A stretch of DNA of 64,000 nucleotides, taken from NCBI RefSeq assembly GCF_000478825.2, contig NZ_CP007542.1:2852001-2916000 (forward strand), read 5' to 3'. The DNA comes from Synechocystis sp. PCC 6714. GTDB taxonomy: Bacteria > Cyanobacteriota > Cyanobacteriia > Cyanobacteriales > Microcystaceae. Positions 1 to 64,000 of the stretch are shown one piece after another. The notes beneath the pieces were generated by a model. It was not told the origin of the DNA. It did not search any database and saw nothing but the letters and a program-made list of their open reading frames with translations. A program made the translations under genes and the position numbers. Every line of letters starts with the position of its first letter. Within the stretch, counting starts at the first letter, position 1.

Positions 1-23
1 GGAATAACAGGTTAAGACTCCCT

Positions 24-989
24 TCAGGTTAACTTGCTGGCCAAAGACCCATACAGATTTGATTGGCGATCGACCAGATAATTAGTTTGTTCTGGATGGA
101 GGGAAACATAATCTGCAGAGACACAATCGGCAATGAGTAAACTTTCTTCGTTACGGGGATGGAGCAAAAGGTCACCGTGGGGCCCGGCAATGACACTGTT
201 ACCCAAATATTCCCCCACCAATACCATTTCCCCTTGGGCATTGAGCCTGGTTTCGCCCCCAGCCCGATTGCAATAGGCAACAAAAATGTGGTTTTCCAAA
301 GCCCGCACGGGAATGACGTTCTGGGACACATCGGGATAGGGAATTTTTGTCCTTTCCCCAGTGGATAACAAGGTCCAAATATCCGCCGCTGTGGGGATAA
401 TCACCAATTTTGCTCCCCTCAGGGCAAGAATACGGGTCAATTCGGCAAATTCTGCTTCATAACAGTTCAATAAACCAATGGGAAAACCATTAACTTGATG
501 GACCGTAAAAGCTTTGCCCTCTTCTTTATGGCGATGACCCCGGGAGTAAATTTTGCTTTCGTCGGGGCCCCAGAGATGGGTTTTGCGATAGGTTTTGAGT
601 AATTCTCCCTGGTCATCGAACAGGTTAATGCTGTCGTAATAATGGGTTTCCCCATCAATTATCGCCTTTTCGGGGTAGGGACAAATGATGGCCATCTGAT
701 ATTTTTGCGCCAGTTGCCCCACTTGGGCCATGGTCTCACCATCCCTGGCGATCGCCAATTGATGGACTTCTTGGGGAGAAAGGGCGTAACCAGTTAGATA
801 AAGTTCGGCAAAACTAATTAGCTGGGCACCAAAACCGTTGGCTCCCTGGATGGCCTCTTCCATTTTTGCCAGGTAATAGGCGATGGCCTCAGCATTACCA
901 ATGGGGCCCCCTTGGTTTTGGTAAATAGCGAGCCTGACTCCGGTGCCGGGAGCGGGCGGTTGGGGGTGAATGCGAGTGAGGTAAAGCAT
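24..989 (-). CDS. Carbon-nitrogen hydrolase (nitrilase superfamily)
   Basis: A 321-residue cytoplasmic enzyme expected to hydrolyse an amide or nitrile and release ammonia; the substrate cannot be read from the sequence. The nitrilase Glu-Lys-Cys triad is visible: Glu in FAELYLTGY (about residue 62), Lys in YRKTHLWG (about 135) and Cys in LLNCYEAEFAE (about 175). The CYEAEF context is that of the aliphatic amidase/R-amidase branch and not of true nitrilases. The ATG lies only 7 bases after the ureD stop, so the two are almost certainly co-transcribed and perhaps translationally coupled. The role in nitrogen salvage next to a urease accessory gene is inference. Family is secure, substrate unknown. 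Confidence 0.9.
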   Translation of the reverse strand: MLYLTRIHPQPPAPGTGVRLAIYQNQGGPIGNAEAIAYYLAKMEEAIQGANGFGAQLISFAELYLTGYALSPQEVHQLAIARDGETMAQVGQLAQKYQMAIICPYPEKAIIDGETHYYDSINLFDDQGELLKTYRKTHLWGPDESKIYSRGHRHKEEGKAFTVHQVNGFPIGLLNCYEAEFAELTRILALRGAKLVIIPTAADIWTLLSTGERTKIPYPDVSQNVIPVRALENHIFVAYCNRAGGETRLNAQGEMVLVGEYLGNSVIAGPHGDLLLHPRNEESLLIADCVSADYVSLHPEQTNYLVDRQSNLYGSLASKLT

Positions 990-996
990 GGGCTGA

Positions 997-1839
997 TTAG
1001 CTCATTGAGTTTAATTGACTGAGTTGGGTAAAAATATCCTTAGCTTCTTGGGTCGAATCTCCCCGATAGCGAGCAATTAACCCCTGGGTGGCAGTCATAC
1101 TCAAACCCCACTGCGGTGATCGCCCGGAGGAATGGATTCGGGGCTTGATTAACTCCCGGGCCTGATTAACTAAATTTTGGTCAAAGGAAAGGCTCAAATC
1201 CACATAGGTGCCCAGACAGGCAAAACCCCCTAAGGCGTTGGGGGAAGTATGAAGTTGTTCCGAACCAATTAACTGTTGCCTTTCCCCCCAAATTAATTTA
1301 TCCCCCTGCCAAACTTCCCACCTCGATCGCCAATGGCCCTGGGTAAATTTTTCTCCCCTGGCGGTGCGGCCCAAACGAACAATTTCCCAACCTTTAAACT
1401 GAGCCTGTTCCTGGAGCTGAATGCAAAAGTTTTGTTGGTATCGAGCTTGGTCAAAAATAATTGTTTCCTGGGGACACCACAGCACTGAAGCCCCCGTTTC
1501 CAACTCTAGGTTAACTCTCTGTTCACTCCATGGCCCGACACTGCGATAAATTTTTCCCGCTGAAGCACTGGTGAAACACACATCACTCTGGGCTTCCAAA
1601 ATAATTTCATACCCCAGGCGATCGCCCCCCACCATGCCGCCTCCAGTATGGAGCAACATGGTTTGACATTGGCCAGTATTATCCGGGTAAAAAGACCGCT
1701 GTACTTTGAGGGGAGCCTGCACCAAGCATTCAACCATGCGGGTACGGTGCCCCGGACGGTCATAACGGAGTCGGAGATCTGCCTGCCAGGGGGCGGAAGC
1801 GTTAACAGTGGAAGCACTCAGCAAAGAATTTGCACTCAA
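997..1839 (-). CDS. ureD: Urease accessory protein UreD (UreH)
   Basis: A 280-residue cytoplasmic chaperone that binds the urease apoprotein and, with UreF and UreG, loads nickel into the active site. Family signatures are LLHTGGGMVGGDRL near residue 62, the SASAGKIYRS stretch near 90 and the ETIIFDQARY segment near 127, all typical of UreD. Length matches the family. No urease structural genes or other ure genes are in the window, so in this genome ure genes are scattered, as in other Synechocystis. It is transcribed toward the nitrilase-family gene with a 7-base gap. Start is the ATG giving MSANSLL. Confidence 0.95.
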   Translation of the reverse strand: MSANSLLSASTVNASAPWQADLRLRYDRPGHRTRMVECLVQAPLKVQRSFYPDNTGQCQTMLLHTGGGMVGGDRLGYEIILEAQSDVCFTSASAGKIYRSVGPWSEQRVNLELETGASVLWCPQETIIFDQARYQQNFCIQLQEQAQFKGWEIVRLGRTARGEKFTQGHWRSRWEVWQGDKLIWGERQQLIGSEQLHTSPNALGGFACLGTYVDLSLSFDQNLVNQARELIKPRIHSSGRSPQWGLSMTATQGLIARYRGDSTQEAKDIFTQLSQLNSMS

Positions 1840-1882
1840 TCAATTGAGCAAAGGAAAATAACTTAGTCCTGCCCAGGGGAGC

Positions 1883-2332
1883 TTAGCTAGCTTGGGGCAA
1901 CAGGTTCAAGAAAGCATCAAAATCCGCCAAGGCTTCCTGGTACTGGATTTTAGCCTGGGAACTATTCCGGTCTTTGGCCGCCACATCCAACCGTTCTAGG
2001 TGACCAAACACTTCTTTGGCCAAGGTTTTGGCCTTGTCCTGATCCTTCGGTAACAAAGAACTAGACAGTCCCAACATATCCCGGCGCAGTTGTCCCAAAG
2101 GCCCGTGGATATAGGTTTGGGTATCGACCCAATTTTGATCGGCAATTAGGCCCTGCAACCTTTTTTCCATGCCGTCCCGAGCCACGGCGATGGGATTGAC
2201 GTAAACCTGTAACTGGGCAATTTTTTCTGGGCTATAGGTAGTAGGGATTTCCACCTGGGGGCTACTGCAACTAACGAGGACCGTAGTTACTAAAACCAGA
2301 ACAAGGGAAAGTAACGAACGTAAACGAGACAT
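1883..2332 (-). CDS. psbQ: PsbQ (CyanoQ) photosystem II lipoprotein
   Basis: A 149-residue extrinsic subunit of photosystem II that sits on the lumenal face and stabilises the oxygen-evolving complex. The N-terminus is a lipoprotein signal: basic MSRLR, a hydrophobic run and the lipobox LVSC at residues 19-22, so Cys22 should be lipidated and anchor the mature protein. The rest is a four-helix-type sequence (VARDGMEKRLQGLI, LRRDMLGLSSSLLP, AKEVFGHLERLDVAA, YQEALADFDAFLNLL) as in PsbQ. It lies 43 bases upstream of ureD on the same strand. The neighbourhood matches sll1638-sll1639 of PCC 6803 as I remember it. Confidence 0.94.
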   Translation of the reverse strand: MSRLRSLLSLVLVLVTTVLVSCSSPQVEIPTTYSPEKIAQLQVYVNPIAVARDGMEKRLQGLIADQNWVDTQTYIHGPLGQLRRDMLGLSSSLLPKDQDKAKTLAKEVFGHLERLDVAAKDRNSSQAKIQYQEALADFDAFLNLLPQAS

Positions 2333-2796
2333 AAGCTTGGGTTACGGTGTTATTGACATTGACGAAAATTGAAAAATTTAACAAGGAAAGGTTATCCCTG
2401 CAATTTTTTTCAATCATACGTGCTTTTCTGATCGAAAACGACTATCAGGTGGTCCGAACTCCCTAGGGGGCAATCACCCCATAAACAGGCTTATAGTCAA
2501 TCAAAGTAAGATTGAGACGACTAAAGTCTTTACCAAAGACGCTTTTAGCCCTGGTCAGTGCCTTACTTTCAATTAAATCAACTATAAGTATAAATAACTA
2601 ATTGCCCATCCTATCGTTTAATGTTGTCCGGAGCATGGGACAGCAAGTTCTCCCTAGGAATGGTAGTTCATTGTTCATCAGCCAAGCTTTAAAAATATTC
2701 ACAAAAAATTCCTTGGTATTAGCACTATTTTCCGGCTAAACAATTGAAAAAAAATGAGCTAGGATGGCTCCAATATGAACATTAAGTAGGTTCACC
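2333..2796. other. Divergent intergenic region, psbQ / prohibitin gene
   Basis: No convincing gene here. The region holds the divergent promoters of psbQ (minus) and the prohibitin-type gene (plus) and a ~100 bp palindromic element described separately. The 2590-2760 part is AT-rich. I could not assign individual -10/-35 boxes with confidence. Confidence 0.6.
2490..2588. repeat. MITE-like imperfect palindrome
   Basis: The ends are exact inverted copies: CTTATAGT at 2490-2497 and ACTATAAG at 2581-2588. A second inverted pair lies inside: AAAGTAAG at 2503-2510 and CTTACTTT at 2562-2569. The centre folds again, with CTAAAGTCTTT (2521-2531) facing AAAGACGCTTTTAG (2535-2548) across a tiny loop. 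The right arm is about 6 bases longer than the left. This layout, with TA at the outer edges, is what a miniature inverted-repeat element of the IS630/Tc1 type would look like. No transposase is present. It could instead be a regulatory hairpin of the psbQ promoter region. Confidence 0.55.
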
Positions 2797-3693
2797 ATGG
2801 GTGCTGTTATCTCGGCGATCGCCGCTTTGGCCAGTTGGACAGTATTTATCAGCGTCAAAAATCCCGATAATGCCAAAATCCCCAAACTTTTACGACCCCT
2901 GGTATTTTGCTTTGCCCTATTAATGTCAGCATTGTTTTTGCAACAAACCCTGGGGAGAGCAGTGGTGGTGATTCCAGCGGGGGAAGTGGGGGTAATTGAA
3001 ACCATGGGCACGGTGGATGCCACTCCTCTCACCTCGGGAGTTTATTTCCTCAATCCTCTATCAAAGGTAGTTACCTATTCCACCCGCTTGCAGGATATTA
3101 AAGAAACCGTGGATACATCTTCTAAAGAAGGATTAAATTTTAACATTGACGTCAGTTTACAGTATCGTCTCAATCCAGAAAAAGCCGGGGAAGTTTTTTC
3201 CAGCCTTGGCAATGAGGAACAGCAAAGGGAAATTATTATCTCCCGCTTCCGTTCCCTAATTCGGGAAAATACGGCTAAATATGATCTAAGCTCCATCTAC
3301 GGTGGCAAAAGAGCAGAAATTTCCCTGGTTTTGGTTCAGTCCATGCAGGAACAATTGGAACCGCTGGGATTCGTGGTGGAAGAAGCCCTGATGAGAAATG
3401 TGATTTTGCCGGAAAATATTCAAAAGGCGATCCAGGCTAAGGTAGAAGTAGAGCAAAGTAATCAGAAAAAAGAATTGGAACTAATTAGTGCCAAAAGAGA
3501 TGCGGAAAGAAAAATCATTGAAGCCCAGGGGGTAGCCGACTCCCAAAGAATTGTGTCCCAAAGCTTGACGGATCAAATTATTAAATTAAAAGCTATTGAA
3601 GCTACCCAAAAACTGGCGGAATCACCCAACACAAAGGTTCTAATTATGGGGTCGGGGGAAGGAAATTTACCCATTATTATGTCCGATCCCTGA
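2797..3693 (+). CDS. Prohibitin/stomatin-family (band 7, SPFH) membrane protein
   Basis: A 298-residue SPFH protein that should form membrane-attached ring oligomers. There are two hydrophobic stretches at the N-terminus (about 2-20 and 33-48), then the SPFH domain starting around VVVIPAGEVGVIETMG and running to about residue 215. A charged coiled-coil follows (EQSNQKKELELISAKRDAE) and then a hydrophobic C-terminal segment with KVLIMGSGEGNLPIIM. The closest family is prohibitin and not flotillin; I remember the equivalent in PCC 6803 as slr1768. It appears to be a single-gene unit with its own promoter region upstream. Client proteins are unknown. Confidence 0.9.
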   Translation: MGAVISAIAALASWTVFISVKNPDNAKIPKLLRPLVFCFALLMSALFLQQTLGRAVVVIPAGEVGVIETMGTVDATPLTSGVYFLNPLSKVVTYSTRLQDIKETVDTSSKEGLNFNIDVSLQYRLNPEKAGEVFSSLGNEEQQREIIISRFRSLIRENTAKYDLSSIYGGKRAEISLVLVQSMQEQLEPLGFVVEEALMRNVILPENIQKAIQAKVEVEQSNQKKELELISAKRDAERKIIEAQGVADSQRIVSQSLTDQIIKLKAIEATQKLAESPNTKVLIMGSGEGNLPIIMSDP

Positions 3694-4087
3694 ATATGGA
3701 GCTAGCAGCTTAAGAGTTGGAAGAAATTCAGAAATTTTGGTCGCCATTCTCCTTGGGCATACCCTTGGTTCAAACCTGCGCTGAATGGTTGACCTGATCG
3801 CCCTGGGGCAAAAAATTTCCCCTTCACTGTCCATCCTTAATTGACCCATGCCCCTAGACTTAAATACTCTGGTATTAAACCGGCTATGGTGTGTAAATTT
3901 CTTGGGCAGCTTGCCCGATAACCCCTGTTCTGGGGCGATCCCAGTCATTTGACTTCTGGGCGAATGTCGCTAAGCTAAACTAGGATTAATTCCGGGAAAA
4001 AATGTTCCTGGAAAGTGGCCAATTTTTGTCATCTGAAGTTTGCAAGGTTACACATTCCATTTTCTGGCGTGAGGAAATTCTTACACC
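3694..4087. other. Intergenic region upstream of the penicillin-binding protein gene
   Basis: About 390 bases with no supported gene. Open frames here are short and lack family resemblance. It presumably holds the end of the prohibitin transcript and the promoter of the PBP gene. I see no strong hairpin-plus-T-run terminator. Confidence 0.5.
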
Positions 4088-6040
4088 GTGTCATCCACCA
4101 GCACCCTGAAACAGTCTTCCACCAAGACCCAAGCTCAAGCCCAGCCCAACTTTTTCCAGCGGGTATTACGCACCACTGGCGGCACCTTTTTGGGGATAGG
4201 GCTACTTTCTAGCGCAGTGGTGGCCGGGGGAGTAGCGGGCCTGGCCTTCAGTTTCCGCAATCTTCCCGATGTAAGGGGTTTAACTTCCTACGTTCCAGCC
4301 CAAACCAGCTATATTTACGATGCCAAAGGGCGGGAACTCCTCAGTCTCCACGGCGAAGAACACCGCAAAATAGTGCCCCTAGCGGAAATTTCCCCCCATC
4401 TTAAACGGGCTGTGCTGGCGATCGAAGATAGCAATTTTTATAAACATCAGGGCATCAATCCCAACAGCATTGGCCGGGCCCTGCTGGTAAATTTCAAGAG
4501 TGGTGGAGTTAGTGAAGGTGCCTCAACTCTAAGCATGCAGTTGGTGAAAAATATTTACCTCAGCCAAAAAAGAGTTTTTACCCGCAAGCTGGCCGAGGCC
4601 GTTTTAGCAGTCAGAGTGGAGCAGGTTTTCGACAAAGATCAGATTTTGGATATGTACCTCAACTACATTTACTGGGGTCATAACAATTACGGCGTCCAAA
4701 CCGCCGCTGAGAGCTATTTCAAGAAATCCGCCGCTGATCTCGATTTAGCCGAGTCTGCCATGTTGGCGGGCATGATCCAAGCGCCAGAAGTTTATAGCCC
4801 TTTCAACAACTTCGAGGCAGCTAAAGAGCGTCAGGAGGTGGTGCTAGACCGCATGGCTAGTATCGGTTGGATTACCTCCGCCGAAGCGGAAGCAGCCAAG
4901 CAGGAACCCCTCCAAGAAAAATTGGGCAAACCCACCGCTTGGCAAAATAGCAAATTGCCCTACATCACCGATGCCATAATTGCGGAACTAGAAACCAGAT
5001 TTGGCAAAGAAGCCTTGGCTCGGGGGGGTCTGAGGGTACAGAGTACGGTGGATTACGATACCCAAAGGCTGGCGGAGAACACAGTTAAATCTGCCCATAA
5101 AAATCTGCGGGGACGTATGGGGAGGGCGAAGGATTTACAGATTGCCTTGGTGGCCGTGGAGCCAGACACCCATTTTATTAAGGCGATGGCCGGGGGAGTG
5201 GACTACAACAAAAGTCAACTTAACCGGGTTACCATTTCCCGCCGTCAACCGGGGTCAGCCTTTAAGCCCTTTGTTTACTACAGTGCCTTTGCTAGTGGTA
5301 AGTATACCCCCGATTCATCCATTGAAGACCGACCGATTAGCTTGAGGGACGGCTCTGGTTTCTACTCCCCCAAAAACTATGGTGGTGGCTTTTCCGGTTC
5401 CATGTCCATTCGTCAGGCGGTGGCCACTTCAGCCAATATCCCCGCAGTTTTGATTGGTAGTCGGGTGGGCCTCAATAAAGTCATTGAAGATGCCAAACAG
5501 ATGGGTATTAAAACTCCCTTACAATCAGTGCTTTCCCTGCCTCTGGGGTCCGTGGATGTGACCCCATTGGATATGGCGGTAGGTTATGCCACCTTAGCCA
5601 GTAACGGTTGGTATTCCGAACCAACCACAATTTTACGGGTTACCAATGTGCGGGGAGATGTGTTGTTGGATAATACCCCCAAGCCCCAACAGGTGTTGGA
5701 TCCCTGGGCTGCTGCCAGTACGTCTTCGGTCCTGACTTCCGTTGTTCAGGGAGGGACGGGGACGTCGGCGTATCTGGGAAGGCCCACAGCAGGGAAAACT
5801 GGCACTACGGATAATGAACGCAATATTTGGTTTGTGGGCTATGTGCCCCAGTTGGCCACAGCTGTTTGGATTGGTGATGATGCTAACCGGCCGTTGGGTA
5901 AGGGAGTTTCTGGAGGGGGTTATGCCGCTCCCATTTGGCGGTCTTTTATGAGTCAGGCGGTTAAGGATATGCCGGTGGAAAATTTTCCCTCTCCTTCCCA
6001 GTTTCCCCGTCCGAAGCCGGAAAAACCACAAAAATCTTAG
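4088..6040 (+). CDS. Class A penicillin-binding protein (transglycosylase-transpeptidase)
   Basis: A 650-residue bifunctional murein synthase anchored in the plasma membrane. A single membrane segment at about residues 38-58 is followed by the GT51 glycosyltransferase domain (about 75-255), with catalytic EDSNFYKHQG near 117 and GASTLSMQLVKNIYL near 145. The transpeptidase domain carries SxxK as GSAFKPF (about 393), SxN as TSANIP (about 450) and KTG as GKTGTT (about 562), so both activities look intact. The C-terminus is Pro/Lys rich. The start is a GTG with GAGGAAA some 12 bases upstream. gatB follows about 110 bases later on the same strand, as for sll1434-sll1435 in PCC 6803 from memory. 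Confidence 0.95.
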   Translation: MSSTSTLKQSSTKTQAQAQPNFFQRVLRTTGGTFLGIGLLSSAVVAGGVAGLAFSFRNLPDVRGLTSYVPAQTSYIYDAKGRELLSLHGEEHRKIVPLAEISPHLKRAVLAIEDSNFYKHQGINPNSIGRALLVNFKSGGVSEGASTLSMQLVKNIYLSQKRVFTRKLAEAVLAVRVEQVFDKDQILDMYLNYIYWGHNNYGVQTAAESYFKKSAADLDLAESAMLAGMIQAPEVYSPFNNFEAAKERQEVVLDRMASIGWITSAEAEAAKQEPLQEKLGKPTAWQNSKLPYITDAIIAELETRFGKEALARGGLRVQSTVDYDTQRLAENTVKSAHKNLRGRMGRAKDLQIALVAVEPDTHFIKAMAGGVDYNKSQLNRVTISRRQPGSAFKPFVYYSAFASGKYTPDSSIEDRPISLRDGSGFYSPKNYGGGFSGSMSIRQAVATSANIPAVLIGSRVGLNKVIEDAKQMGIKTPLQSVLSLPLGSVDVTPLDMAVGYATLASNGWYSEPTTILRVTNVRGDVLLDNTPKPQQVLDPWAAASTSSVLTSVVQGGTGTSAYLGRPTAGKTGTTDNERNIWFVGYVPQLATAVWIGDDANRPLGKGVSGGGYAAPIWRSFMSQAVKDMPVENFPSPSQFPRPKPEKPQKS

Positions 6041-6148
6041 TTTTTTCGCTTTTGAAGGATTGAACTCTAGCTAATCCCTAGAGGAAAGGAGAGCCCGTTG
6101 GACGGCGGGAGTATGGCAAAATGGTGGGAGCCAATACGCTGGAAATTC

Positions 6149-7636
6149 ATGACTGCCACTGCTGTTAAAACCGATTACGAGGCGATTATTGGGCTGGAAA
6201 CCCATTGTCAGCTCAACACAGCCAGTAAGATTTTTTGTAATTGCTCCACGGATTTCGACAGCCCCCCCAACACGAATGTTTGCCCAGTCTGTTTGGGCTA
6301 TCCGGGGGTGTTGCCGGTGCTCAATGAAGAGGTGTTGGCGGCGGCGGTGAAGCTTGGTTTGGCCATTAATGGCCAGATTGCCCCCTACAGCAAATTTGAC
6401 CGGAAACAGTATTTTTATCCGGATTTGCCCAAGAACTACCAAATTTCCCAGTTTGATCTGCCCATTGTGGAACATGGCTCTTTGGAAATTGAGTTGGTGG
6501 ATAAAAAAACTAAAGAAATTACCCGCAAAATCATTGGCATCACCCGTTTACACATGGAAGAAGATGCAGGCAAATTAGTCCATGCGGGTAGTGATAGGTT
6601 GGCAGGGTCCACCCATTCCCTGGTGGATTTTAACCGTACCGGGGTGCCGTTGTTGGAAATTGTTTCCGAGCCGGATTTACGTACGGGGCAGGAAGCGGCG
6701 GAGTATGCCCAATCTCTGCGGCAATTGGTGCGTTACTTGGGCATTAGCGATGGGAATATGCAGGAAGGTTCTCTCCGGTGTGATGTCAATATTTCCGTGC
6801 GCCCCGTGGGACAAAAGGAGTTTGGCACCAAGGTGGAAATTAAAAATATGAACTCCTTCAGTGCTATCCAAAAGGCGATCGAGTATGAAATTGAACGCCA
6901 AATTGAGGCGATCGCCAATGGGGAAGAAATTTATCAAGAAACCCGCCTTTGGGAAGAGGGAAGTCAGCGCACCATCAGCATGCGGAAAAAGGAAGGCTCC
7001 AGCGATTACCGTTATTTCCCTGAACCAGATTTACCGCCTTTGGAAGTGTCGGAGGAACAGAAACAGGCCTGGCTACAAAGTTTACCGGAACTGCCCAGTG
7101 CTAAACGGAACCGCTACGAACAGGAATTTGGTTTATCCGCCTACGATGCCCGGGTATTGACGGAAGACCGGGAGGTGGCTCTGTATTTTGAAGAAGCTGT
7201 GGCCGCTGGGGCTGACCCGAAAGCGGTGACTAACTGGGTGACCCAGGACATCGCCGCCTATCTCAATAACAACCGTTTAACCGTCGGCGAGTTGGCTCTG
7301 AAACCAACAGCTCTAGCGGATTTGATTGCCTTGATTACCAAGGGCACCATTAGCGGAAAAATTGCCAAGGATATTCTGCCGGAGTTATTGGAAAAAGGCG
7401 GTTCTCCCCAGAAAATTATTGAGGCTCGGGGCTTAATTCAAATTTCTGATCCAGAGGAACTAACCACTATTATCAAGGCTGTTATTGCCGATCACCCCAA
7501 GGAGTTGGAAAAATTCCGCAGTGGCAAGGGCAATATGCAAGGCTTTTTTGTTGGTCAGGTGATGAAACGTAGCGGCGGCAAAGCTGATCCCAAATTAACC
7601 AACCAATTAATTGGCAAATTGTTGGCTGAGGCTTAG
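6149..7636 (+). CDS. gatB: Asp-tRNA(Asn)/Glu-tRNA(Gln) amidotransferase subunit B
   Basis: Subunit B of GatCAB, which converts mischarged Glu-tRNA(Gln) (and Asp-tRNA(Asn)) to the correct aminoacyl-tRNA; it holds the kinase-like site and binds the tRNA. Seen are IGLETHCQLNT at the N-terminus, the CNCSTDF...CPVCLGYPG zinc cysteines, the RKQYFYPDLPKNYQISQ motif, and the C-terminal YqeY/tail domain ending near GNMQGFFVGQVMKRSGG. Conserved sequence starts right at the ATG of MTATAVKTDYEAIIG (6149), so I chose that. In-frame alternatives are ATG 6113 and TTG 6098; the latter has a good AGGAAAGGAG six bases upstream, so a 17-residue extension is possible. gatA and gatC are not in the window. Confidence 0.95.
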   Translation: MTATAVKTDYEAIIGLETHCQLNTASKIFCNCSTDFDSPPNTNVCPVCLGYPGVLPVLNEEVLAAAVKLGLAINGQIAPYSKFDRKQYFYPDLPKNYQISQFDLPIVEHGSLEIELVDKKTKEITRKIIGITRLHMEEDAGKLVHAGSDRLAGSTHSLVDFNRTGVPLLEIVSEPDLRTGQEAAEYAQSLRQLVRYLGISDGNMQEGSLRCDVNISVRPVGQKEFGTKVEIKNMNSFSAIQKAIEYEIERQIEAIANGEEIYQETRLWEEGSQRTISMRKKEGSSDYRYFPEPDLPPLEVSEEQKQAWLQSLPELPSAKRNRYEQEFGLSAYDARVLTEDREVALYFEEAVAAGADPKAVTNWVTQDIAAYLNNNRLTVGELALKPTALADLIALITKGTISGKIAKDILPELLEKGGSPQKIIEARGLIQISDPEELTTIIKAVIADHPKELEKFRSGKGNMQGFFVGQVMKRSGGKADPKLTNQLIGKLLAEA

Positions 7637-7641
7637 AAACT

Positions 7642-7977
7642 GTGGCGGTCAAATGTCGGGAATTGTTCTTCGCCACTGTGCTATTTCTGGGATTTGTTTT
7701 GCCTGGGTTTGCCAACGGGAAAATTAACCCAGCCGATTGCAGTTTCAACGGCAACCTTCTGTACGGAAAGATTCAGTTGGTGAATTCCTTTCCTGACGTT
7801 AAGGTTGAGGTGGTGACGGCTTTCCCAGATTTAAAGGTACAGTTAGTCAATGCTTTTCCTGACAAGTGTGGCCAGTGGCAAGTTGTAACTTCCTTTCCAG
7901 ATACCAAAGTACAAATAGTAGAATCCTTCGGCGATGTCAAAATCAATTTTGTCGAAGCATTTCCTGGTCTTGATTAG
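7642..7977 (+). CDS. Small secreted 11-residue-repeat protein, probable 7(1) septoil knot family
   Basis: A 111-residue protein starting at a GTG 5 bases after the gatB stop, so it is probably coupled to gatB. Residues 1-26 form a signal peptide (hydrophobic core FFATVLFLGFVLPGF). From residue 43 the mature part is six tandem 11-mers: KIQLVNSFPDV, KVEVVTAFPDL, KVQLVNAFPDK, a two-residue CG insert, QWQVVTSFPDT, KVQIVESFGDV and KINFVEAFPGL. Cys33 and Cys76 could form a disulfide. The pattern is what I remember of proteins named '7(1) septoil knot' (Pfam Septknot), predicted to adopt a seven-crossing knotted beta fold. The family assignment is from memory of that pattern; function is unknown. 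Confidence 0.8.
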   Translation: MAVKCRELFFATVLFLGFVLPGFANGKINPADCSFNGNLLYGKIQLVNSFPDVKVEVVTAFPDLKVQLVNAFPDKCGQWQVVTSFPDTKVQIVESFGDVKINFVEAFPGLD

Positions 7978-8007
7978 GAGAACTATCCTTATTTTGGGTT
8001 TTACCAA

Positions 8008-8187
8008 CTAATCTGGCGGGTACTTCATCCCCTGCTCAAACTCCGCCCCCACTTCTTCGATTCCCCCATGGCCAAAGGCTTGAAAAAGCTTCGTCAAAAA
8101 CGTTTGGGATTCTGATTTTTCATCCCCTTTAATATAGTCCTGACAATATTGGACAAAATTTTGCAGGGTTGCCGGGGTTGCTGACAT
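8008..8187 (-). pseudogene. N-terminal stub of a DNA methyltransferase (MmeI-like) gene
   Basis: A 59-codon reading frame that begins with MSATPATLQNFVQYCQDYIK and continues through GDEKSESQ, FLTKLFQAFGH and GGIEEVGAEFEQ. This is the usual opening of large class I SAM-dependent DNA methyltransferases related to MmeI-type type IIG enzymes, where about 900 more residues should follow. Here the frame stops at MKYPPD just where the homologous helix ends, and the next bases downstream belong to the end of the neighbouring plus-strand gene. None of the SAM-binding or catalytic motifs remain. A TTG 15 codons upstream could extend the stub. The resemblance is from memory of family openings; a short stand-alone protein cannot be excluded. 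Confidence 0.6.
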
Positions 8188-8250
8188 TGTCACGCCCAAG
8201 AAGAAAGAATTATCCCTTATTTTATCTACCAACCCTAGGGTTTACAGTTT

Positions 8251-8736
8251 TTAATTCAGATTAACTTCCTCCCAGTCCGGACAGGATTCTGTCTCCCAAC
8301 CATAGGGGTGCATAGCGCACACTAACAGTTGTCCGTTGTACACGTAGCCGTGATAGTGCTGACAACCTCGGCAGGCCGGTTGATGGTTTTCATTGGCGGG
8401 TAAGTGGGGATTTAAGCCCAATTCTCCATCCAGGGGAGACCAGGGCACCATGAATGAGCGATTCCAATCCTGGTTCCCATCGTTTTGACCAGACCCCTCC
8501 CCAGGGCTGTGGCGATCGCCAAATGGATCTAAATCGTTTAAGTCTCCATCAAAATCGGAGAACTCATCCCAAAAGACAGTCCATTCCTGCCAAAGCCACT
8601 CCAGATCGGCTACCCATTCAGCTTCGATGGTTTCGGCCACCTCTTCCAGGGCCTGTTCCACGTCTTCCACCCAACTTTCCATGGCTGTAGCAAATGTTTC
8701 CACCGCTAACCAGAGATTTTTCTCCCAATCGTCCAT
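8251..8736 (-). CDS. Conserved hypothetical protein with a C-terminal four-cysteine motif
   Basis: A 161-residue acidic, soluble protein. The first 60 residues are Trp/Glu-rich amphipathic helix (WLAVETFATAMESWVEDVEQ, EWLWQEWTVFWDEF), followed by an Asp/Gly linker. The C-terminal 40 residues carry CRGCQHYHG, LVCAMHPYG and ESCPDWE, giving the spacing C-x2-C-x14-C-x11-C, which could hold zinc or an Fe-S cluster. I remember this C-terminal module as common in cyanobacterial hypothetical proteins but have no function for it. It lies 10 bases downstream of the phasin-like gene on the same strand, so an operon is likely. Confidence 0.8.
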   Translation of the reverse strand: MDDWEKNLWLAVETFATAMESWVEDVEQALEEVAETIEAEWVADLEWLWQEWTVFWDEFSDFDGDLNDLDPFGDRHSPGEGSGQNDGNQDWNRSFMVPWSPLDGELGLNPHLPANENHQPACRGCQHYHGYVYNGQLLVCAMHPYGWETESCPDWEEVNLN

Positions 8737-8746
8737 TGCTACTCCC

Positions 8747-9139
8747 TTAGGATTGACGGTTCAAACGCTCTAATTCTGCCTGTAGGGCCGCCACCTGTCG
8801 CCTTAGGGCCTCCACATCTTCTGATTGCGATTGGGTCGGATCTTTTTGGGCGAGGGGATCCACCTTGGACTCATCTTCGTCCGTAATGATTTCGATTCGC
8901 CGGGGTTGTTTATTATCGCCTTCCCCATTGGCGATCTCTTCCCCCTGGGCTTCCCGAATCAACTCATCCACATAACGACGGGCTTCCTCGGCATTCATTT
9001 CCCCCCTTTCTACTAGGGTATCCACCAATTTTTGGGCGTGATTCCCCAATTCCTTAATATTGCTATTGGCTGTCTCGGCAGCATAGGAAGCAATGCCCAC
9101 CCCCAAATAGACCGCTTTTTGTACTAAGTCCCGCAACAT
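8747..9139 (-). CDS. Phasin-like coiled-coil protein
   Basis: A 130-residue soluble protein starting at the ATG of MLRDLVQKAVYLGVGIASYA, with AAGGA upstream; a further 26 codons can be read in frame but have no matching start context. An amphipathic helical N-terminal half with a weakly hydrophobic start and a central NAEEARRYVDELIREAQG segment resembles poly(hydroxyalkanoate) granule-associated/phasin-like proteins. An acidic linker follows, then a leucine-zipper-like end (VEALRRQVAALQAELERLNR). Synechocystis makes PHB, so a granule role is conceivable, but the resemblance is loose. It is divergent from recR and upstream of the four-cysteine protein gene. Confidence 0.75.
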   Translation of the reverse strand: MLRDLVQKAVYLGVGIASYAAETANSNIKELGNHAQKLVDTLVERGEMNAEEARRYVDELIREAQGEEIANGEGDNKQPRRIEIITDEDESKVDPLAQKDPTQSQSEDVEALRRQVAALQAELERLNRQS

Positions 9140-9270
9140 AATTATCCTTCCCGAAAACATTGCTTTTATTGTAGGACGAGGCTCGAAATTTTGACCCGGG
9201 GAAATTACCCTACCCAACGCCTAGCCCGGGTAAAATTAAAGTCCCCCCAAAATTAGGAGGTCTTGGCACC

Positions 9271-9861
9271 ATTTACACTCCTCCCCTCGCCCGTTTGATT
9301 GAACAATTACAGCGCCTCCCCAGTGTGGGGCCAAAAACCGCCCAACGCCTTGCGCTCCATCTCCTCAAGCGACCGGATGCGGAGGTGGAGAATTTGGCCC
9401 AGGCTCTCCTAGATGCAAAAAAACGGGTGGGTCAATGCCAAATCTGCTTTCATTTATCTGCCGAGCCAGTTTGCGACATTTGCCGTCATCCCCAACGGGA
9501 CAATAGTGTTATTTGTGTGGTCAGTGACCCCAGGGACGTGATTGCCCTGGAAAAAACCAGGGAATTTCGGGGCAAATACCACGTGTTGGGTGGTGTCATC
9601 TCCCCCATGGACGGCATTGGGCCGGAGCAGTTAACCATTCAGCCTCTGTTACACCGAGTCAGTCAACCGGAAATTGCTGAAGTTATTTTGGCCATTAGCC
9701 CCAGTGTGGAAGGGGAAACCACCACCTTATATCTAGGTAAACTATTGCAACCCTTCACCAAGGTTACCCGCATTGCCTTTGGCCTACCCATGGGCGGAGA
9801 TTTAGAATATGCCGACGAAGTTACCCTGGCTAGGGCCTTGGAAGGACGACGGGAGCTATAA
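9271..9861 (+). CDS. recR: Recombination mediator RecR, apparent ATT start
   Basis: A 196-residue DNA-binding protein that helps load RecA in the RecFOR pathway of gap repair. It shows the helix-hairpin-helix region [18 protein letters not shown], four zinc cysteines ([16 protein letters not shown]), and the Toprim domain from about residue 80 ([12 protein letters not shown]...[17 protein letters not shown]). Family members begin with [12 protein letters not shown]; here codons for [11 protein letters not shown] are present, preceded in frame by ATT at 9271, with a perfect AGGAGG at 9255-9260 ten bases before it. No ATG, GTG or TTG lies in frame between that site and the conserved sequence. 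The first normal codon is TTG 9295, which would cut off conserved residues. Confidence 0.9.
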
Positions 9862-10013
9862 AAATAGTACAGATGAAGATCGTAAAGTTTGACTAGACGG
9901 CGATCGCCAAAAAAAGCGCTGTGGGAACAACGCTTGGGAAAGTATAGACACTAAGCCGGGCAGTTAATAGCCCTAGTAAAACAACTTTGTTCTGTAAACT
10001 TTATTACCGGATA

Positions 10014-10571
10014 TTACCAGAGACCACGGATGGGCATGGGGGCGGGGGCAGGAGCCACAGGAGCGGGGGCAGAACGGGTCACAGGGGGTAAAGATACAGG
10101 CTCGGAGGACTGGAAGTTAATTTCAGAAATGGTCACTTCTTGAACTTCCTTGAGATCTAAACGGGTCAACCAGGTGGGGTGGGCTGCAGAGTAGAAGTCC
10201 GTGCGAATGTAATTACCATTATCATCAAACACGGGGGAGAGCAATACATCATCCCCAGGCTCAGCGGCACCGGCACCATCCCAGTGGTAAATGCGGCTGT
10301 TGTCACTTACTTCAATGTAACCGGGGAAGTCACCGTAGGGTAACAATTCAACTTGGATGATACTGCCTACCTTGCCCCGTACCCGACCGATCGCCAGGCC
10401 ATCAAAGCTCATTTGTTCATTAATGGGAGCATACATATCGTGGCCAGGAAGTTGGCTCAATAAGATGTTACCCTTGGTTTGGAAAGGCTCAGCCTGGGCG
10501 GGGGCCGCAAAACCCAAGGCCGCAGCGGCAAGCAAAACTCCAGAGAGGGCTTTTACAGATTTGTTTAACAC
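10014..10571 (-). CDS. Secreted hypothetical protein with Pro/Ala-rich tail
   Basis: A 185-residue protein with a clear signal peptide (MLNKSVKALSGVLLAAAALGFAA, cleavage probably after AQA at 25-27), so it is periplasmic or lumenal. The mature domain (about 28-150) has no motif I can name; it contains GRVRGKVGSIIQVELLPYG, which reads like a small beta barrel. Residues 155-185 are rich in Pro and Ala (PAPVAPAPAPMP). It is transcribed in the same direction as argZ, 204 bases after it, with enough room for its own promoter. It looks cyanobacteria-specific; function unknown. Confidence 0.85.
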   Translation of the reverse strand: MLNKSVKALSGVLLAAAALGFAAPAQAEPFQTKGNILLSQLPGHDMYAPINEQMSFDGLAIGRVRGKVGSIIQVELLPYGDFPGYIEVSDNSRIYHWDGAGAAEPGDDVLLSPVFDDNGNYIRTDFYSAAHPTWLTRLDLKEVQEVTISEINFQSSEPVSLPPVTRSAPAPVAPAPAPMPIRGLW

Positions 10572-10775
10572 GATAACCTCGCTTGTGAATCACGAAAATC
10601 AATTTTTAGTTAGGGCCAAAGTCGAGACCCCGACGCTAAAAGTATAATATAGTTCCTCGGGGACGGGAAAGGTTTACCACCATCCCTTAAAACTTTTTTA
10701 CCTAATTCTGACGCCTAGAACTTACTCACCCCAGCCCAGGAGAGGGTGCCCCAGGGCCGGAGACTGTTGTAAAGA

Positions 10776-12893
10776 TTAAAGTGTTTCCGCCAAGCTGTAG
10801 GGCCTAGTGAGTTGCTGGAGTTGCCGCACCAATAAACTAAGGAATAATCCCACGTCGGTGACCACTCCCACAGACTCCACTGAACCGCGATCACTCAACT
10901 TAGTCACCACAGCGGGGTTAATGTCGACACAGACCATTTTCACCCCGGAAGGAGTCATATTACCGACTCCGATGGAGTGCAACATGCTCGACAACATTAG
11001 AATCATATCTGCCCCTTGGATCAGTTCACCGTAGCGCGCCTGGGCTTGCACTAAGTTCATTTCCGTATCAGGTAAGGGACCATCATCCCGAATAGAGCCA
11101 GCGAGACAGTAGGGAATGTGGTTCTTAACGCATTCATACATAACTCCTTTGCTGATAAATCCCGCCTCCACCGCCTGACTAATTCCACCGTAGCGCCTCA
11201 CACTGTTAATGACTTTTAGATGGTGACGGTGGCCTCCCCGCACGGGAATGCCCCGTTGCATATCCACCCCCAAGGACGTACCCATGGCAGCTTGCTCAAT
11301 GTCATGGACGGCGATGGCATTGCCCCCCAATAGGGCGTGGACGTAGCCTTCCCGTACCAGATGGGCAAGATGTTGGGCTCCACCGGTATGGATCACCACC
11401 GGCCCGGCGGTAACGACAATTTTGCCCCCTTGATCCCGGATTTGGCGCATTTCCCAGGCAATCTGTTCCACCAGAAGCTCCACTCGCCGTTCACTGGAAA
11501 CCCCCGCCGCCATGAAGGCGAATTCCTTATTTTCTTTGCGGGAACCACCGTCATGGGATTCGACTTTTTTGATGGTACGGATACCTTCTACCCCCACCAT
11601 AACCCGATCGCCGACTTGGAGGTCCCGTAACAGCACACAGCGGGCTGAGGGAGGATCATTAGTGACCACAATAGCCGCATCCATCCGCTGGCCTTCCACT
11701 TTGACCCATTCACAATTAACCCGGACTTCGGTGGGATAAATGGTGCTGACGTAGAAATCATCGGGGGCTACCCCTACCTGGGTTACCGTTTCCGTATTAA
11801 TATCGCAGAGTTCCTGGGGAGGGGGCACGGCACCAAGATCAATCAATTCTGTCATGATCTCTTCCATGATTTGGTGGGAAGGGGCAGAAACTCGAACCTC
11901 AGCACTGGAGGTACTGTTGCGCTCCACTCCCAAATTAAAGTTCAACACCCGGAAACTACCGCTGTTTTCCACCACCAGGTCCAGAGCTTGGTTGAGAATG
12001 CCCGCATCTAGCAGGTGGCCTTCCATGCGAATCACCCGACTTTCGATGGAAACATTGGCATGAACGTCTTCCAGAATCGGTTCTGTTACCCGTAGGGTTA
12101 AACACTTGGCCGCTCCCCCCGCTTTCAAAAATTCCGTCAGGGGAGTTTCCCGCACCGTAAAGCCGACTTCCGCCAACTTATCCTTGAGAGTCCGGCTCAC
12201 CAAATTCATGATGATGATGTCATTGACATTGACAGCGTTACAGGCAAAATTGATTGCATCCAGTTCCTCAACAACAATACGTTTTTCCGGGGGAATACGC
12301 ATTTCGATCACCCGATTGGAATAGGCATCAAAGGCAGGGGGGTAATAGAGCAAATAGCCGCCGCTCAGGGGGCAAAAACAGGTATCAAGGTGGTAAAAAC
12401 GCTCGTCAATCAGCCGTAGGGAAACCACTTCTGTGTCTAACCATTGGGCGATGTAGGGATGGGAATCCAGTTCGGAGCGGAAGCCATAGCCTGCCCATAA
12501 CCAACGGCCTTCCCGGTCAAACAGGGCATCTCCAGCCCCTTCAAAGGGTAAGTCCTGGGGAAGTTCATAAACGGTGAAACCATTTTCTTCAAACCAAGCT
12601 TTGAAATAGGGTTCTTCCCCCTGGCGCTCCTTGTGATAAAAACGGCTGAGTACTACATTTTTCCCCAATACTAAGCCTGCATTGGCGGTGAAAACCATAT
12701 CAGGCCAACCCTTAGCTGGCTTTACTAGATCGACGATGGCGCAATCTTTGATGGTCTGGTGTAGTTTTTGCCATTGCTCTACGGCCCGCTCCTGGGAGGA
12801 TTTGTGGATATTGCCCTCCATCCAAGGATTAATTACGTAGTCCACGTCATAGTGGTCGGGGGGGCACATCAAAATGCGAATATCGTCAGCCAT
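10776..12893 (-). CDS. argZ: Arginine dihydrolase ArgZ/AgrE (GME domain plus LOR/SDH domain)
   Basis: A 705-residue cytoplasmic enzyme. The N-terminal ~270 residues form the guanidine-modifying (amidinotransferase-like) fold: ILMCPPDHYDVDYVINPWME, ANAGLVLG, FEGAGDALFD, FYHLDTCFCPLSGG and the catalytic-Cys segment GGAAKCLTLRV. The C-terminal ~400 residues match the LOR/SDH conserved region (GPVVIHTGGAQHLAHLVREG; LLGGNAIAVHDIE; MLSSMLHSIGVGNMTPSGVK). By family knowledge the N-domain hydrolyses arginine to ornithine, two ammonia and CO2, feeding the cyanobacterial ornithine-ammonia cycle. In Anabaena AgrE the C-domain makes proline from ornithine; in Synechocystis that activity was reported absent. 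From memory this is sll1336 in PCC 6803. Confidence 0.93.
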   Translation of the reverse strand: MADDIRILMCPPDHYDVDYVINPWMEGNIHKSSQERAVEQWQKLHQTIKDCAIVDLVKPAKGWPDMVFTANAGLVLGKNVVLSRFYHKERQGEEPYFKAWFEENGFTVYELPQDLPFEGAGDALFDREGRWLWAGYGFRSELDSHPYIAQWLDTEVVSLRLIDERFYHLDTCFCPLSGGYLLYYPPAFDAYSNRVIEMRIPPEKRIVVEELDAINFACNAVNVNDIIIMNLVSRTLKDKLAEVGFTVRETPLTEFLKAGGAAKCLTLRVTEPILEDVHANVSIESRVIRMEGHLLDAGILNQALDLVVENSGSFRVLNFNLGVERNSTSSAEVRVSAPSHQIMEEIMTELIDLGAVPPPQELCDINTETVTQVGVAPDDFYVSTIYPTEVRVNCEWVKVEGQRMDAAIVVTNDPPSARCVLLRDLQVGDRVMVGVEGIRTIKKVESHDGGSRKENKEFAFMAAGVSSERRVELLVEQIAWEMRQIRDQGGKIVVTAGPVVIHTGGAQHLAHLVREGYVHALLGGNAIAVHDIEQAAMGTSLGVDMQRGIPVRGGHRHHLKVINSVRRYGGISQAVEAGFISKGVMYECVKNHIPYCLAGSIRDDGPLPDTEMNLVQAQARYGELIQGADMILMLSSMLHSIGVGNMTPSGVKMVCVDINPAVVTKLSDRGSVESVGVVTDVGLFLSLLVRQLQQLTRPYSLAETL

Positions 12894-13081
12894 GGTTGGA
12901 GTTAGTTGGGGTAAAAAAGTTGGTTTGCAAGTATATCTAGAGAAAAATCCCGGCTGGATTCAGTTAACCAGCGTGCCAGGAGGCGGATAAAGTCCAACCT
13001 TCCATTCTACACGGTATTTTCGGTTGAAACTTTACCGGGGGACTCCTACCATGGGGTCAATGTTTCTTGTTGAGATCTCCA

Positions 13082-14992
13082 ATGGCGATCGCCAATCTCC
13101 GTCTTCGTCCCTGGCAGGGGGTGATTTTAGTGTTACCCATTGCTGGGGTGATTGCTTTTCTGCTAGTGGCAGCTAGTTGGCAGATTAATGCCTGGGGGGT
13201 GAATTGGATTTGGGCGGTGGTGGTACTAGTTTTCCTGGGCTGGCGCTGGCTGTTGGTCCGGTGGACGACTCCCTCCGTTGATTTTGCTAAAACAACTTCT
13301 CTGCCATCTATTTCCCCAGGGGCAGGAACGGAGGACGGCAAGATTGAGAAAATAGAAGAGGCATTGAACAAGATTTTGCAGGCTTCCCGTCAGGATGTAC
13401 CGGCATGGGAAAACTGGTCTTTGTTCTGGCAAAGATGTCAGGAGGTGGTGACGCTGGTGGCCCAAACCTATTATCCGGAGGTGAAATATCCCCTTTTAAA
13501 TATCTATGTCACCGATGCCTACGGTTTGATCCGGGGCACCGTGGACGACATGGACCGCTGGATTGCAAACCTTTCCCCTACCCTCAACCAGGTTTCCCTG
13601 GCCCAGGTCTATCAATCCTATGAGGTTTACCAAAAGTTAGAACCATCCTTGAAAAAAATTTGGCAGGTGTGGTACTGGGGCCAATGGCTACTGAATCCGG
13701 TGGCAGCGGCGGCTCGGCTAGCCAGTCAACAAAGCAGTCAGCAGGCTACCCAACAATTGTTAGTCAATCTTAGTCAACAACTGCGGGAAGCGACTTTACG
13801 TAACCTCTGCCGTCAGGCGATCGCCTTGTACAATCCGCTCAGTGGCAATTTGCCGGACAATTTTGCCAAGGAAGAAACCCCCGTTGCGGGGCTAGTGAAG
13901 GCCAAAAGCCAAACTTTGCAGAATATTTTGGCCCAGGGCCAGTCTCCCCAAGAGGTGGAGCAACAGCCGGTCAATATCTTATTGGTGGGACGCACCGGAG
14001 CGGGGAAAAGCAGTCTAATTAATGCCCTGTTTCAAACTGATTTAGCGGTGACGGATCTGCTACCCAGTACTACTGAAATCAAAAAATATCAATGGCAAAG
14101 CAAAGATGGGCAAACTCTTCTGCTGTGGGACAGTCCCGGCTATGAGCAGGGGCAACGGTGGGATCTGCGGCGATCGGTCTTGAATTATGCTCAGCAGTCC
14201 GATGTGATTTTATTGCTCAATCCTGCTTTAGATCCCGCTCTCCAGATGGATGCGGATTTTGTCCAGGATTTACAAACTTCTGCAGGCGATCGCCCTTTAA
14301 TTCTATTGGTAACCCAGGTGGACCGATTACGTCCCGTGCGGCAATGGCAACCTCCCTACAACTGGCGATCGGGGGAACAACCGAAGGAACAATCCATCCG
14401 GGAGGCTGTGCAGTATCGGGTCGAACAGTTGGGACAATATTGTCAACAAATTCTGCCCGTTGTCAGTGGTGATGAAACGGTGGGGCGATCGCCTTGGGGC
14501 CTGGAAGAACTTTCCCTGGCCCTATTGGCCGTGGTTAGTCCGGCCCAACAGCAACGTCTAGCCCGTTTTTTGAGCAATCTTGAAGCTCGCTCCCTGGCGG
14601 CGGCCCGGATTATTGACCGTTATGCTCTGCAGATGACCACAACCCAAGGCATAACGGCCCTGCTCAAAAGTCCGGTGTTGCAATTTGTTTCCAGTCTCAC
14701 CACCGGCTCCCCCGCTCTGGCCTATCTGTTGGCGGAACAAATTCCCATTGAGCAATTGCCGTTGGTATTGGGCAAACTTCAATTGGCCTATGACCTATTT
14801 AATTTATTGGCAGCGGACAAGGACGACACCAACTTTGACCTATTAACCCTCTGGCCCCTGTTGCTGGATAATCCCGTTGCTCCCGATCGCAATGCCTGGG
14901 CCTTTGGCCATGCTTTGTTGGAATATTGGACCCAAAATCTGACCGTGGAGCAGTTGGGCATACGGTTCCGCCACTACGTGGATAACAGCTAG
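13082..14992 (+). CDS. Membrane-associated Era/YcjX-like GTPase
   Basis: A 636-residue protein starting at ATG 13082 ([13 protein letters not shown]); a TTG 15 bases earlier is less likely. Two membrane segments lie at about residues 12-32 and 41-58, followed by a helical region and then a GTPase domain from about 295: P-loop [15 protein letters not shown], switch residues around [16 protein letters not shown] as G3, and TQVDRLRP as G4. After about 470 the sequence is helical with no known motif. Its N-terminal membrane anchor plus soluble GTPase suggests a dynamin- or Era-like role at the membrane, but no specific function is supported. It is divergent from argZ and converges on the phosphoketolase gene with overlapping stop codons. 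Confidence 0.88.
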
Positions 14993-17430
14993 AGAGGCCA
15001 GCGCCAATCGACTATTTCCGGCAGATCAATGCCATGTTCATAGGCATAGTTAGTACAGTCAATCTGCATATCCTTGAGCCTTTCTTTGACATGGGCCCCG
15101 GCCACCTGTAATTGGGGCAGGCGATCGATCACATCAATAGCTAAGCTGAAACGATCAATTTGGTTTTGGATAGCTAGATCCATGGGGGTGTTGATGTTGC
15201 CCTTTTCCTTGTAACCCCGCACATGGAGATTGTTGTGGTTAGTACGACGGTAAGTCAAACGGTGAATCAACCAGGGATAGGCGTGGAAATTAAAAATGAT
15301 CGGTTTATCAGTGGTGAACAGAGAGTCAAAATCCCGATCGCTCAGGCCATGGGGATGTTCCGACTCCGGCTGTAGTTTGAGTAGGTCAATGACACTGACA
15401 AAACGAATTTTCAAGTTAGGGAAAAACTGCCGTAGCAGAGCGGTGGCCGCCAGAGCTTCTTTGGTGGGAATATCCCCCGCCGCCGCCATCACCACATCGG
15501 GTTCCTTGCCGGCATCGTTACTAGCCCATTCCCAAATGTCAATGCCCTTGGTACAGTTGCGAATGGCTGAGTTCATATCCTGGTATTGCAAATGGGCTTG
15601 TTTGTCACAAACGATGATGTTGATGTAATTTTTACTCTGCAAACAGTGGTCCGCCACGGAAAGAAGGGAATTAACATCGGGGGGTAGATAAATCCGCACC
15701 ACATCGGGGCTTTTGTTGAGAATGACATCTAAAAAGCCTGGATCTTGGTGGGTAAAGCCATTGTGATCCTGCCGCCACACGGTGGAAGTCATCAAAATAT
15801 TGAGAGAAGAAATATCTGCCCGCCAGTTGAGGTGACGACAAATATCTAACCATTTGGCATGTTGGTTGACCATGGACGTGATCACATGGGCAAAGGATTC
15901 ATAGGTGGCAAAAAAGCCGTGGCGACCGGTTAAAAGATAAGCTTCTAGCCAACCTTCTAAGGTGTGTTCGCTTAACATTTCCATCACCCGACCATCGGGA
16001 CTTAATTCTCCCCCGTCCTGGTCTTCGTCTAAATATTCAGCAATCCAGAATTTTTTGCTAACCTCGTAGACAGCATGAAGTTTGTTAGAACTATTTTCGT
16101 CCGGGCCAAACAGACGGAAATTGGTCATGTTGTTAGCCATCACATCCCGCAAAAATACCCCTAGCGGAGCAGTGTTGGGAGTTTCGATGGTGCCAGGCTT
16201 ATCCACATCAATGCCGTATTGACGAAAGTCAGGCATTTTCAAACCCCGCCGCAGTAAGCCACCATTGGCATAGGGGGTAGAGCCTAAACGCTTATCCCCC
16301 ACCGGGGCGATCGCCTTAAATTCTGGCTTTAAAGTACCCTGGTCATCAAATAATTCTTCTGGTTTATAACTCCGCATCCAGGCTTCCAACTGTTGTAGAT
16401 GGGCCGGGTTATCGTGCATACCGCCCATGGGCACTTGGTGAGCCCGCCAAAAACCTTCCACTTTATGGCCGTCAACGTAGTCGGGGCCAGTCCAACCCTT
16501 AGGGGTACGCATGACAATCATGGGCCAGCGGGGACGGGTAGCAATGCCACTGCTACGGGCCTCAGCTTGAATTTGATGAATTTCGGTTACACAGTGATCC
16601 AGGGTGGCCGCCATGGCCTGGTGCATAGACTCAGGATCGGAACCTTCCACAAAATAGGGAGTGTAACCGTAACCCTCAAACAAGGATTTTAATTCTTCAT
16701 GGCTAATGCGGGATAAAACGCTTGGGTTATTAATCTTGTAGCCGTTGAGATGGAGTACCGGCAGAACGGCCCCGTCCCGGATTGGGTTAATGAATTTATT
16801 ACTATGCCAGGAAGTAGCCAAAGGCCCTGTTTCTGATTCTCCATCCCCTGCTAAACCCACCACAATTAAATTGGGATTATCGAACGCTGCCCCATAGGCA
16901 TGGGATAAACAGTAACCCAACTCGCCCCCTTCATGGATGGAACCGGGGGTTTCTGGAGTACAGTGACTGCCAATGCCGCCGGGGAAGGAAAATTGCTTGA
17001 AAAAACACTTCATGCCCGCTTCATCTTCACTGCATTCGGCAAAAAAGCGAGAATAGCTCCCTTCCAGGTAACAGGGGCCCAAAAAACCTGGTGCACCGTG
17101 GCCAGGCCCTACCATATAGAGCAGATCCTGGTCGAATTTCCTAATGATGCGATTCAGATGGGTGTAGAGAAAGCTAATGCCCGGGCTGGATCCCCAATGC
17201 CCCAACAGACGATGTTTAATCTGTTCTGCCTGGAGTGGTTGCCGCAAGAGAGGATTGTCCCGCAGATAAATCATACCCACCGCCAAATAGTTGGCCGCTC
17301 GCCAAAAACCGTTGAGTTGGTGTAGTTCCGTGGCATCAAGGGGACTTCCACTGATGGTGGAACGGGCTTGGCCAAAAGCACTGATGGAAAATGGGGATCC
17401 AACCATGGAAAAACTCCCGGATTTGTACAT
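14989..17430 (-). CDS. Phosphoketolase (xylulose-5-P/fructose-6-P)
   Basis: An 813-residue thiamine diphosphate enzyme that splits xylulose-5-phosphate or fructose-6-phosphate with phosphate to acetyl phosphate. Motifs seen: [17 protein letters not shown] and [12 protein letters not shown] (phosphate and ThDP sites), [12 protein letters not shown] with downstream N for Mg-Th[11 protein letters not shown], and the central [10 protein letters not shown]. Length is normal. Synechocystis carries two phosphoketolases; the link to ilvD matches slr0453 of PCC 6803 from memory. Start taken at ATG for MYKSGSF with GTAGGGA just upstream; the second ATG (MVGSPFS, 17406) has GGGAG and is equally usable. 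The stop overlaps that of the convergent GTPase gene. Confidence 0.96.
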
Positions 17431-17572
17431 TCCCTACCAGGGTAGAACCCACAAGTTATTTTTGCGTTAACCCACAGACAGAAAAACCCCTCCGGTTAGC
17501 CTTCTGCAAGACAGTTAGCTATAGTGGGGGGTTTGTCAGTTACTAAAGACTTTAGCCTGGGTTTATAACAAA

Positions 17573-19264
17573 TTAATTTTCAAACAGTCCCATATCTGTC
17601 ACCGCACCGAGGCTACTGGAGGAAACTAACTTCGCATACTTGGCTAAAATCCCCCGTTGATAGCGGGGTTGGGGAGGAGTCCACCGGGCCCGCCGTTGGG
17701 CCAATTCCTCTTCACTGACGTTGATTTGCAGTAACCTTTGTTGGGCATCGATGGTGATTTGATCTCCTTCCTCCACCAAGGCGATCGCCCCTCCCACGTA
17801 GGCTTCGGGGGCAACGTGACCGACGACTAAACCGTAGGTGCCACCGGAAAAACGTCCATCGGTGATCAGACCGACGGAATCCCCTAGACCGGCTCCGATA
17901 ATAGCGGAGGTGGGGGCCAGCATTTCCCGCATACCCGGACCACCCTTGGGGCCTTCGTAGCGTACTACCACCACGTCTCCTGCTTGGATTTTGCCGGCGA
18001 GAATAGCATCTAGGCAATCTTCCTCCGACTCAAACACTTTGGCGGGCCCCGTCATTACCGGCTTTTTAACCCCGCTGATTTTAGCCACACCACCCTCAGT
18101 GGCTAGATTGCCCTTAAGTACGGCTAAGTGACCTTCTTGGTAAACGGGATTTTCCCAGGAATGAATTACATCCTGGCCGGCGGGAGGCTGGTCGGGAATA
18201 TCGGCCAATACTTCGGCAATGGTCTGTCCCGTAATAGTGAGGGCGTCACCATGGAGAATGCCATTGACCAGCAACATTTTCATTACCTGGGGAATACCAC
18301 CAGCAGCGTGGAGGTTAGTGGTGACGTATTTGCCCGACGGTTTGAGGTCACAGAGTACAGGTACTTTATGGCGAATGGTTTCAAAATCATCCAAGCTCAA
18401 AGGCACCCCAATGGTGTTGGCGATCGCCAGAAGATGGAGCACTGCATTGGTGGAACCACCCACGGCCATGATTACGGCAATGGCATTTTCAAAAGCTTTG
18501 CGGGTAAGAATTTGACTGGGCAGAATTTGTTTTTTGATTGCTTCCACCAGAACTTTGGCAGACTCTTCGGTGCTGTCGGCTTTTTCAGCGTCCACCGCGG
18601 CCATGGTGGAAGAGTAGGGCAAGCTCATTCCCATGGCTTCAAAGGCGGAGGACATGGTATTGGCAGTAAACATTCCCCCACAGGAACCGGCCCCAGGGCA
18701 AGCATTACGCTCAATGCCGTAGAGGGTTTCTTCATCGATTTTGCCCGCACTGTACTGGCCCACCGCTTCAAAAGCACTGACCACCGTTAAATCTTCGCCT
18801 GCATAATGGCCGGGTTTAATCGTGCCACCGTAAACAAAAATGGCTGGAATATTGAGGCGAGCCATGGCAATCATCGCTCCGGGCATATTTTTATCACAGC
18901 CCCCGATCGCCAAAACCCCATCCATGCGCTGACCGTTGCACACCGTTTCGATGGAATCAGCAATTACTTCCCGGGAAACAAGGGAATATTTCATCCCCTC
19001 TGTGCCCATGGAAATGCCGTCACTGATGGTGATGGTGCCAAACAATTGGGGCATGGCCCCCGCTGTCCTTACGCCCGCCTCGGCCCGTAGAGCCAGATCA
19101 TTAATGCCCATATTACAGGGAGTAATGGTGCTATACCCGTTAGCGATGCCCACAATGGGTTTAGTGAAGTCGTCATCGCCAAAACCAACGGCCCGGAGCA
19201 TGGCCCGGTTGGGACTCCGTTGGGTGCCCTGGGTAATTACCCGGCTTCTGGGATTGTTGGACAT
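17573..19264 (-). CDS. ilvD: Dihydroxy-acid dehydratase
   Basis: A 563-residue cytoplasmic Fe-S enzyme that dehydrates dihydroxyisovalerate and dihydroxymethylvalerate in valine, leucine and isoleucine synthesis. Cluster cysteines are recognisable in [21 protein letters not shown] and [17 protein letters not shown]; the C-terminal [30 protein letters not shown] is the active-site swivelling domain signature. The ATG is preceded by a good AGGAG. The phosphoketolase gene follows 142 bases downstream on the same strand; co-transcription is possible but the gap is long. No leader-peptide attenuator is apparent upstream. Confidence 0.97.
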
Positions 19265-19465
19265 TGTTTTCTCCTGTCTCGTAGCGAATCTATGCTTTTT
19301 TCCATTGTCGATGGTTTATTCCCCTTTGCTCAAGCCTGGTTCTAAAAAGTCAACTTTCGACGACAGATGTTCTTTAAAATCTCACCTGATTCAACGGTCC
19401 TATTGGCTAAGTTAAATATACTAAAATTTTTATTAATTTAAATTCTGGAAGTTTTTATTACAGCC

Positions 19466-19801
19466 ATGGCTTTAATCGCAAGACTGATCGGTGTGATCCT
19501 CATCGGTACCGGAATCTACTTTCTGGGCAACAACATTATTTTCACCACCAACGTTTATCCGTATTTTTGGCGGGGTATTGCTGCCGATGGCTCAATTTTG
19601 GCCCTTATTGCTGGAGTGATGATGTTAGTTTTTTTGCCCGCTAGGGAAAAATCCTGGGGCTGGATACCCATCATTATTGGCATAGTACTGGTATTTCTCA
19701 GCAGTCGAGCCATCCTTAATCCCACCAGTCTTTGGCAATTTCTCCTTTCCTTTGCCTCAATGGCCGTTGGTTACAAATTAGTCACCAAGGGTCGCCTATG
19801 A
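19466..19801 (+). CDS. Small integral membrane protein, unknown function
   Basis: A 111-residue protein that is almost entirely hydrophobic, with four predicted membrane segments (about 5-25, 38-56, 62-82 and 90-106) separated by short loops, one carrying PAREKSWGW. No residues suggest catalysis or transport. It is divergent from ilvD and lies upstream of the Uma2 pseudogene. The ATG is clear. I do not recognise the family; small membrane proteins of this size with no named domain are frequent in cyanobacteria. Confidence 0.75.
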   Translation: MALIARLIGVILIGTGIYFLGNNIIFTTNVYPYFWRGIAADGSILALIAGVMMLVFLPAREKSWGWIPIIIGIVLVFLSSRAILNPTSLWQFLLSFASMAVGYKLVTKGRL

Positions 19802-20036
19802 TGAATGCTCTCTCAATGCTCACCTAGATAGTGCAAGCTTTCGGTGTTATGGATAGTGGCGATTTTCCCTATCGTAGGTTTCCTTGGGTTCCTACGGTGA
19901 GGCCAGTACTGGGGGATTTTACGCTTGATTGTTTTTTGTTACCATCCCCCTTGGTATCTATGCCCAAACCCATTACCGAGGGGCGATCGCCAGGTAAACG
20001 GTTTACACTCAAACAAAAATCAGCCTGTTTAAGTCC

Positions 20037-20546
20037 ATGGCAGCCGTCTAAACCCGTCCTTCGGAAAAGAAGCTGAAAATCCGCTGGGAAAAACTGCCGG
20101 ATGATTTTATTTTGCCCGATGACCCTGGGGAAAGTAACCTACAGCCACTATTAGCCGAGGGGGGAGAATATTCCATCAATCCTTACTATCCCTACGGCAA
20201 ATGGTACTTCTACGAGCAAATTCTGCGGGTGCGTGTGTATGCCATTTTCCATCCTAAAACAGTCTTTTGGGATGTCTATCGGCTCACCGAAGATAAACAT
20301 CAAAAACAAGAGCTTGGGGCTGATGGCTGCATCTGACTGGAAGAAATGAACCTATTTTTGGGAGTTTGGCAGGGTAAAAAAGCAAAAATAACCACCAGCT
20401 AGCTGAGATGGTGCAATCGGGACGACAATCTTCTGCCCTCGGGTCAAGGCAGTTTAGACCTAGAACGGCAACGCTTGGCTGAAGAGCGGGAAAAGACTGA
20501 CCAGGAGAAACAGCGGGATCTGGGAACTAATCCAGATGATCTTTAG
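20037..20546 (+). pseudogene. Uma2-family (DUF820) endonuclease pseudogene
   Basis: One continuous frame of 170 codons, from ATG 20037 to the natural stop TAG 20544, is recognisable as a Uma2-type protein: RWEKLPDDFILPDDP near the start, GGEYSINPYYPYGKWYFYEQ in the middle, NLFLGVWQG and LRWC near the end, and the usual Glu/Arg-rich tail with NPDD. It is broken by three in-frame stops: TAA at 20049 (codon 5), TGA at 20334 and TAG at 20400, the last two sitting where the family has Trp. About 80 residues are missing in frame between LQPLLAE and GGEYS, with the junction in a run of six G at 20159-20164. No frameshift is needed. The identification relies on family memory. Confidence 0.78.
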
Positions 20547-20650
20547 TCGTCCGTAGTTATGGGGTTAGGCTTGTTGCTGAAAACTGCTTCGATCCTATTG
20601 CAATCAACGATAAATCACTATACAAAGTTGTAATAACTCGGTTTTATATT

Positions 20651-21604
20651 TTATAAAGTTTTAAGTTCTTGATACTCCAGCCCCCAAAGATCACTAACCA
20701 AATACAAAGGTCGAGCTTTGACCTCTTCATAAACCCGACCCAAATATTCACCAATTACCCCTAGGCTAATTAGCTGGATTCCCCCAAGAAATAGGATAGC
20801 TACCATCAAAGATGCATAGCCAGGTACATCGATGCCAAGGGTTAAAGTTTTTAAAATCAAAAAGCTGGCGTAGGCCAGGGAAAGCAAGGAAATAATCGAT
20901 CCTAGATAAGTCCAAACTTTAAGGGGCAATAAGCTGAAGGAAAAAATACCGTCCAAAGCAAAATTCCAAAGCTTCCAATAATTCCATTTAGTTTGGCCTT
21001 GGAAGCGGGGTTCCCGGTCAAATAAAACAAAGGTTTGGCGATAACCGACCCAGGCAAATAAGCCTTTCATAAAGCGAGTTCTTTCCGGGAGCTGCTTAAT
21101 GGCATTCACCACTCGACGGTCCATTAAGCGAAAATCACCCGTATTGGGGGGAATTTTAATTTCCGTCATGCGCCCAATTACCTTGTAAAACATTTTGGCG
21201 GTAAATTGTTTGACCCAAGTTTCCCCCTGCCGTGAACGTCGAGTAGCATAGACAATATCATAGCCTTCCCGCCATTTGTCGACCAATTCATGGATTAATT
21301 CCGGCGGATCTTGGAGATCGGCGTCGATGGGGATAACAGCATTGCCTTGGGCGTAATCAATGCCAGCGGAAAGGGCGATTTCCTTACCAAAATTGCGGGA
21401 AAGATTAACAATTTTAATTTGGGGATTTTGACTGTGGCAATTAATTAATTGTTGGAGGGTTTTGTCCTTACTACCATCGTTAACGCAAATGACTTCATAG
21501 GTGATTCTGAGCGGATTAAGCACCTCCAGTAAACGGGCAAATAAATGTTCGAGGTTATCTTCCTCGTTGTACATGGGAATGACAATGGACAATTCAATGG
21601 TCAT
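20651..21604 (-). CDS. Family 2 glycosyltransferase (polyprenyl-phosphate type)
   Basis: A 317-residue membrane-bound enzyme of the dolichol-phosphate-mannose-synthase/GtrB kind, expected to transfer a sugar from a nucleotide sugar to a polyprenyl phosphate lipid. The GT-A domain occupies about 1-225: LSIVIPMYNEEDNLEHLF, VNDGSKDKT, the metal-binding DADLQDPPE, and RLMDRRVVNAI. Two membrane segments follow (about 228-258 and 265-295), as in GtrB. The product probably decorates cell-surface glycans, but the sugar is unknown. It is divergent from the amidotransferase gene. The short C-terminal tail is cytoplasmic. Confidence 0.92.
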   Translation of the reverse strand: MTIELSIVIPMYNEEDNLEHLFARLLEVLNPLRITYEVICVNDGSKDKTLQQLINCHSQNPQIKIVNLSRNFGKEIALSAGIDYAQGNAVIPIDADLQDPPELIHELVDKWREGYDIVYATRRSRQGETWVKQFTAKMFYKVIGRMTEIKIPPNTGDFRLMDRRVVNAIKQLPERTRFMKGLFAWVGYRQTFVLFDREPRFQGQTKWNYWKLWNFALDGIFSFSLLPLKVWTYLGSIISLLSLAYASFLILKTLTLGIDVPGYASLMVAILFLGGIQLISLGVIGEYLGRVYEEVKARPLYLVSDLWGLEYQELKTL

Positions 21605-21766
21605 GGGGACAGGTTATTTTTCCGTTAATTGCTTAATTGGTTAAACTCAATTAATTGTTTTTGACAATATCCATCGGAGTCGGCCAGGAAAATTTCCCTT
21701 CTTTAGCCCAATTTGCCGTTTCTAGTTACGTTTATCCTTTATTGAACCCATCCCGCAAACTACCAT

Positions 21767-22483
21767 ATGCAAGCTCACTTTTTTCAACATGTTCCCTTTG
21801 AAACCCTCAGTGCCATTGAACCCTGGCTAGGGGCAAAGGGTTATGCCATTGGTCGCACGGCCTTCTATAAGCAATCTTTCACCCTTCCTTCCCTGGCTGC
21901 CATTGACCTGCTCATTATCCTTGGCGGTTCCATGAGCGTCAACGATGAAGCCCAATTCCCCTGGTTAGTACAAGAAAAGGATTTTATCCGTCAGGCGATC
22001 GCGGCAGGAAAACCGATACTAGGTATTTGTCTTGGGGCTCAATTGATAGCCAGTGCCCTGGGAGCAAAAGTTTATCCCAACGCTGTCAAGGAAATTGGTT
22101 GGTTTCCCATCATCGGTCGGCAACGTAATCCGGAGCTAGATTTATTCCAGTTCCCCCCCAGTACTGAAGTGTTCCACTGGCACGGCGAAACCTTTGATTT
22201 ACCCCCAGGGGCCGAGTTGATTGCCTCTAGTCAAGCTTGTCAGCATCAGGCTTTCCAGATCGGGCGATCGGTCATTGGTTTGCAATGCCATTTGGAAACC
22301 ACCCCCACCGCAGCCCAGACCATAGTGGATAATTGTGCCGAAGAATTAATCCCTGGCCCTTTTGTGCAGGATGCGGCCACCATTTTGACGGACAACCCCG
22401 CCAGATTTACTGCCATGAATGGGATTTTAATCCAATTACTGGAATATTTACACCGTCAGGTTGGCCTAGAAAGCAAAGTCTAA
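21767..22483 (+). CDS. Class I glutamine amidotransferase-like protein
   Basis: A 238-residue cytoplasmic protein of the GMP-synthase-like amidotransferase group (COG0518 type). The nucleophile elbow is GICLGAQLIASALGA with Cys at about residue 91; the His of the triad is in LQCHLETTP near 178 and Glu follows two residues later. It lacks a synthetase domain, so it is a stand-alone amidase that either removes ammonia from a glutamyl compound or acts with an unknown partner. It precedes clpP by 79 bases on the same strand with no clear terminator between. Confidence 0.9.
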   Translation: MQAHFFQHVPFETLSAIEPWLGAKGYAIGRTAFYKQSFTLPSLAAIDLLIILGGSMSVNDEAQFPWLVQEKDFIRQAIAAGKPILGICLGAQLIASALGAKVYPNAVKEIGWFPIIGRQRNPELDLFQFPPSTEVFHWHGETFDLPPGAELIASSQACQHQAFQIGRSVIGLQCHLETTPTAAQTIVDNCAEELIPGPFVQDAATILTDNPARFTAMNGILIQLLEYLHRQVGLESKV

Positions 22484-22562
22484 TCCCTTGGCCCTCCAAC
22501 CCCTAGGCGCGGAGAATATGGCACAATCGAGAAGAATACTACGGTAACAACACCATCTCTCC

Positions 22563-23159
22563 ATGATTCCAACCGTCATTGAAACGTCTGGGCGTGGCGA
22601 TCGCGCCTTTGATATTTATTCCCGCCTACTCCGGGAACGGATTGTCTTCCTGGGGCAAGAAGTCCGGGACGAGAATGCCAATTTGGTTGTTGCCCAACTG
22701 CTGTTTTTAGAAGCGGAAGATCCGGAAAAAGACATTTATCTCTACATCAACTCCCCCGGGGGATCGGTGTCGGCGGGGCTAGGAATTTTCGACACTATGA
22801 ATCAAATCCGCCCCGATGTTTGCACCATCTGCATCGGCTTGGCGGCCAGCATGGGGGCATTTCTGCTCAGTGCCGGGGCCAAGGGTAAGCGCATGAGTTT
22901 GCCCAACTCCCGCATTATGATTCACCAACCCTTGGGGGGAGCCCAAGGTCAAGCTACGGACATTGAAATTCAAGCCAGGGAAATTCTTTATCTCAAAGCA
23001 TTACTCAACCAACACCTGGCCAACCACACTGGCAAATCCCTAGAAGAAATTACCGCCGATACGGAACGGGATTTCTTCATGTCCGCTGAAGAATCAAAGG
23101 AATACGGCCTGATTGACCAGGTAATTAACCGTCGTCCTTCTGCCAGTGACCCTCTGTAA
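22563..23159 (+). CDS. clpP: ATP-dependent Clp protease proteolytic subunit
   Basis: A 198-residue serine protease subunit that forms double heptameric rings and degrades proteins fed by ClpX or ClpC. Catalytic Ser is in [11 protein letters not shown] (about residue 98) and His in [13 protein letters not shown] (about 123), and Asp falls in the [17 protein letters not shown] segment. The N-terminus is short, as in mature ClpP. The order clpP-trpB matches slr0542-slr0543 in PCC 6803 from memory; Synechocystis has several clpP paralogues, and this would be ClpP1. No clpX adjacent. Confidence 0.96.
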
Positions 23160-23181
23160 CCGTTATAGAAGTTTGACCCTG

Positions 23182-23208
23182 AATGGCCATTGAAAATTAC
23201 TGGCCATT
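23182..23208. other. Inverted repeat after clpP
   Basis: AATGGCCA (23182-23189) and TGGCCATT (23201-23208) are exact inverted copies with an 11-base loop, 22 bases after the clpP stop. There is no T-run afterwards, so it is a weak terminator at best; it could be a transcript-end hairpin. Confidence 0.45.
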
Positions 23209-23317
23209 GGCACAGCTCAAATTCTAGGCCCATCCCCCCGACTCTAGATTCCACCCATTCCTCTTTCTGACCGTCCGTGAATATCACCTCCCCCCTCTCC
23301 CCCCTCGCCACCAATAT

Positions 23318-24514
23318 CCCGATGCCCTGGGACGTTTTGGTAACTATGGCGGTAAATATGTACCCGAAACCCTCATGCCCGCGCTGACGGAGTTGGAGGA
23401 AGCCTACTATCGTTACCGGGCGGAAAACTCTTTTCAGGAAGAATTGGCGGGGTTGCTGAAGGACTATGTGGGCCGTTCCTCCCCCCTCTATTTTGCGGAA
23501 CGGTTAAGCGCCCACTATGCCCGCCCCGACGGCACCCATCCTCTGATTTACCTCAAGCGGGAGGATTTGAACCATACGGGGGCCCACAAAATCAATAACG
23601 CCCTGGGCCAAGTTTTGCTAGCTAAACGCATGGGCAAAAAGCGTATTATTGCGGAAACCGGCGCTGGTCAGCACGGGGTTGCCACGGCCACGGTCTGTGC
23701 TCGCTTTGGACTTGAGTGCATCATTTATATGGGGGTGCAGGATATGGAGCGACAAAAGCTCAATGTCTTCCGCATGAATCTACTTGGGGCTAGGGTCCAA
23801 CCGGTGACAGCGGGGACGGGGACGCTCAAAGATGCCACCTCTGAAGCGATTCGGGATTGGGTCACCAATGTGGAAACCACCCACTACATCCTCGGCTCTG
23901 TGGCGGGGCCCCATCCTTACCCAATGATGGTGCGGGATTTTCACCGGGTCATTGGCCAGGAAACCCGGCAACAGGCTTTGGAAAAATGGGGCGGTTTGCC
24001 GGATATCCTACTAGCCTGTGTGGGGGGCGGTTCCAACGCCATGGGGCTATTTTACGATTTCATTGACGAGCCAGAAGTGCGCTTGATTGGCATCGAAGCG
24101 GCGGGGGAGAGTATTGTCTCCGGTAAGCATGCGGCCACTCTAACCATGGGCAAACCGGGGGTATTACATGGGGCCATGAGTTATCTACTCCAAGATACGG
24201 AGGGCCAGGTTACGGAAGCCCATTCCATCAGTGCCGGCTTAGACTATCCCGGTGTGGGGCCAGAACATAGCTATCTCAAAGATGCGGGACGGGCGGAGTA
24301 TTACAGCGTCACTGACCAAGAGGCGATCGCCGCTTTGCAGAGGTTATCAGAGTTGGAGGGCATTATTCCTGCTCTGGAAACGGCCCATGCCTTTGCCTAT
24401 CTAGAGACCCTTTGTCCCCAACTCAAGAACGGCGAACGGATTGTGATCAACTGTTCCGGTCGGGGAGACAAAGATGTGCAGACGGTGGCCAAATACCTCC
24501 AGATGGAGATTTGA
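23318..24514 (+). CDS. trpB: Tryptophan synthase beta chain (5' end uncertain)
   Basis: The beta subunit joins indole and serine to tryptophan with PLP. Conserved sequence begins at about 23318 ([19 protein letters not shown]) and continues with [20 protein letters not shown] (Lys forms the PLP Schiff base), [10 protein letters not shown], the GGGSNA phosphate loop and [12 protein letters not shown]; about 399 codons follow in frame. Reading upstream in this frame meets only non-start codons to a TAG at 23225. A GTG at 23278 gives a trpB-like leader ([12 protein letters not shown]) but is one base out of phase. The first in-frame ATG, 23375, would delete the conserved first 19 residues. So the gene either uses an unusual start or has a one-base frameshift near 23310-23320. 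Confidence 0.9.
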
Positions 24515-24615
24515 GCTGGCCCCATGCCCTGGTCAGGGTCGATGAAGGGAAATTAGGGAAATTAATGTCCATTTCCCCACGGCGTCAAAGTCTAGAGGCT
24601 TAATCAGTTGGGCAA

Positions 24616-25173
24616 TTACTTGATGCCGAGCAATTCCACCTCAAACTCGAGGGTAGCATTGGGGGGAATGACTCCGCCGGCACCCCGGGAACCATAGGCT
24701 AAATCCGGAGGGATAATTAATTTCCGTTTACCCCCCACCTGCATAGTGGCTACTCCTTCGTCCCAACCTTTGATCACTTGGCCTACGCCGATGGTGAAGG
24801 TAAAGGGTTTATTGCGGTCCACGGAGCTGTCAAACTTAGTGCCGTCGGTGAGGCGGCCGGTGTAGTGTACTTCCACTTTTTGTCCTTTGGTGGGACTGGG
24901 GCCTTCCCCCACCACTTCGTCAATGTATTGCAGTCCAGACTCGGTGGTGATGATGTTATCGGAATTGGAGGTGGTCATGGAGGATGTTTCAGGGGCTTGT
25001 AGGGCGGAGGCTTGGGCAATTTCCACAGGGGCAGTGTTGACTTCCTGGGGAGCGGCGATCGCCGGGGGAGAAGACTTCCCGAAAATAGCGACGGAGATTA
25101 AAACCAAGCTAAAAAAAGCAACAATGGTGAGACTAACAAGAACGTCACGCATAGCGGTAAAAATTTTCATCAA
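24616..25173 (-). CDS. FKBP-type peptidyl-prolyl isomerase, membrane-anchored or exported
   Basis: A 185-residue protein: an N-terminal hydrophobic segment (about 9-32, [19 protein letters not shown]) that acts as signal anchor or signal peptide, a low-complexity linker to about residue 72, and one FKBP domain (about 75-185) with [71 protein letters not shown]. Isomerase residues look intact, so it probably helps fold exported proteins. It lies 28 bases downstream of the response regulator gene, giving the same order as slr1759-slr1760-slr1761 of PCC 6803 from memory. Confidence 0.93.
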
Positions 25174-25201
25174 AAAGTAGCTCAGATCAGCGTTGGCTTA
25201 A

Positions 25202-26170
25202 TTATCCCATGGGCTCCTCCCCTAACTGACCGCTGACCAAACGGTTACGTCCCTCCGCCTTAGCTTGGTATAAATATTTATCTGCCTTGGCCACTAATTG
25301 GGCCCAACCACTGCCATGGGGGGGAATAGTGCTGGCACAACCAATGCTCAGGGTGACACGGTCGGCGATCGCCGATTGGGCGTGGGGAATATGTAACCCG
25401 GCAATTTCCCTTCGGATCTGTTCACCAATATGCACTGCGCCTTCTAAGTCCGTGTTGGGCAGAGCAATTAAAAATTCTTCTCCACCGTAACGGGCCGCCA
25501 AATCCTTGGGGCGACTTACTACTTTGGCCAATGCCACCGCCGTTTTTTGTAAACAACTATCTCCCCCCTGGTGGCCGTAATAATCGTTGTAATTTTTGAA
25601 ATAATCAATGTCACAGAGCAGAACGGAAAAAGGATATTGCTCCCGGATGGCTTCGGACCATTCTGTGTCGAGAAATAATTCCAACTGGCGACGGTTAGCT
25701 AACTGGGTTAGTTGATCGATCTTGGCCAGCCGCTCTAACATCTGATTGGCAGACTCCAGTTGATATTGCAAACGACTTTGATAGAGCAAGCGTTTTACCC
25801 TTTGCCGGAGCACCGCCCAGTGAATTGGTTTAGTTACATAGTCGATCGCCCCCGCCTCAAAGGCCCGATCCACCGACGCTTCATCGTCTAGTCCAGTGAT
25901 CATCAACACCAATGGCGAGGGATTTTGGTAACTGTCCATCAATGCCTGACAGCAGGCAAACCCGTCCATCACCGGCATTAAGGCATCAAGTAACACCACT
26001 TCCGGTTTAATTTCTGCGAATTTGGCCAGGGCTTCTTGCCCATTTTCAGCCAACTCCACTCGATGTCCCTCTTTTTGTAGGTAGACCCGGAGTTGCATCC
26101 GCATGAAACCATCGTCGTCCACCACTAAAATCTTGGCGGAGGAAGTTTCCGTTGGTTTAGGCAGACTCAT
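25202..26170 (-). CDS. Response regulator with GGDEF output (Rre8-like diguanylate cyclase)
   Basis: A 322-residue protein: receiver domain at about 12-130 with acidic pocket VVDDDG, phospho-acceptor Asp62 in LLDALMP and Lys in YVTKPI; a short coiled-coil linker; and a GGDEF domain from about 155 with LTQLANRRQLE, DIDYFKNYND and GGEEF at about 229. The active-site GGEEF and the upstream inhibitory-site motif RPKD are both present, so it should make cyclic di-GMP and be feedback-inhibited. Its start overlaps the end of the upstream hybrid kinase gene by 14 bases, indicating translational coupling and suggesting the kinase phosphorylates it. Confidence 0.94.
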   Translation of the reverse strand: MSLPKPTETSSAKILVVDDDGFMRMQLRVYLQKEGHRVELAENGQEALAKFAEIKPEVVLLDALMPVMDGFACCQALMDSYQNPSPLVLMITGLDDEASVDRAFEAGAIDYVTKPIHWAVLRQRVKRLLYQSRLQYQLESANQMLERLAKIDQLTQLANRRQLELFLDTEWSEAIREQYPFSVLLCDIDYFKNYNDYYGHQGGDSCLQKTAVALAKVVSRPKDLAARYGGEEFLIALPNTDLEGAVHIGEQIRREIAGLHIPHAQSAIADRVTLSIGCASTIPPHGSGWAQLVAKADKYLYQAKAEGRNRLVSGQLGEEPMG

Positions 26171-29100
26171 GGTTAGGCACAGTAAACGGCGTTAGGGCGT
26201 CTACCACAGCGGTGTGCAAACTTCGACAATGGTGAATTATTTGGGTGACAGAACCTGACCCTAGATTACCCGATCCGGCCTCTTTTTCCAGTTGCTTGCA
26301 AAACAACGAAAATTGCTCTGCCCCTAAGGAAGCACTGCTGGATTTGAGGGAGTGGGCCGCCCGTTTAACCCGCATTAAATCCTCCACTTCCAGGCCCGCC
26401 ACCAATTCGTCCATCAGCTTTTGGCTTTCTAGACAGTAACAAGCCACCATTTCCCCAAATAATTCCCCATCCCCGCCACAGAGTTCATCCCGCAAAAAGG
26501 CGATGGCCCCAGGATCTATGGCATCCAGGGGAAGCATAGGAACCTTACTAGGATTGCTTAGATCATTGGTGGTTGGTTCTTCTACGGTCAAACTTTTTTC
26601 CTCTGGGATGGTAGTTTTTTTCCCAGCCTTGGAAGCATTGATCAGGGCAGATGTATCTTGCAATACTTTTCGCAGTTGGCTAATGGCAATGGGTTTACTG
26701 ATGTGGTCATCCATGCCGGCATCTAAACAGTCTTGGCGATCGCTGGCCATGGCATTGGCGGTCATGGCCACAATACGGGGTTGACGCTCCGGTGGTAGGG
26801 TTTGGCGGATCTGACGACAAGCAATTAAACCATCCATCACGGGCATTTGTACGTCCATCAATACCAAATCATAGTTTTTCTGCATCAATGCTTCGATTAC
26901 TTCTTGCCCATTGTTGGCGATCGCCACCGGGTAACCCAAATTATTCAGCATCTGCTGGGCCACCTTCTGATTAATCAGATTATCTTCGGCTAAGACTATT
27001 TGCAGGGGAGGCTGTAACTTGGTGACGTTTTCCTCCGTCAAGGAACTATCTAGCTGAGTTGCTTCAATAAACTCAGGCAGGCCATCCAGACTGAACTGTA
27101 GTTGATGGTCGGCAATATCACCGGAGCATTGGAACAGATTGGCCAAAGTTTCAAATAAAAGAGATTGACGCACCGGCTTATTGAGCACCATTTGGAAGAG
27201 AGATAAATCATCCGTTTCTAACACCAGACCAGAGGAAAGCAGAATTATTGGCAAATCATTACCTTGGGGAAATTGTCGTAGATGTTGGGCCAGGCTAGCA
27301 CCATCCATATTGGGCATTTGTAAATCCAAAATGGCCACATCCAGACTGGAACAGCGGGCAAACCAATCCAGGGCCGATTCCCCATCGGCAAAACAGTGAC
27401 AGATTAGTCCCCAGGTTTGGCATTGCTCCTGCAAAATGCGGCGATTGGTTTCGTTATCGTCCACAATTAACACCTGTTTGCCCTTCATTTGTTGCACAGC
27501 ATCCGCTTCCCCCAGGGCCGGTGCCTGGGCCGTGGTCAGAATGTGGAAACTGAACATGGAACCCACACCCGGTTCACTAGTTACGGCCAAAACTCCCCCC
27601 ATCATTCGGGTTAGACGCTGGCTAATCACCAAACCCAAACCGGTGCCTCCATATTTGCGGGTGGTGGAAGAATCCACCTGGCTAAAGGATTTGAACAGGC
27701 GATCGAGGCGATCGACCGGGATGCCAATGCCCGTATCCCGCAGGTTGAAACAAAGGCGATGGCTGGGATGGGGTAAATCCAAAATAGTTTCGTAGGATTG
27801 GCTGGAGTCAAAAGGTTCCGCCCTGACTGTTAGAACCACTTCCCCTTTCTCCGTAAATTTGAGTGCGTTGCCAATTAGGTTGGAAAGAATTTGTCTTAAT
27901 CTCACCTGGTCCCCCAAAATCCGGGTAGGGGTGCGGGGGTCGATGCCATAGGTCAGTTCCAAGTTTTTGACTCGGGCAATGGGGCCAAACATTTCAAATA
28001 CCCCTTCAATGAGGGGTCGTAACTCAAATGCTTGGGTTTCCAACACCAACTTATCGGCTTCAATTTTGGAAAAGTCGAGAATATCGTTGATGATAGTCAG
28101 CAGAGTTTCCCCACTTTGACGGATGGTTTGGACGTAGTCTATTTGTCGGGGGTTTAGATCCGTCATAATCAGTAGTTCTGTCATGCCAATCACCCCGTTC
28201 ATCGGTGTGCGAATTTCATGGCTCATCATGGCCAGAAATTCACTCTTGGCCCGGTTGGCGGCTTCGGCGGCCCATTTAGCTTTTTCTAGTTCGAGGTTTT
28301 TCTGGGCTAATTCTCGACGACGTTCCCGCTCTTTTTCCAACAGAGCTGCTTGGGCCAGGGCAATGCCCATTTGTTCGGCGATCGCCTCTAGGAGTTCAAT
28401 TTCATCCGCCGTCCAAACCCGCTGTCGGTCGCATTGATGGAGAGCAATAATACCATTAGCCCTACCTTGATAGGATGTACGGACTGCCAGGAAGGACTGC
28501 ACCTGGAAGTGACGATAAAATTCCTTGGAGCCAGTGGAATTCAAATCCTGGTCTATATCCACCACTGCCATGGCCCGATCGCCTTGGATAATGAGAGGAT
28601 CGTAGGCATGGTCGACCACTATTTCCCCCGCCAGGAGAGAGGCAAAACTTCCTCCCAAATATTCCGCTACTACGGGTACCTGGAGGGTAGTAGCCTCCGA
28701 GTAATTATGGAGCAGGCAACGGCTCACTGCAAAGGCGTCCCCCACCTGCCGAGCCGCCGTTTGAAAAATTAAAGTTGGTTGTAAACTACGGCGGATTTCT
28801 TGGCTAATTTTCCGCATTAACAAAATTTGGGTAAGCTTTTTCTGGAGTGTTTCTTGGGCCTGTTTACGGTCAGTGATATCCATACAGGAACCCACATAAC
28901 CCATAAATTTTCCGTCTTCTAGGTAGCGGGGTGCCCCTACGTTGACAATCCAGCGATATTGTTGGTCTGCCCGTTGGTAGCGGTATTCCAGCTCAAATCG
29001 CTGACGGGCGCCCCAGGATTGGGAATACACTGCAAGGTAATGGCCCCGGTCATCGGGGTGAATGCCTTTTAGGTAACCTTGCCCCAATTCCGCTTCCAAG

Positions 29101-30557
29101 GTGGAGCCCCGAAACTCTAACCAAGATTGATTAACGAAGGTCATTTTTTGGTCTTGATCCGCCACCCAGAGCATTATGGGGGAAGTGTCGGCCATCATGC
29201 GAAAGCGAGCTTCACTTTCCTTAAGGGTTTTCTCCGCTTGTTTGCTAGAGGTAATTTCAAAGCGGATGGCGAGGTATTGATAGGGCTTGCCATCACTGTC
29301 CAAGAACGGAACAACAGTGCTATCTACCCAGTAGCTTTGGTCGTACTTATTTTTATTTTTGATTTGCCCGTGCCACACTTCTCCGGCGGCAATGGTCTGC
29401 CAAAACTGCTGAAAGAACTCCGGTGGATGATAACCGGAATTCACTAAACGGTGGGTGTTACCAATCAACTCTTCCCGGCTATAACCTGACACCTGCAAAA
29501 ATTTATCGTTAACGTAGGTAATTACCCCTTGGGTATCCGTGATGGCCACAATGGCGGCTTCGTCCAGGGCTGTTTTTTGCACCGCCAATTCCTGCAGGGT
29601 AATTTGCAAGCGCTCTTCAGCAGTTTGTTGCTGTTTGACTAAGTCGCTCAGTTGTTCCCCGTGTCTGCGACTTTTTTGCAGATAATAAACGGCGATCGCC
29701 ACAGCCCAAGCCATGATCAAACCGCTCACCAAAGTCCAATCGGACCAGGAGGATTTGTACTGGTCGAGAATCAGTGGCCCCGGCACTAGTTGTAATTGCC
29801 AATAGCTGACCATGGTTTCCGCTAAGGGCAGGGAGTTATCCCATGCCAGTGTTTTCAGCAAAAAAATGTCCTGGGCCCATTCCTGGGGCACGTCGTTATA
29901 GACCAACTGGTTATCTTCAAAGATACGCAGGCCATAACTCCGAAGATTGCTATTTTCCACACTTGCATGGCTGGCCAAGGGGCGGACAGCGTCGATGAAA
30001 CGGTTCAGTTCAAAAACCCCCACCACAAAACCATCAAACTCTTTATCGACAAACAGGGGAACACAGACTAAAAATCCCTTGCCCCCTTGAACCAAATCAA
30101 TAACCTTGCTGACCGTCGTTGTCCTTGTGCGGGCCGCCATTTCCAAAGGAATTTGGCGATCAAGGTTGGCATTAGTGTGGCCAATGACCTGCCCATTGCC
30201 TTTTAACGGTTCAATCCACCGCACCACAAATTCTGAATCTACCCATTCGATCGCCTGATAACCACCAAAACTTTTCGCCTGGGCCCTAGCATCCAAGGAC
30301 CATTCTGTTTGCTCCATTCCCGCTGGCGACCTTTCCCAGCGCCGGGCCATTTGCTCCAGTTGTTGGGTGTGAAAATTAAGTTGATTTTCAATCTGTTCGT
30401 GGATATTGGTCAGTCGATTGTCGAGAATCTGCTGAAGCTTCTGTTGGGATTGGGAGCGGAGAGAAAGGTAGGTATTCACCGCCATAACCGATAACCCTAC
30501 CCCGATCACGACTGGCAATATTGGAGAAAGCAGGGGACGGCCCAGGGGAAATTTCAT
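26157..30557 (-). CDS. Hybrid sensor histidine kinase (Hik14-like): CHASE-PAS-PAS-GAF-HisKA-HATPase-REC-REC-HPt
   Basis: A 1466-residue membrane phosphorelay protein. Two membrane segments (about 10-30 and 270-290) bracket a CHASE-type periplasmic sensor. Then come PAS (about 332, AIVAITDTQGVITYVNDKF), PAS-PAC (about 453), GAF (about 590-740), HisKA with His in MMSHEIRTPMNGVIG (about 780), HATPase (NALKF, DTGIGIP, GGTGLGLVIS; about 886-1010), receiver 1 (about 1027, Asp in AILDLQMP), receiver 2 (about 1185, Asp in VLMDVQMP) and an HPt domain (His in AAHSLKSSSASLG, about 1397). All phospho-residues are present. It overlaps the GGDEF response regulator gene. The input ligand is unknown; CHASE domains often sense small extracellular molecules. 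Confidence 0.95.
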   Translation of the reverse strand: MKFPLGRPLLSPILPVVIGVGLSVMAVNTYLSLRSQSQQKLQQILDNRLTNIHEQIENQLNFHTQQLEQMARRWERSPAGMEQTEWSLDARAQAKSFGGYQAIEWVDSEFVVRWIEPLKGNGQVIGHTNANLDRQIPLEMAARTRTTTVSKVIDLVQGGKGFLVCVPLFVDKEFDGFVVGVFELNRFIDAVRPLASHASVENSNLRSYGLRIFEDNQLVYNDVPQEWAQDIFLLKTLAWDNSLPLAETMVSYWQLQLVPGPLILDQYKSSWSDWTLVSGLIMAWAVAIAVYYLQKSRRHGEQLSDLVKQQQTAEERLQITLQELAVQKTALDEAAIVAITDTQGVITYVNDKFLQVSGYSREELIGNTHRLVNSGYHPPEFFQQFWQTIAAGEVWHGQIKNKNKYDQSYWVDSTVVPFLDSDGKPYQYLAIRFEITSSKQAEKTLKESEARFRMMADTSPIMLWVADQDQKMTFVNQSWLEFRGSTLEAELGQGYLKGIHPDDRGHYLAVYSQSWGARQRFELEYRYQRADQQYRWIVNVGAPRYLEDGKFMGYVGSCMDITDRKQAQETLQKKLTQILLMRKISQEIRRSLQPTLIFQTAARQVGDAFAVSRCLLHNYSEATTLQVPVVAEYLGGSFASLLAGEIVVDHAYDPLIIQGDRAMAVVDIDQDLNSTGSKEFYRHFQVQSFLAVRTSYQGRANGIIALHQCDRQRVWTADEIELLEAIAEQMGIALAQAALLEKERERRRELAQKNLELEKAKWAAEAANRAKSEFLAMMSHEIRTPMNGVIGMTELLIMTDLNPRQIDYVQTIRQSGETLLTIINDILDFSKIEADKLVLETQAFELRPLIEGVFEMFGPIARVKNLELTYGIDPRTPTRILGDQVRLRQILSNLIGNALKFTEKGEVVLTVRAEPFDSSQSYETILDLPHPSHRLCFNLRDTGIGIPVDRLDRLFKSFSQVDSSTTRKYGGTGLGLVISQRLTRMMGGVLAVTSEPGVGSMFSFHILTTAQAPALGEADAVQQMKGKQVLIVDDNETNRRILQEQCQTWGLICHCFADGESALDWFARCSSLDVAILDLQMPNMDGASLAQHLRQFPQGNDLPIILLSSGLVLETDDLSLFQMVLNKPVRQSLLFETLANLFQCSGDIADHQLQFSLDGLPEFIEATQLDSSLTEENVTKLQPPLQIVLAEDNLINQKVAQQMLNNLGYPVAIANNGQEVIEALMQKNYDLVLMDVQMPVMDGLIACRQIRQTLPPERQPRIVAMTANAMASDRQDCLDAGMDDHISKPIAISQLRKVLQDTSALINASKAGKKTTIPEEKSLTVEEPTTNDLSNPSKVPMLPLDAIDPGAIAFLRDELCGGDGELFGEMVACYCLESQKLMDELVAGLEVEDLMRVKRAAHSLKSSSASLGAEQFSLFCKQLEKEAGSGNLGSGSVTQIIHHCRSLHTAVVDALTPFTVPNHESA

Positions 30558-30608
30558 ATCAAGCTATGGATGGCGTCCAGCACAGCGTTGCGACACTTCA
30601 AAGTCTAG

Positions 30609-30681
30609 TCCAGGGTACAGGAGTTGAACCTGTCTAGGGCGAATTATGAGTTCGCTGCCTCAACCGCTCGGCCAACCCTGG
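30609..30681 (-). tRNA. trnI(CAU): tRNA-Ile (CAU anticodon, lysidine type)
   Basis: Minus-strand cloverleaf: acceptor CCAGGGT/ACCCTGG, D-arm GCC...GGC with GAGCGGTTGA loop, anticodon stem GCGAA/TTCGC around loop CTCATAA (anticodon CAT), five-base variable region, T-arm ACAGG/CCTGT with loop TTCAACT, and A as discriminator. The anticodon-arm context AACTCATAATT is the one found in tRNA-Ile(CAU) of bacteria and chloroplasts, and there is no GGG/CCC anticodon stem as in initiator tRNA. The C34 should be modified to lysidine by TilS to read AUA. CCA is not encoded. Confidence 0.88.
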
Positions 30682-30863
30682 TGTTTATTGTCCCGACACC
30701 ATATTGTAAACCACCACCAACCGCTACGGAGCAGGGAACTGATCGCCCATTTTGTCTAGGCCGGGTGGTCTAATTTTGAGATTTCCTAGGGCATAATGAA
30801 TCGAGCTATCCAAAATTGCTCATCAAAAACCCATCTTCCCATTTCAATGGCGATCGCCAGGTT

Positions 30864-31982
30864 ATGTCCACCAAAAGTAAGATTTTTCTAATTCTGCTGG
30901 TTTTTTGTCCCCTCTCCTGGGCCTCCCACTGGTTGGGTTGGGGGGAAACGACCGTGTTTATTCTGGCGGGTTTGGCCATTGTGCCCTTAGCGGCCTTTAT
31001 GGGCACCGCCACCGAGGAAATTGCTGTGGTTATTGGCCCCAACGCTGGCGGGTTACTCAATGCCACCTTTGGCAACGCGACGGAACTAATTCTGGCTTAC
31101 ATTGCCCTCAAGGAAGGATTGATCGATGTGGTTAAGGCCACCCTGACGGGGTCAATCATTGGCAACCTACTCTTGGTGATGGGCTTCGCCGTACTGTTGG
31201 GGGGGCTGCGCTACAAGGAACAGAGTTTCCAACCGATCGCCGCGCGCCTAAATGCTTCCACCATGAATTTGGGGGTGGTGGCAATTCTTTTGCCCACAGC
31301 ATTGCAATACACTTCCACCGGTGTAGCAGAAACGATTCTGCAAAATTTATCCGTAGCAGTGGCGGTGGTGCTAATTGGCGTTTACATGCTCTCCCTGGTA
31401 TTTTCCATGGGCACCCATGCCTACCTCTACGATGTGGGGTTAGCGGAAAATATGGAAATGCCCGAAGCAGGGGAAAGTTTACCTACGCCCGAACCGCCTA
31501 CGGAGGAAGAAAAACCCAACCTCTGGCTTTGGACCGGGGTTTTGCTGGCCGTCACCCTGGGGGTAGCAGTGGAATCGGAGTTATTGGTGGGCTCCTTGGA
31601 GGTGGCCACGGAATCCCTGGGATTAACTCCCCTGTTCACCGGGGTAATCCTCCTCCCCATCATTGGCAACGCCGCTGAACACGCTACCGCTGTCACTGTG
31701 GCCATGAAAGACAAAATGGATCTGTCCATGTCTGTGGTGATGGGATCGAGCCTGCAAATTGCCTTCTTCGTTGCTCCGGTGTTGGTGATTATCGGCTGGG
31801 CGATCGGTCAACCGATGGATCTAAACTTCAATCCGTTCGAGTTGGTGGCCGTATTAGTGGCGGTGTTGATTGTCAATTCCATTAGTGGCGACGGTAGTTC
31901 CAATTGGTTAGAAGGGGTTTTACTTTTGGCGACCTATGCCATCATTGCCCTGGCCTTTTACTTCCATCCCACCCTTATCTAG
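30864..31982 (+). CDS. Ca2+/H+ antiporter (CAX family)
   Basis: A 372-residue inner-membrane exchanger with about 11 membrane segments. The two signature repeats are present: FGNATELILAYIALKEG (about 72) and GNAAEHATAVTVAMKD (about 272), separated by an acidic cytoplasmic loop (PEAGESLPTPEPPTEEE). It should export Ca2+ in exchange for H+; the Synechocystis protein I remember (slr1336, SynCAX) contributes to salt tolerance. Start chosen at ATG 30864 (MSTKSKIFL), which gives the usual length; an in-frame start 48 bases earlier is possible. Converges with dcd, 21 bases between the two ends. Confidence 0.94.
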   Translation: MSTKSKIFLILLVFCPLSWASHWLGWGETTVFILAGLAIVPLAAFMGTATEEIAVVIGPNAGGLLNATFGNATELILAYIALKEGLIDVVKATLTGSIIGNLLLVMGFAVLLGGLRYKEQSFQPIAARLNASTMNLGVVAILLPTALQYTSTGVAETILQNLSVAVAVVLIGVYMLSLVFSMGTHAYLYDVGLAENMEMPEAGESLPTPEPPTEEEKPNLWLWTGVLLAVTLGVAVESELLVGSLEVATESLGLTPLFTGVILLPIIGNAAEHATAVTVAMKDKMDLSMSVVMGSSLQIAFFVAPVLVIIGWAIGQPMDLNFNPFELVAVLVAVLIVNSISGDGSSNWLEGVLLLATYAIIALAFYFHPTLI

Positions 31983-32003
31983 GACCTAGTTCTCGGGAAA
32001 ACA

Positions 32004-32585
32004 CTAAACTCGAGGTAATGTTACCGCTTGGGGCTGATTTTGATATTTGCCCCTCCTGGTTTCATAGCTAATGTCGCAATCTTCCCCTTCGAAAAATAGT
32101 AATTGCACAATGCCTTCGTTGGCGTAGATACGACAGTCGGCACTGGAAGAATTGGAAAATTCTAGGGTCAGATGACCGCACCACCCCGCTTCCCCTGGCG
32201 TCAAATTGGCGATGATACCGGCCCTAGCATAGGTACTTTTCCCAATGCAAAGCACAGTGACATTGGCGGGGATAGCTAGTCTTTCCACTGCCACCCCCAG
32301 ACCGTAGGAATGGGCCGGCAAAATAAAATAAGTACCGCTGTCATCGCTGTGGAGTTGGGTCTGTTCTAAATTGTGGGGATTAAAATTTTTGGGGTCAACT
32401 ACAGTACCAGGAATATGACGAAAAATACGAAAATCTGCTGCTGAAAGGCGAATATCGTAGCCAAAACTGCTCAAACCAAAGGAAATAGCTGGTTTTCCCC
32501 CTATCTGACGCATTAGTTTGGGCTCAAACGGCTCAATCATGCCTTGGGCGGCCTGGGTACGGATCCAAATATCGTTCTTGATCAT
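32004..32585 (-). CDS. dcd: dCTP deaminase
   Basis: A 193-residue cytoplasmic enzyme converting dCTP to dUTP for thymidylate synthesis. It shows the trimeric dUTPase-like fold motifs: LSSFGYDIRLSAADF, VGKSTYARAG-type CIGKSTYARAGIIAN with the catalytic Arg, and LTPGEAGWCGHLTLEFSN with the catalytic Glu. Length and C-terminal YQNQPQAVTLPRV fit the family. Divergent from the Na+/H+ antiporter gene (201 bases between). No sign of fusion with dUTPase. Confidence 0.95.
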   Translation of the reverse strand: MIKNDIWIRTQAAQGMIEPFEPKLMRQIGGKPAISFGLSSFGYDIRLSAADFRIFRHIPGTVVDPKNFNPHNLEQTQLHSDDSGTYFILPAHSYGLGVAVERLAIPANVTVLCIGKSTYARAGIIANLTPGEAGWCGHLTLEFSNSSSADCRIYANEGIVQLLFFEGEDCDISYETRRGKYQNQPQAVTLPRV

Positions 32586-32786
32586 GGGCTAAAGTAGAGG
32601 GCATAAAGCGGCAATTATTATCCCCTGTTCAGGCCCAGCATTTCAGATTTGTCCCCATAAGCTTCAACTTCGAGTCCTGTGAATGGTTTTGATTATATTT
32701 GGTTATATTTTCAGAGTCCTACACCACTAAAAATTTGGGAGCTTTTGCCTTATCCTGCTTAGAGACGACATCCACTGTAAATTTTT

Positions 32787-34175
32787 ATGAACCCATTACT
32801 CTCCCCTTTGTGGCCTTTTATTGCCACCACCGTAGAAACAGGCACGGAAACAGAAATAGCCCCATTGGTTTTGGCAGGGGTACTCCTCAGCCTGGTGGTG
32901 GTCTATTTTGCCAGTAAGTTGGGGGGGGAAGTCTGTCTCCGGCTTAATTTACCGCCGGTGCTGGGGGAATTGGTTGGGGGCGTATTAGTGGGGGTTTCGG
33001 CTCTCAAGCTATTGTTATTTCCTGAAGGGGGACTGGCGCCGGAAGATTCCCTAATCATTCAGTTATTGATGGGGTCAGCGGATTTATCCCCAGAAGCGGC
33101 TCAGTCGGTCTTTAGTGCCCAGAGTGAGGTAATCTCTGTCATTTCTGAGTTGGGGGTAATTATTCTCCTGTTTGAAATTGGCTTAGAGTCTAATCTCAAG
33201 GAACTGATTCGGGTTGGCCCCCAGGCGGCGATCGTCGCAGTGGTAGGGGTAGTGACCCCTTTTAGTTTGGGCACCATTGGTCTGATGACCATTTTTGGGG
33301 TAGCGCCCATTCCAGCAATTTTTGCGGGGGCCGCCTTAACGGCTACCAGCATTGGTATTACAGCTAAGGTATTGGCAGAAATTAACCGTTTGAGTTCCAA
33401 TGAAGGGCAAATTATTATTGGGGCGGCGGTATTGGACGATATCCTCGGCATTATTGTGCTGGCGGTGGTGGGCAGCCTGGTGAAAACTGGGGAAATCCAG
33501 ATCAGCAATATCATTTATCTAATACTCAGTGCCACTGGTTTTGTGGTGGGTTCAATTTTAATCGGTCGTTTACTCAGCCCCTTCTATGTCAGCTTGGTCA
33601 ACCGCATGAAGACCCGGGGACAGTTGCTCTTGGTTTCCATTTGCGTGGCTTTTGTCCTTTCCTACATCGCCCAAATTGTGCAGTTGGAAGCTATTTTGGG
33701 TTCCTTTGCGGCGGGTCTGATTTTGGCGGAAACGGAAAAACGGGAAGAGCTTGAAGAACAAATTCTCCCCCTAGCAGACTTTTTTGTACCGGTATTTTTT
33801 GTTTGTGTGGGGGCTAAAACCGATGTCAGTGTGCTCAACCCCGCTGTGCCCGCTAACCGGGAAGGTTTAATCATCGCTGCCTTTTTAATCCTGGTGGCAA
33901 TTGTTGGTAAAGTAGTCACCGGTTTCACCCTGGTGGGCAACTCCGAGCTGAACAAATTGGCGATCGGGGTGGGAATGATTCCTCGAGGAGAAGTGGGTTT
34001 GGTGTTTGCTGGGGTAGGAGCCGCTAGTGGCGCTTTGGATCCCGCCACCGATGCCGCTATTATCGTTATGGTCATTGTTACCACCTTTGTGGCTCCTCCC
34101 TGGTTGCGGGCAGTATTTGAAGGTAAGAAAAAGGAAGAAGTCCCACAAAAAAACCTTCCTACCCCAGAACAATAA
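32787..34175 (+). CDS. nhaS3: Na+/H+ antiporter, CPA2/KefB family (NhaS3-like)
   Basis: A 462-residue membrane protein with about 12-13 membrane segments. The CPA2 ion-binding pair is in GAAVLDDILGIIVLAV (about residue 212), and the unwound-helix signature LPPVLGELVGGVLVG is at about 52. There is no C-terminal nucleotide-binding (TrkA-N) domain, unlike Kef proteins. The length and N-terminus fit what I recall of Synechocystis NhaS3, a thylakoid Na+/H+ antiporter that is essential in PCC 6803; the paralogue assignment is by memory, so the symbol is tentative. Upstream is a 201-base region shared with dcd. Confidence 0.9.
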   Translation: MNPLLSPLWPFIATTVETGTETEIAPLVLAGVLLSLVVVYFASKLGGEVCLRLNLPPVLGELVGGVLVGVSALKLLLFPEGGLAPEDSLIIQLLMGSADLSPEAAQSVFSAQSEVISVISELGVIILLFEIGLESNLKELIRVGPQAAIVAVVGVVTPFSLGTIGLMTIFGVAPIPAIFAGAALTATSIGITAKVLAEINRLSSNEGQIIIGAAVLDDILGIIVLAVVGSLVKTGEIQISNIIYLILSATGFVVGSILIGRLLSPFYVSLVNRMKTRGQLLLVSICVAFVLSYIAQIVQLEAILGSFAAGLILAETEKREELEEQILPLADFFVPVFFVCVGAKTDVSVLNPAVPANREGLIIAAFLILVAIVGKVVTGFTLVGNSELNKLAIGVGMIPRGEVGLVFAGVGAASGALDPATDAAIIVMVIVTTFVAPPWLRAVFEGKKKEEVPQKNLPTPEQ

Positions 34176-34741
34176 ACTGGGTAATTCCCCCTCCATGCTG
34201 ACTGATCGCTTTAGATGGGTTGCGGTCTACCAAAAATATTCACAGTACCTCGCCCATCACTGATAGGTTTTGGTGGTTAAGCGACCCTGGTGATAGTGAA
34301 TAATTGTGGCACCGTGACTCAAGCAATAAAGCGAACATAGGATATCTCCTCCAGTAGGCTGCCCAGCAGTGAAGGTTAATAGGCTAATAATCTACCAGAG
34401 CAAACAGTAATTCAATTGAATAGATTAGTTTTCAGTCCTGCTTGGGGGCACAAAGTGAAGATTAGATGAAATCCCTGCAGAATTGACCTGACGGGGATTC
34501 ATACTCAGAGCAGGGGACTAATTAAGAGGTTAAGAAGGAGAAAATCTTTGGTGTGATTCAAGGGATATTGCTGCATATCCTCTAGGGTTGCTGCAAGAAT
34601 GCGTCAATGAATGGAACAGCGAAGCAATGACAATATTCACTTTTCTCAGTCAGGGCTATCCCCAGCCTTGGGCCATCGAAAGTATGTTAAGTCTCTATGT
34701 ATTGTCGAAGTAGAGATTAACCCACCCCAATAATCAGTAGT
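34176..34741. other. Gene-poor stretch after nhaS3
   Basis: About 565 bases without a confident gene. It holds one short minus-strand frame with a strong Shine-Dalgarno sequence (34240-34338, listed separately), and a small hairpin GGATAT...ATATCC at about 34563-34580. I see no other structure. Confidence 0.5.
34240..34338 (-). CDS. Candidate small protein (32 residues)
   Basis: An ATG on the minus strand is preceded by GGAGGAG with a 7-base spacer, the best ribosome-binding site in this gene-poor region. The frame encodes 32 residues beginning MFALLLESRCHNYS and ending NLSVMGEVL before TGA. Composition is unremarkable and I know no homologue, so chance is possible. It lies downstream of nothing on its own strand except the 66-residue membrane protein gene 400 bases upstream. 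Confidence 0.25.
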   Translation of the reverse strand: MFALLLESRCHNYSLSPGSLNHQNLSVMGEVL

Positions 34742-34942
34742 TTAAAGGGAGTGGTTTAGTTGGGAGAGGCAATGGCCCATGAGAAAATATACGACTAGGG
34801 TAGCCGCCGCCGCCGCTGCCACCAAAGTTCCCGCCAGCATCAAAGAAAATTCCTGCTCTTCGATCGCCTGTTGCATTAAGTGGAGCGACCAAGCCACCAA
34901 AGCCACATCAAAAATGAGAATGGGCACCAACATATGTAACAA
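34742..34942 (-). CDS. Small two-helix membrane protein
   Basis: A 66-residue hydrophobic protein with two predicted membrane helices: VPILIFDVALVAWSLHLM (about 6-23) and SLMLAGTLVAAAAAATLVVY (about 33-53), joined by QQAIEEQEF. No motif known to me. The start ATG has no strong Shine-Dalgarno sequence; ATG four codons in (MLVPIL) is an alternative. Bracketed by non-coding DNA on both sides. Confidence 0.6.
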   Translation of the reverse strand: MLHMLVPILIFDVALVAWSLHLMQQAIEEQEFSLMLAGTLVAAAAAATLVVYFLMGHCLSQLNHSL

Positions 34943-35254
34943 AATGTAAACCTTTCCGTTACATTCTAATCTATTCCCCAGCAGTGGGAATCAAAAATCT
35001 GAGAATTTAAGCTTTTCTCCGGTTTTTCGGCAATGTTAATGCCATTTTTTATCTGAATCTCTGATCCTCTAGAATCTATTCACTTTTGCCAATGACCAAT
35101 GCCCTAGGGAAAAGCTAGTTCAAAGTGAACTACACAGACCATTAACAAGCAATTTAGTGCTCTCAGATTGTTTGTCCCCCGAGGAAGATAACAATTTGCT
35201 GGTCTAGGCAGTCCTAAGACGTCATTGTTTGCTATGATATTGAACTGTCAGTCT
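34943..35254. other. Intergenic region before tRNA-Ser
   Basis: About 310 AT-rich bases with no supported gene. It must hold the promoters of the 66-residue gene (minus) and the tRNA (plus); a TATGATAT sequence at about 35233 could be the -10 of the tRNA promoter. Confidence 0.45.
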
Positions 35255-35344
35255 GGAGAGATGGCTGAGCGGTTGAAAGCGGCTCCCTGCTAAGGAGTTA
35301 TGGGGTTTATAGCTCCATCGAGGGTTCGAATCCCTCTCTCTCCG
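35255..35344 (+). tRNA. trnS(GCU): tRNA-Ser (GCU anticodon)
   Basis: A class II tRNA: acceptor GGAGAGA/TCTCTCC, D-arm with GGCTGAGCGGTTGAAAGC, anticodon stem CTCC/GGAG around loop CTGCTAA (anticodon GCT, reads AGC and AGU), a long variable arm as expected for serine, T-arm GAGGG/CCCTC with loop TTCGAAT, discriminator G. A run of seven T follows directly and may end transcription. CCA is not encoded. Confidence 0.95.
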
Positions 35345-35634
35345 TTTTTTTCTTAGAGATAATTTATTGGATACTGTCTCCGTTGCTTAGGAAACGATCT
35401 TTTCCTTTGCCTGCGTAGTGATCATGAACAGTGGTTAACGTTAAATATTGACGGATTACCTAGGTTGCAGAGAATGAGTTGATTAAGACCGTTGAAAATT
35501 CTTTTCTGCCATGGAGATAAAGTTGCAGGCTTGCGAGCGACGGTGTTCCAAGTGCCCTACTTTTGCCAAGGATACGGGGATTTTTCTACGATGCTCCGGA
35601 TACCTTCAGAAAAATTAGGTTGAGCAAGGAACAA
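35345..35634. other. Intergenic stretch between tRNA-Ser and atp terminator
   Basis: About 290 bases with no supported gene or RNA. The short frames seen have no ribosome-binding site or family resemblance. Confidence 0.45.
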
Positions 35635-35664
35635 GAAAAAACCCCCACTGCTAAGAGCGGGAGT
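35635..35664 (-). terminator. Rho-independent terminator of the ATP synthase operon
   Basis: On the minus strand ACTCCCGCT pairs with AGTGGGGGT (nine pairs, including G-U) across the loop CTTAGC, followed at once by six T. It lies 25 bases past the atpC stop codon, as expected for the end of the operon. Confidence 0.85.
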
Positions 35665-35688
35665 CTGTCAAAAAGATCACTAAATCGG

Positions 35689-36633
35689 CTAGAGGGAATT
35701 AGCCCCTGCCACCACTTCCAAAAGTTCCTGCGTAATTGCCGCCTGACGGGCTTTGTTATAGGACAAAGTGAGAGTGCCAATTAACTGTCCAGCGTTGTCA
35801 CTGGCATTGCTCATGGCAGTCATCCGAGCCGCTAGCTCGCTGGCCGCCGACTCCTGCAGAGCCCGTAGCAATTGATTAGTGTTATATAAGGGCAACAAAG
35901 CTTCTAGAATTTGCACTGGATCCTGTTCAAAAATCATATCCTGGGGAAATGTTTCCACCGGAGCTTCCAGTTTTTCCCGTTCCACCTGGAACTTGCCTCC
36001 CCGGGTGATTAAACGGAAGATTTCGTCATCGGGGGCTTCTAATCCTTGGGGAGACAGGGGAAACAGGGTTTGCACCACCGGTTGGGAGCTAATCAGAGAC
36101 ACAAAACGAGTGTAAATTAGCTCCACCCGATCCACTGCCTCAGAAACAAACAAAGCCACCAGGGAATCCGCAATTTGGGCCGCTTCTGATGCGTTGGGGA
36201 TTTGTTCTAAATTTGCATAGCTAGCGGCTACATCGTAGTCCCGTCGGCCAAAATACTGTTTGGCTTTACTACCTACCAATACCAGCTTGACGGCAATGCC
36301 TTGGCTTTTTAATTCCTTGGCCCTTTGCTCAGCCCGCTTAATGGCATTGACGTTATAGCCACCGCAGAGTCCCCGATCGCCAGTGACCACCAGGAGAGCC
36401 ACGGATTTAGGTTCCCGTTCTTCAAACAAGGGCAATTCGGTTTCCGCAAAGGAAAGACGGTTTTGCAAGTTATAAAGTACCTGGGCTAAAGCATCGGCAA
36501 AGGGACGGGTAGAAAGCACCTGTTCTTGGGCCCGGCGCACCTTAGCGGCCGCCACTAGACGCATTGCTTCAGTAATTTTTTTTGTATTTTTGACCGACTG
36601 AATCCGGTCACGAATCGCTTTAAGGTTAGGCAT
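35689..36633 (-). CDS. atpC: ATP synthase gamma subunit
   Basis: A 314-residue central-shaft subunit of the thylakoid F1. N-terminal [31 protein letters not shown] and C-terminal [16 protein letters not shown] are the coiled-coil helices that rotate inside the alpha/beta hexamer. The 35-40 residue insert found in cyanobacteria and chloroplasts is present (about 195-235), but without the regulatory cysteine pair of plants; the only Cys is in [10 protein letters not shown]. It is the last gene of the operon (atp1-atpI-H-G-F-D-A-C), 132 bases after atpA, and is followed by a strong terminator. Confidence 0.97.
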
Positions 36634-36765
36634 AGGACGTTACACCCGTTAAATTTATCTTTTTTAATGTTCTGGAGCCTAAATATCGATCCCTAACACC
36701 AGGGGCAGGGGAAAAGTCGAGGTTTAACCCCAACCATTCCCCCCAACTCACCGATAGGGCAATGA

Positions 36766-38331
<1,566 letters not shown>

Positions 38332-38338
38332 TTAACTG

Positions 38339-38896
38339 CTAGAGAGTGGCCCCGAGACTCAGACCAACCCGGCGGAGTTGACCCCGCAAACTGGAATCAA
38401 ACACCTGGGAACCCACTTTGATGACAATGCCACCGAGGATGTCCTCGTCCACTTTGGTTTCTAGTTCCACTGCCTGGGCCCCAGTGAGTTGTTTAACTTT
38501 TTCCTTCACCCGATCCTTTTGGACATCGGTGAGCTTTAGGGCGGAGGTAACTTCAGCCAATACCGTATTGGTAAACTGCCGCAATAGGGCCAGGTATTGC
38601 TCACAAATGGCTTCGAGGAAAACAATGCGGCGTTTATCCACCAGCAACATCAAAAAGTTGAGCAGATAACCATTGCCCCCATCCCCTATCACAGAACGGA
38701 GCACAGACTTTTTATCTTCGTCCTTGACCACTGGGCTAGAAAGCACCGCAGACAAATCGGGGGAATCTTTGAGCAGGGCCAGGAGGGAACGTAAATCTTC
38801 TCCAAACACCTCGGTCAAATTTTGTTGTTGGGCTAACCCCATCAACGCCTGGGCGTAGGGTTCAGCAATCTTACTGCTGTATAAGGAACCTTTCAT
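38339..38896 (-). CDS. atpD: ATP synthase delta subunit
   Basis: A 185-residue F1 subunit (OSCP equivalent) linking the top of alpha3beta3 to the peripheral stalk. N-terminal helical domain ([18 protein letters not shown]) and C-terminal [23 protein letters not shown] are classic. Its ATG overlaps the stop of atpF in the sequence TAATG, indicating translational coupling between stalk subunits. In cyanobacterial usage atpD is delta, not beta. Confidence 0.97.
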
Positions 38897-39435
38897 TAGC
38901 GACCTCCCAATTGGGCAATACTGCGTTCGATTAAGCGGTCCTGGGTGTTTTCATTCAGGCGATCACGCAGGTCAGCTTCGGCCTTAGCCACTGCCTGTTC
39001 AGCAATGCGACGCTTGAGTTCGGCAATCACCCGTTCCTGCTCAGCTCCCAAATCCTGGGCCGCCGTTTCCTGCATCCGACGCAGATCCGCTTCCGTCTGG
39101 GTCGCAATTTCCTGTTTAGCCACCTCTGCCCGTTGCCCAGCTTCTTGGACAATGCGAGTCGCTTCGGCTTTGGCCTGGGCTAGCTTTTTCTCTTCCTCCG
39201 CTAAAATCTCCGCAGATTTGCGTTGGCGAGTTTCCGCTTCTTCGATGGCATCGGCAATTTTTTGACGGCGATCGCCAAGGATTTTGCCCAAGGTTTTCGG
39301 TGCGTAGTAAATAATAATTCCCAGCAAAATGGCCAGGTTAAAGAGGTTGGCTTCCAGAAAATCTAAATTGATTCCGAAACCCCCTTCCCCCGCCCCATGG
39401 GCTTCGGCCGCTAGGATGAACAAGGTATTAAGCAT
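38896..39435 (-). CDS. atpF: ATP synthase b subunit
   Basis: A 179-residue peripheral-stalk subunit. One membrane helix (about 28-48, [16 protein letters not shown]) is followed by a long charged coiled coil ([23 protein letters not shown] onward) that reaches F1. Together with atpG it forms the b/b' heterodimer typical of photosynthetic organisms. It starts 25 bases after atpG and its stop overlaps the atpD start (TAATG). Confidence 0.96.
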
Positions 39436-39460
39436 AATGGCAACTAAGTCTATAGGGCAC

Positions 39461-39892
39461 TTATTTAATCAATTCAGGGCCTAACAATTTCTGCAAAATC
39501 TGATCACTCAGGGCACCCACCTCCCGTTCCAAAGAACTGAGGGCAGACTGCCGTTGGGCCTCGATTTCCTGCGCCGCTGTTTCCTTTTGCCGTTGGGATT
39601 CCCTTTGGGCCTCCGCAATCTTTTCCGCCGCCAAACGCCTAGCCTCAGCTTGGGCCTCGGCGATCACAGTTTGGGACTGCCGACGAGCATCGGTAATCTG
39701 TTGCTCATACTCCTGGGTAATCGCCTTTGCTTTGGCTAACCGCTCCCGGGCATCCTCTTCATTGGTGCGAATGTAGTCAGCCCGTTCATCTAAAACCTTA
39801 TTCATTGGCTTGTAGAAAATGGCATTGAGCAGAAACGCGAGAACCACGAACTGCAATGCCATCAGGGGCAGGGTGGCATCAAAATCAAACAT
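39461..39892 (-). CDS. atpG: ATP synthase b' subunit
   Basis: A 143-residue second peripheral-stalk subunit. A single membrane helix at about 7-27 ([20 protein letters not shown]) is followed by a coiled coil with many Ala, Glu, Gln and Arg ([20 protein letters not shown]). It pairs with atpF. Shorter than atpF because it lacks the N-terminal extension. Located between atpH and atpF. Confidence 0.95.
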
Positions 39893-40008
39893 TGTTTTAC
39901 AAAAACTAGGTCAGGGATTAGCGGAATAATCCCCACAAACCCAACGAATAGCGGATTAGCGGGGTGAGGAGACGCGATCAAATCACGTCTCGGGCTACGA
40001 ATCCGTCC

Positions 40009-40434
<426 letters not shown>

Positions 40435-40447
40435 TCACATCGGGAGG

Positions 40448-41263
40448 CTAATGTTCTTCCCCTTCAGACTCGATCGCCTCATGGATATAGGCTCCGGCTA
40501 AAGTGGCAAACACCAAGGCCTGGATCGCACTGGTGAATAAACCCAATGCCATCAGGGGTAAAGGTACAAGCAAAGGGACAAGCAGTACAAGCACTGCCAC
40601 CACCAACTCGTCCGCAAGGATGTTACCAAATAAACGGAAGCTCAGGGAAAGGGGCTTCGTGAAGTCTTCTAAAATCTTGATGGGTAAAAGAACGGGAATG
40701 GGTTGCACATAGTTGGCGAAATAGCCCAACCCCTTCTTGCTAAGACCTGCATAGAAGTAGGCCAAGGAGGTAAGCAACGCCAGGGCAACAGTTGTATTGA
40801 TATCATTGGTAGGGGCTGCCAATTCCGCTCCATCAGGGATGTGAATTAGCTTCCAAGGCAAAAGGGCCCCGGACCAGTTAGATACAAAAATAAACAGAAA
40901 CAATGTGCCGATAAACGGTAGCCAAGGACGGTACTCCTTTTCGCCTAATTGGTTCCGTGCCAGATCCCGGAGGAACTCCAACACGTATTCCATCAGGTTT
41001 TGGATGCCGCTGGGAACCCGTTGCACATTTCGCGTAGCCGCGAGGGAAGCAATTACCAGCAATAAAATGACAAACCAAGAGGTTGCAAATGTTTGCCCGT
41101 GTAATTTGAGGTTCCCAATTTCCCAATACCACTGCTGACCCACTTCCAGGGCAGCTAGAGGAAACAAATTTAAAACACTCAAACCAGCTAACATTGTTAT
41201 TCGGTGAGATTGACGGGGTAAAGAGGAAAGCTGTTGGCGTTGAACAAACTCCAGCAACGGCAC
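40448..41263 (-). CDS. atpI: ATP synthase a subunit
   Basis: A 271-residue F0 stator subunit with five or six membrane helices that forms the proton half-channels. The essential Arg is in [16 protein letters not shown] (about 195), and the last helix ends with [14 protein letters not shown]. The GTG start at 41263 has GGAGG eight bases upstream and is preferred; an ATG at 41194 (MLAGLSVL) has no such site but would give the commonly annotated N-terminus. Follows atp1 by 83 bases. Confidence 0.95.
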
Positions 41264-41346
41264 AAGACATTCCTCCGTTAATGGGGGAAGACCGCACCGG
41301 GAACTAAGCTGTCCCTAGCCCAGACCTTTCTTCAACCTCTCATCGT

Positions 41347-41700
41347 CTAATCCGCTGTAGGCGTGAATACGCTTTGCAGCATATAGAAAATGATCGCAGC
41401 TTTATAGGTTAGGAATCCCAGGAAAACAGGCAAAACCTGGATGCTTTCCCTTTGGGTGGCAATGATGATCAGCCCGACAAAAACCGCTAAGCCTTTCACC
41501 CCAGCCCGCCCAGATTGGGTTCCTATCCTTTCCACATCCTTTGCCAACAGTTTCAGATATATCAGCCCCACCAACGCTCCGAGCAAATAATTTAAGGCTA
41601 TATTGAGGGAATAGGCCCAGACAACACAGGCAAAAATTACAGCTGTAGCCACCAAAGTCCAGGTTAGCAACTGTTGTTGTAACCGATAAAATTCGGCCAT
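41347..41700 (-). CDS. atp1: ATP synthase operon protein Atp1 (AtpI/UncI-like)
   Basis: A 117-residue membrane protein with four hydrophobic segments ([62 protein letters not shown]). It is the first gene of the ATP synthase operon; by analogy with bacterial AtpI it assists assembly of the c-ring. Start at ATG 41700 ([12 protein letters not shown]) gives the length I recall for PCC 6803; the frame is open upstream to TTG 41853 with a Pro/Ser-rich, unstructured 51-residue extension and no Shine-Dalgarno sequence, so I do not use it. Confidence 0.88.
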
Positions 41701-42048
41701 TCCGTTGTCCGCTACCGTTTCTGCTTCCGTAAGCTTTGGGGCAGGGGCACTAGGGGAACTTTGACCCTCAGACAATGGCGTTGGCGGTGTCACACTCTGA
41801 CTACTGGCAAGGTGAAAAATGGATTTTGGGTAATAGCTTTCCTTGGCAATCAAGGGCCATATACCCCAAGCCAGAAGCGATCATATCACGCTGTCGCAAC
41901 CCATTCTTAGTTTTTTGTGGGCAGGGCAGCTAGGGACGGCAATCCCTCTGGCGATCGCCAAGGAAAATTGTCAAGATCACCTAAGTAGCTGACCAAATGC
42001 AGAGCTGGCCAGTTGCCCAAAACTTTTCCAGCATTTTCCCCAGTGGCT

Positions 42049-43431
42049 ATGGTTTCTCCATCTAACTCCCCCCAGCCCCAAGTAAACGAGGCGGAAAACG
42101 CCAACGACATTAAGCCTGAACTTGTCGAGCCCGTTGACCCTACCCCATTAACTTCCCCTTTCGGCAGCACCCCCAAAACCCTGCAAGTATGGTGGCAGAG
42201 CACCCGTCAGCACCTGGAAAAGTTTTTCCCCCTAGGAAACTTAAGTAAAAAAATTCTAGACCGCCTTTGGGTGGACGAAGCCCACATTGCCGATATTTTG
42301 ACCCAGTTAAGGCAAGAACTCCCCACCACTGAAGCTCTGCTGATTGGTAAACCCCAGTCTGGCAAAAGTTCCCTGGTGCGGGGGTTGACTGGGGCCTCCG
42401 CTGAGATTGTTGGCCAAGGCTTCCAGCCCCATACCCAAAATACGGCCCGCTATGCTTACCCCTCTGAGGATCTTCCCCTGCTGATTTTTACCGATACCGT
42501 TGGCTTGGGAGATATAGGACACGACACCCAATCCCTGATTGCGGAACTAAAAGCTGACCTCGCAACCCCGGAGGATAGGGTCCCGGCGGCCAAAATTTTG
42601 TTACTCACCGTAAAAATTACTGATTTTGCCACCGATAGCCTCCAGCAAATCATCAAAAACTTAAAAACTGCCCATCCGGAAATCCCTTGTCTGTTGGTGG
42701 TGACCTGTCTCCATGAAGTCTATTGCCATCCGGGGGACGATCATCCCCCCTATTACCCTCCGGAGCAACCGGAAATAGAGCGGGCCTTTGCCGCCATTGC
42801 GAAGGACTTTGCACAGTGGATTGATGGGGCTGTAATGGTGGACTTTACCCAGGAAGAGGATGGTTATAACCCGGAGTTTTATGGTTTAGCTCACCTCCGT
42901 GATCAAATTGCAGAGAGACTGCCCAAAGCGGAAGCCCAAACCCTCCATCAGCTTTTGGATGGAGAAACTGGCGATCGCCTGGGCAATATTTATCGAGATG
43001 TCGCCCGTCGCTACATTCTTGCTTTTTCGGTGATGGCAGCAACCTTGGCCGCGGTACCCTTACCCTTTGCTACCATGCCAGTGTTGACGGCTCTCCAAGT
43101 TTCCCTGGTGGGTATACTGGGTAAACTCTATGGCCAGGATTTAACACCTTCCCAAGCAGGGGGAGTGGTCAGCGCCATTGCCGGAGGATTTTTGGCCCAG
43201 GCGGTGGGTCGGGAGCTGCTTAAATTTGTACCGGGGTTTGGCTCTGTGGTGGCCGCATCCTGGGCGGGGGCCTACACCTGGTCTCTGGGGGAAGGAGCCT
43301 GTGTCTATTTTGGTGATTTGCTGGGGGGTAAAAAGCCAGACCCCAAAAAAATCCAAGCAGTGATGCGCCATGCTTTCGATGAGGCTCAAAATCGTTTCAC
43401 CCAAGCCCCCAATGGGGATAATTTAGGTTAA
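42049..43431 (+). CDS. GTPase with C-terminal DUF697-type membrane domain
   Basis: A 460-residue protein starting at ATG 42049 (MVSPSNSPQ). After a disordered Pro-rich N-terminus comes a GTPase domain: P-loop IGKPQSGKSSLVRGL (about 103), DTVGLGDIG as G3 (about 150), and VVTCLHEVY, where the usual NKxD is altered to TCLHE. The last ~150 residues are a hydrophobic DUF697-like region (AVPLPFATMPVLTALQVSLV; AIAGGFLAQAVGRELLKFVP) resembling YcjF/YcjX-associated proteins. Guanine specificity may be weak given the G4 change. Divergent from the ATP synthase operon; 46 bases upstream of the kinase-like gene. Confidence 0.85.
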   Translation: MVSPSNSPQPQVNEAENANDIKPELVEPVDPTPLTSPFGSTPKTLQVWWQSTRQHLEKFFPLGNLSKKILDRLWVDEAHIADILTQLRQELPTTEALLIGKPQSGKSSLVRGLTGASAEIVGQGFQPHTQNTARYAYPSEDLPLLIFTDTVGLGDIGHDTQSLIAELKADLATPEDRVPAAKILLLTVKITDFATDSLQQIIKNLKTAHPEIPCLLVVTCLHEVYCHPGDDHPPYYPPEQPEIERAFAAIAKDFAQWIDGAVMVDFTQEEDGYNPEFYGLAHLRDQIAERLPKAEAQTLHQLLDGETGDRLGNIYRDVARRYILAFSVMAATLAAVPLPFATMPVLTALQVSLVGILGKLYGQDLTPSQAGGVVSAIAGGFLAQAVGRELLKFVPGFGSVVAASWAGAYTWSLGEGACVYFGDLLGGKKPDPKKIQAVMRHAFDEAQNRFTQAPNGDNLG

Positions 43432-43477
43432 AGCTCCTAGGGGCCATTGCAGCAGAAAATTGGAGTTATCGTTACCC

Positions 43478-44788
43478 ATGTTCAGATTGGTTCAGGGCCA
43501 GGCTCCCCATACCCTGCATACGCTGGGAACAGCGGCAGCGGTTCATTGGTTTAAGAATATTTGCCTAATTTTGGCGGACAATCAGATTGAGTGTACGCTC
43601 TGGGCCAAATTTGGTGTCCAGTCTCCCTGGCAAAAGGCGATCGCCGACTACGGGCAAACGGGTCTACTACGGCAGATTTATTGGTGTCGCACAGGGGAAA
43701 ATCCAGGGCTGGGGGAGAGCTTAAAGTTAGACCAGTCCATCGGCATTACACCCTTGCTGTTGGAAGTTAATACCCATTGGCAGGGGGAGAATTTTTTTTG
43801 CTTTCTTAGCTCCCAGATTAACCTGTTGATTTTACTGGGTGAATCGCCGGAAAATCCCAAAGTTGTCAATATCTTACAAAGCTTTTCTCCCCGGGTAATT
43901 GGGTATTTTTTAAATGAATTGAAACAATCTTTAGTGGTGGCCGATGATTTATCAGTGGATTTATTTACACCGGAGGAATTGAACCCCAGTGCTGACTTAG
44001 ATTTAGTTAATCAACTAGTGCAGGGGATGGGGCCCCAGCTTAAAAACTCCAGCACCGCGGTTCCCCAGTCTAATTCTTCGGCCATCGCCAACTCCTTTGT
44101 GGTTAATCTAATTCGGGAGTTGGGGATCCCCCTCACTAATATCAAAACTGCTTTGCAATTGTTGGAATCGTTGCAACAAAAAAAGGAAGCCCGTCAACGA
44201 TATTTGGATTTAATTAAACAAAATTGCGATCGCCAAATGTCTTTGATCACAGGGCTACAGGAATTGTTGACCATTGAGGCCACAACTGCCCCTCTGGAAT
44301 CGGTGCAAATTGCCGATTGTACTCTGAGCACAATTGGTATTTATCAACCCATTGCCCTGGAAAAATCGATTATCCTAAACTCCGTGGTGGCGGAAAATTG
44401 TCCTCCGGTGGCCTGCACTGGGGCGGATTTGCGGACTATTCTACAACGACTACTGGAAAACGCACTCAAATTTACTAACCCCGGGGGAAGGGTACAGATC
44501 AAAGCCTATCATCAGGGGCCCCAGGTGGAAATTGTGGTGAGCGATAATGGCTGTGGCATTGCCATGGCAGACATTCCCCATCTGTTTGACTGTTTTTTTC
44601 AGGGTCAAAATGCTCTCCCCGAAACCCAAGGAGCTGGGCTGGGCTTGACCATTGTCCAGAGTCTGGTGCAACGTTGGGGAGGAAAAATTACCGTCCGTAG
44701 TCGTCCGGGTCAAGGTAGTAATTTCCACGTTTTTCTGCCGGTGATGGTGGACCATTCCCTCGGGCATCGTTTTATCGTCCCCAGTTAA
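43478..44788 (+). CDS. Histidine-kinase-like protein lacking the phospho-accepting His
   Basis: A 436-residue soluble protein starting at ATG 43478 (MFRLVQGQ). The N-terminal ~160 residues form a sensor-like domain, possibly DICT. The dimerisation segment reads LIRELGIPLTNIKTALQLLE where active kinases have SHELRTPLTNI, so the phospho-accepting His is Arg213 (codon CGG at 44114). The ATP-binding domain is complete: ENALKF (N box), DNGCGIA (G1), GAGLGLTI (G2). It may therefore bind ATP and dimerise but not autophosphorylate. It matches slr1414 of PCC 6803 by context from memory. Followed closely by DUF4350, MoxR and SufA genes. Confidence 0.85.
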   Translation: MFRLVQGQAPHTLHTLGTAAAVHWFKNICLILADNQIECTLWAKFGVQSPWQKAIADYGQTGLLRQIYWCRTGENPGLGESLKLDQSIGITPLLLEVNTHWQGENFFCFLSSQINLLILLGESPENPKVVNILQSFSPRVIGYFLNELKQSLVVADDLSVDLFTPEELNPSADLDLVNQLVQGMGPQLKNSSTAVPQSNSSAIANSFVVNLIRELGIPLTNIKTALQLLESLQQKKEARQRYLDLIKQNCDRQMSLITGLQELLTIEATTAPLESVQIADCTLSTIGIYQPIALEKSIILNSVVAENCPPVACTGADLRTILQRLLENALKFTNPGGRVQIKAYHQGPQVEIVVSDNGCGIAMADIPHLFDCFFQGQNALPETQGAGLGLTIVQSLVQRWGGKITVRSRPGQGSNFHVFLPVMVDHSLGHRFIVPS

Positions 44789-44829
44789 GTTTTCCAGACT
44801 GATTTGATCCCCTCTATTTTGTGTTATCC

Positions 44830-45906
44830 ATGCCATTTAAATCCCACCGCAATCTGGTTCTTTTTCTGGCGATCGCCGTGGTGGCTTTTGGGGCATTTTT
44901 AGTGCTGACATCGAGCCGAGGAAGTAATTTGCAGGGCTCCACTTACAGCAATGCCCCCGGGGGCTATGGAGCTTGGTGGCAATGGATGGAGCAAGCTGGC
45001 ACTCCGGTGCAACGATGGCGTAAATCCGGGGATAAGTTACAAAATCTACCTGGCCCGGCCACTCTGTTGAAAATCCAGCCCCAAGCCATTACCAATGTTG
45101 CTCCCTATGACGATGGCGGCAATATTACCCAACAGGAATACGAATGGGTAGGCCGGGGTAATCGTTTAGTTTATCTAGGACGATGGGCCGAATTAACGGA
45201 TGCTCCCTTTAATCAAACCGTAGCAACGAACCATGGCCCCGTAAGCATCCAAGGGCGCAGGCGATCGCCACAAAAAGAAGGAAAAATATTAGCAGACCAG
45301 TACGGCATATTGATTTGGCGGCAACAACAAGGTGAAGGGGAAATTATTTGGGTGGTGCCTCCCTTTCTTGGGGCCAATGCTTTTCAGGATAATCAAGCCA
45401 ACTTTGCCCTGCTCCAATCCCTCCTCAAGGAAGGCAATGGGTCTCTCTGGGTAGATGAATATTCACACGGCTATAAAGACCCCCAAACCCTACAAGAGGA
45501 AGGGTTGGCCTCAGTGTGGGCCTATCTGCAAAACACGTCCCTAATAGTTATTTTTCTCCAATGCCTATTGGTGTTGGTTTTGCTGGCTATTTTTGGAAAT
45601 CGTCGTTTTGGTCGGCCCCAAGAACCAGCTAGCCTTGTTAATAACAATAATCAGACCTATATTAATGCCCTGGCCCAGGTTTTGGAAAAAGGCGATCGCC
45701 CCCAATTTGTGGTGCAACAATTGCTCCAGGCCCAAAGTGCTTCCTTAGAAAGGCGATTGGCTAACCTACCGACAACTAATCAAAGCACTGCGACTCTATT
45801 GTCGAAACTGAGCCAGCCAGACCAATGGCCCAAAAATGAGAGTGACTTACAGGTATGGTTAAAACAATGGCAACAGCTCCAAGCTCAATTGCCCCCTTCT
45901 AGCTGA
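44830..45906 (+). CDS. DUF4350-domain membrane protein
   Basis: A 358-residue protein starting at ATG 44830 (MPFKSHRNLV). An N-terminal membrane helix (about 8-28) is followed by an extracytoplasmic DUF4350 domain (SNAPGGYGAWWQWMEQAG... GEIIWVVPPFLG), a second helix at about 233-253 (LIVIFLQCLLVLVLLAIFG) and a cytoplasmic helical tail. By family knowledge DUF4350 proteins are encoded beside MoxR ATPases and von Willebrand-type proteins, and that is the case here, 53 bases upstream of the MoxR gene. Function unknown. Confidence 0.85.
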   Translation: MPFKSHRNLVLFLAIAVVAFGAFLVLTSSRGSNLQGSTYSNAPGGYGAWWQWMEQAGTPVQRWRKSGDKLQNLPGPATLLKIQPQAITNVAPYDDGGNITQQEYEWVGRGNRLVYLGRWAELTDAPFNQTVATNHGPVSIQGRRRSPQKEGKILADQYGILIWRQQQGEGEIIWVVPPFLGANAFQDNQANFALLQSLLKEGNGSLWVDEYSHGYKDPQTLQEEGLASVWAYLQNTSLIVIFLQCLLVLVLLAIFGNRRFGRPQEPASLVNNNNQTYINALAQVLEKGDRPQFVVQQLLQAQSASLERRLANLPTTNQSTATLLSKLSQPDQWPKNESDLQVWLKQWQQLQAQLPPSS

Positions 45907-45958
45907 AGTACATCTGCTGAGCCACTAAACTTCGATTCAGTTCCTTTGACAGAATCCT

Positions 45959-46903
45959 ATGACCCGTCCCTTATTCAATGAACTCCGCTGCCACCTAGAA
46001 ACATTTTTTGTGGGTCAATCCCCTCTCATCCAAGAATTACTGGTGGCCCTGTTGGCAGGGGGCCATGTGATCATCGAAGGGGTGCCGGGCACGGGCAAAA
46101 CCCTGTTAGTTAAACTACTGGCCCAATCGATCCAATCCCAATTTCGCCGGGTGCAATTAACCCCAGATATGTTGCCCTCCGACATGGTGGGGGTGAACGT
46201 GTTCGATTTTAATCAACAGGCCTTTAGTCTTAAGCACGGCCCCGTGTTCACAGAAATTTTGCTGGCGGATGAAATTAACCGCACCCCTCCGAAAACCCAG
46301 TCTGCCCTACTGGAAGCAATGGAGGAGCAACAGGTCACTTTGGATGGCCAAACCCATCCCCTGCCATCTCTATTCTGGGTGGTGGCGACCCAAAACCCTT
46401 TGGAATTTGAAGGCACCTATCCCCTCCCGGAAGCGCAGTTAGACCGGTTTTTGTTCAAGTTAGTGGTGGACTATCCTCCCCAAGCAGCAGCCAAACAAAT
46501 GTTGCTCAATTTTCAGCGGGGTTTCCAAGCCCAACGGCAAGACCTGGAGCAATTAACTGCCATTGCCACCGTGGAGCAAATCCTTGCCAGCCGGCGATCG
46601 GTGCAGGACATAACAGTGGATGAAAAACTGTTGGATTACCTATTGGAACTGGTGGAGAGAACCCGCCATCATCCCGATGTTCTAATTGGAGCTTCCCCCA
46701 GGGCATCCCTCCGTTGGCTCCAGGCGGCTAAGGCCGATGCTTGGCTTAATGGCCAGGAATATCTTTTGCCGGATAATCTCAAAACCGTTGCGCCGGCCCT
46801 GTTACGTCATCGCTTAATCCTGCGCCCCGAAGCCCAATTGGATGGCATTGCCATCGAGGATGTCATCAATGCCGTTGTTGAACAAACTGTAGTGCCCCGT
46901 TGA
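45959..46903 (+). CDS. MoxR-family AAA+ ATPase
   Basis: A 314-residue cytoplasmic AAA+ chaperone of the MoxR type. Walker A is EGVPGTGKTLLVK (about 40), Walker B LLADEINRTPPKTQSALLEAMEE (about 102; Asp-Glu intact), sensor 1 VVATQNPLEFEGTYPLPEAQ (about 138), sensor 2 ASPRASLRWLQ (about 240). MoxR proteins commonly activate metal-dependent or membrane complexes together with a VWA/DUF58 partner; no such partner is adjacent here, only DUF4350. Co-directional with the kinase-like and DUF4350 genes. Confidence 0.92.
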   Translation: MTRPLFNELRCHLETFFVGQSPLIQELLVALLAGGHVIIEGVPGTGKTLLVKLLAQSIQSQFRRVQLTPDMLPSDMVGVNVFDFNQQAFSLKHGPVFTEILLADEINRTPPKTQSALLEAMEEQQVTLDGQTHPLPSLFWVVATQNPLEFEGTYPLPEAQLDRFLFKLVVDYPPQAAAKQMLLNFQRGFQAQRQDLEQLTAIATVEQILASRRSVQDITVDEKLLDYLLELVERTRHHPDVLIGASPRASLRWLQAAKADAWLNGQEYLLPDNLKTVAPALLRHRLILRPEAQLDGIAIEDVINAVVEQTVVPR

Positions 46904-47097
46904 CGAAAATAGTGGTAAATTTGTATACTCAATCTCCCATCCGTTGATCGTAAAAGAAGAAGTTTAGCCAAGACCCAATTGTTCCCATAGGGAATTTCCG
47001 CCCACAGCCTCCCCTGTTATCGCTAAGATGGAAGCTAAAGCCGTTGAATTTACTTTTAATTTTCCTCTAACTTTTGCATAGGAGTTCAAGCCTAACC

Positions 47098-47454
47098 ATG
47101 AGCCAAGCCACTGCGACCCAAGCCAAGGGCATCCAACTTTCTGATGCGGCCCTCAAACACCTCCTGGCCTTGAAAGAACAACAGGGCAAAGACCTTTGTT
47201 TGCGGGTAGGGGTGCGCCAAGGAGGCTGTTCTGGTATGTCCTATATGATGGATTTTGAGGAACCCAATCGAGCCACGGAACATGATGAAGTGTTTGACTA
47301 TGATGGTTTTCAAATCATTTGTGACCGGAAAAGTCTGTTATATCTCTATGGTTTGATGCTGGATTACAGTAATGCCCTCATCGGTGGCGGTTTCCAATTT
47401 ACTAATCCCAATGCCAATCAAACTTGCGGTTGTGGTAAATCCTTCGGGGTTTAA
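47098..47454 (+). CDS. sufA: Fe-S assembly A-type carrier (SufA/HesB family)
   Basis: A 118-residue cytoplasmic protein starting at ATG 47098 ([10 protein letters not shown]), with AGGAG 17 bases upstream. The three conserved cysteines of A-type carriers are present: one in [14 protein letters not shown] and two in the C-terminal QTCGCGKSF. It should receive and deliver Fe-S clusters to apoproteins. By context it corresponds to slr1417 of PCC 6803 from memory. A 194-base spacer after the MoxR gene makes an own promoter likely. A strong terminator follows. Confidence 0.93.
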
Positions 47455-47515
47455 AAATTTTTCCTGATTTAGATAATTAAACTTAGCGCAAACATACGAC
47501 TGAAGATTTACAACT

Positions 47516-47547
47516 GGAGCAGGAAGGATAAACTCTGCTCTTTTTTT
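47516..47547 (+). terminator. Rho-independent terminator after sufA
   Basis: GAGCAG (47517-47522) pairs with CTGCTC (47535-47540), followed directly by seven T. It lies 60 bases after the sufA stop and only a few bases from the end of the convergent transporter gene, so it may act for both strands poorly, mainly plus. Confidence 0.75.
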
Positions 47548-47550
47548 CGG

Positions 47551-48540
47551 TTATTTGAACTGCTTTTTCTCTGCACTGGGGACAGCTTTTTCATAATTAA
47601 GCAAGGCAATGCTGAAAGTAACCAGGCAAACCCCTAAAATTTGGGTATAACTCAGACTTTCTTGGATGGCTATTCCTGCCAAAACTACAGTTAAAGCCGG
47701 ATTAGTTGCCCCTACAATAGCCGCTCGACTAGCACCAATTAAATGAATACCCCAATTGTTCAGCACATGGCCCGCCAGAGTAAATAAAGCTGACAACAGG
47801 GAACCAATGGTAATGGCAAGCCAAGGTAAATTACCTTCATCAGGTTGCCAAATGATTAAACAAAGAATGGACAGAATTAACGTGGTGGCAAAACTAATCC
47901 AGGTGAAGGGAACGGGATGCAGTCTTTGAAAGCTCTTTTGGGCAAACACCGTATAGCCCGCATAGACAATGCCCGAAGCTATGCCTGTGCTAACACCTAA
48001 AACTAAAGTTTTTTGCTCGCCCTCATAGGCATAGGGAATAGTTAAAAATGTACCAATTAGGGTTAAACCAATCACCAGCCAACGCAATAAACTGGGTACA
48101 TCGTTGAAGATCCGCCAGGCCAATAATGCCGTAAAAATTGGATAGGTAAAAAATAAGGTGATGGCAATACCCGTGGGAATAAAGCTAATGGAAATGTAGA
48201 GTAAAACTAAGTAAAGAAACATCAAAAAGCCGCAGCCCATCGCTTCCCAGACCACCGGGCGATTAACGGGCTGTTTTAGTTGATTAATTTCCAGCCAAGT
48301 ATTGCTGTAAAGACGATGGGAAATTAAGGCCATTAATGGCACAACCCAAAGCATTCTCAGTAGTAGAAGTAGGAAAGAGTGGCCCAAGGTAGGGGCAACA
48401 AAACCGCCAGTTTGCCAAATGCCTAAAATATTTTGCTGAGAGTATAAAATACGGACAATAACGTTGTGAAAACAAAAGAAAATAGCGGCAAGTAGGACTA
48501 TTAGCAGCCCAGTCAGATTGATGTTGGACAAAGTTCGCAT
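47551..48540 (-). CDS. DMT/EamA-family transporter
   Basis: A 329-residue integral membrane protein with about ten helices in two EamA repeats (about 10-155 and 180-320). The second repeat ends with IGASRAAIVGATNPALTVVLAGIAIQE, a typical EamA signature. The substrate cannot be told from sequence; members export amino acids, nucleosides or other metabolites. Start ATG at MRTLSNIN. The two ends between sufA and this gene are tail to tail. Confidence 0.88.
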   Translation of the reverse strand: MRTLSNINLTGLLIVLLAAIFFCFHNVIVRILYSQQNILGIWQTGGFVAPTLGHSFLLLLLRMLWVVPLMALISHRLYSNTWLEINQLKQPVNRPVVWEAMGCGFLMFLYLVLLYISISFIPTGIAITLFFTYPIFTALLAWRIFNDVPSLLRWLVIGLTLIGTFLTIPYAYEGEQKTLVLGVSTGIASGIVYAGYTVFAQKSFQRLHPVPFTWISFATTLILSILCLIIWQPDEGNLPWLAITIGSLLSALFTLAGHVLNNWGIHLIGASRAAIVGATNPALTVVLAGIAIQESLSYTQILGVCLVTFSIALLNYEKAVPSAEKKQFK

Positions 48541-48584
48541 AAATTTTTCAGGCCGCTACTTGAAAATTTGCCTAAGAATAATGG

Positions 48585-49253
48585 CTAGAAATGTACCTGA
48601 ACAAGAATATGCCGCAGGCGATCGTAGTCATCTTTAAGGAGCAAACTGAGGTGACGGCCAATGTTCACTAGCCAAGCCCGATCGCCTTGGCGGAGAAGAT
48701 AAATTTCCCTCAGGGCGGCGGCAATCAGGGCATCCACTGGAGCATCGGTAATTTGCAAAAGAATCCGTAAAAAATCAGGGGAATTAGTAAACTCCATCAC
48801 CTCCTGGCGATCGCACTGGAACACAGCTTGGTGAATTTGGGGCGGACGGGGGGGTAAATAGTGAAATACTCTACCTGCAATGGAGCTACGGCCATTTTGA
48901 CCTGATTCTTGGGATTGGAAACCAATGATCGCCGCTTGAAATTCCGTAGTTAACATGGCAAAAATCTGGGGTTGTTGTTCCCGCAATTCTGCCAGGGACA
49001 GCCCTAGCGCCCTGGCCCGGTGAATGGAATCAATGGGCATGGTAGTGGCGTAACTGACCACAGCAAAAATGGTGTTACCGGAATCTTCATCTGTGGCTTT
49101 TACCCAACTACCAAAGGCGGGCATGATGGGAAAAGTTAATTCCTCCGGTTCCAAACATTGGGCTAAAAAACCGGTGGTGCTAGTTTCAATTACTTCAGCA
49201 ATGTGGCGAGGATGGCGTTCATCAAGGCTAAACTCTACTAATGGTAATGGCAT
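48585..49253 (-). CDS. Cyanobacterial HAS-barrel domain protein
   Basis: A 222-residue soluble protein. The first ~110 residues (RHPRHIAEVIETSTTGFLAQ; FGSWVKATDEDSGNTIFAVV; TTMPIDSIHRARALGLSLAE) look like the HAS-barrel domain that precedes HerA-type ATPases, but no ATPase follows; the remainder is helical (QVFQCDRQEVMEFTNSPDFL...). Such stand-alone proteins are, as I remember, strongly conserved in cyanobacteria and of unknown function. It lies 45 bases upstream of the EamA transporter on the same strand. Confidence 0.8.
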   Translation of the reverse strand: MPLPLVEFSLDERHPRHIAEVIETSTTGFLAQCLEPEELTFPIMPAFGSWVKATDEDSGNTIFAVVSYATTMPIDSIHRARALGLSLAELREQQPQIFAMLTTEFQAAIIGFQSQESGQNGRSSIAGRVFHYLPPRPPQIHQAVFQCDRQEVMEFTNSPDFLRILLQITDAPVDALIAAALREIYLLRQGDRAWLVNIGRHLSLLLKDDYDRLRHILVQVHF

Positions 49254-49388
49254 AAAACCGACAAAATTAAAGGATAATTAATAGACTTTTAAGGGAGCAA
49301 TTTAAAATCAACAAAAATCTATAAAATCAAATTTTAATTTAATTATATTAAACCCAAATCACAATTTAATTAAAACAAAAAATAATAA
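49254..49388. other. AT-rich spacer between two minus-strand genes
   Basis: About 135 bases of very AT-rich DNA (long A/T runs at 49300-49390) between the ABC ATPase gene and the HAS-barrel gene. It presumably holds the HAS-barrel gene's promoter side and the ATPase gene's end. No gene. Confidence 0.5.
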
Positions 49389-50171
49389 TTAACTGATCGG
49401 TCCATCGATGCTGCCGGAGAAAAATTGCTTCAATAAAGGATGGTCAGACTTGTAGGCATCCGCTGTCGAACCATCCCACTGAATTTTGCCTTCATAAAGA
49501 AAAATAATTCGGTCCGTGGTTCGCTCAATGGTGCTGAATTGGTGGGTAACAATTAAATAACAACAACAAACGTGATCTTGACTGAGCAGATGACGAATCA
49601 AACTTTCAATGCGAGTGGAAGCCACCGGATCTAGCCCAGCAGTGGGTTCATCGTAAAGCAAAATATTTTTATAGCGCTGATGTTGCTCTGGATTAATGAC
49701 GATCGCCCGGGCTAAGCTGACCCTTTTACGCATACCACCGGATAGTTCCGCTGGAAATCGATCGCCAATGCCTGGTAGGCCCACCAACTCCAAATTGTCT
49801 TCCACAATGGCCCTAATTTCCCGGGGGCGCAGACCTGAGTCTCGATAGAGGGTAAAACCGATGTTTTCTGCCACAGTCAAGGAATCGAATAGGGCGGATT
49901 GTTGGAAGACCAAACCAACGCCTAACGCCTTTTCTCCTTCTTCAATGGAGCGTTGACGACGGTGGCCATGGACAATTACTTCGCCACTGTTGGGGGTAAG
50001 CAACCCGGAAACAATACGCAGAATGGTTGACTTACCTGTTCCCGAAGGGCCAATCACTCCCACTGCTTCCCCAGGGTAAATTTTTAGATCCACGTTATCG
50101 AGGATGACCTTACTGCCAAAGCGTTGGCTCACGCCACGGAATTCGATAATGGGCTGGATCGAGTCACTCAT
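49389..50171 (-). CDS. ABC transporter ATPase, MlaF/TGD3-type lipid transport
   Basis: A 260-residue ATP-binding subunit of the MCE/Mla class. It has Walker A GVIGPSGTGKSTILR (about 38), Q-loop VFQQSALFDSLTVAENIGF typical of MlaF, signature LSGGMRKRVSLARA and Walker B ILLYDEPTAGLDP. The partner permease and MCE substrate-binding protein are not nearby, which is normal in cyanobacteria, where the parts are scattered. By analogy with chloroplast TGD3 it should energise movement of phospholipid-like lipids between outer and plasma membranes. The symbol is not assigned because the partner is not seen. Confidence 0.88.
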   Translation of the reverse strand: MSDSIQPIIEFRGVSQRFGSKVILDNVDLKIYPGEAVGVIGPSGTGKSTILRIVSGLLTPNSGEVIVHGHRRQRSIEEGEKALGVGLVFQQSALFDSLTVAENIGFTLYRDSGLRPREIRAIVEDNLELVGLPGIGDRFPAELSGGMRKRVSLARAIVINPEQHQRYKNILLYDEPTAGLDPVASTRIESLIRHLLSQDHVCCCYLIVTHQFSTIERTTDRIIFLYEGKIQWDGSTADAYKSDHPLLKQFFSGSIDGPIS

Positions 50172-50429
50172 TGGTTATATTGAGAGAAGCAGAAGCAACG
50201 AAATGGCAATTAATTGGTATGTAGGTGCAAGTCGGGTCCATGGCTGGAAAACACAAACCTGGGGAAATTATTCTTCCGTTCAATGATACCAATTACCGCT
50301 GGTCTTCACTGATATCGGTGTCCTGGGAGCCCATGGTCATAAGCTTCACGGTAAAAACTAGACACTGTCTGTCATCCCCATCACTTTAGCTTAGTTTTCA
50401 AGTTGGCCCTCAAACACGATATTAAGACC

Positions 50430-50942
50430 ATGTCTACCCCGATGTCGGAATGGCACCAATTCCTCACCTATTTTCCCCTCGATAAAGCCAATTGGAACTT
50501 CAAGGCTTCCCAAAATCTTACCTCCCCTCTAATTCTGTATTATTCCGGTATTTTAACTGCTACCCCAAGTCTGAGACATTTACTGCTAGTTTCCCAGCTC
50601 AAGGGCACGGATACGTTGAGTTTGGGCAATCAATCCATGCCCAGGCCGAAAATGTTTGACCATCGGGCCAGCCACGATCTCACTATGCTCTATGCCCACG
50701 GTTCGACTCCCCAGCGGCGGGATCTACTCTTCCATTTTCAGATCAGTGGTTCCGATATCACTGCCAAACAATTGGCTTATTTTTTGATTGAGGCCTCCGG
50801 TAAAGCCGAAACTAGCGACCAAATTTATCTCGGCGATCGCCGCCATCGAAATTTCTGGGCCGACCTGGCCCGCACTAAATTGAGCCAACTAAATGTGGAT
50901 TGCCAAATTTGGGAAGACAATCAATCTCTACAAAATAGTTGA
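50430..50942 (+). CDS. Hypothetical protein
   Basis: A 170-residue soluble protein starting at ATG 50430 (MSTPMSEWHQFL). No membrane segment or signal peptide. The sequence (ILYYSGILTATPSLRHLLLV, HFQISGSDITAKQLAYFLIE, RNFWADLARTKLSQLNVDC) has alternating hydrophobic strands and helices but no motif I can name. It precedes the Apa2-like gene by 219 bases on the same strand and is divergent from the ABC ATPase. Base composition and codon use look like the neighbours. Confidence 0.7.
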   Translation: MSTPMSEWHQFLTYFPLDKANWNFKASQNLTSPLILYYSGILTATPSLRHLLLVSQLKGTDTLSLGNQSMPRPKMFDHRASHDLTMLYAHGSTPQRRDLLFHFQISGSDITAKQLAYFLIEASGKAETSDQIYLGDRRHRNFWADLARTKLSQLNVDCQIWEDNQSLQNS

Positions 50943-51161
50943 TTACCTGATCAATAATGGTTTGTATTCTGGGCCCCTAGGTTTAAGATTATAACCCGAT
51001 AGCCTTGAAAGATATGGAGTCAGGTTTCTTGGTAGGATCAAAGGGCGACTTTGGTAACATTACGCCATTAATAACCTCGACTTTTATCAGAACAAAAGGT
51101 TTTAAATTGTAATTATTGTTGCTCCCTCGGAAGAATGTAACTACTTACCTTCCCCACTGCC

Positions 51162-52016
51162 ATGGCTGAATCCTATCTTTTACCTGGTCAATTGTGGCCC
51201 CGTTTACTGGCCCAGAGTGACTATGCACTCAAAACCGGCGCCCTTCAACCAATCACGACAGCGGTAACCACTTTGGCCGTGGGGGAAATAGATTTCGTGG
51301 TGCGAATTTTGACCCAAATCCATCGTAAAAAAATCACCACGGAACATCAACATCGCCAAAAGATCAACCCTTTTTTACCCTATGATCCAGATCTATTTGT
51401 GGGACATTTTTCCGATACCCATTTGGGCTTGCTAAATAAATTTAAGGTGGTGGATCAGCATTTATTAATTGTTACCCGCCAGTTTGAGGATCAACAACGC
51501 CCGTTAACTCCGGAAGATTTGGGAGCAGCGGTGACAGTATTACAAGAAAAGGAAGGCTTGGTTTTTTACAACAGTGGTCCCAAAGCGGGGGCTAGCCAGC
51601 CCCACCGTCACCTGCAATGGATCCCCTTTCCTTTGATAGAAAATGGCTACACATTTCCCCTGGCGGATCATTTTATTTCAGCCAAAAATCTGCCCTTCAA
51701 AACGGCGATCGCCCCTTTAACTATGGATATCATCAACAGTGATGACGGAGGTAAAATTTGCCATCAACTTTACAGAGATTTATTGGGGCAATTAAGTTTA
51801 CAAACTACGGCAGAAGAAAAGCCCCATCCCTATAACCTATTAATGACCAGGGAATTTTTAGCTATTATTCCCCGTTGCCAAGAATCCTACCAGGACATTG
51901 AAGTTAATGCCCTGGGTTTTGCCGGTGGTTTGCTGGTGAGAAATCAACAGCAGTTGGAGCTTTTGCAACAATTGGGACCGTGGAAACTACTGCAAAATGT
52001 AGGAATAGCGCAATAG
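51162..52016 (+). CDS. ATP adenylyltransferase (Apa2-like Ap4A phosphorylase)
   Basis: A 284-residue cytoplasmic HIT-superfamily enzyme. The catalytic motif is SQPHRHLQWIPFP (about residue 148): His-Arg-His with Gln as in Apa2, in which the first His attacks the alpha phosphate. GPKAGASQPH and the C-terminal LNVTREFLAIIPR-like LLMTREFLAIIPR complete the family pattern. It should phosphorolyse diadenosine tetraphosphate to ADP and ATP, or run the reverse reaction with ADP-sulfate substrates. Alone on its strand; hemE converges on it. Confidence 0.9.
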   Translation: MAESYLLPGQLWPRLLAQSDYALKTGALQPITTAVTTLAVGEIDFVVRILTQIHRKKITTEHQHRQKINPFLPYDPDLFVGHFSDTHLGLLNKFKVVDQHLLIVTRQFEDQQRPLTPEDLGAAVTVLQEKEGLVFYNSGPKAGASQPHRHLQWIPFPLIENGYTFPLADHFISAKNLPFKTAIAPLTMDIINSDDGGKICHQLYRDLLGQLSLQTTAEEKPHPYNLLMTREFLAIIPRCQESYQDIEVNALGFAGGLLVRNQQQLELLQQLGPWKLLQNVGIAQ

Positions 52017-52068
52017 TTCCCTTTGGTTTTTCTGCCACCGTCCTGTAAACATCAAAAGTTAACTGGAA

Positions 52069-53121
52069 TTACAGCAATTGGTCCACCTGCTTGGCCGTTT
52101 CAAAAAAGAAGCGCACGTTATCTTCGGGGGTGCCCACCAAAACACCGTGGCCGAGGTTGAAAATGTGGCCGCCTTGGCCGGCTTTACGGACAGTGTCTAA
52201 AATTCGTTCTTTAATGAAGGCTTGGGAACCAAAGAGTACGCCGGGGTCCATATTGCCTTGGACTTTCATCTCTTTACCGAGGCGTTGGCGGGCATCGGCC
52301 ATGTCCACTGTCCAGTCCACACTGACAATGTCTACCCCGGATTTGCCCATGCGCTCCAAAATTCCCGCACTGCCGCTGATATAAAGGATTAACGGTGTGT
52401 CGGGATGGGTTTCTTTGACAAGTTTGACTACTTTTTGTTGATAGGGCAAAGCAAAAGTGTCGTAATCCTGGGGACTTAACTGCCCAGCCCAGGAGTCAAA
52501 TAATTGCACCAGTTGGGCACCACAGTCGATTTGATAGCGCACATAAACGGCGATCGCCTCGGCAATTTTATCGAGGAAACTGTGGAGAATGGCCGGTTCA
52601 GAAAAGGCCATTTGCTTGATTATTTTGTAATCTTTGGAGCTTTTACCCTCAATGGCATAGGCAGCTAACGTCCAGGGGGCACCAACAAAACCTAGCACAG
52701 TGGATTGGTTGCCCACTTCCTTCCGCAACGTTCCTAAAATAGTTTTGATAAAGGGTAGGCTAGATTCGGGATCCAGGGCATGGAGTTGATCCACCTGGGC
52801 TTGGGTCCGGATGGGGGGATCGATGATGGGGCCTTTGCTTTCGATGATGTCGAAGGGAATGCCAATGCCGGGCAGAGGGGTTAGAATGTCGGAAAACATG
52901 ATTACCCCATCGGGTTGAAACGCCCGCCAGGGTTGCAGGGAAATCTCAATGGCTAGGTCGGGATTTTCGGAACGTTCCCGGAAGCTAGGATGTTTATCCC
53001 GCAGATCTCGATAGACTTTCATATAACGGCCAGCTTGCCGCATCATCCACACTGGGGGACGCTTGACTATTTCACCCCTGGCTACCCGCAGAAGATAGGG
53101 CAGATCATTTGCTTCTGTCAT
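52069..53121 (-). CDS. hemE: Uroporphyrinogen decarboxylase
   Basis: A 350-residue cytoplasmic enzyme that removes four carboxyl groups from uroporphyrinogen III to give coproporphyrinogen III, on the path to heme and chlorophyll. Signature [13 protein letters not shown] at about residue 22 with the substrate-binding Arg, the [15 protein letters not shown] region at about 75 with the catalytic Asp, and [19 protein letters not shown] near the C-terminus. Start at ATG 53121 ([10 protein letters not shown]) with GGGAG upstream; a TTG four codons earlier is less likely. Directly follows the protease gene on the same strand direction? No: the protease gene lies upstream on the minus strand, 115 bases away, as for slr0535-slr0536. 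Confidence 0.97.
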
Positions 53122-53235
53122 TATTACTCCCAATAAAAGTTCTTTGTAAAATTAAGCCTTTGCTAGCTTATCATTTCGTCCGGTGCCCCCAATCCTTGGC
53201 GATCGGGGGATTCCATAGTTTTTAACTTACTCGAC

Positions 53236-55077
53236 CTAATGCTCTCCCTTTGCCGCTAGGGAGCCCAATCCCAAACAAATTAGAGCATTGACCACCAAAA
53301 AGGCGATCGCCATATTGCCGGTGCCAATGAGCCAGAGGGGAGTGCCTAGGAAAGCGGCGGCTAAGAGGAAGACCGTTACCCCAAAACAAACTCCCAAAGA
53401 CCACTGTTTACCACTGGGATTACCAAGCAGTAAAAGTAGTAAGGCAATGGGAATGAGGGCACTGGCAAAAAATGGGTTTAACAAGCCTGTGCCGGGGAGA
53501 CTGTTGCCCAATTCCGGCAAAGAACTACCCATGGCGCGGAAAGGCCATTGGGGCAAGTCAAAAATGTACAAACCCTGTAGAAAAAATAAGCCGGAGCTAC
53601 CGAAGATTAATCCCCAGTTGAAGGGCCAGGTAAATTGGAGTGGTAAATAAATCCGCAACAGCAACACCAACAAGTATGAGCCCAACACCATGGCCAATTT
53701 GGGCAGAAAGGTCACAGCTCCCCCGTCAAACCAAAAAATGGGATTGAGGTAGCCGTTATCCCGCAACCAGCGCATGAAGTCCCGGAAGGAAACCTGGCCC
53801 TGGTGGGCTTGCTTGACCGCTTCCCCAGCGTTGAGATGGCCCGCACCGTAATAGTTCAAACTATCGTTGGGCACAGAGCGGGCGGAGGCTTTGAGGATTT
53901 TCAGGACAGCTTCTGGCTCCGACACTTCGGCCACCGTTAACTTGTCAGAGGCTCCGGAGGACAAACCCACCTTAGCCTGCTGTAGTTGCACTGATTGGAT
54001 CAACGCCGCCGTACCGGCCACATGGGGAGCCGCCATACTTGTGCCCTGGAAACCCATCAGCACTGGCTCCCTGGTATCGGGGTCAATGGTTTCTTGGAGA
54101 ATTTTGCCGTCCTTGCCATCACTACTGCCCCCGGGAGCGGCAATGTCTACCCCTGCACCGTAATTGGAATAGTCGGCTTTATTGCCTGTGGCATCGGTGG
54201 CCGCAACGCTGATCACCTTCGGGTACCGACCGGGGTAAGCCGCTGCATTTTGTCCTTCATTACCCGCCGCCGCAATGATTACCACCCCTTTGCTGTAGGC
54301 GTAGTCAATGGCGTCGGCCAAGGTTTTACTTTCACCACCGCCCCCTAAGCTCATATTAATGACACTGGCCCCGTTATCCGCCGCATAGATAATCGCTTCG
54401 GCAATGTCCGCCACGGTGCCGCCGCCGTTGTCCCCCAACACTTTCAGGGGCATAATTTTAGCTTTGGGGGCCACCCCGGCCACCCCGTATTCATTGTTGG
54501 TTGCCTGGGCGATGGTTCCCGCCACATGGGTGCCATGGCCGTTGTAGTCAGTGGTGTCGCGGTTATCGTCCACAAAGTTATAGCCACTCACAAATTCCGT
54601 CTGTCGCAAATCTGGAACCCTGGTTACCCCGGTATCAATCACCGCCACTGTCACCCCTTCTCCCTTACTACCATCCCAGGCCGATTCCATGGCGATCGCC
54701 CGTAGATTCCACTGCTTACTGTATTCGGGATCATTGGGAATTTCCAGGGTCTGGTAAACATAATTGGGCTCGACGTAATCCACCTCCTTCATCAAAGGCG
54801 ATCGCCGGAGACGTTTTAAATCCTCCCCGTCACCTTTAACGGTGTAAACATAATTTTTAATTGAAAAAATACTGTTAAAATCCACCGTCTTTTCCAACTT
54901 CTCGTCGATGGCCTGGATATCCGCCGTTAGGGTTTGGGTGGGAATATCATTTCTGAAATTAATGATCAAACTGTCGTAATTGCCGCGGTGGGCCAAACCG
55001 TGGTGTTGGAGGTAGAGGTTGAGGGCAAACCACAGCCCAGCTAAAAACAGAATAGTGAGGAAAAAACGTTTGATCAT
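53236..55077 (-). CDS. Membrane-anchored subtilisin-like serine protease
   Basis: A 613-residue protease of the S8 family. An N-terminal hydrophobic segment (about 5-20) may serve as signal anchor. The catalytic triad is complete: Asp in VAVIDTGVT (about 143), His in NGHGTHVAGT (about 183), Ser in GTSMAAPHVAG (about 348); oxyanion Asn is in IAAAGNEG. A propeptide-like part lies between about 25 and 120. After residue 425 come several membrane segments (for example LAMVLGSYLLVLLLRIYLPL, ALIPIALLLLLLGN, AIAFLVVNALICLGLGSLA), so the catalytic domain is anchored at both ends. It precedes hemE. Substrates unknown. Confidence 0.93.
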   Translation of the reverse strand: MIKRFFLTILFLAGLWFALNLYLQHHGLAHRGNYDSLIINFRNDIPTQTLTADIQAIDEKLEKTVDFNSIFSIKNYVYTVKGDGEDLKRLRRSPLMKEVDYVEPNYVYQTLEIPNDPEYSKQWNLRAIAMESAWDGSKGEGVTVAVIDTGVTRVPDLRQTEFVSGYNFVDDNRDTTDYNGHGTHVAGTIAQATNNEYGVAGVAPKAKIMPLKVLGDNGGGTVADIAEAIIYAADNGASVINMSLGGGGESKTLADAIDYAYSKGVVIIAAAGNEGQNAAAYPGRYPKVISVAATDATGNKADYSNYGAGVDIAAPGGSSDGKDGKILQETIDPDTREPVLMGFQGTSMAAPHVAGTAALIQSVQLQQAKVGLSSGASDKLTVAEVSEPEAVLKILKASARSVPNDSLNYYGAGHLNAGEAVKQAHQGQVSFRDFMRWLRDNGYLNPIFWFDGGAVTFLPKLAMVLGSYLLVLLLRIYLPLQFTWPFNWGLIFGSSGLFFLQGLYIFDLPQWPFRAMGSSLPELGNSLPGTGLLNPFFASALIPIALLLLLLGNPSGKQWSLGVCFGVTVFLLAAAFLGTPLWLIGTGNMAIAFLVVNALICLGLGSLAAKGEH

Positions 55078-55268
55078 AATAAATGTGGGGAACGGGACCC
55101 ATTTTTCCGGGCGGAAATCGGCAAATCACACCTTAACAGATGGACAAAACCTTGCCCGAGTGCCTGACTACTTGCAATTCTAATGGACGAGGGATGGGGA
55201 CTGCCCACCCCCGGGGAAGTTTCGGATGTTTTACCCCAAATTTAGTTCAACTGAGGAGTGAATGCACT

Positions 55269-55361
55269 ATGTCTGCCTGGGAGCGAGGATTGGGTCAAGG
55301 CTTCGGCGGATTTGCGAAAATGCTTTCAGTGGATGCCAGTGATGTTGATAATTTTAGTTGA
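55269..55361 (+). CDS. Candidate small protein (30 residues)
   Basis: ATG 55269 opens a 30-residue frame, MSAWERGLGQGFGGFAKMLS, ending in VDASDVDNFS. A GAGGAG-like sequence (CTGAGGAGTGA) sits 10-16 bases upstream. The Gly/aromatic pattern WxxGLGQGFGGFAK resembles small membrane-interacting peptides, but I know no homologue. The open frame continues upstream to 55140 without looking protein-like. Chance cannot be excluded. Confidence 0.3.
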   Translation: MSAWERGLGQGFGGFAKMLSVDASDVDNFS

Positions 55362-55404
55362 ATCCATTATTGGCAGTGCAAAACAGACAAATTTAGCCAT
55401 TTTT

Positions 55405-55713
55405 TCACTTTTCTTCGGACTTTTGGGCTAGACCCTGGAGAAAGCCAAAAACCACCAGCAGGTTGGACAGGGATAAAAATACCTCTGCACTACCATGAAG
55501 CCAGTCCACATCTGCCAACTGAGCTTGGTAATGGCTTTCGGCATAAAGTCCAGCGGGGATAGTTACTAAAACAAAGACCAGTAAAACGTAAAACCCCACC
55601 ATTACTAGCTTCGGTGTTTGCGGCGATCGCCGTAGAAACCAAAGGAAGCCGAGATAGGGAAAAAGGGAAACGGCAAAAAGATTTTCCTTGGCAAAAATTT
55701 GGTTAAGTTCCAT
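55405..55713 (-). CDS. DUF3593 membrane protein
   Basis: A 102-residue protein with three hydrophobic helices, starting at ATG 55713 (MELNQIFAKENLFAVSLFPY). The sequence YLGFLWFLRRSPQTPKLVMVGFYVLLVFVLVTIP with downstream LYAESHYQAQLADVDWLHGSAE is the DUF3593 pattern as I remember it in cyanobacteria and chloroplasts. Its start overlaps the DUF2499 stop (TGATG), so the pair is translationally coupled and its products probably act together. Function unknown. Confidence 0.85.
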   Translation of the reverse strand: MELNQIFAKENLFAVSLFPYLGFLWFLRRSPQTPKLVMVGFYVLLVFVLVTIPAGLYAESHYQAQLADVDWLHGSAEVFLSLSNLLVVFGFLQGLAQKSEEK

Positions 55714-56027
55714 CAGGACTTGGGGGCAGAGGGCAGGGCTGATTGACGATAAATCCACCAGGCCGCTAGACAAAGGGTGATGTTGCCAAGCACCGTAGTC
55801 AACGCCTGGATAGTTACTAGCCAATTTAACTGACTCGCATTATCAAAAAAATGCCAAGTGCAGGCACACATGGCACTCACCAGGGCCGGCACCATTGCCC
55901 AGGACAAAATCCGCCAGTGGCCATAACCCTCCCTAGTGGCATAGCGACTCACCAAGGCGATCGCCACCATCCATTCAATAACACTGGAAACATGGACCAT
56001 CCACGTGGGAATTGAAAGAGCATTCAT
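55713..56027 (-). CDS. DUF2499 membrane protein
   Basis: A 104-residue membrane protein starting at ATG 56027 (MNALSIPTWMVHVSSVIEW). Three hydrophobic helices with conserved WMVHVSSVIEWMVAI, WAMVPALVSAMCACTWHFFDN and LTTVLGNITLCLAAWWIYR match DUF2499. The family is shared with plant plastids. It is the upstream member of a coupled two-gene unit with DUF3593. Confidence 0.87.
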   Translation of the reverse strand: MNALSIPTWMVHVSSVIEWMVAIALVSRYATREGYGHWRILSWAMVPALVSAMCACTWHFFDNASQLNWLVTIQALTTVLGNITLCLAAWWIYRQSALPSAPKS

Positions 56028-56254
56028 CGGGCACAACCCTGGATAACTTAGTTTTAGCCAACGGCCATTGAAGCAAACGGGAGCAGAAATTACCACCGAC
56101 TAATGTTGAAACTGAGTTTGAGGCCTTCCATTGCAAATCTCTTTTGGTCTACACCCAGAAAAAAGAGGATCGGTCAAAACCCAATCCCCCAGAGGTAGTT
56201 GATAAATTTTTCGAGAGCTTGATGAAGAAAATCTATCGGCTTAGGGAGAAGTTA

Positions 56255-57835
<1,581 letters not shown>

Positions 57836-57924
57836 TTATTGAGCCAGCTCTGGAATAGTGCTCTGCTATAAATTTGGTCGAACAATAGAGGAAAGTAGAC
57901 TTTTTCGGACATCAAACCATTAGA

Positions 57925-57939
57925 GTATTCAATTTTTAC
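57925..57939 (-). promoter_or_regulatory. Possible NtcA box upstream of amt1 (GTA-N9-TAC)
   Basis: On the minus strand GTAAAAATTGAATAC lies about 150 bases before the amt1 start. It is a near-match to NtcA's GTA-N8-TAC, but with nine bases between the halves. TACTTT about 27 bases downstream could serve as a -10. Spacing deviation makes this weak. Confidence 0.3.
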
Positions 57940-58054
57940 ATGATTGTTTTCTGTATGTTTTACTACTTTTCAAATGGAAAATTCGTTGTAAACCGTCCGG
58001 GTTGGGCGGTCACTCCCAGTTCCTAAACAGCACCAACCATGCTTTTGTACCAAT

Positions 58055-58747
58055 TTAATTGGGGCTATTTTGTAACTGCTCGACCAGGGTGTGAATTCGA
58101 TGGCCAATTTCTGGCCAGGCTTGGGCTTGCACTAGGTGGCGGGGGAAGAGTTGTCCAGATAAACCGACGGCGATCGCCCCGGCCCGGAGAAAAGCTTGGG
58201 CATTGTCTAGGGTTACCCCTCCGGTGGGAATGAGGGGAATTTGTCCGAGGGGCCCCTGGAGAGCTTTGATGTAGTCCACCCCCCCTAGGGCTTGAATGGG
58301 AAATACTTTGACGGCAGCGGCTCCCCTTTGCCATGCTTGGACAATTTCCGTAGGGGAAAAAGCACCGGGGATAATGGGTAAGGCGTGGGCGACGGCGGTG
58401 GTAATCAGTTCTGAATCGTTGTGGGGAGTGAAACAAAACTGAGCTCCACTGGCCACAGCTTGGAGTAAATCCCTCCGACTAAGCACTGTACCAGTGCCAA
58501 TGGCACAATGGGGAAATTGATGACGTAGTTGTTCAATGGTTTTTTCCGGTTGGTCGCTATTCCAGGTAATTTCCACCAATCCCATGCCCGCCTCAATGGC
58601 CACCCGGGCCAGTTGCACACTTAGATCTAGACAATCGGTGCGGATAACAGCGATCGCCCGATGTTTGTGCAAAATCTCTAACCATGGCGATCGAAGGGCG
58701 GATATGGCTGACCCCTGCTTTGGACCAAAATCATCAATGATGGACAA
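58055..58747 (-). CDS. eda: KDPG/KHG aldolase
   Basis: A 230-residue cytoplasmic class I aldolase that splits 2-keto-3-deoxy-6-phosphogluconate to pyruvate and glyceraldehyde-3-phosphate in the Entner-Doudoroff pathway. Motifs: IAVIRTDCLDLS (about 33), LVEITWNSDQPEKT with the catalytic Glu (about 57), GTGTVLSRRDL (about 88), and AAVKVFPIQALGG with the Schiff-base Lys (about 150). The frame begins with TTG (MSIIDDF) preceded by GGAAG; no ATG lies between it and the conserved core. Next to amt1, as for sll0107-sll0108 from memory. Divergent from the hypothetical gene with only 47 bases between. Confidence 0.92.
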   Translation of the reverse strand: MSIIDDFGPKQGSAISALRSPWLEILHKHRAIAVIRTDCLDLSVQLARVAIEAGMGLVEITWNSDQPEKTIEQLRHQFPHCAIGTGTVLSRRDLLQAVASGAQFCFTPHNDSELITTAVAHALPIIPGAFSPTEIVQAWQRGAAAVKVFPIQALGGVDYIKALQGPLGQIPLIPTGGVTLDNAQAFLRAGAIAVGLSGQLFPRHLVQAQAWPEIGHRIHTLVEQLQNSPN

Positions 58748-58794
58748 ATTCCAAACTTCCTACATTCAACACTGTTTCAGATTACCGCTCCACC

Positions 58795-59799
58795 ATGGCC
58801 CTTTCTCCCTTTTCCCGCTTCCAAGCTTGCCTATTCCTGGCCTTGGGGGGAAAAGACCAGGATCAAGCCCAGCAAAATCAAGCTAATTTCCCCCGATGGG
58901 GCCAACCCTGGCAGCAGATACTATCCCAGCCTTACCAGACTCCTTTGCCGGAAATGTTCTGGCAGAATGCCTTGCTTCAACTTCCGGCCATGGCCTTTCC
59001 CGAGCTGGTTAACTGGTTGATTTTGCTCGCCCTGTACCACCATGAAAATCCCTTGGGTTTTAGGCAGGATTTGGGCCGTTGGCTCCATCTTTGTCAGAGT
59101 CGTTTTCCCGAATACCATGGTGGAGATAAAGCCCAGGAAATACTGCTGTTGTGGCAAAGGCTACTAACCCTAATCCTGGCAGAGAGATTGGCCATTCACC
59201 ATTTACCCTCCCTACTAAAAGAGCCGGAGCGATGGTGGTCCGTTGCCCCTGCTCCCAGCTTTTCCCCGGATTTACTCAATGGCCTAACGGCGATCGCCAG
59301 AGGTCTGGAAAATAATACTCCCCCCCAAACCATGGTTCAACCTCTGGATACGTGGGTCAAATCCGTCAGCTATGGTATTTATCTCTGGGCTAAAAGTCCC
59401 GACCAGCCCCGGTTAATTATCCATCAACTACGGATGGCAGAACAATCTCCATCAAGGGCGATCGCCAATCTTGTTCAGAATCAAGCCGAGTATCCCACCC
59501 CTGATCATTGCTTAACCCGGACTTTATCTCCCCTGACCCTCGCCCTAGTGGGAGCCTATAATGGTATAGAGATCAGTCAACAAGCCGTTCAAACCGAACA
59601 TCCCTCTTTAGTGAGTGCCAACCTTTTGTCATTGGGGCAACAGCTTTGGCAAAGATGGTCCGGTCTACTTTGGGTTGGTTCTGCCCAGGGAAACTTGCCC
59701 TTGGCCCTGTCCTCTCCCTTGGGAATGCAGCGTCGATCTAGTTTAAAATTGGTATCTCAACAGGAATATGGACAAATCCTGCCTTCCCACGGCAACTAA
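58795..59799 (+). CDS. Conserved hypothetical protein, ADP-ribosylglycohydrolase-like end
   Basis: A 334-residue soluble, helix-rich protein with no transmembrane segments. The C-terminal half (PLTLALVGAYNGIEISQQAVQ) faintly resembles the conserved ALxGAYNG stretch of ADP-ribosylglycohydrolase-like proteins, but the metal-binding Asp residues of active enzymes are not apparent. It precedes the HD phosphohydrolase gene by 45 bases on the same strand, as slr0103-slr0104 in PCC 6803 from memory, so the two may form an operon. Function unknown. Confidence 0.75.
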   Translation: MALSPFSRFQACLFLALGGKDQDQAQQNQANFPRWGQPWQQILSQPYQTPLPEMFWQNALLQLPAMAFPELVNWLILLALYHHENPLGFRQDLGRWLHLCQSRFPEYHGGDKAQEILLLWQRLLTLILAERLAIHHLPSLLKEPERWWSVAPAPSFSPDLLNGLTAIARGLENNTPPQTMVQPLDTWVKSVSYGIYLWAKSPDQPRLIIHQLRMAEQSPSRAIANLVQNQAEYPTPDHCLTRTLSPLTLALVGAYNGIEISQQAVQTEHPSLVSANLLSLGQQLWQRWSGLLWVGSAQGNLPLALSSPLGMQRRSSLKLVSQQEYGQILPSHGN

Positions 59800-59844
59800 C
59801 TGGATAGCCCAACATTTTCCAGCCATTGTCCATCCATTGGTACC

Positions 59845-62283
59845 ATGAAAGCGATTTTTGCCCTCCGCCAAGCAGTGGTTTCCCAACTGAAAAAGTCTAC
59901 TCCGGCCAATCCTTCCCCCGTCACCAGGGCTGTGGGAAAGGCTTCTCAGGACGACACCATTTGGCAGAAAATTCATCGTTCTCGGTTTGTACGCATTGCC
60001 CACCCGCCCATTATGCTGGGGGTCACAGTGGTTTCCCTCACGGGTATAGTTGGTTATCGGTTTTACAACCAACCCCAACTCAGTGTTGGCACCGAATCTC
60101 CCTACACCATCTATGCCCCTAAAGATGGTAGTTTTGTCGACGAAAGAACCACAGAAGAAAAGCGCAAAGAAGTGCGGGCCGGCACTATTCCCCGTCTGCA
60201 AAGAGATAGCGAATTAACCGCTCAATTAAAACAACAAAGAAGTCAGTATTTAGATTCTATTAACCAGTTACGTTATCTGGCGGGTACTTTTCCCTATCTG
60301 GATACCAATACTTTAACCCTAGAGCAACAACATCTGCTTCGCAGTCTGGATGAGGGGGAATGGCGACTGCTGGAAAGCTATCTTAACAACGGTGAACCTC
60401 TACCCACAGCCTCACCCCAGTTGGCCAAACTACAACAACTATTTGATCAGCAAAAGACTGCCAATTCTCCGGAAACCATAGGGGTTTTGCTGGCGGATAT
60501 TCGTGCGGCTCGGGAACGATATAGTCGGGTATCCACCCGTTTGGCTGAGCTCAAAGCCGATCGCCAAATTACTAATAATCAGATAGCGGCATTGATGCTG
60601 GATGTGCCCACTTGGCAAACCACCCAACAAACCATCATCCAAGTTCATGACCGCATTCTCACCCAGGGGCTACCGGCGGGCATCACAGCTCCCCTGCTGG
60701 GAGAAACCCTACAACTACACTTGCGTAATATTCTGCCTCCCCAGGCCCATCGGGTGGCGGAGGATAGTTTGAAAAATTTACTGGGGGATAAGTACAATCT
60801 CACTGTTGATAAGGAAGCCACTAAAAATTTGGCGGAAAAAGCCGTATTGGCGATGGAAACCGTCAAAGTTTCAGCCGAAAAAAACAGTGTAATTGTGCGA
60901 GCAGGGGAAACCATTACCCAGGAACAGTTTGTGCTGCTGGACGGCTATGGCCTAAGTCAAAGACAGGTTAACTGGCAAGGACTATTGCACACGGCCGGAT
61001 TGGTGGGGGGAGCCTTAGTCATCTTCTGTGGAGTCAGTCGTCGTATCCATCGACCGCTACGACGGCGAGACCATATTCTGCTCTGCATGTTGAGCATCAG
61101 TACGCCAATTCTATTTTTACTTGATCCCATATACAACAATTTGCCCGCCATTAGTCTACTCACTAGTAGTTTTTATGGACCTACCTTGGCAATTACCCAG
61201 GTGGTCTTAGTGGGGGGACTCTCCGCTTTTGCCATGGAGTCAATTGTTTGGGAATATTTACTGGCTGGGGGAGCGGCAGCCCTATTGGCGGGGATGATTG
61301 CCAGTAAGTTACGTTCCCGGGATGAGTTGGCCCTACTGGGGTTGGGGGTAGGCACGACCCAGGGAGTCGTCTATTTGTTCACATATTTGATTATCAATGC
61401 TTCGGCCGTCACCATTATTTGGTATACTGCGTTGCCCAGTGCCATTGTCTATGGCCTAGTGGGCCTAGCCTGGAGTGCTATGGCGATCGGCGTTTCCCCC
61501 TATCTAGAAAGACTGTTTGACGTGGTTACCCCCACCCGCTTGGTGGAATTGAGTAATCCCAATTGTCCGTTGCTGCAAAGATTAGCAAAGGAAGCCCCCG
61601 GCACCTTCCAACACACTCTGTTCGTGGCCTGCTTAGCCGAGTCAGCGGCAAGGGAATTGCGCTGTAACGTCGAATTGGTCAGGACTGGGACCCTTTACCA
61701 TGACATTGGCAAAATGCACGACCCCCTGGGATTCATCGAAAATCAGATGGGGGGCCCCAATAAACACGATGAAATTAATGATCCCTACGTCAGTGTGGAC
61801 ATAATTAAGAAACATGTTTCTGAGGGACTGGTTATGGCCCGGAAATATGGCTTACCCCAAGTGGTGCGGGATTTTATTCCGGAACATCAAGGACAAATGC
61901 TAATTTCCTATTTTTATATTCAGGCTAAGGAAGCAGCGGAAAGAGCCGGGGAGCCACCGGTGGATGAGGGAGAGTTTCGTTACGCAGGCCCTATCCCCCA
62001 ATCTCGGGAAACGGGCATTGTTATGCTGGCGGACAGTTGTGAGGCGGCGTTACGTTCTTTGGGGGAAGCGAATCCGGAAACGGCCATGGCCATGGTTAAC
62101 CGCATTTTTAAGGCACGTTGGCGGGACAATCAGTTGCAGGATAGTGGTTTGAAATATGAAGAACTACCCATCATTGCCGATGTGTTTGTGCGGGTATGGC
62201 AACAGTTCCATCATCAGCGTATTGCTTACCCCAAAGCGGCATTGGACGTACAGGTGACTAGTCCTTCTACCACACGATTCTAG
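59845..62283 (+). CDS. 7TM-HD phosphohydrolase, c-di-AMP phosphodiesterase PgpH type
   Basis: An 812-residue membrane protein with a PgpH-like layout. An N-terminal membrane helix (about 52-72), a long helical extracytoplasmic 7TMR-HDED domain to about 375, seven membrane helices (about 380-555), and a cytoplasmic HD domain from about 580. The HD domain has FQHTLFVACLAESAARELR, GTLYHDIGKMHDP (the HD pair is His-Asp in YHDIGKM), FIPEHQGQ and MLADSCEAALRSL. By family knowledge these hydrolyse cyclic di-AMP; in Synechocystis the equivalent I recall is slr0104. It ends 357 bases before a small membrane gene and about 1 kb before sbtA. Confidence 0.92.
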   Translation: MKAIFALRQAVVSQLKKSTPANPSPVTRAVGKASQDDTIWQKIHRSRFVRIAHPPIMLGVTVVSLTGIVGYRFYNQPQLSVGTESPYTIYAPKDGSFVDERTTEEKRKEVRAGTIPRLQRDSELTAQLKQQRSQYLDSINQLRYLAGTFPYLDTNTLTLEQQHLLRSLDEGEWRLLESYLNNGEPLPTASPQLAKLQQLFDQQKTANSPETIGVLLADIRAARERYSRVSTRLAELKADRQITNNQIAALMLDVPTWQTTQQTIIQVHDRILTQGLPAGITAPLLGETLQLHLRNILPPQAHRVAEDSLKNLLGDKYNLTVDKEATKNLAEKAVLAMETVKVSAEKNSVIVRAGETITQEQFVLLDGYGLSQRQVNWQGLLHTAGLVGGALVIFCGVSRRIHRPLRRRDHILLCMLSISTPILFLLDPIYNNLPAISLLTSSFYGPTLAITQVVLVGGLSAFAMESIVWEYLLAGGAAALLAGMIASKLRSRDELALLGLGVGTTQGVVYLFTYLIINASAVTIIWYTALPSAIVYGLVGLAWSAMAIGVSPYLERLFDVVTPTRLVELSNPNCPLLQRLAKEAPGTFQHTLFVACLAESAARELRCNVELVRTGTLYHDIGKMHDPLGFIENQMGGPNKHDEINDPYVSVDIIKKHVSEGLVMARKYGLPQVVRDFIPEHQGQMLISYFYIQAKEAAERAGEPPVDEGEFRYAGPIPQSRETGIVMLADSCEAALRSLGEANPETAMAMVNRIFKARWRDNQLQDSGLKYEELPIIADVFVRVWQQFHHQRIAYPKAALDVQVTSPSTTRF

Positions 62284-62289
62284 ATTTCG

Positions 62290-62312
62290 TTGAGATCAAA
62301 GATTGATCTCAA
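62290..62312. other. Perfect 10-bp inverted repeat after the HD phosphohydrolase gene
   Basis: TTGAGATCAA and TTGATCTCAA are exact inverted copies separated by AGA, beginning 7 bases after the stop codon. No T-run follows, so it is not a standard terminator. It may be a 3' stabilising hairpin or a dyad operator. Confidence 0.7.
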
Positions 62313-62639
62313 ATGGGCCCATGGCTCCAGGGTCTAGAGTCTCGGGTTTATTAGCCAGGACGTCAATTGATAAGTTTAAATTATTAAAAGAGTTGGTAAA
62401 TTTGAGGCAATTTTTTTCACCAAAATACTACCTCTTGATTGGATATTGCATAAACTTAAGAGTATGGTCTTTTTCGGGAAAATAGTTTTATATCTATAAC
62501 CCTTAACAGAGGCAATATAATGTCAAATCCTTTGTCTTCAGGCTATTGTAAGCATTTCGTGGGACTATACCCAGTGGATTTTTCCAAATTTTTTCAGTAG
62601 TCCGGTGGCAATAAAGATAATCACCATAGAGCAGAAACT

Positions 62640-62882
62640 ATGAACAAGTTTGAACCGAAACAGTCTCAGCCGAAGATAGATATCCAGCCTGGGTGGGCAA
62701 TTCATGTGTATGACAAAAGTCGGCGTTTACTGTTTGTGCTAGATCCATCCCATGCCTGGCTTTTTTTGTTGGGTTGCGGTGTTGGTTTACTGCTTTCTCT
62801 GACTTGGATTAATCTTGCCCATAAGAGTTCTCCGGTAGATAATGCCCCCACTCAGGGCGCCCCCTCTTGGCAGGTTGATTAG
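62640..62882 (+). CDS. Small single-pass membrane protein
   Basis: An 80-residue protein with a cytoplasmic N-terminal half (FEPKQSQPKIDIQPGWAIHVYDKSRR), one clear membrane helix (about 41-60, HAWLFLLGCGVGLLLSLTW) and a short Pro/Ser tail. I know of no named family. Upstream is a 355-base stretch with a perfect dyad; downstream is the sbtA promoter region. The ATG is the likely start; no strong ribosome-binding site. Confidence 0.7.
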   Translation: MNKFEPKQSQPKIDIQPGWAIHVYDKSRRLLFVLDPSHAWLFLLGCGVGLLLSLTWINLAHKSSPVDNAPTQGAPSWQVD

Positions 62883-63303
62883 ACAATTGTCCATTCAAGA
62901 GAACGAATAAAGGTATCATGCATGTCGATTAATGGCAGCGGTGTAGAGGGAAATTTTGGGATAGGATTTGCCTGCAATGGATGGTAATCGTCAACTAAAA
63001 GTAAAACTTATCATTTGAATTGGAAATTACTTAGCAGATCCAGGGAGACAGTCGCAAAATTGGGCGGATTTGCATATAGACTTTAGTTTATAGATTTACA
63101 GGCATAGATTTTGTTGTCTTAATAGACCTTTGTCTATGAAAGGCGATGCGCCCCGGTGATGTTTTTCCGCTCTCAATAGGGATCGATAGCGATAATCAGA
63201 GGGTTTCTTTGCCTCTGGGGAGATCAAGCAAGCTACTGAGGATTCGAGACGGAGCTTTACTACCCCAATCCCCATAAATTTCAACCAAGGAGACAATTTA
63301 CAT
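62883..63303. other. sbtA upstream region
   Basis: About 420 bases without a supported gene. It must carry the inorganic-carbon-responsive sbtA promoter and leader. AAGGAGA at 63287-63293 is the ribosome-binding site, 10 bases before the ATG. I see no clear CcmR/NdhR or CmpR box by eye. Confidence 0.5.
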
Positions 63304-64000
63304 TATGGATTTTTTATCCCACTTTTTAACGGATTTTGTTGGACAGTTGCAGTCCCCAACCCTAGCCTTTTTGATTGGGGGGATGGTTATTGCCGCCCTT
63401 GGTACCCAATTGGTAATTCCAGAGGCGATTTCTACGATCATCGTCTTTATGTTGCTCACTAAGATTGGCCTGACCGGGGGCATGGCAATTCGCAACTCCA
63501 ACTTAACGGAAATGCTCCTGCCGATGATATTCTCCGTAATATTGGGAATTCTAATTGTATTCATCGCCCGTTTTACCCTGGCTAAACTTCCCAATGTTAA
63601 AACCGTGGATGCCCTTGCCACTGGTGGCTTGTTTGGGGCAGTTAGTGGTTCTACGATGGCCGCCGCCCTAACTACGTTGGAAGAATCAAAAATTTCCTAC
63701 GAAGCTTGGGCTGGTGCCCTCTATCCTTTTATGGATATTCCTGCCCTAGTAACGGCGATCGTAGTGGCCAATATTTATCTCAATAAGAAGAAGCGTCGTG
63801 CCGCGGCCGCCATTGAGGGATCTTTAAGCAAGCAACCCGTTGCCGCAGGGGATTATGGCGATCAGCAGGATTATCCTCGTACCCGCCAGGAGTATTTGAG
63901 CCAGCAGGAACCGGAGGATAATCGGGTCAAGATCTGGCCGATCATCGAAGAAAGTTTACAAGGTCCCGCCCTGTCAGCCATGTTATTAGGTCTTGCCCTT
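63304..64000 (+). CDS. sbtA: Sodium-dependent bicarbonate transporter SbtA (partial, runs off window)
   Basis: The first 232 codons of a plasma-membrane HCO3-/Na+ symporter central to the CO2-concentrating mechanism; family length is about 370. Seen are the N-terminal helices MDFLSHFLTDFVGQL, LIGGMVIAALGTQLVIPEAI, KIGLTGGMAIRNSNLTE and GGLFGAVSGSTMAAALTTLEE (Na+/HCO3- site region), then the cytoplasmic loop with KQPVAAGDYGDQQ and KIWPIIEESLQGPALSAM. It corresponds to slr1512 of PCC 6803; the loop sequence differs from the one I remember. In that strain the next gene is sbtB, the PII-like regulator, which would lie beyond the window. The 3' end is missing. Confidence 0.96.

Follow-up and report, generated by a model that had tools for sequence, protein, structure and literature searches.

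As reported, AlphaFold predicted that Q9PR55 forms a 7(1) knot, which X-ray crystallography then confirmed (PMC13352647; PMC11223836); it is the most complex knot confirmed in any protein. Brems et al. 2022 compared this protein with P73136 (112 aa), to which it is 48% identical (PMC9278004). In the AlphaFold analysis, P73136 was assigned a 5(1) knot with its core at residues 45–94, whereas Q9PR55 was assigned a 7(1) knot with its core at residues 27–83 (PMC9278004). It has also been pointed out that AlphaFold disregards topological barriers and that a predicted knot of high confidence can be an artefact (PMC10672856). Functional data on this knot family were not found in the literature. In this study, we analyzed a gene of Synechocystis sp. 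PCC 6714 whose product belongs to the Q9PR55/P73136 torus-knot family. Overall, the best explanation is that the product is an exported, stand-alone accessory protein of this family, a reading to which we give a probability of roughly 0.6.

The gene occupies positions 7642–7977 on the + strand of the window, that is, of the whole 64,000-nucleotide stretch of DNA that was analyzed, and it encodes 111 aa between a GTG start and a TAG stop. The six 11-residue repeats described earlier are genuine and well outside what chance would give. With a lag of 11, 23 self-identities are seen in the mature part, while the maximum at the best lag of any of 20,000 shuffles was 17. The [SA]F[PG][DG] motifs begin at residues 49, 60, 71, 84, 95, and 106 (spacing 11, 11, 13, 11, and 11), and the repeats are arranged as two triplets that flank a K-C-G linker, with the 13-residue step lying between the triplets. 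The first triplet covers residues 43–74 (7768–7863, + strand; AlphaFold2 model strands 42–46, 53–57, and 64–68), and the second, together with the conserved F-P-G end, covers residues 78–111 (7873–7974, + strand; model strands 78–81, 88–93, and 99–103). The linker itself, Lys75-Cys76-Gly77, lies at 7864–7872 on the + strand, with the Cys76 codon at 7867–7869, and belongs to the family motif PD-x-C-G-x-W-Q, whose Gly77 and Trp79 are kept in 60 of the 62 homologous domains. The proposal that each repeat opens with lysine holds overall but not in its exact form, which is [KQ]-[VIW]-x-[LVIF]-V-x-[SA]-F-[PG]-[DG]; repeat 4 opens with QWQ rather than Kxx. Additionally, the GC content of the gene is 0.44, about 2 SD below that of the long frames of the window (0.50 ± 0.03), which weakly favors a foreign origin.

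The sole solved relative of the protein is Q9PR55 (PDB entries 8IWA, 8IWB, 8IWC, 8JRM, and 8W68), which was matched at E 8.7e-14 with the single sequence and at E 1.3e-17 with a 34-member profile, at ~50% identity over 64 columns. On the sequence evidence, the protein is a clear relative of the crystallized, 7(1)-knotted Q9PR55. Furthermore, the PHROG profile phrog_6462 matches residues 24–110 at E 9.4e-32 over profile positions 16–102 of 103. The Pfam family Septknot named in the preliminary description was not recovered, as no Pfam model of any name rose above its gathering cut-off for the protein and four relatives (E up to 1). A scan of the protein against NCBIfam gave no match, and a search of a viral structure library gave nothing below E 0.1.

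The orthologue of the protein in Synechocystis PCC 6803 is probably P73136. This assignment is drawn from the gene order argD, 104 aa, 213 aa, and knot-family gene (112 aa in L067) in two sister genomes, and from accession numbering, since we take slr1022 to have the accession P73133, three before P73136. In PCC 6803, slr1022 is argD (PMC10057298). A literature search for the PCC 6803 orthologue under slr1025, slr1436, and slr1437 returned nothing useful.

To compare the folds, two AlphaFold2 models were used, one of the full-length protein with 34 sequences and the other of the mature part with 44 sequences. Both contain the same six strands, with a domain pLDDT of ~95–97. In a Foldseek search of the PDB, 8iwa, 8iwb, and 8jrm were matched at a probability of 1.00, and nothing else fell below E 6. 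When superposed in register on 8iwa (Foldseek, 64 columns), both models show an rmsd of ~10 Å (10.1 Å) and a TM score of 0.26–0.37. With VIA-align, 66–68 residues were superposed on 8IWA at 2.4–2.7 Å (Z 5.5–7.2, where a Z of ~7 alone is a middling score) but only with about one repeat of the model left unmatched, as is implied by the ends of the alignment (model residues 26–110, chain residues 13–84). The C-terminal part is shifted by about one repeat, with model residue 110 falling on chain residue 84, as opposed to residue 100 on 85 by sequence. An ambiguous repeat register was considered as the cause of the 10 Å misfit and rejected, because the second half has 15/25 identities in register and 10/25 when shifted; the structural shift is thus unexplained by sequence.

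These comparisons bear directly on the knot type. The preliminary description had proposed a 7(1) knot, the type of Q9PR55, and the level of identity, the Foldseek probability of 1.00 to 8iwa, and the feasible superposition of the whole domain at 2.4 Å all speak for it. However, the in-register rmsd is 10 Å in both models, the best superposition displaces the C-terminal part, the sixth repeat lies past the region matched by Q9PR55, and the probable orthologue P73136 has been assigned a 5(1) knot with core 45–94. Given the 10 Å in-register difference, kinship does not transfer the knot type, and we consider a 7(1) knot unlikely. Of the earlier proposal, the kinship to the known torus-knot family (8IWA/Q9PR55) stands, whereas the 7(1) type is doubtful in view of the in-register misfit and the published 5(1) type of P73136. 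Quite improbable is an open β-solenoid of six short, unknotted coils; 11-residue tandem repeats with F-P-D turns would fit such a fold and predicted knots of high confidence may be artefacts (PMC10672856), but the Foldseek search of the PDB returned no solenoid, only the knotted Q9PR55 entries, and the knot of this homologue has been confirmed by X-ray (PMC13352647; PMC11223836). We favor a torus knot, with 5(1) likelier than 7(1). The path of the chain in both models appears to be of the same kind as in 8IWA, yet not identical to it, and this difference agrees with the published difference between 5(1) and 7(1), although such agreement is no proof. In this arrangement, the chain would run twice through three strands, and the two passes would wind round one another into the knot.

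The N-terminus of the protein resembles a signal peptide, as had been suggested. An n-region with KCR precedes hydrophobic FFATVLFLGFVLPGFA; a simple hydropathy window, in place of a trained predictor, served to score the hydrophobic stretch after KCR, FFATVLFLGFVL. Of 61 homologues, 57 have a hydrophobic stretch in the corresponding position, and the four exceptions are a copy at a contig end, a short ORF, and a phage pair in which the cysteines are missing as well. The predicted Sec signal peptide covers residues 1–24 or 1–26 (7642–7719, + strand), depending on the putative cleavage site, and the repeat protein is probably exported. It would then pass the Sec translocon unfolded and fold outside the membrane.

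Moreover, the cysteines lie at Cys33 and Cys76, where the preliminary description had placed them, while a third, residue 5, falls within the n-region of the signal peptide. The codon of Cys33, the first half of the proposed disulfide, is at 7738–7740 on the + strand. Among 62 homologous domains, equivalents of both cysteines are present in 47 and of neither in 9, and 4 and 2 domains have a single one (Fisher p 1.7e-6, a value inflated by kinship among the rows, with the joint absences spanning several separate lineages). These joint absences are found in Selenomonadaceae, Paludibacteraceae, Verrucomicrobia, Planctomycetes, and one phage pair. Of the six single-cysteine domains, three have their lone cysteine at a different position and one comes from a truncated contig. 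Such joint presence and absence supports the suggested clamp, and the pairing of export with cysteines is expected if the disulfide forms. A Cys33–Cys76 disulfide might staple the N-terminal segment to the linker that joins the two passes.

In the family alignment, nearly all residues conserved at ≥90% either recur in each repeat (V, F, P, and D) or form part of the G, C-G-x-W, and F-P-G marks, and the conserved residues include no unique polar set that would suggest an active site. Since the per-repeat residues look structural and a conserved catalytic set was not seen, a stable module with a binding or protective role, located outside the membrane, is favored over an enzyme, with low confidence as to its exact role. 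Most likely, the protein would act as a very stable, protease-resistant binding module of the envelope or a secreted one. From the mobility of the gene and its occurrence in phage genomes, twice within tail modules and with a signal peptide, one may speculate about a role in protection or exclusion at the cell envelope.

The phage copies deserve closer description. On a Leptospira weilii plasmid with phage tail genes (L082, 5932–6246), a copy with a signal peptide lies past a baseplate hub gene and immediately ahead of baseplate J, which it overlaps by 4 bases. In L078, a copy lies in reverse orientation between baseplate hub genes, and in L076 a copy is found near a terminase; IMG/VR contigs are among the carriers. 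The signal peptide makes a virion part unlikely, and a late-expressed envelope protein would be more natural. A phage-derived moron with a product that prevents superinfection at the envelope would account for the signal-peptide-bearing copies in the Leptospira phage-type tail operon and beside the baseplate hub genes of L078, and for the existence of a PHROG family of its own. Nevertheless, most copies are chromosomal with no phage genes seen nearby, and the protein has no match among the 50,697 phage records of INPHARED; we regard this origin as rather unlikely. The L015 protein likewise had no match in INPHARED, and a weak match of L024 within a tape measure protein was judged to be chance.

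Relatives are distributed across Cyanobacteria, Pseudomonadota, Myxococcota, Bacteroidota, Bacillota, Verrucomicrobiota, Planctomycetota, and Thermodesulfobacteriota, and also occur on Leptospira plasmids. Within the cyanobacteria the distribution is patchy, with the gene present in 15 of 292 sampled genomes. In a tree of 82 columns, in which most other forks lack resolution, the protein groups with two copies from the same genus (99/93), and this trio joins copies from beta-proteobacteria and Myxococcota (98/88), a grouping consistent with gene transfer between phyla. Clusters of neighboring genes recur among close relatives only, and no conserved neighborhood common across phyla was found. 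Collectively, the gene looks like a stand-alone mobile accessory gene.

Several of these loci show features of their own. At four cyanobacterial loci, the gene lies between hoxY and hoxH, within the operon of the bidirectional NiFe hydrogenase (L026, 3890–4252; L060, 4962–5297; L065, 4995–5357, − strand; L066, 4887–5249), and the protein of L060 has diverged well away from those of the other three. A Paludibacteraceae frame (L041, 3947–4768) contains two tandem knot-family domains (profile matches 33–106 and 35–91) and is a candidate composite knot. On one Flavobacteriales contig (L028), two knot-family genes, at 641–1081 and 3824–4243, are ~3 kb apart. Directly past the knot-family gene of L038, a defence-like pair of an AAA_21 ATPase and DUF4276 occupies 4265–6159; an aminotransferase link with this locus was dismissed as chance, at 29% identity inside a common enzyme family.

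In the window, the upstream neighbor is gatB (6098–7636, + strand; Pfam GatB_N, 1e-122, and GatB_Yqey). The GTG start indeed lies 5 bases past gatB, as stated earlier, with the gap AAACT following the TAG at 7634–7636. The coupling to gatB that had been read from this closeness is no family trait, as the sequence similarity to four other genomes of the genus breaks off at the gatB stop or close to it. In two sister genomes (G003 and G004) the knot-family gene lies behind the argD block, two others (G001 and G002) are without it, and the window species has the argD block without the gene, which is located behind gatB instead; this gatB neighborhood is specific to the window species. A functional tie to GatB and tRNA amidation, for instance through translational coupling of partners, would be in keeping with the 5-base gap, within which no promoter-like or terminator-like site was found. 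However, an exported protein would not meet cytosolic GatB, the four other genomes have gatB without the gene there, and copies elsewhere lie behind the argD block, between hoxY and hoxH, or among phage tail genes. On this comparison of neighborhoods across the genus, the link was rejected and is extremely improbable. Given the differing loci and the joined trio, the gene moved inside the genus or entered more than once. Just downstream (8008–8232, − strand), a 74-aa ORF matches the N-terminus of a 919-aa frame elsewhere in the genome, whose DPACGSGNF and NPPF motifs suggest a restriction-modification methyltransferase; this ORF is probably a gene remnant.

A more specific reading is possible, though we place it somewhat short of even odds: an exported, disulfide-stapled 5(1) torus-knot protein, sister of the 7(1) member, in a family whose knot type would vary among homologues, whose knotting would follow Sec export, and whose gene would move between phyla and phages. 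A widespread, probably exported family with a coupled cysteine pair makes it testable, in a laboratory cyanobacterium that is harmless, whether a deep torus knot forms after Sec export, whether the knot type differs among homologues, and whether a removable disulfide guards the knot. Moreover, a mobile accessory gene in several bacterial phyla and in phages offers the first biological lead on the knot family.

Compared with Q9PR55 (UU089.1), the window protein shares homology over 58–64 residues, the KVxxVxSFPD repeats, and what appears in the models to be the same β-fold class across the whole domain. In contrast, Q9PR55 has 89 aa, a homologous stretch one repeat shorter, and a 7(1) knot, and it is without the C-G-x-W linker motif of the window protein's family. 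P73136 is of nearly equal length to the window protein and has a similar identity to Q9PR55 (48%), and its predicted knot is 5(1). If L067 stands for P73136, the mature parts of this protein and the window protein are ~72% identical, and their loci differ. Finally, the Leptospira member of phrog_6462 lies in a tail operon, whereas the window copy does not.
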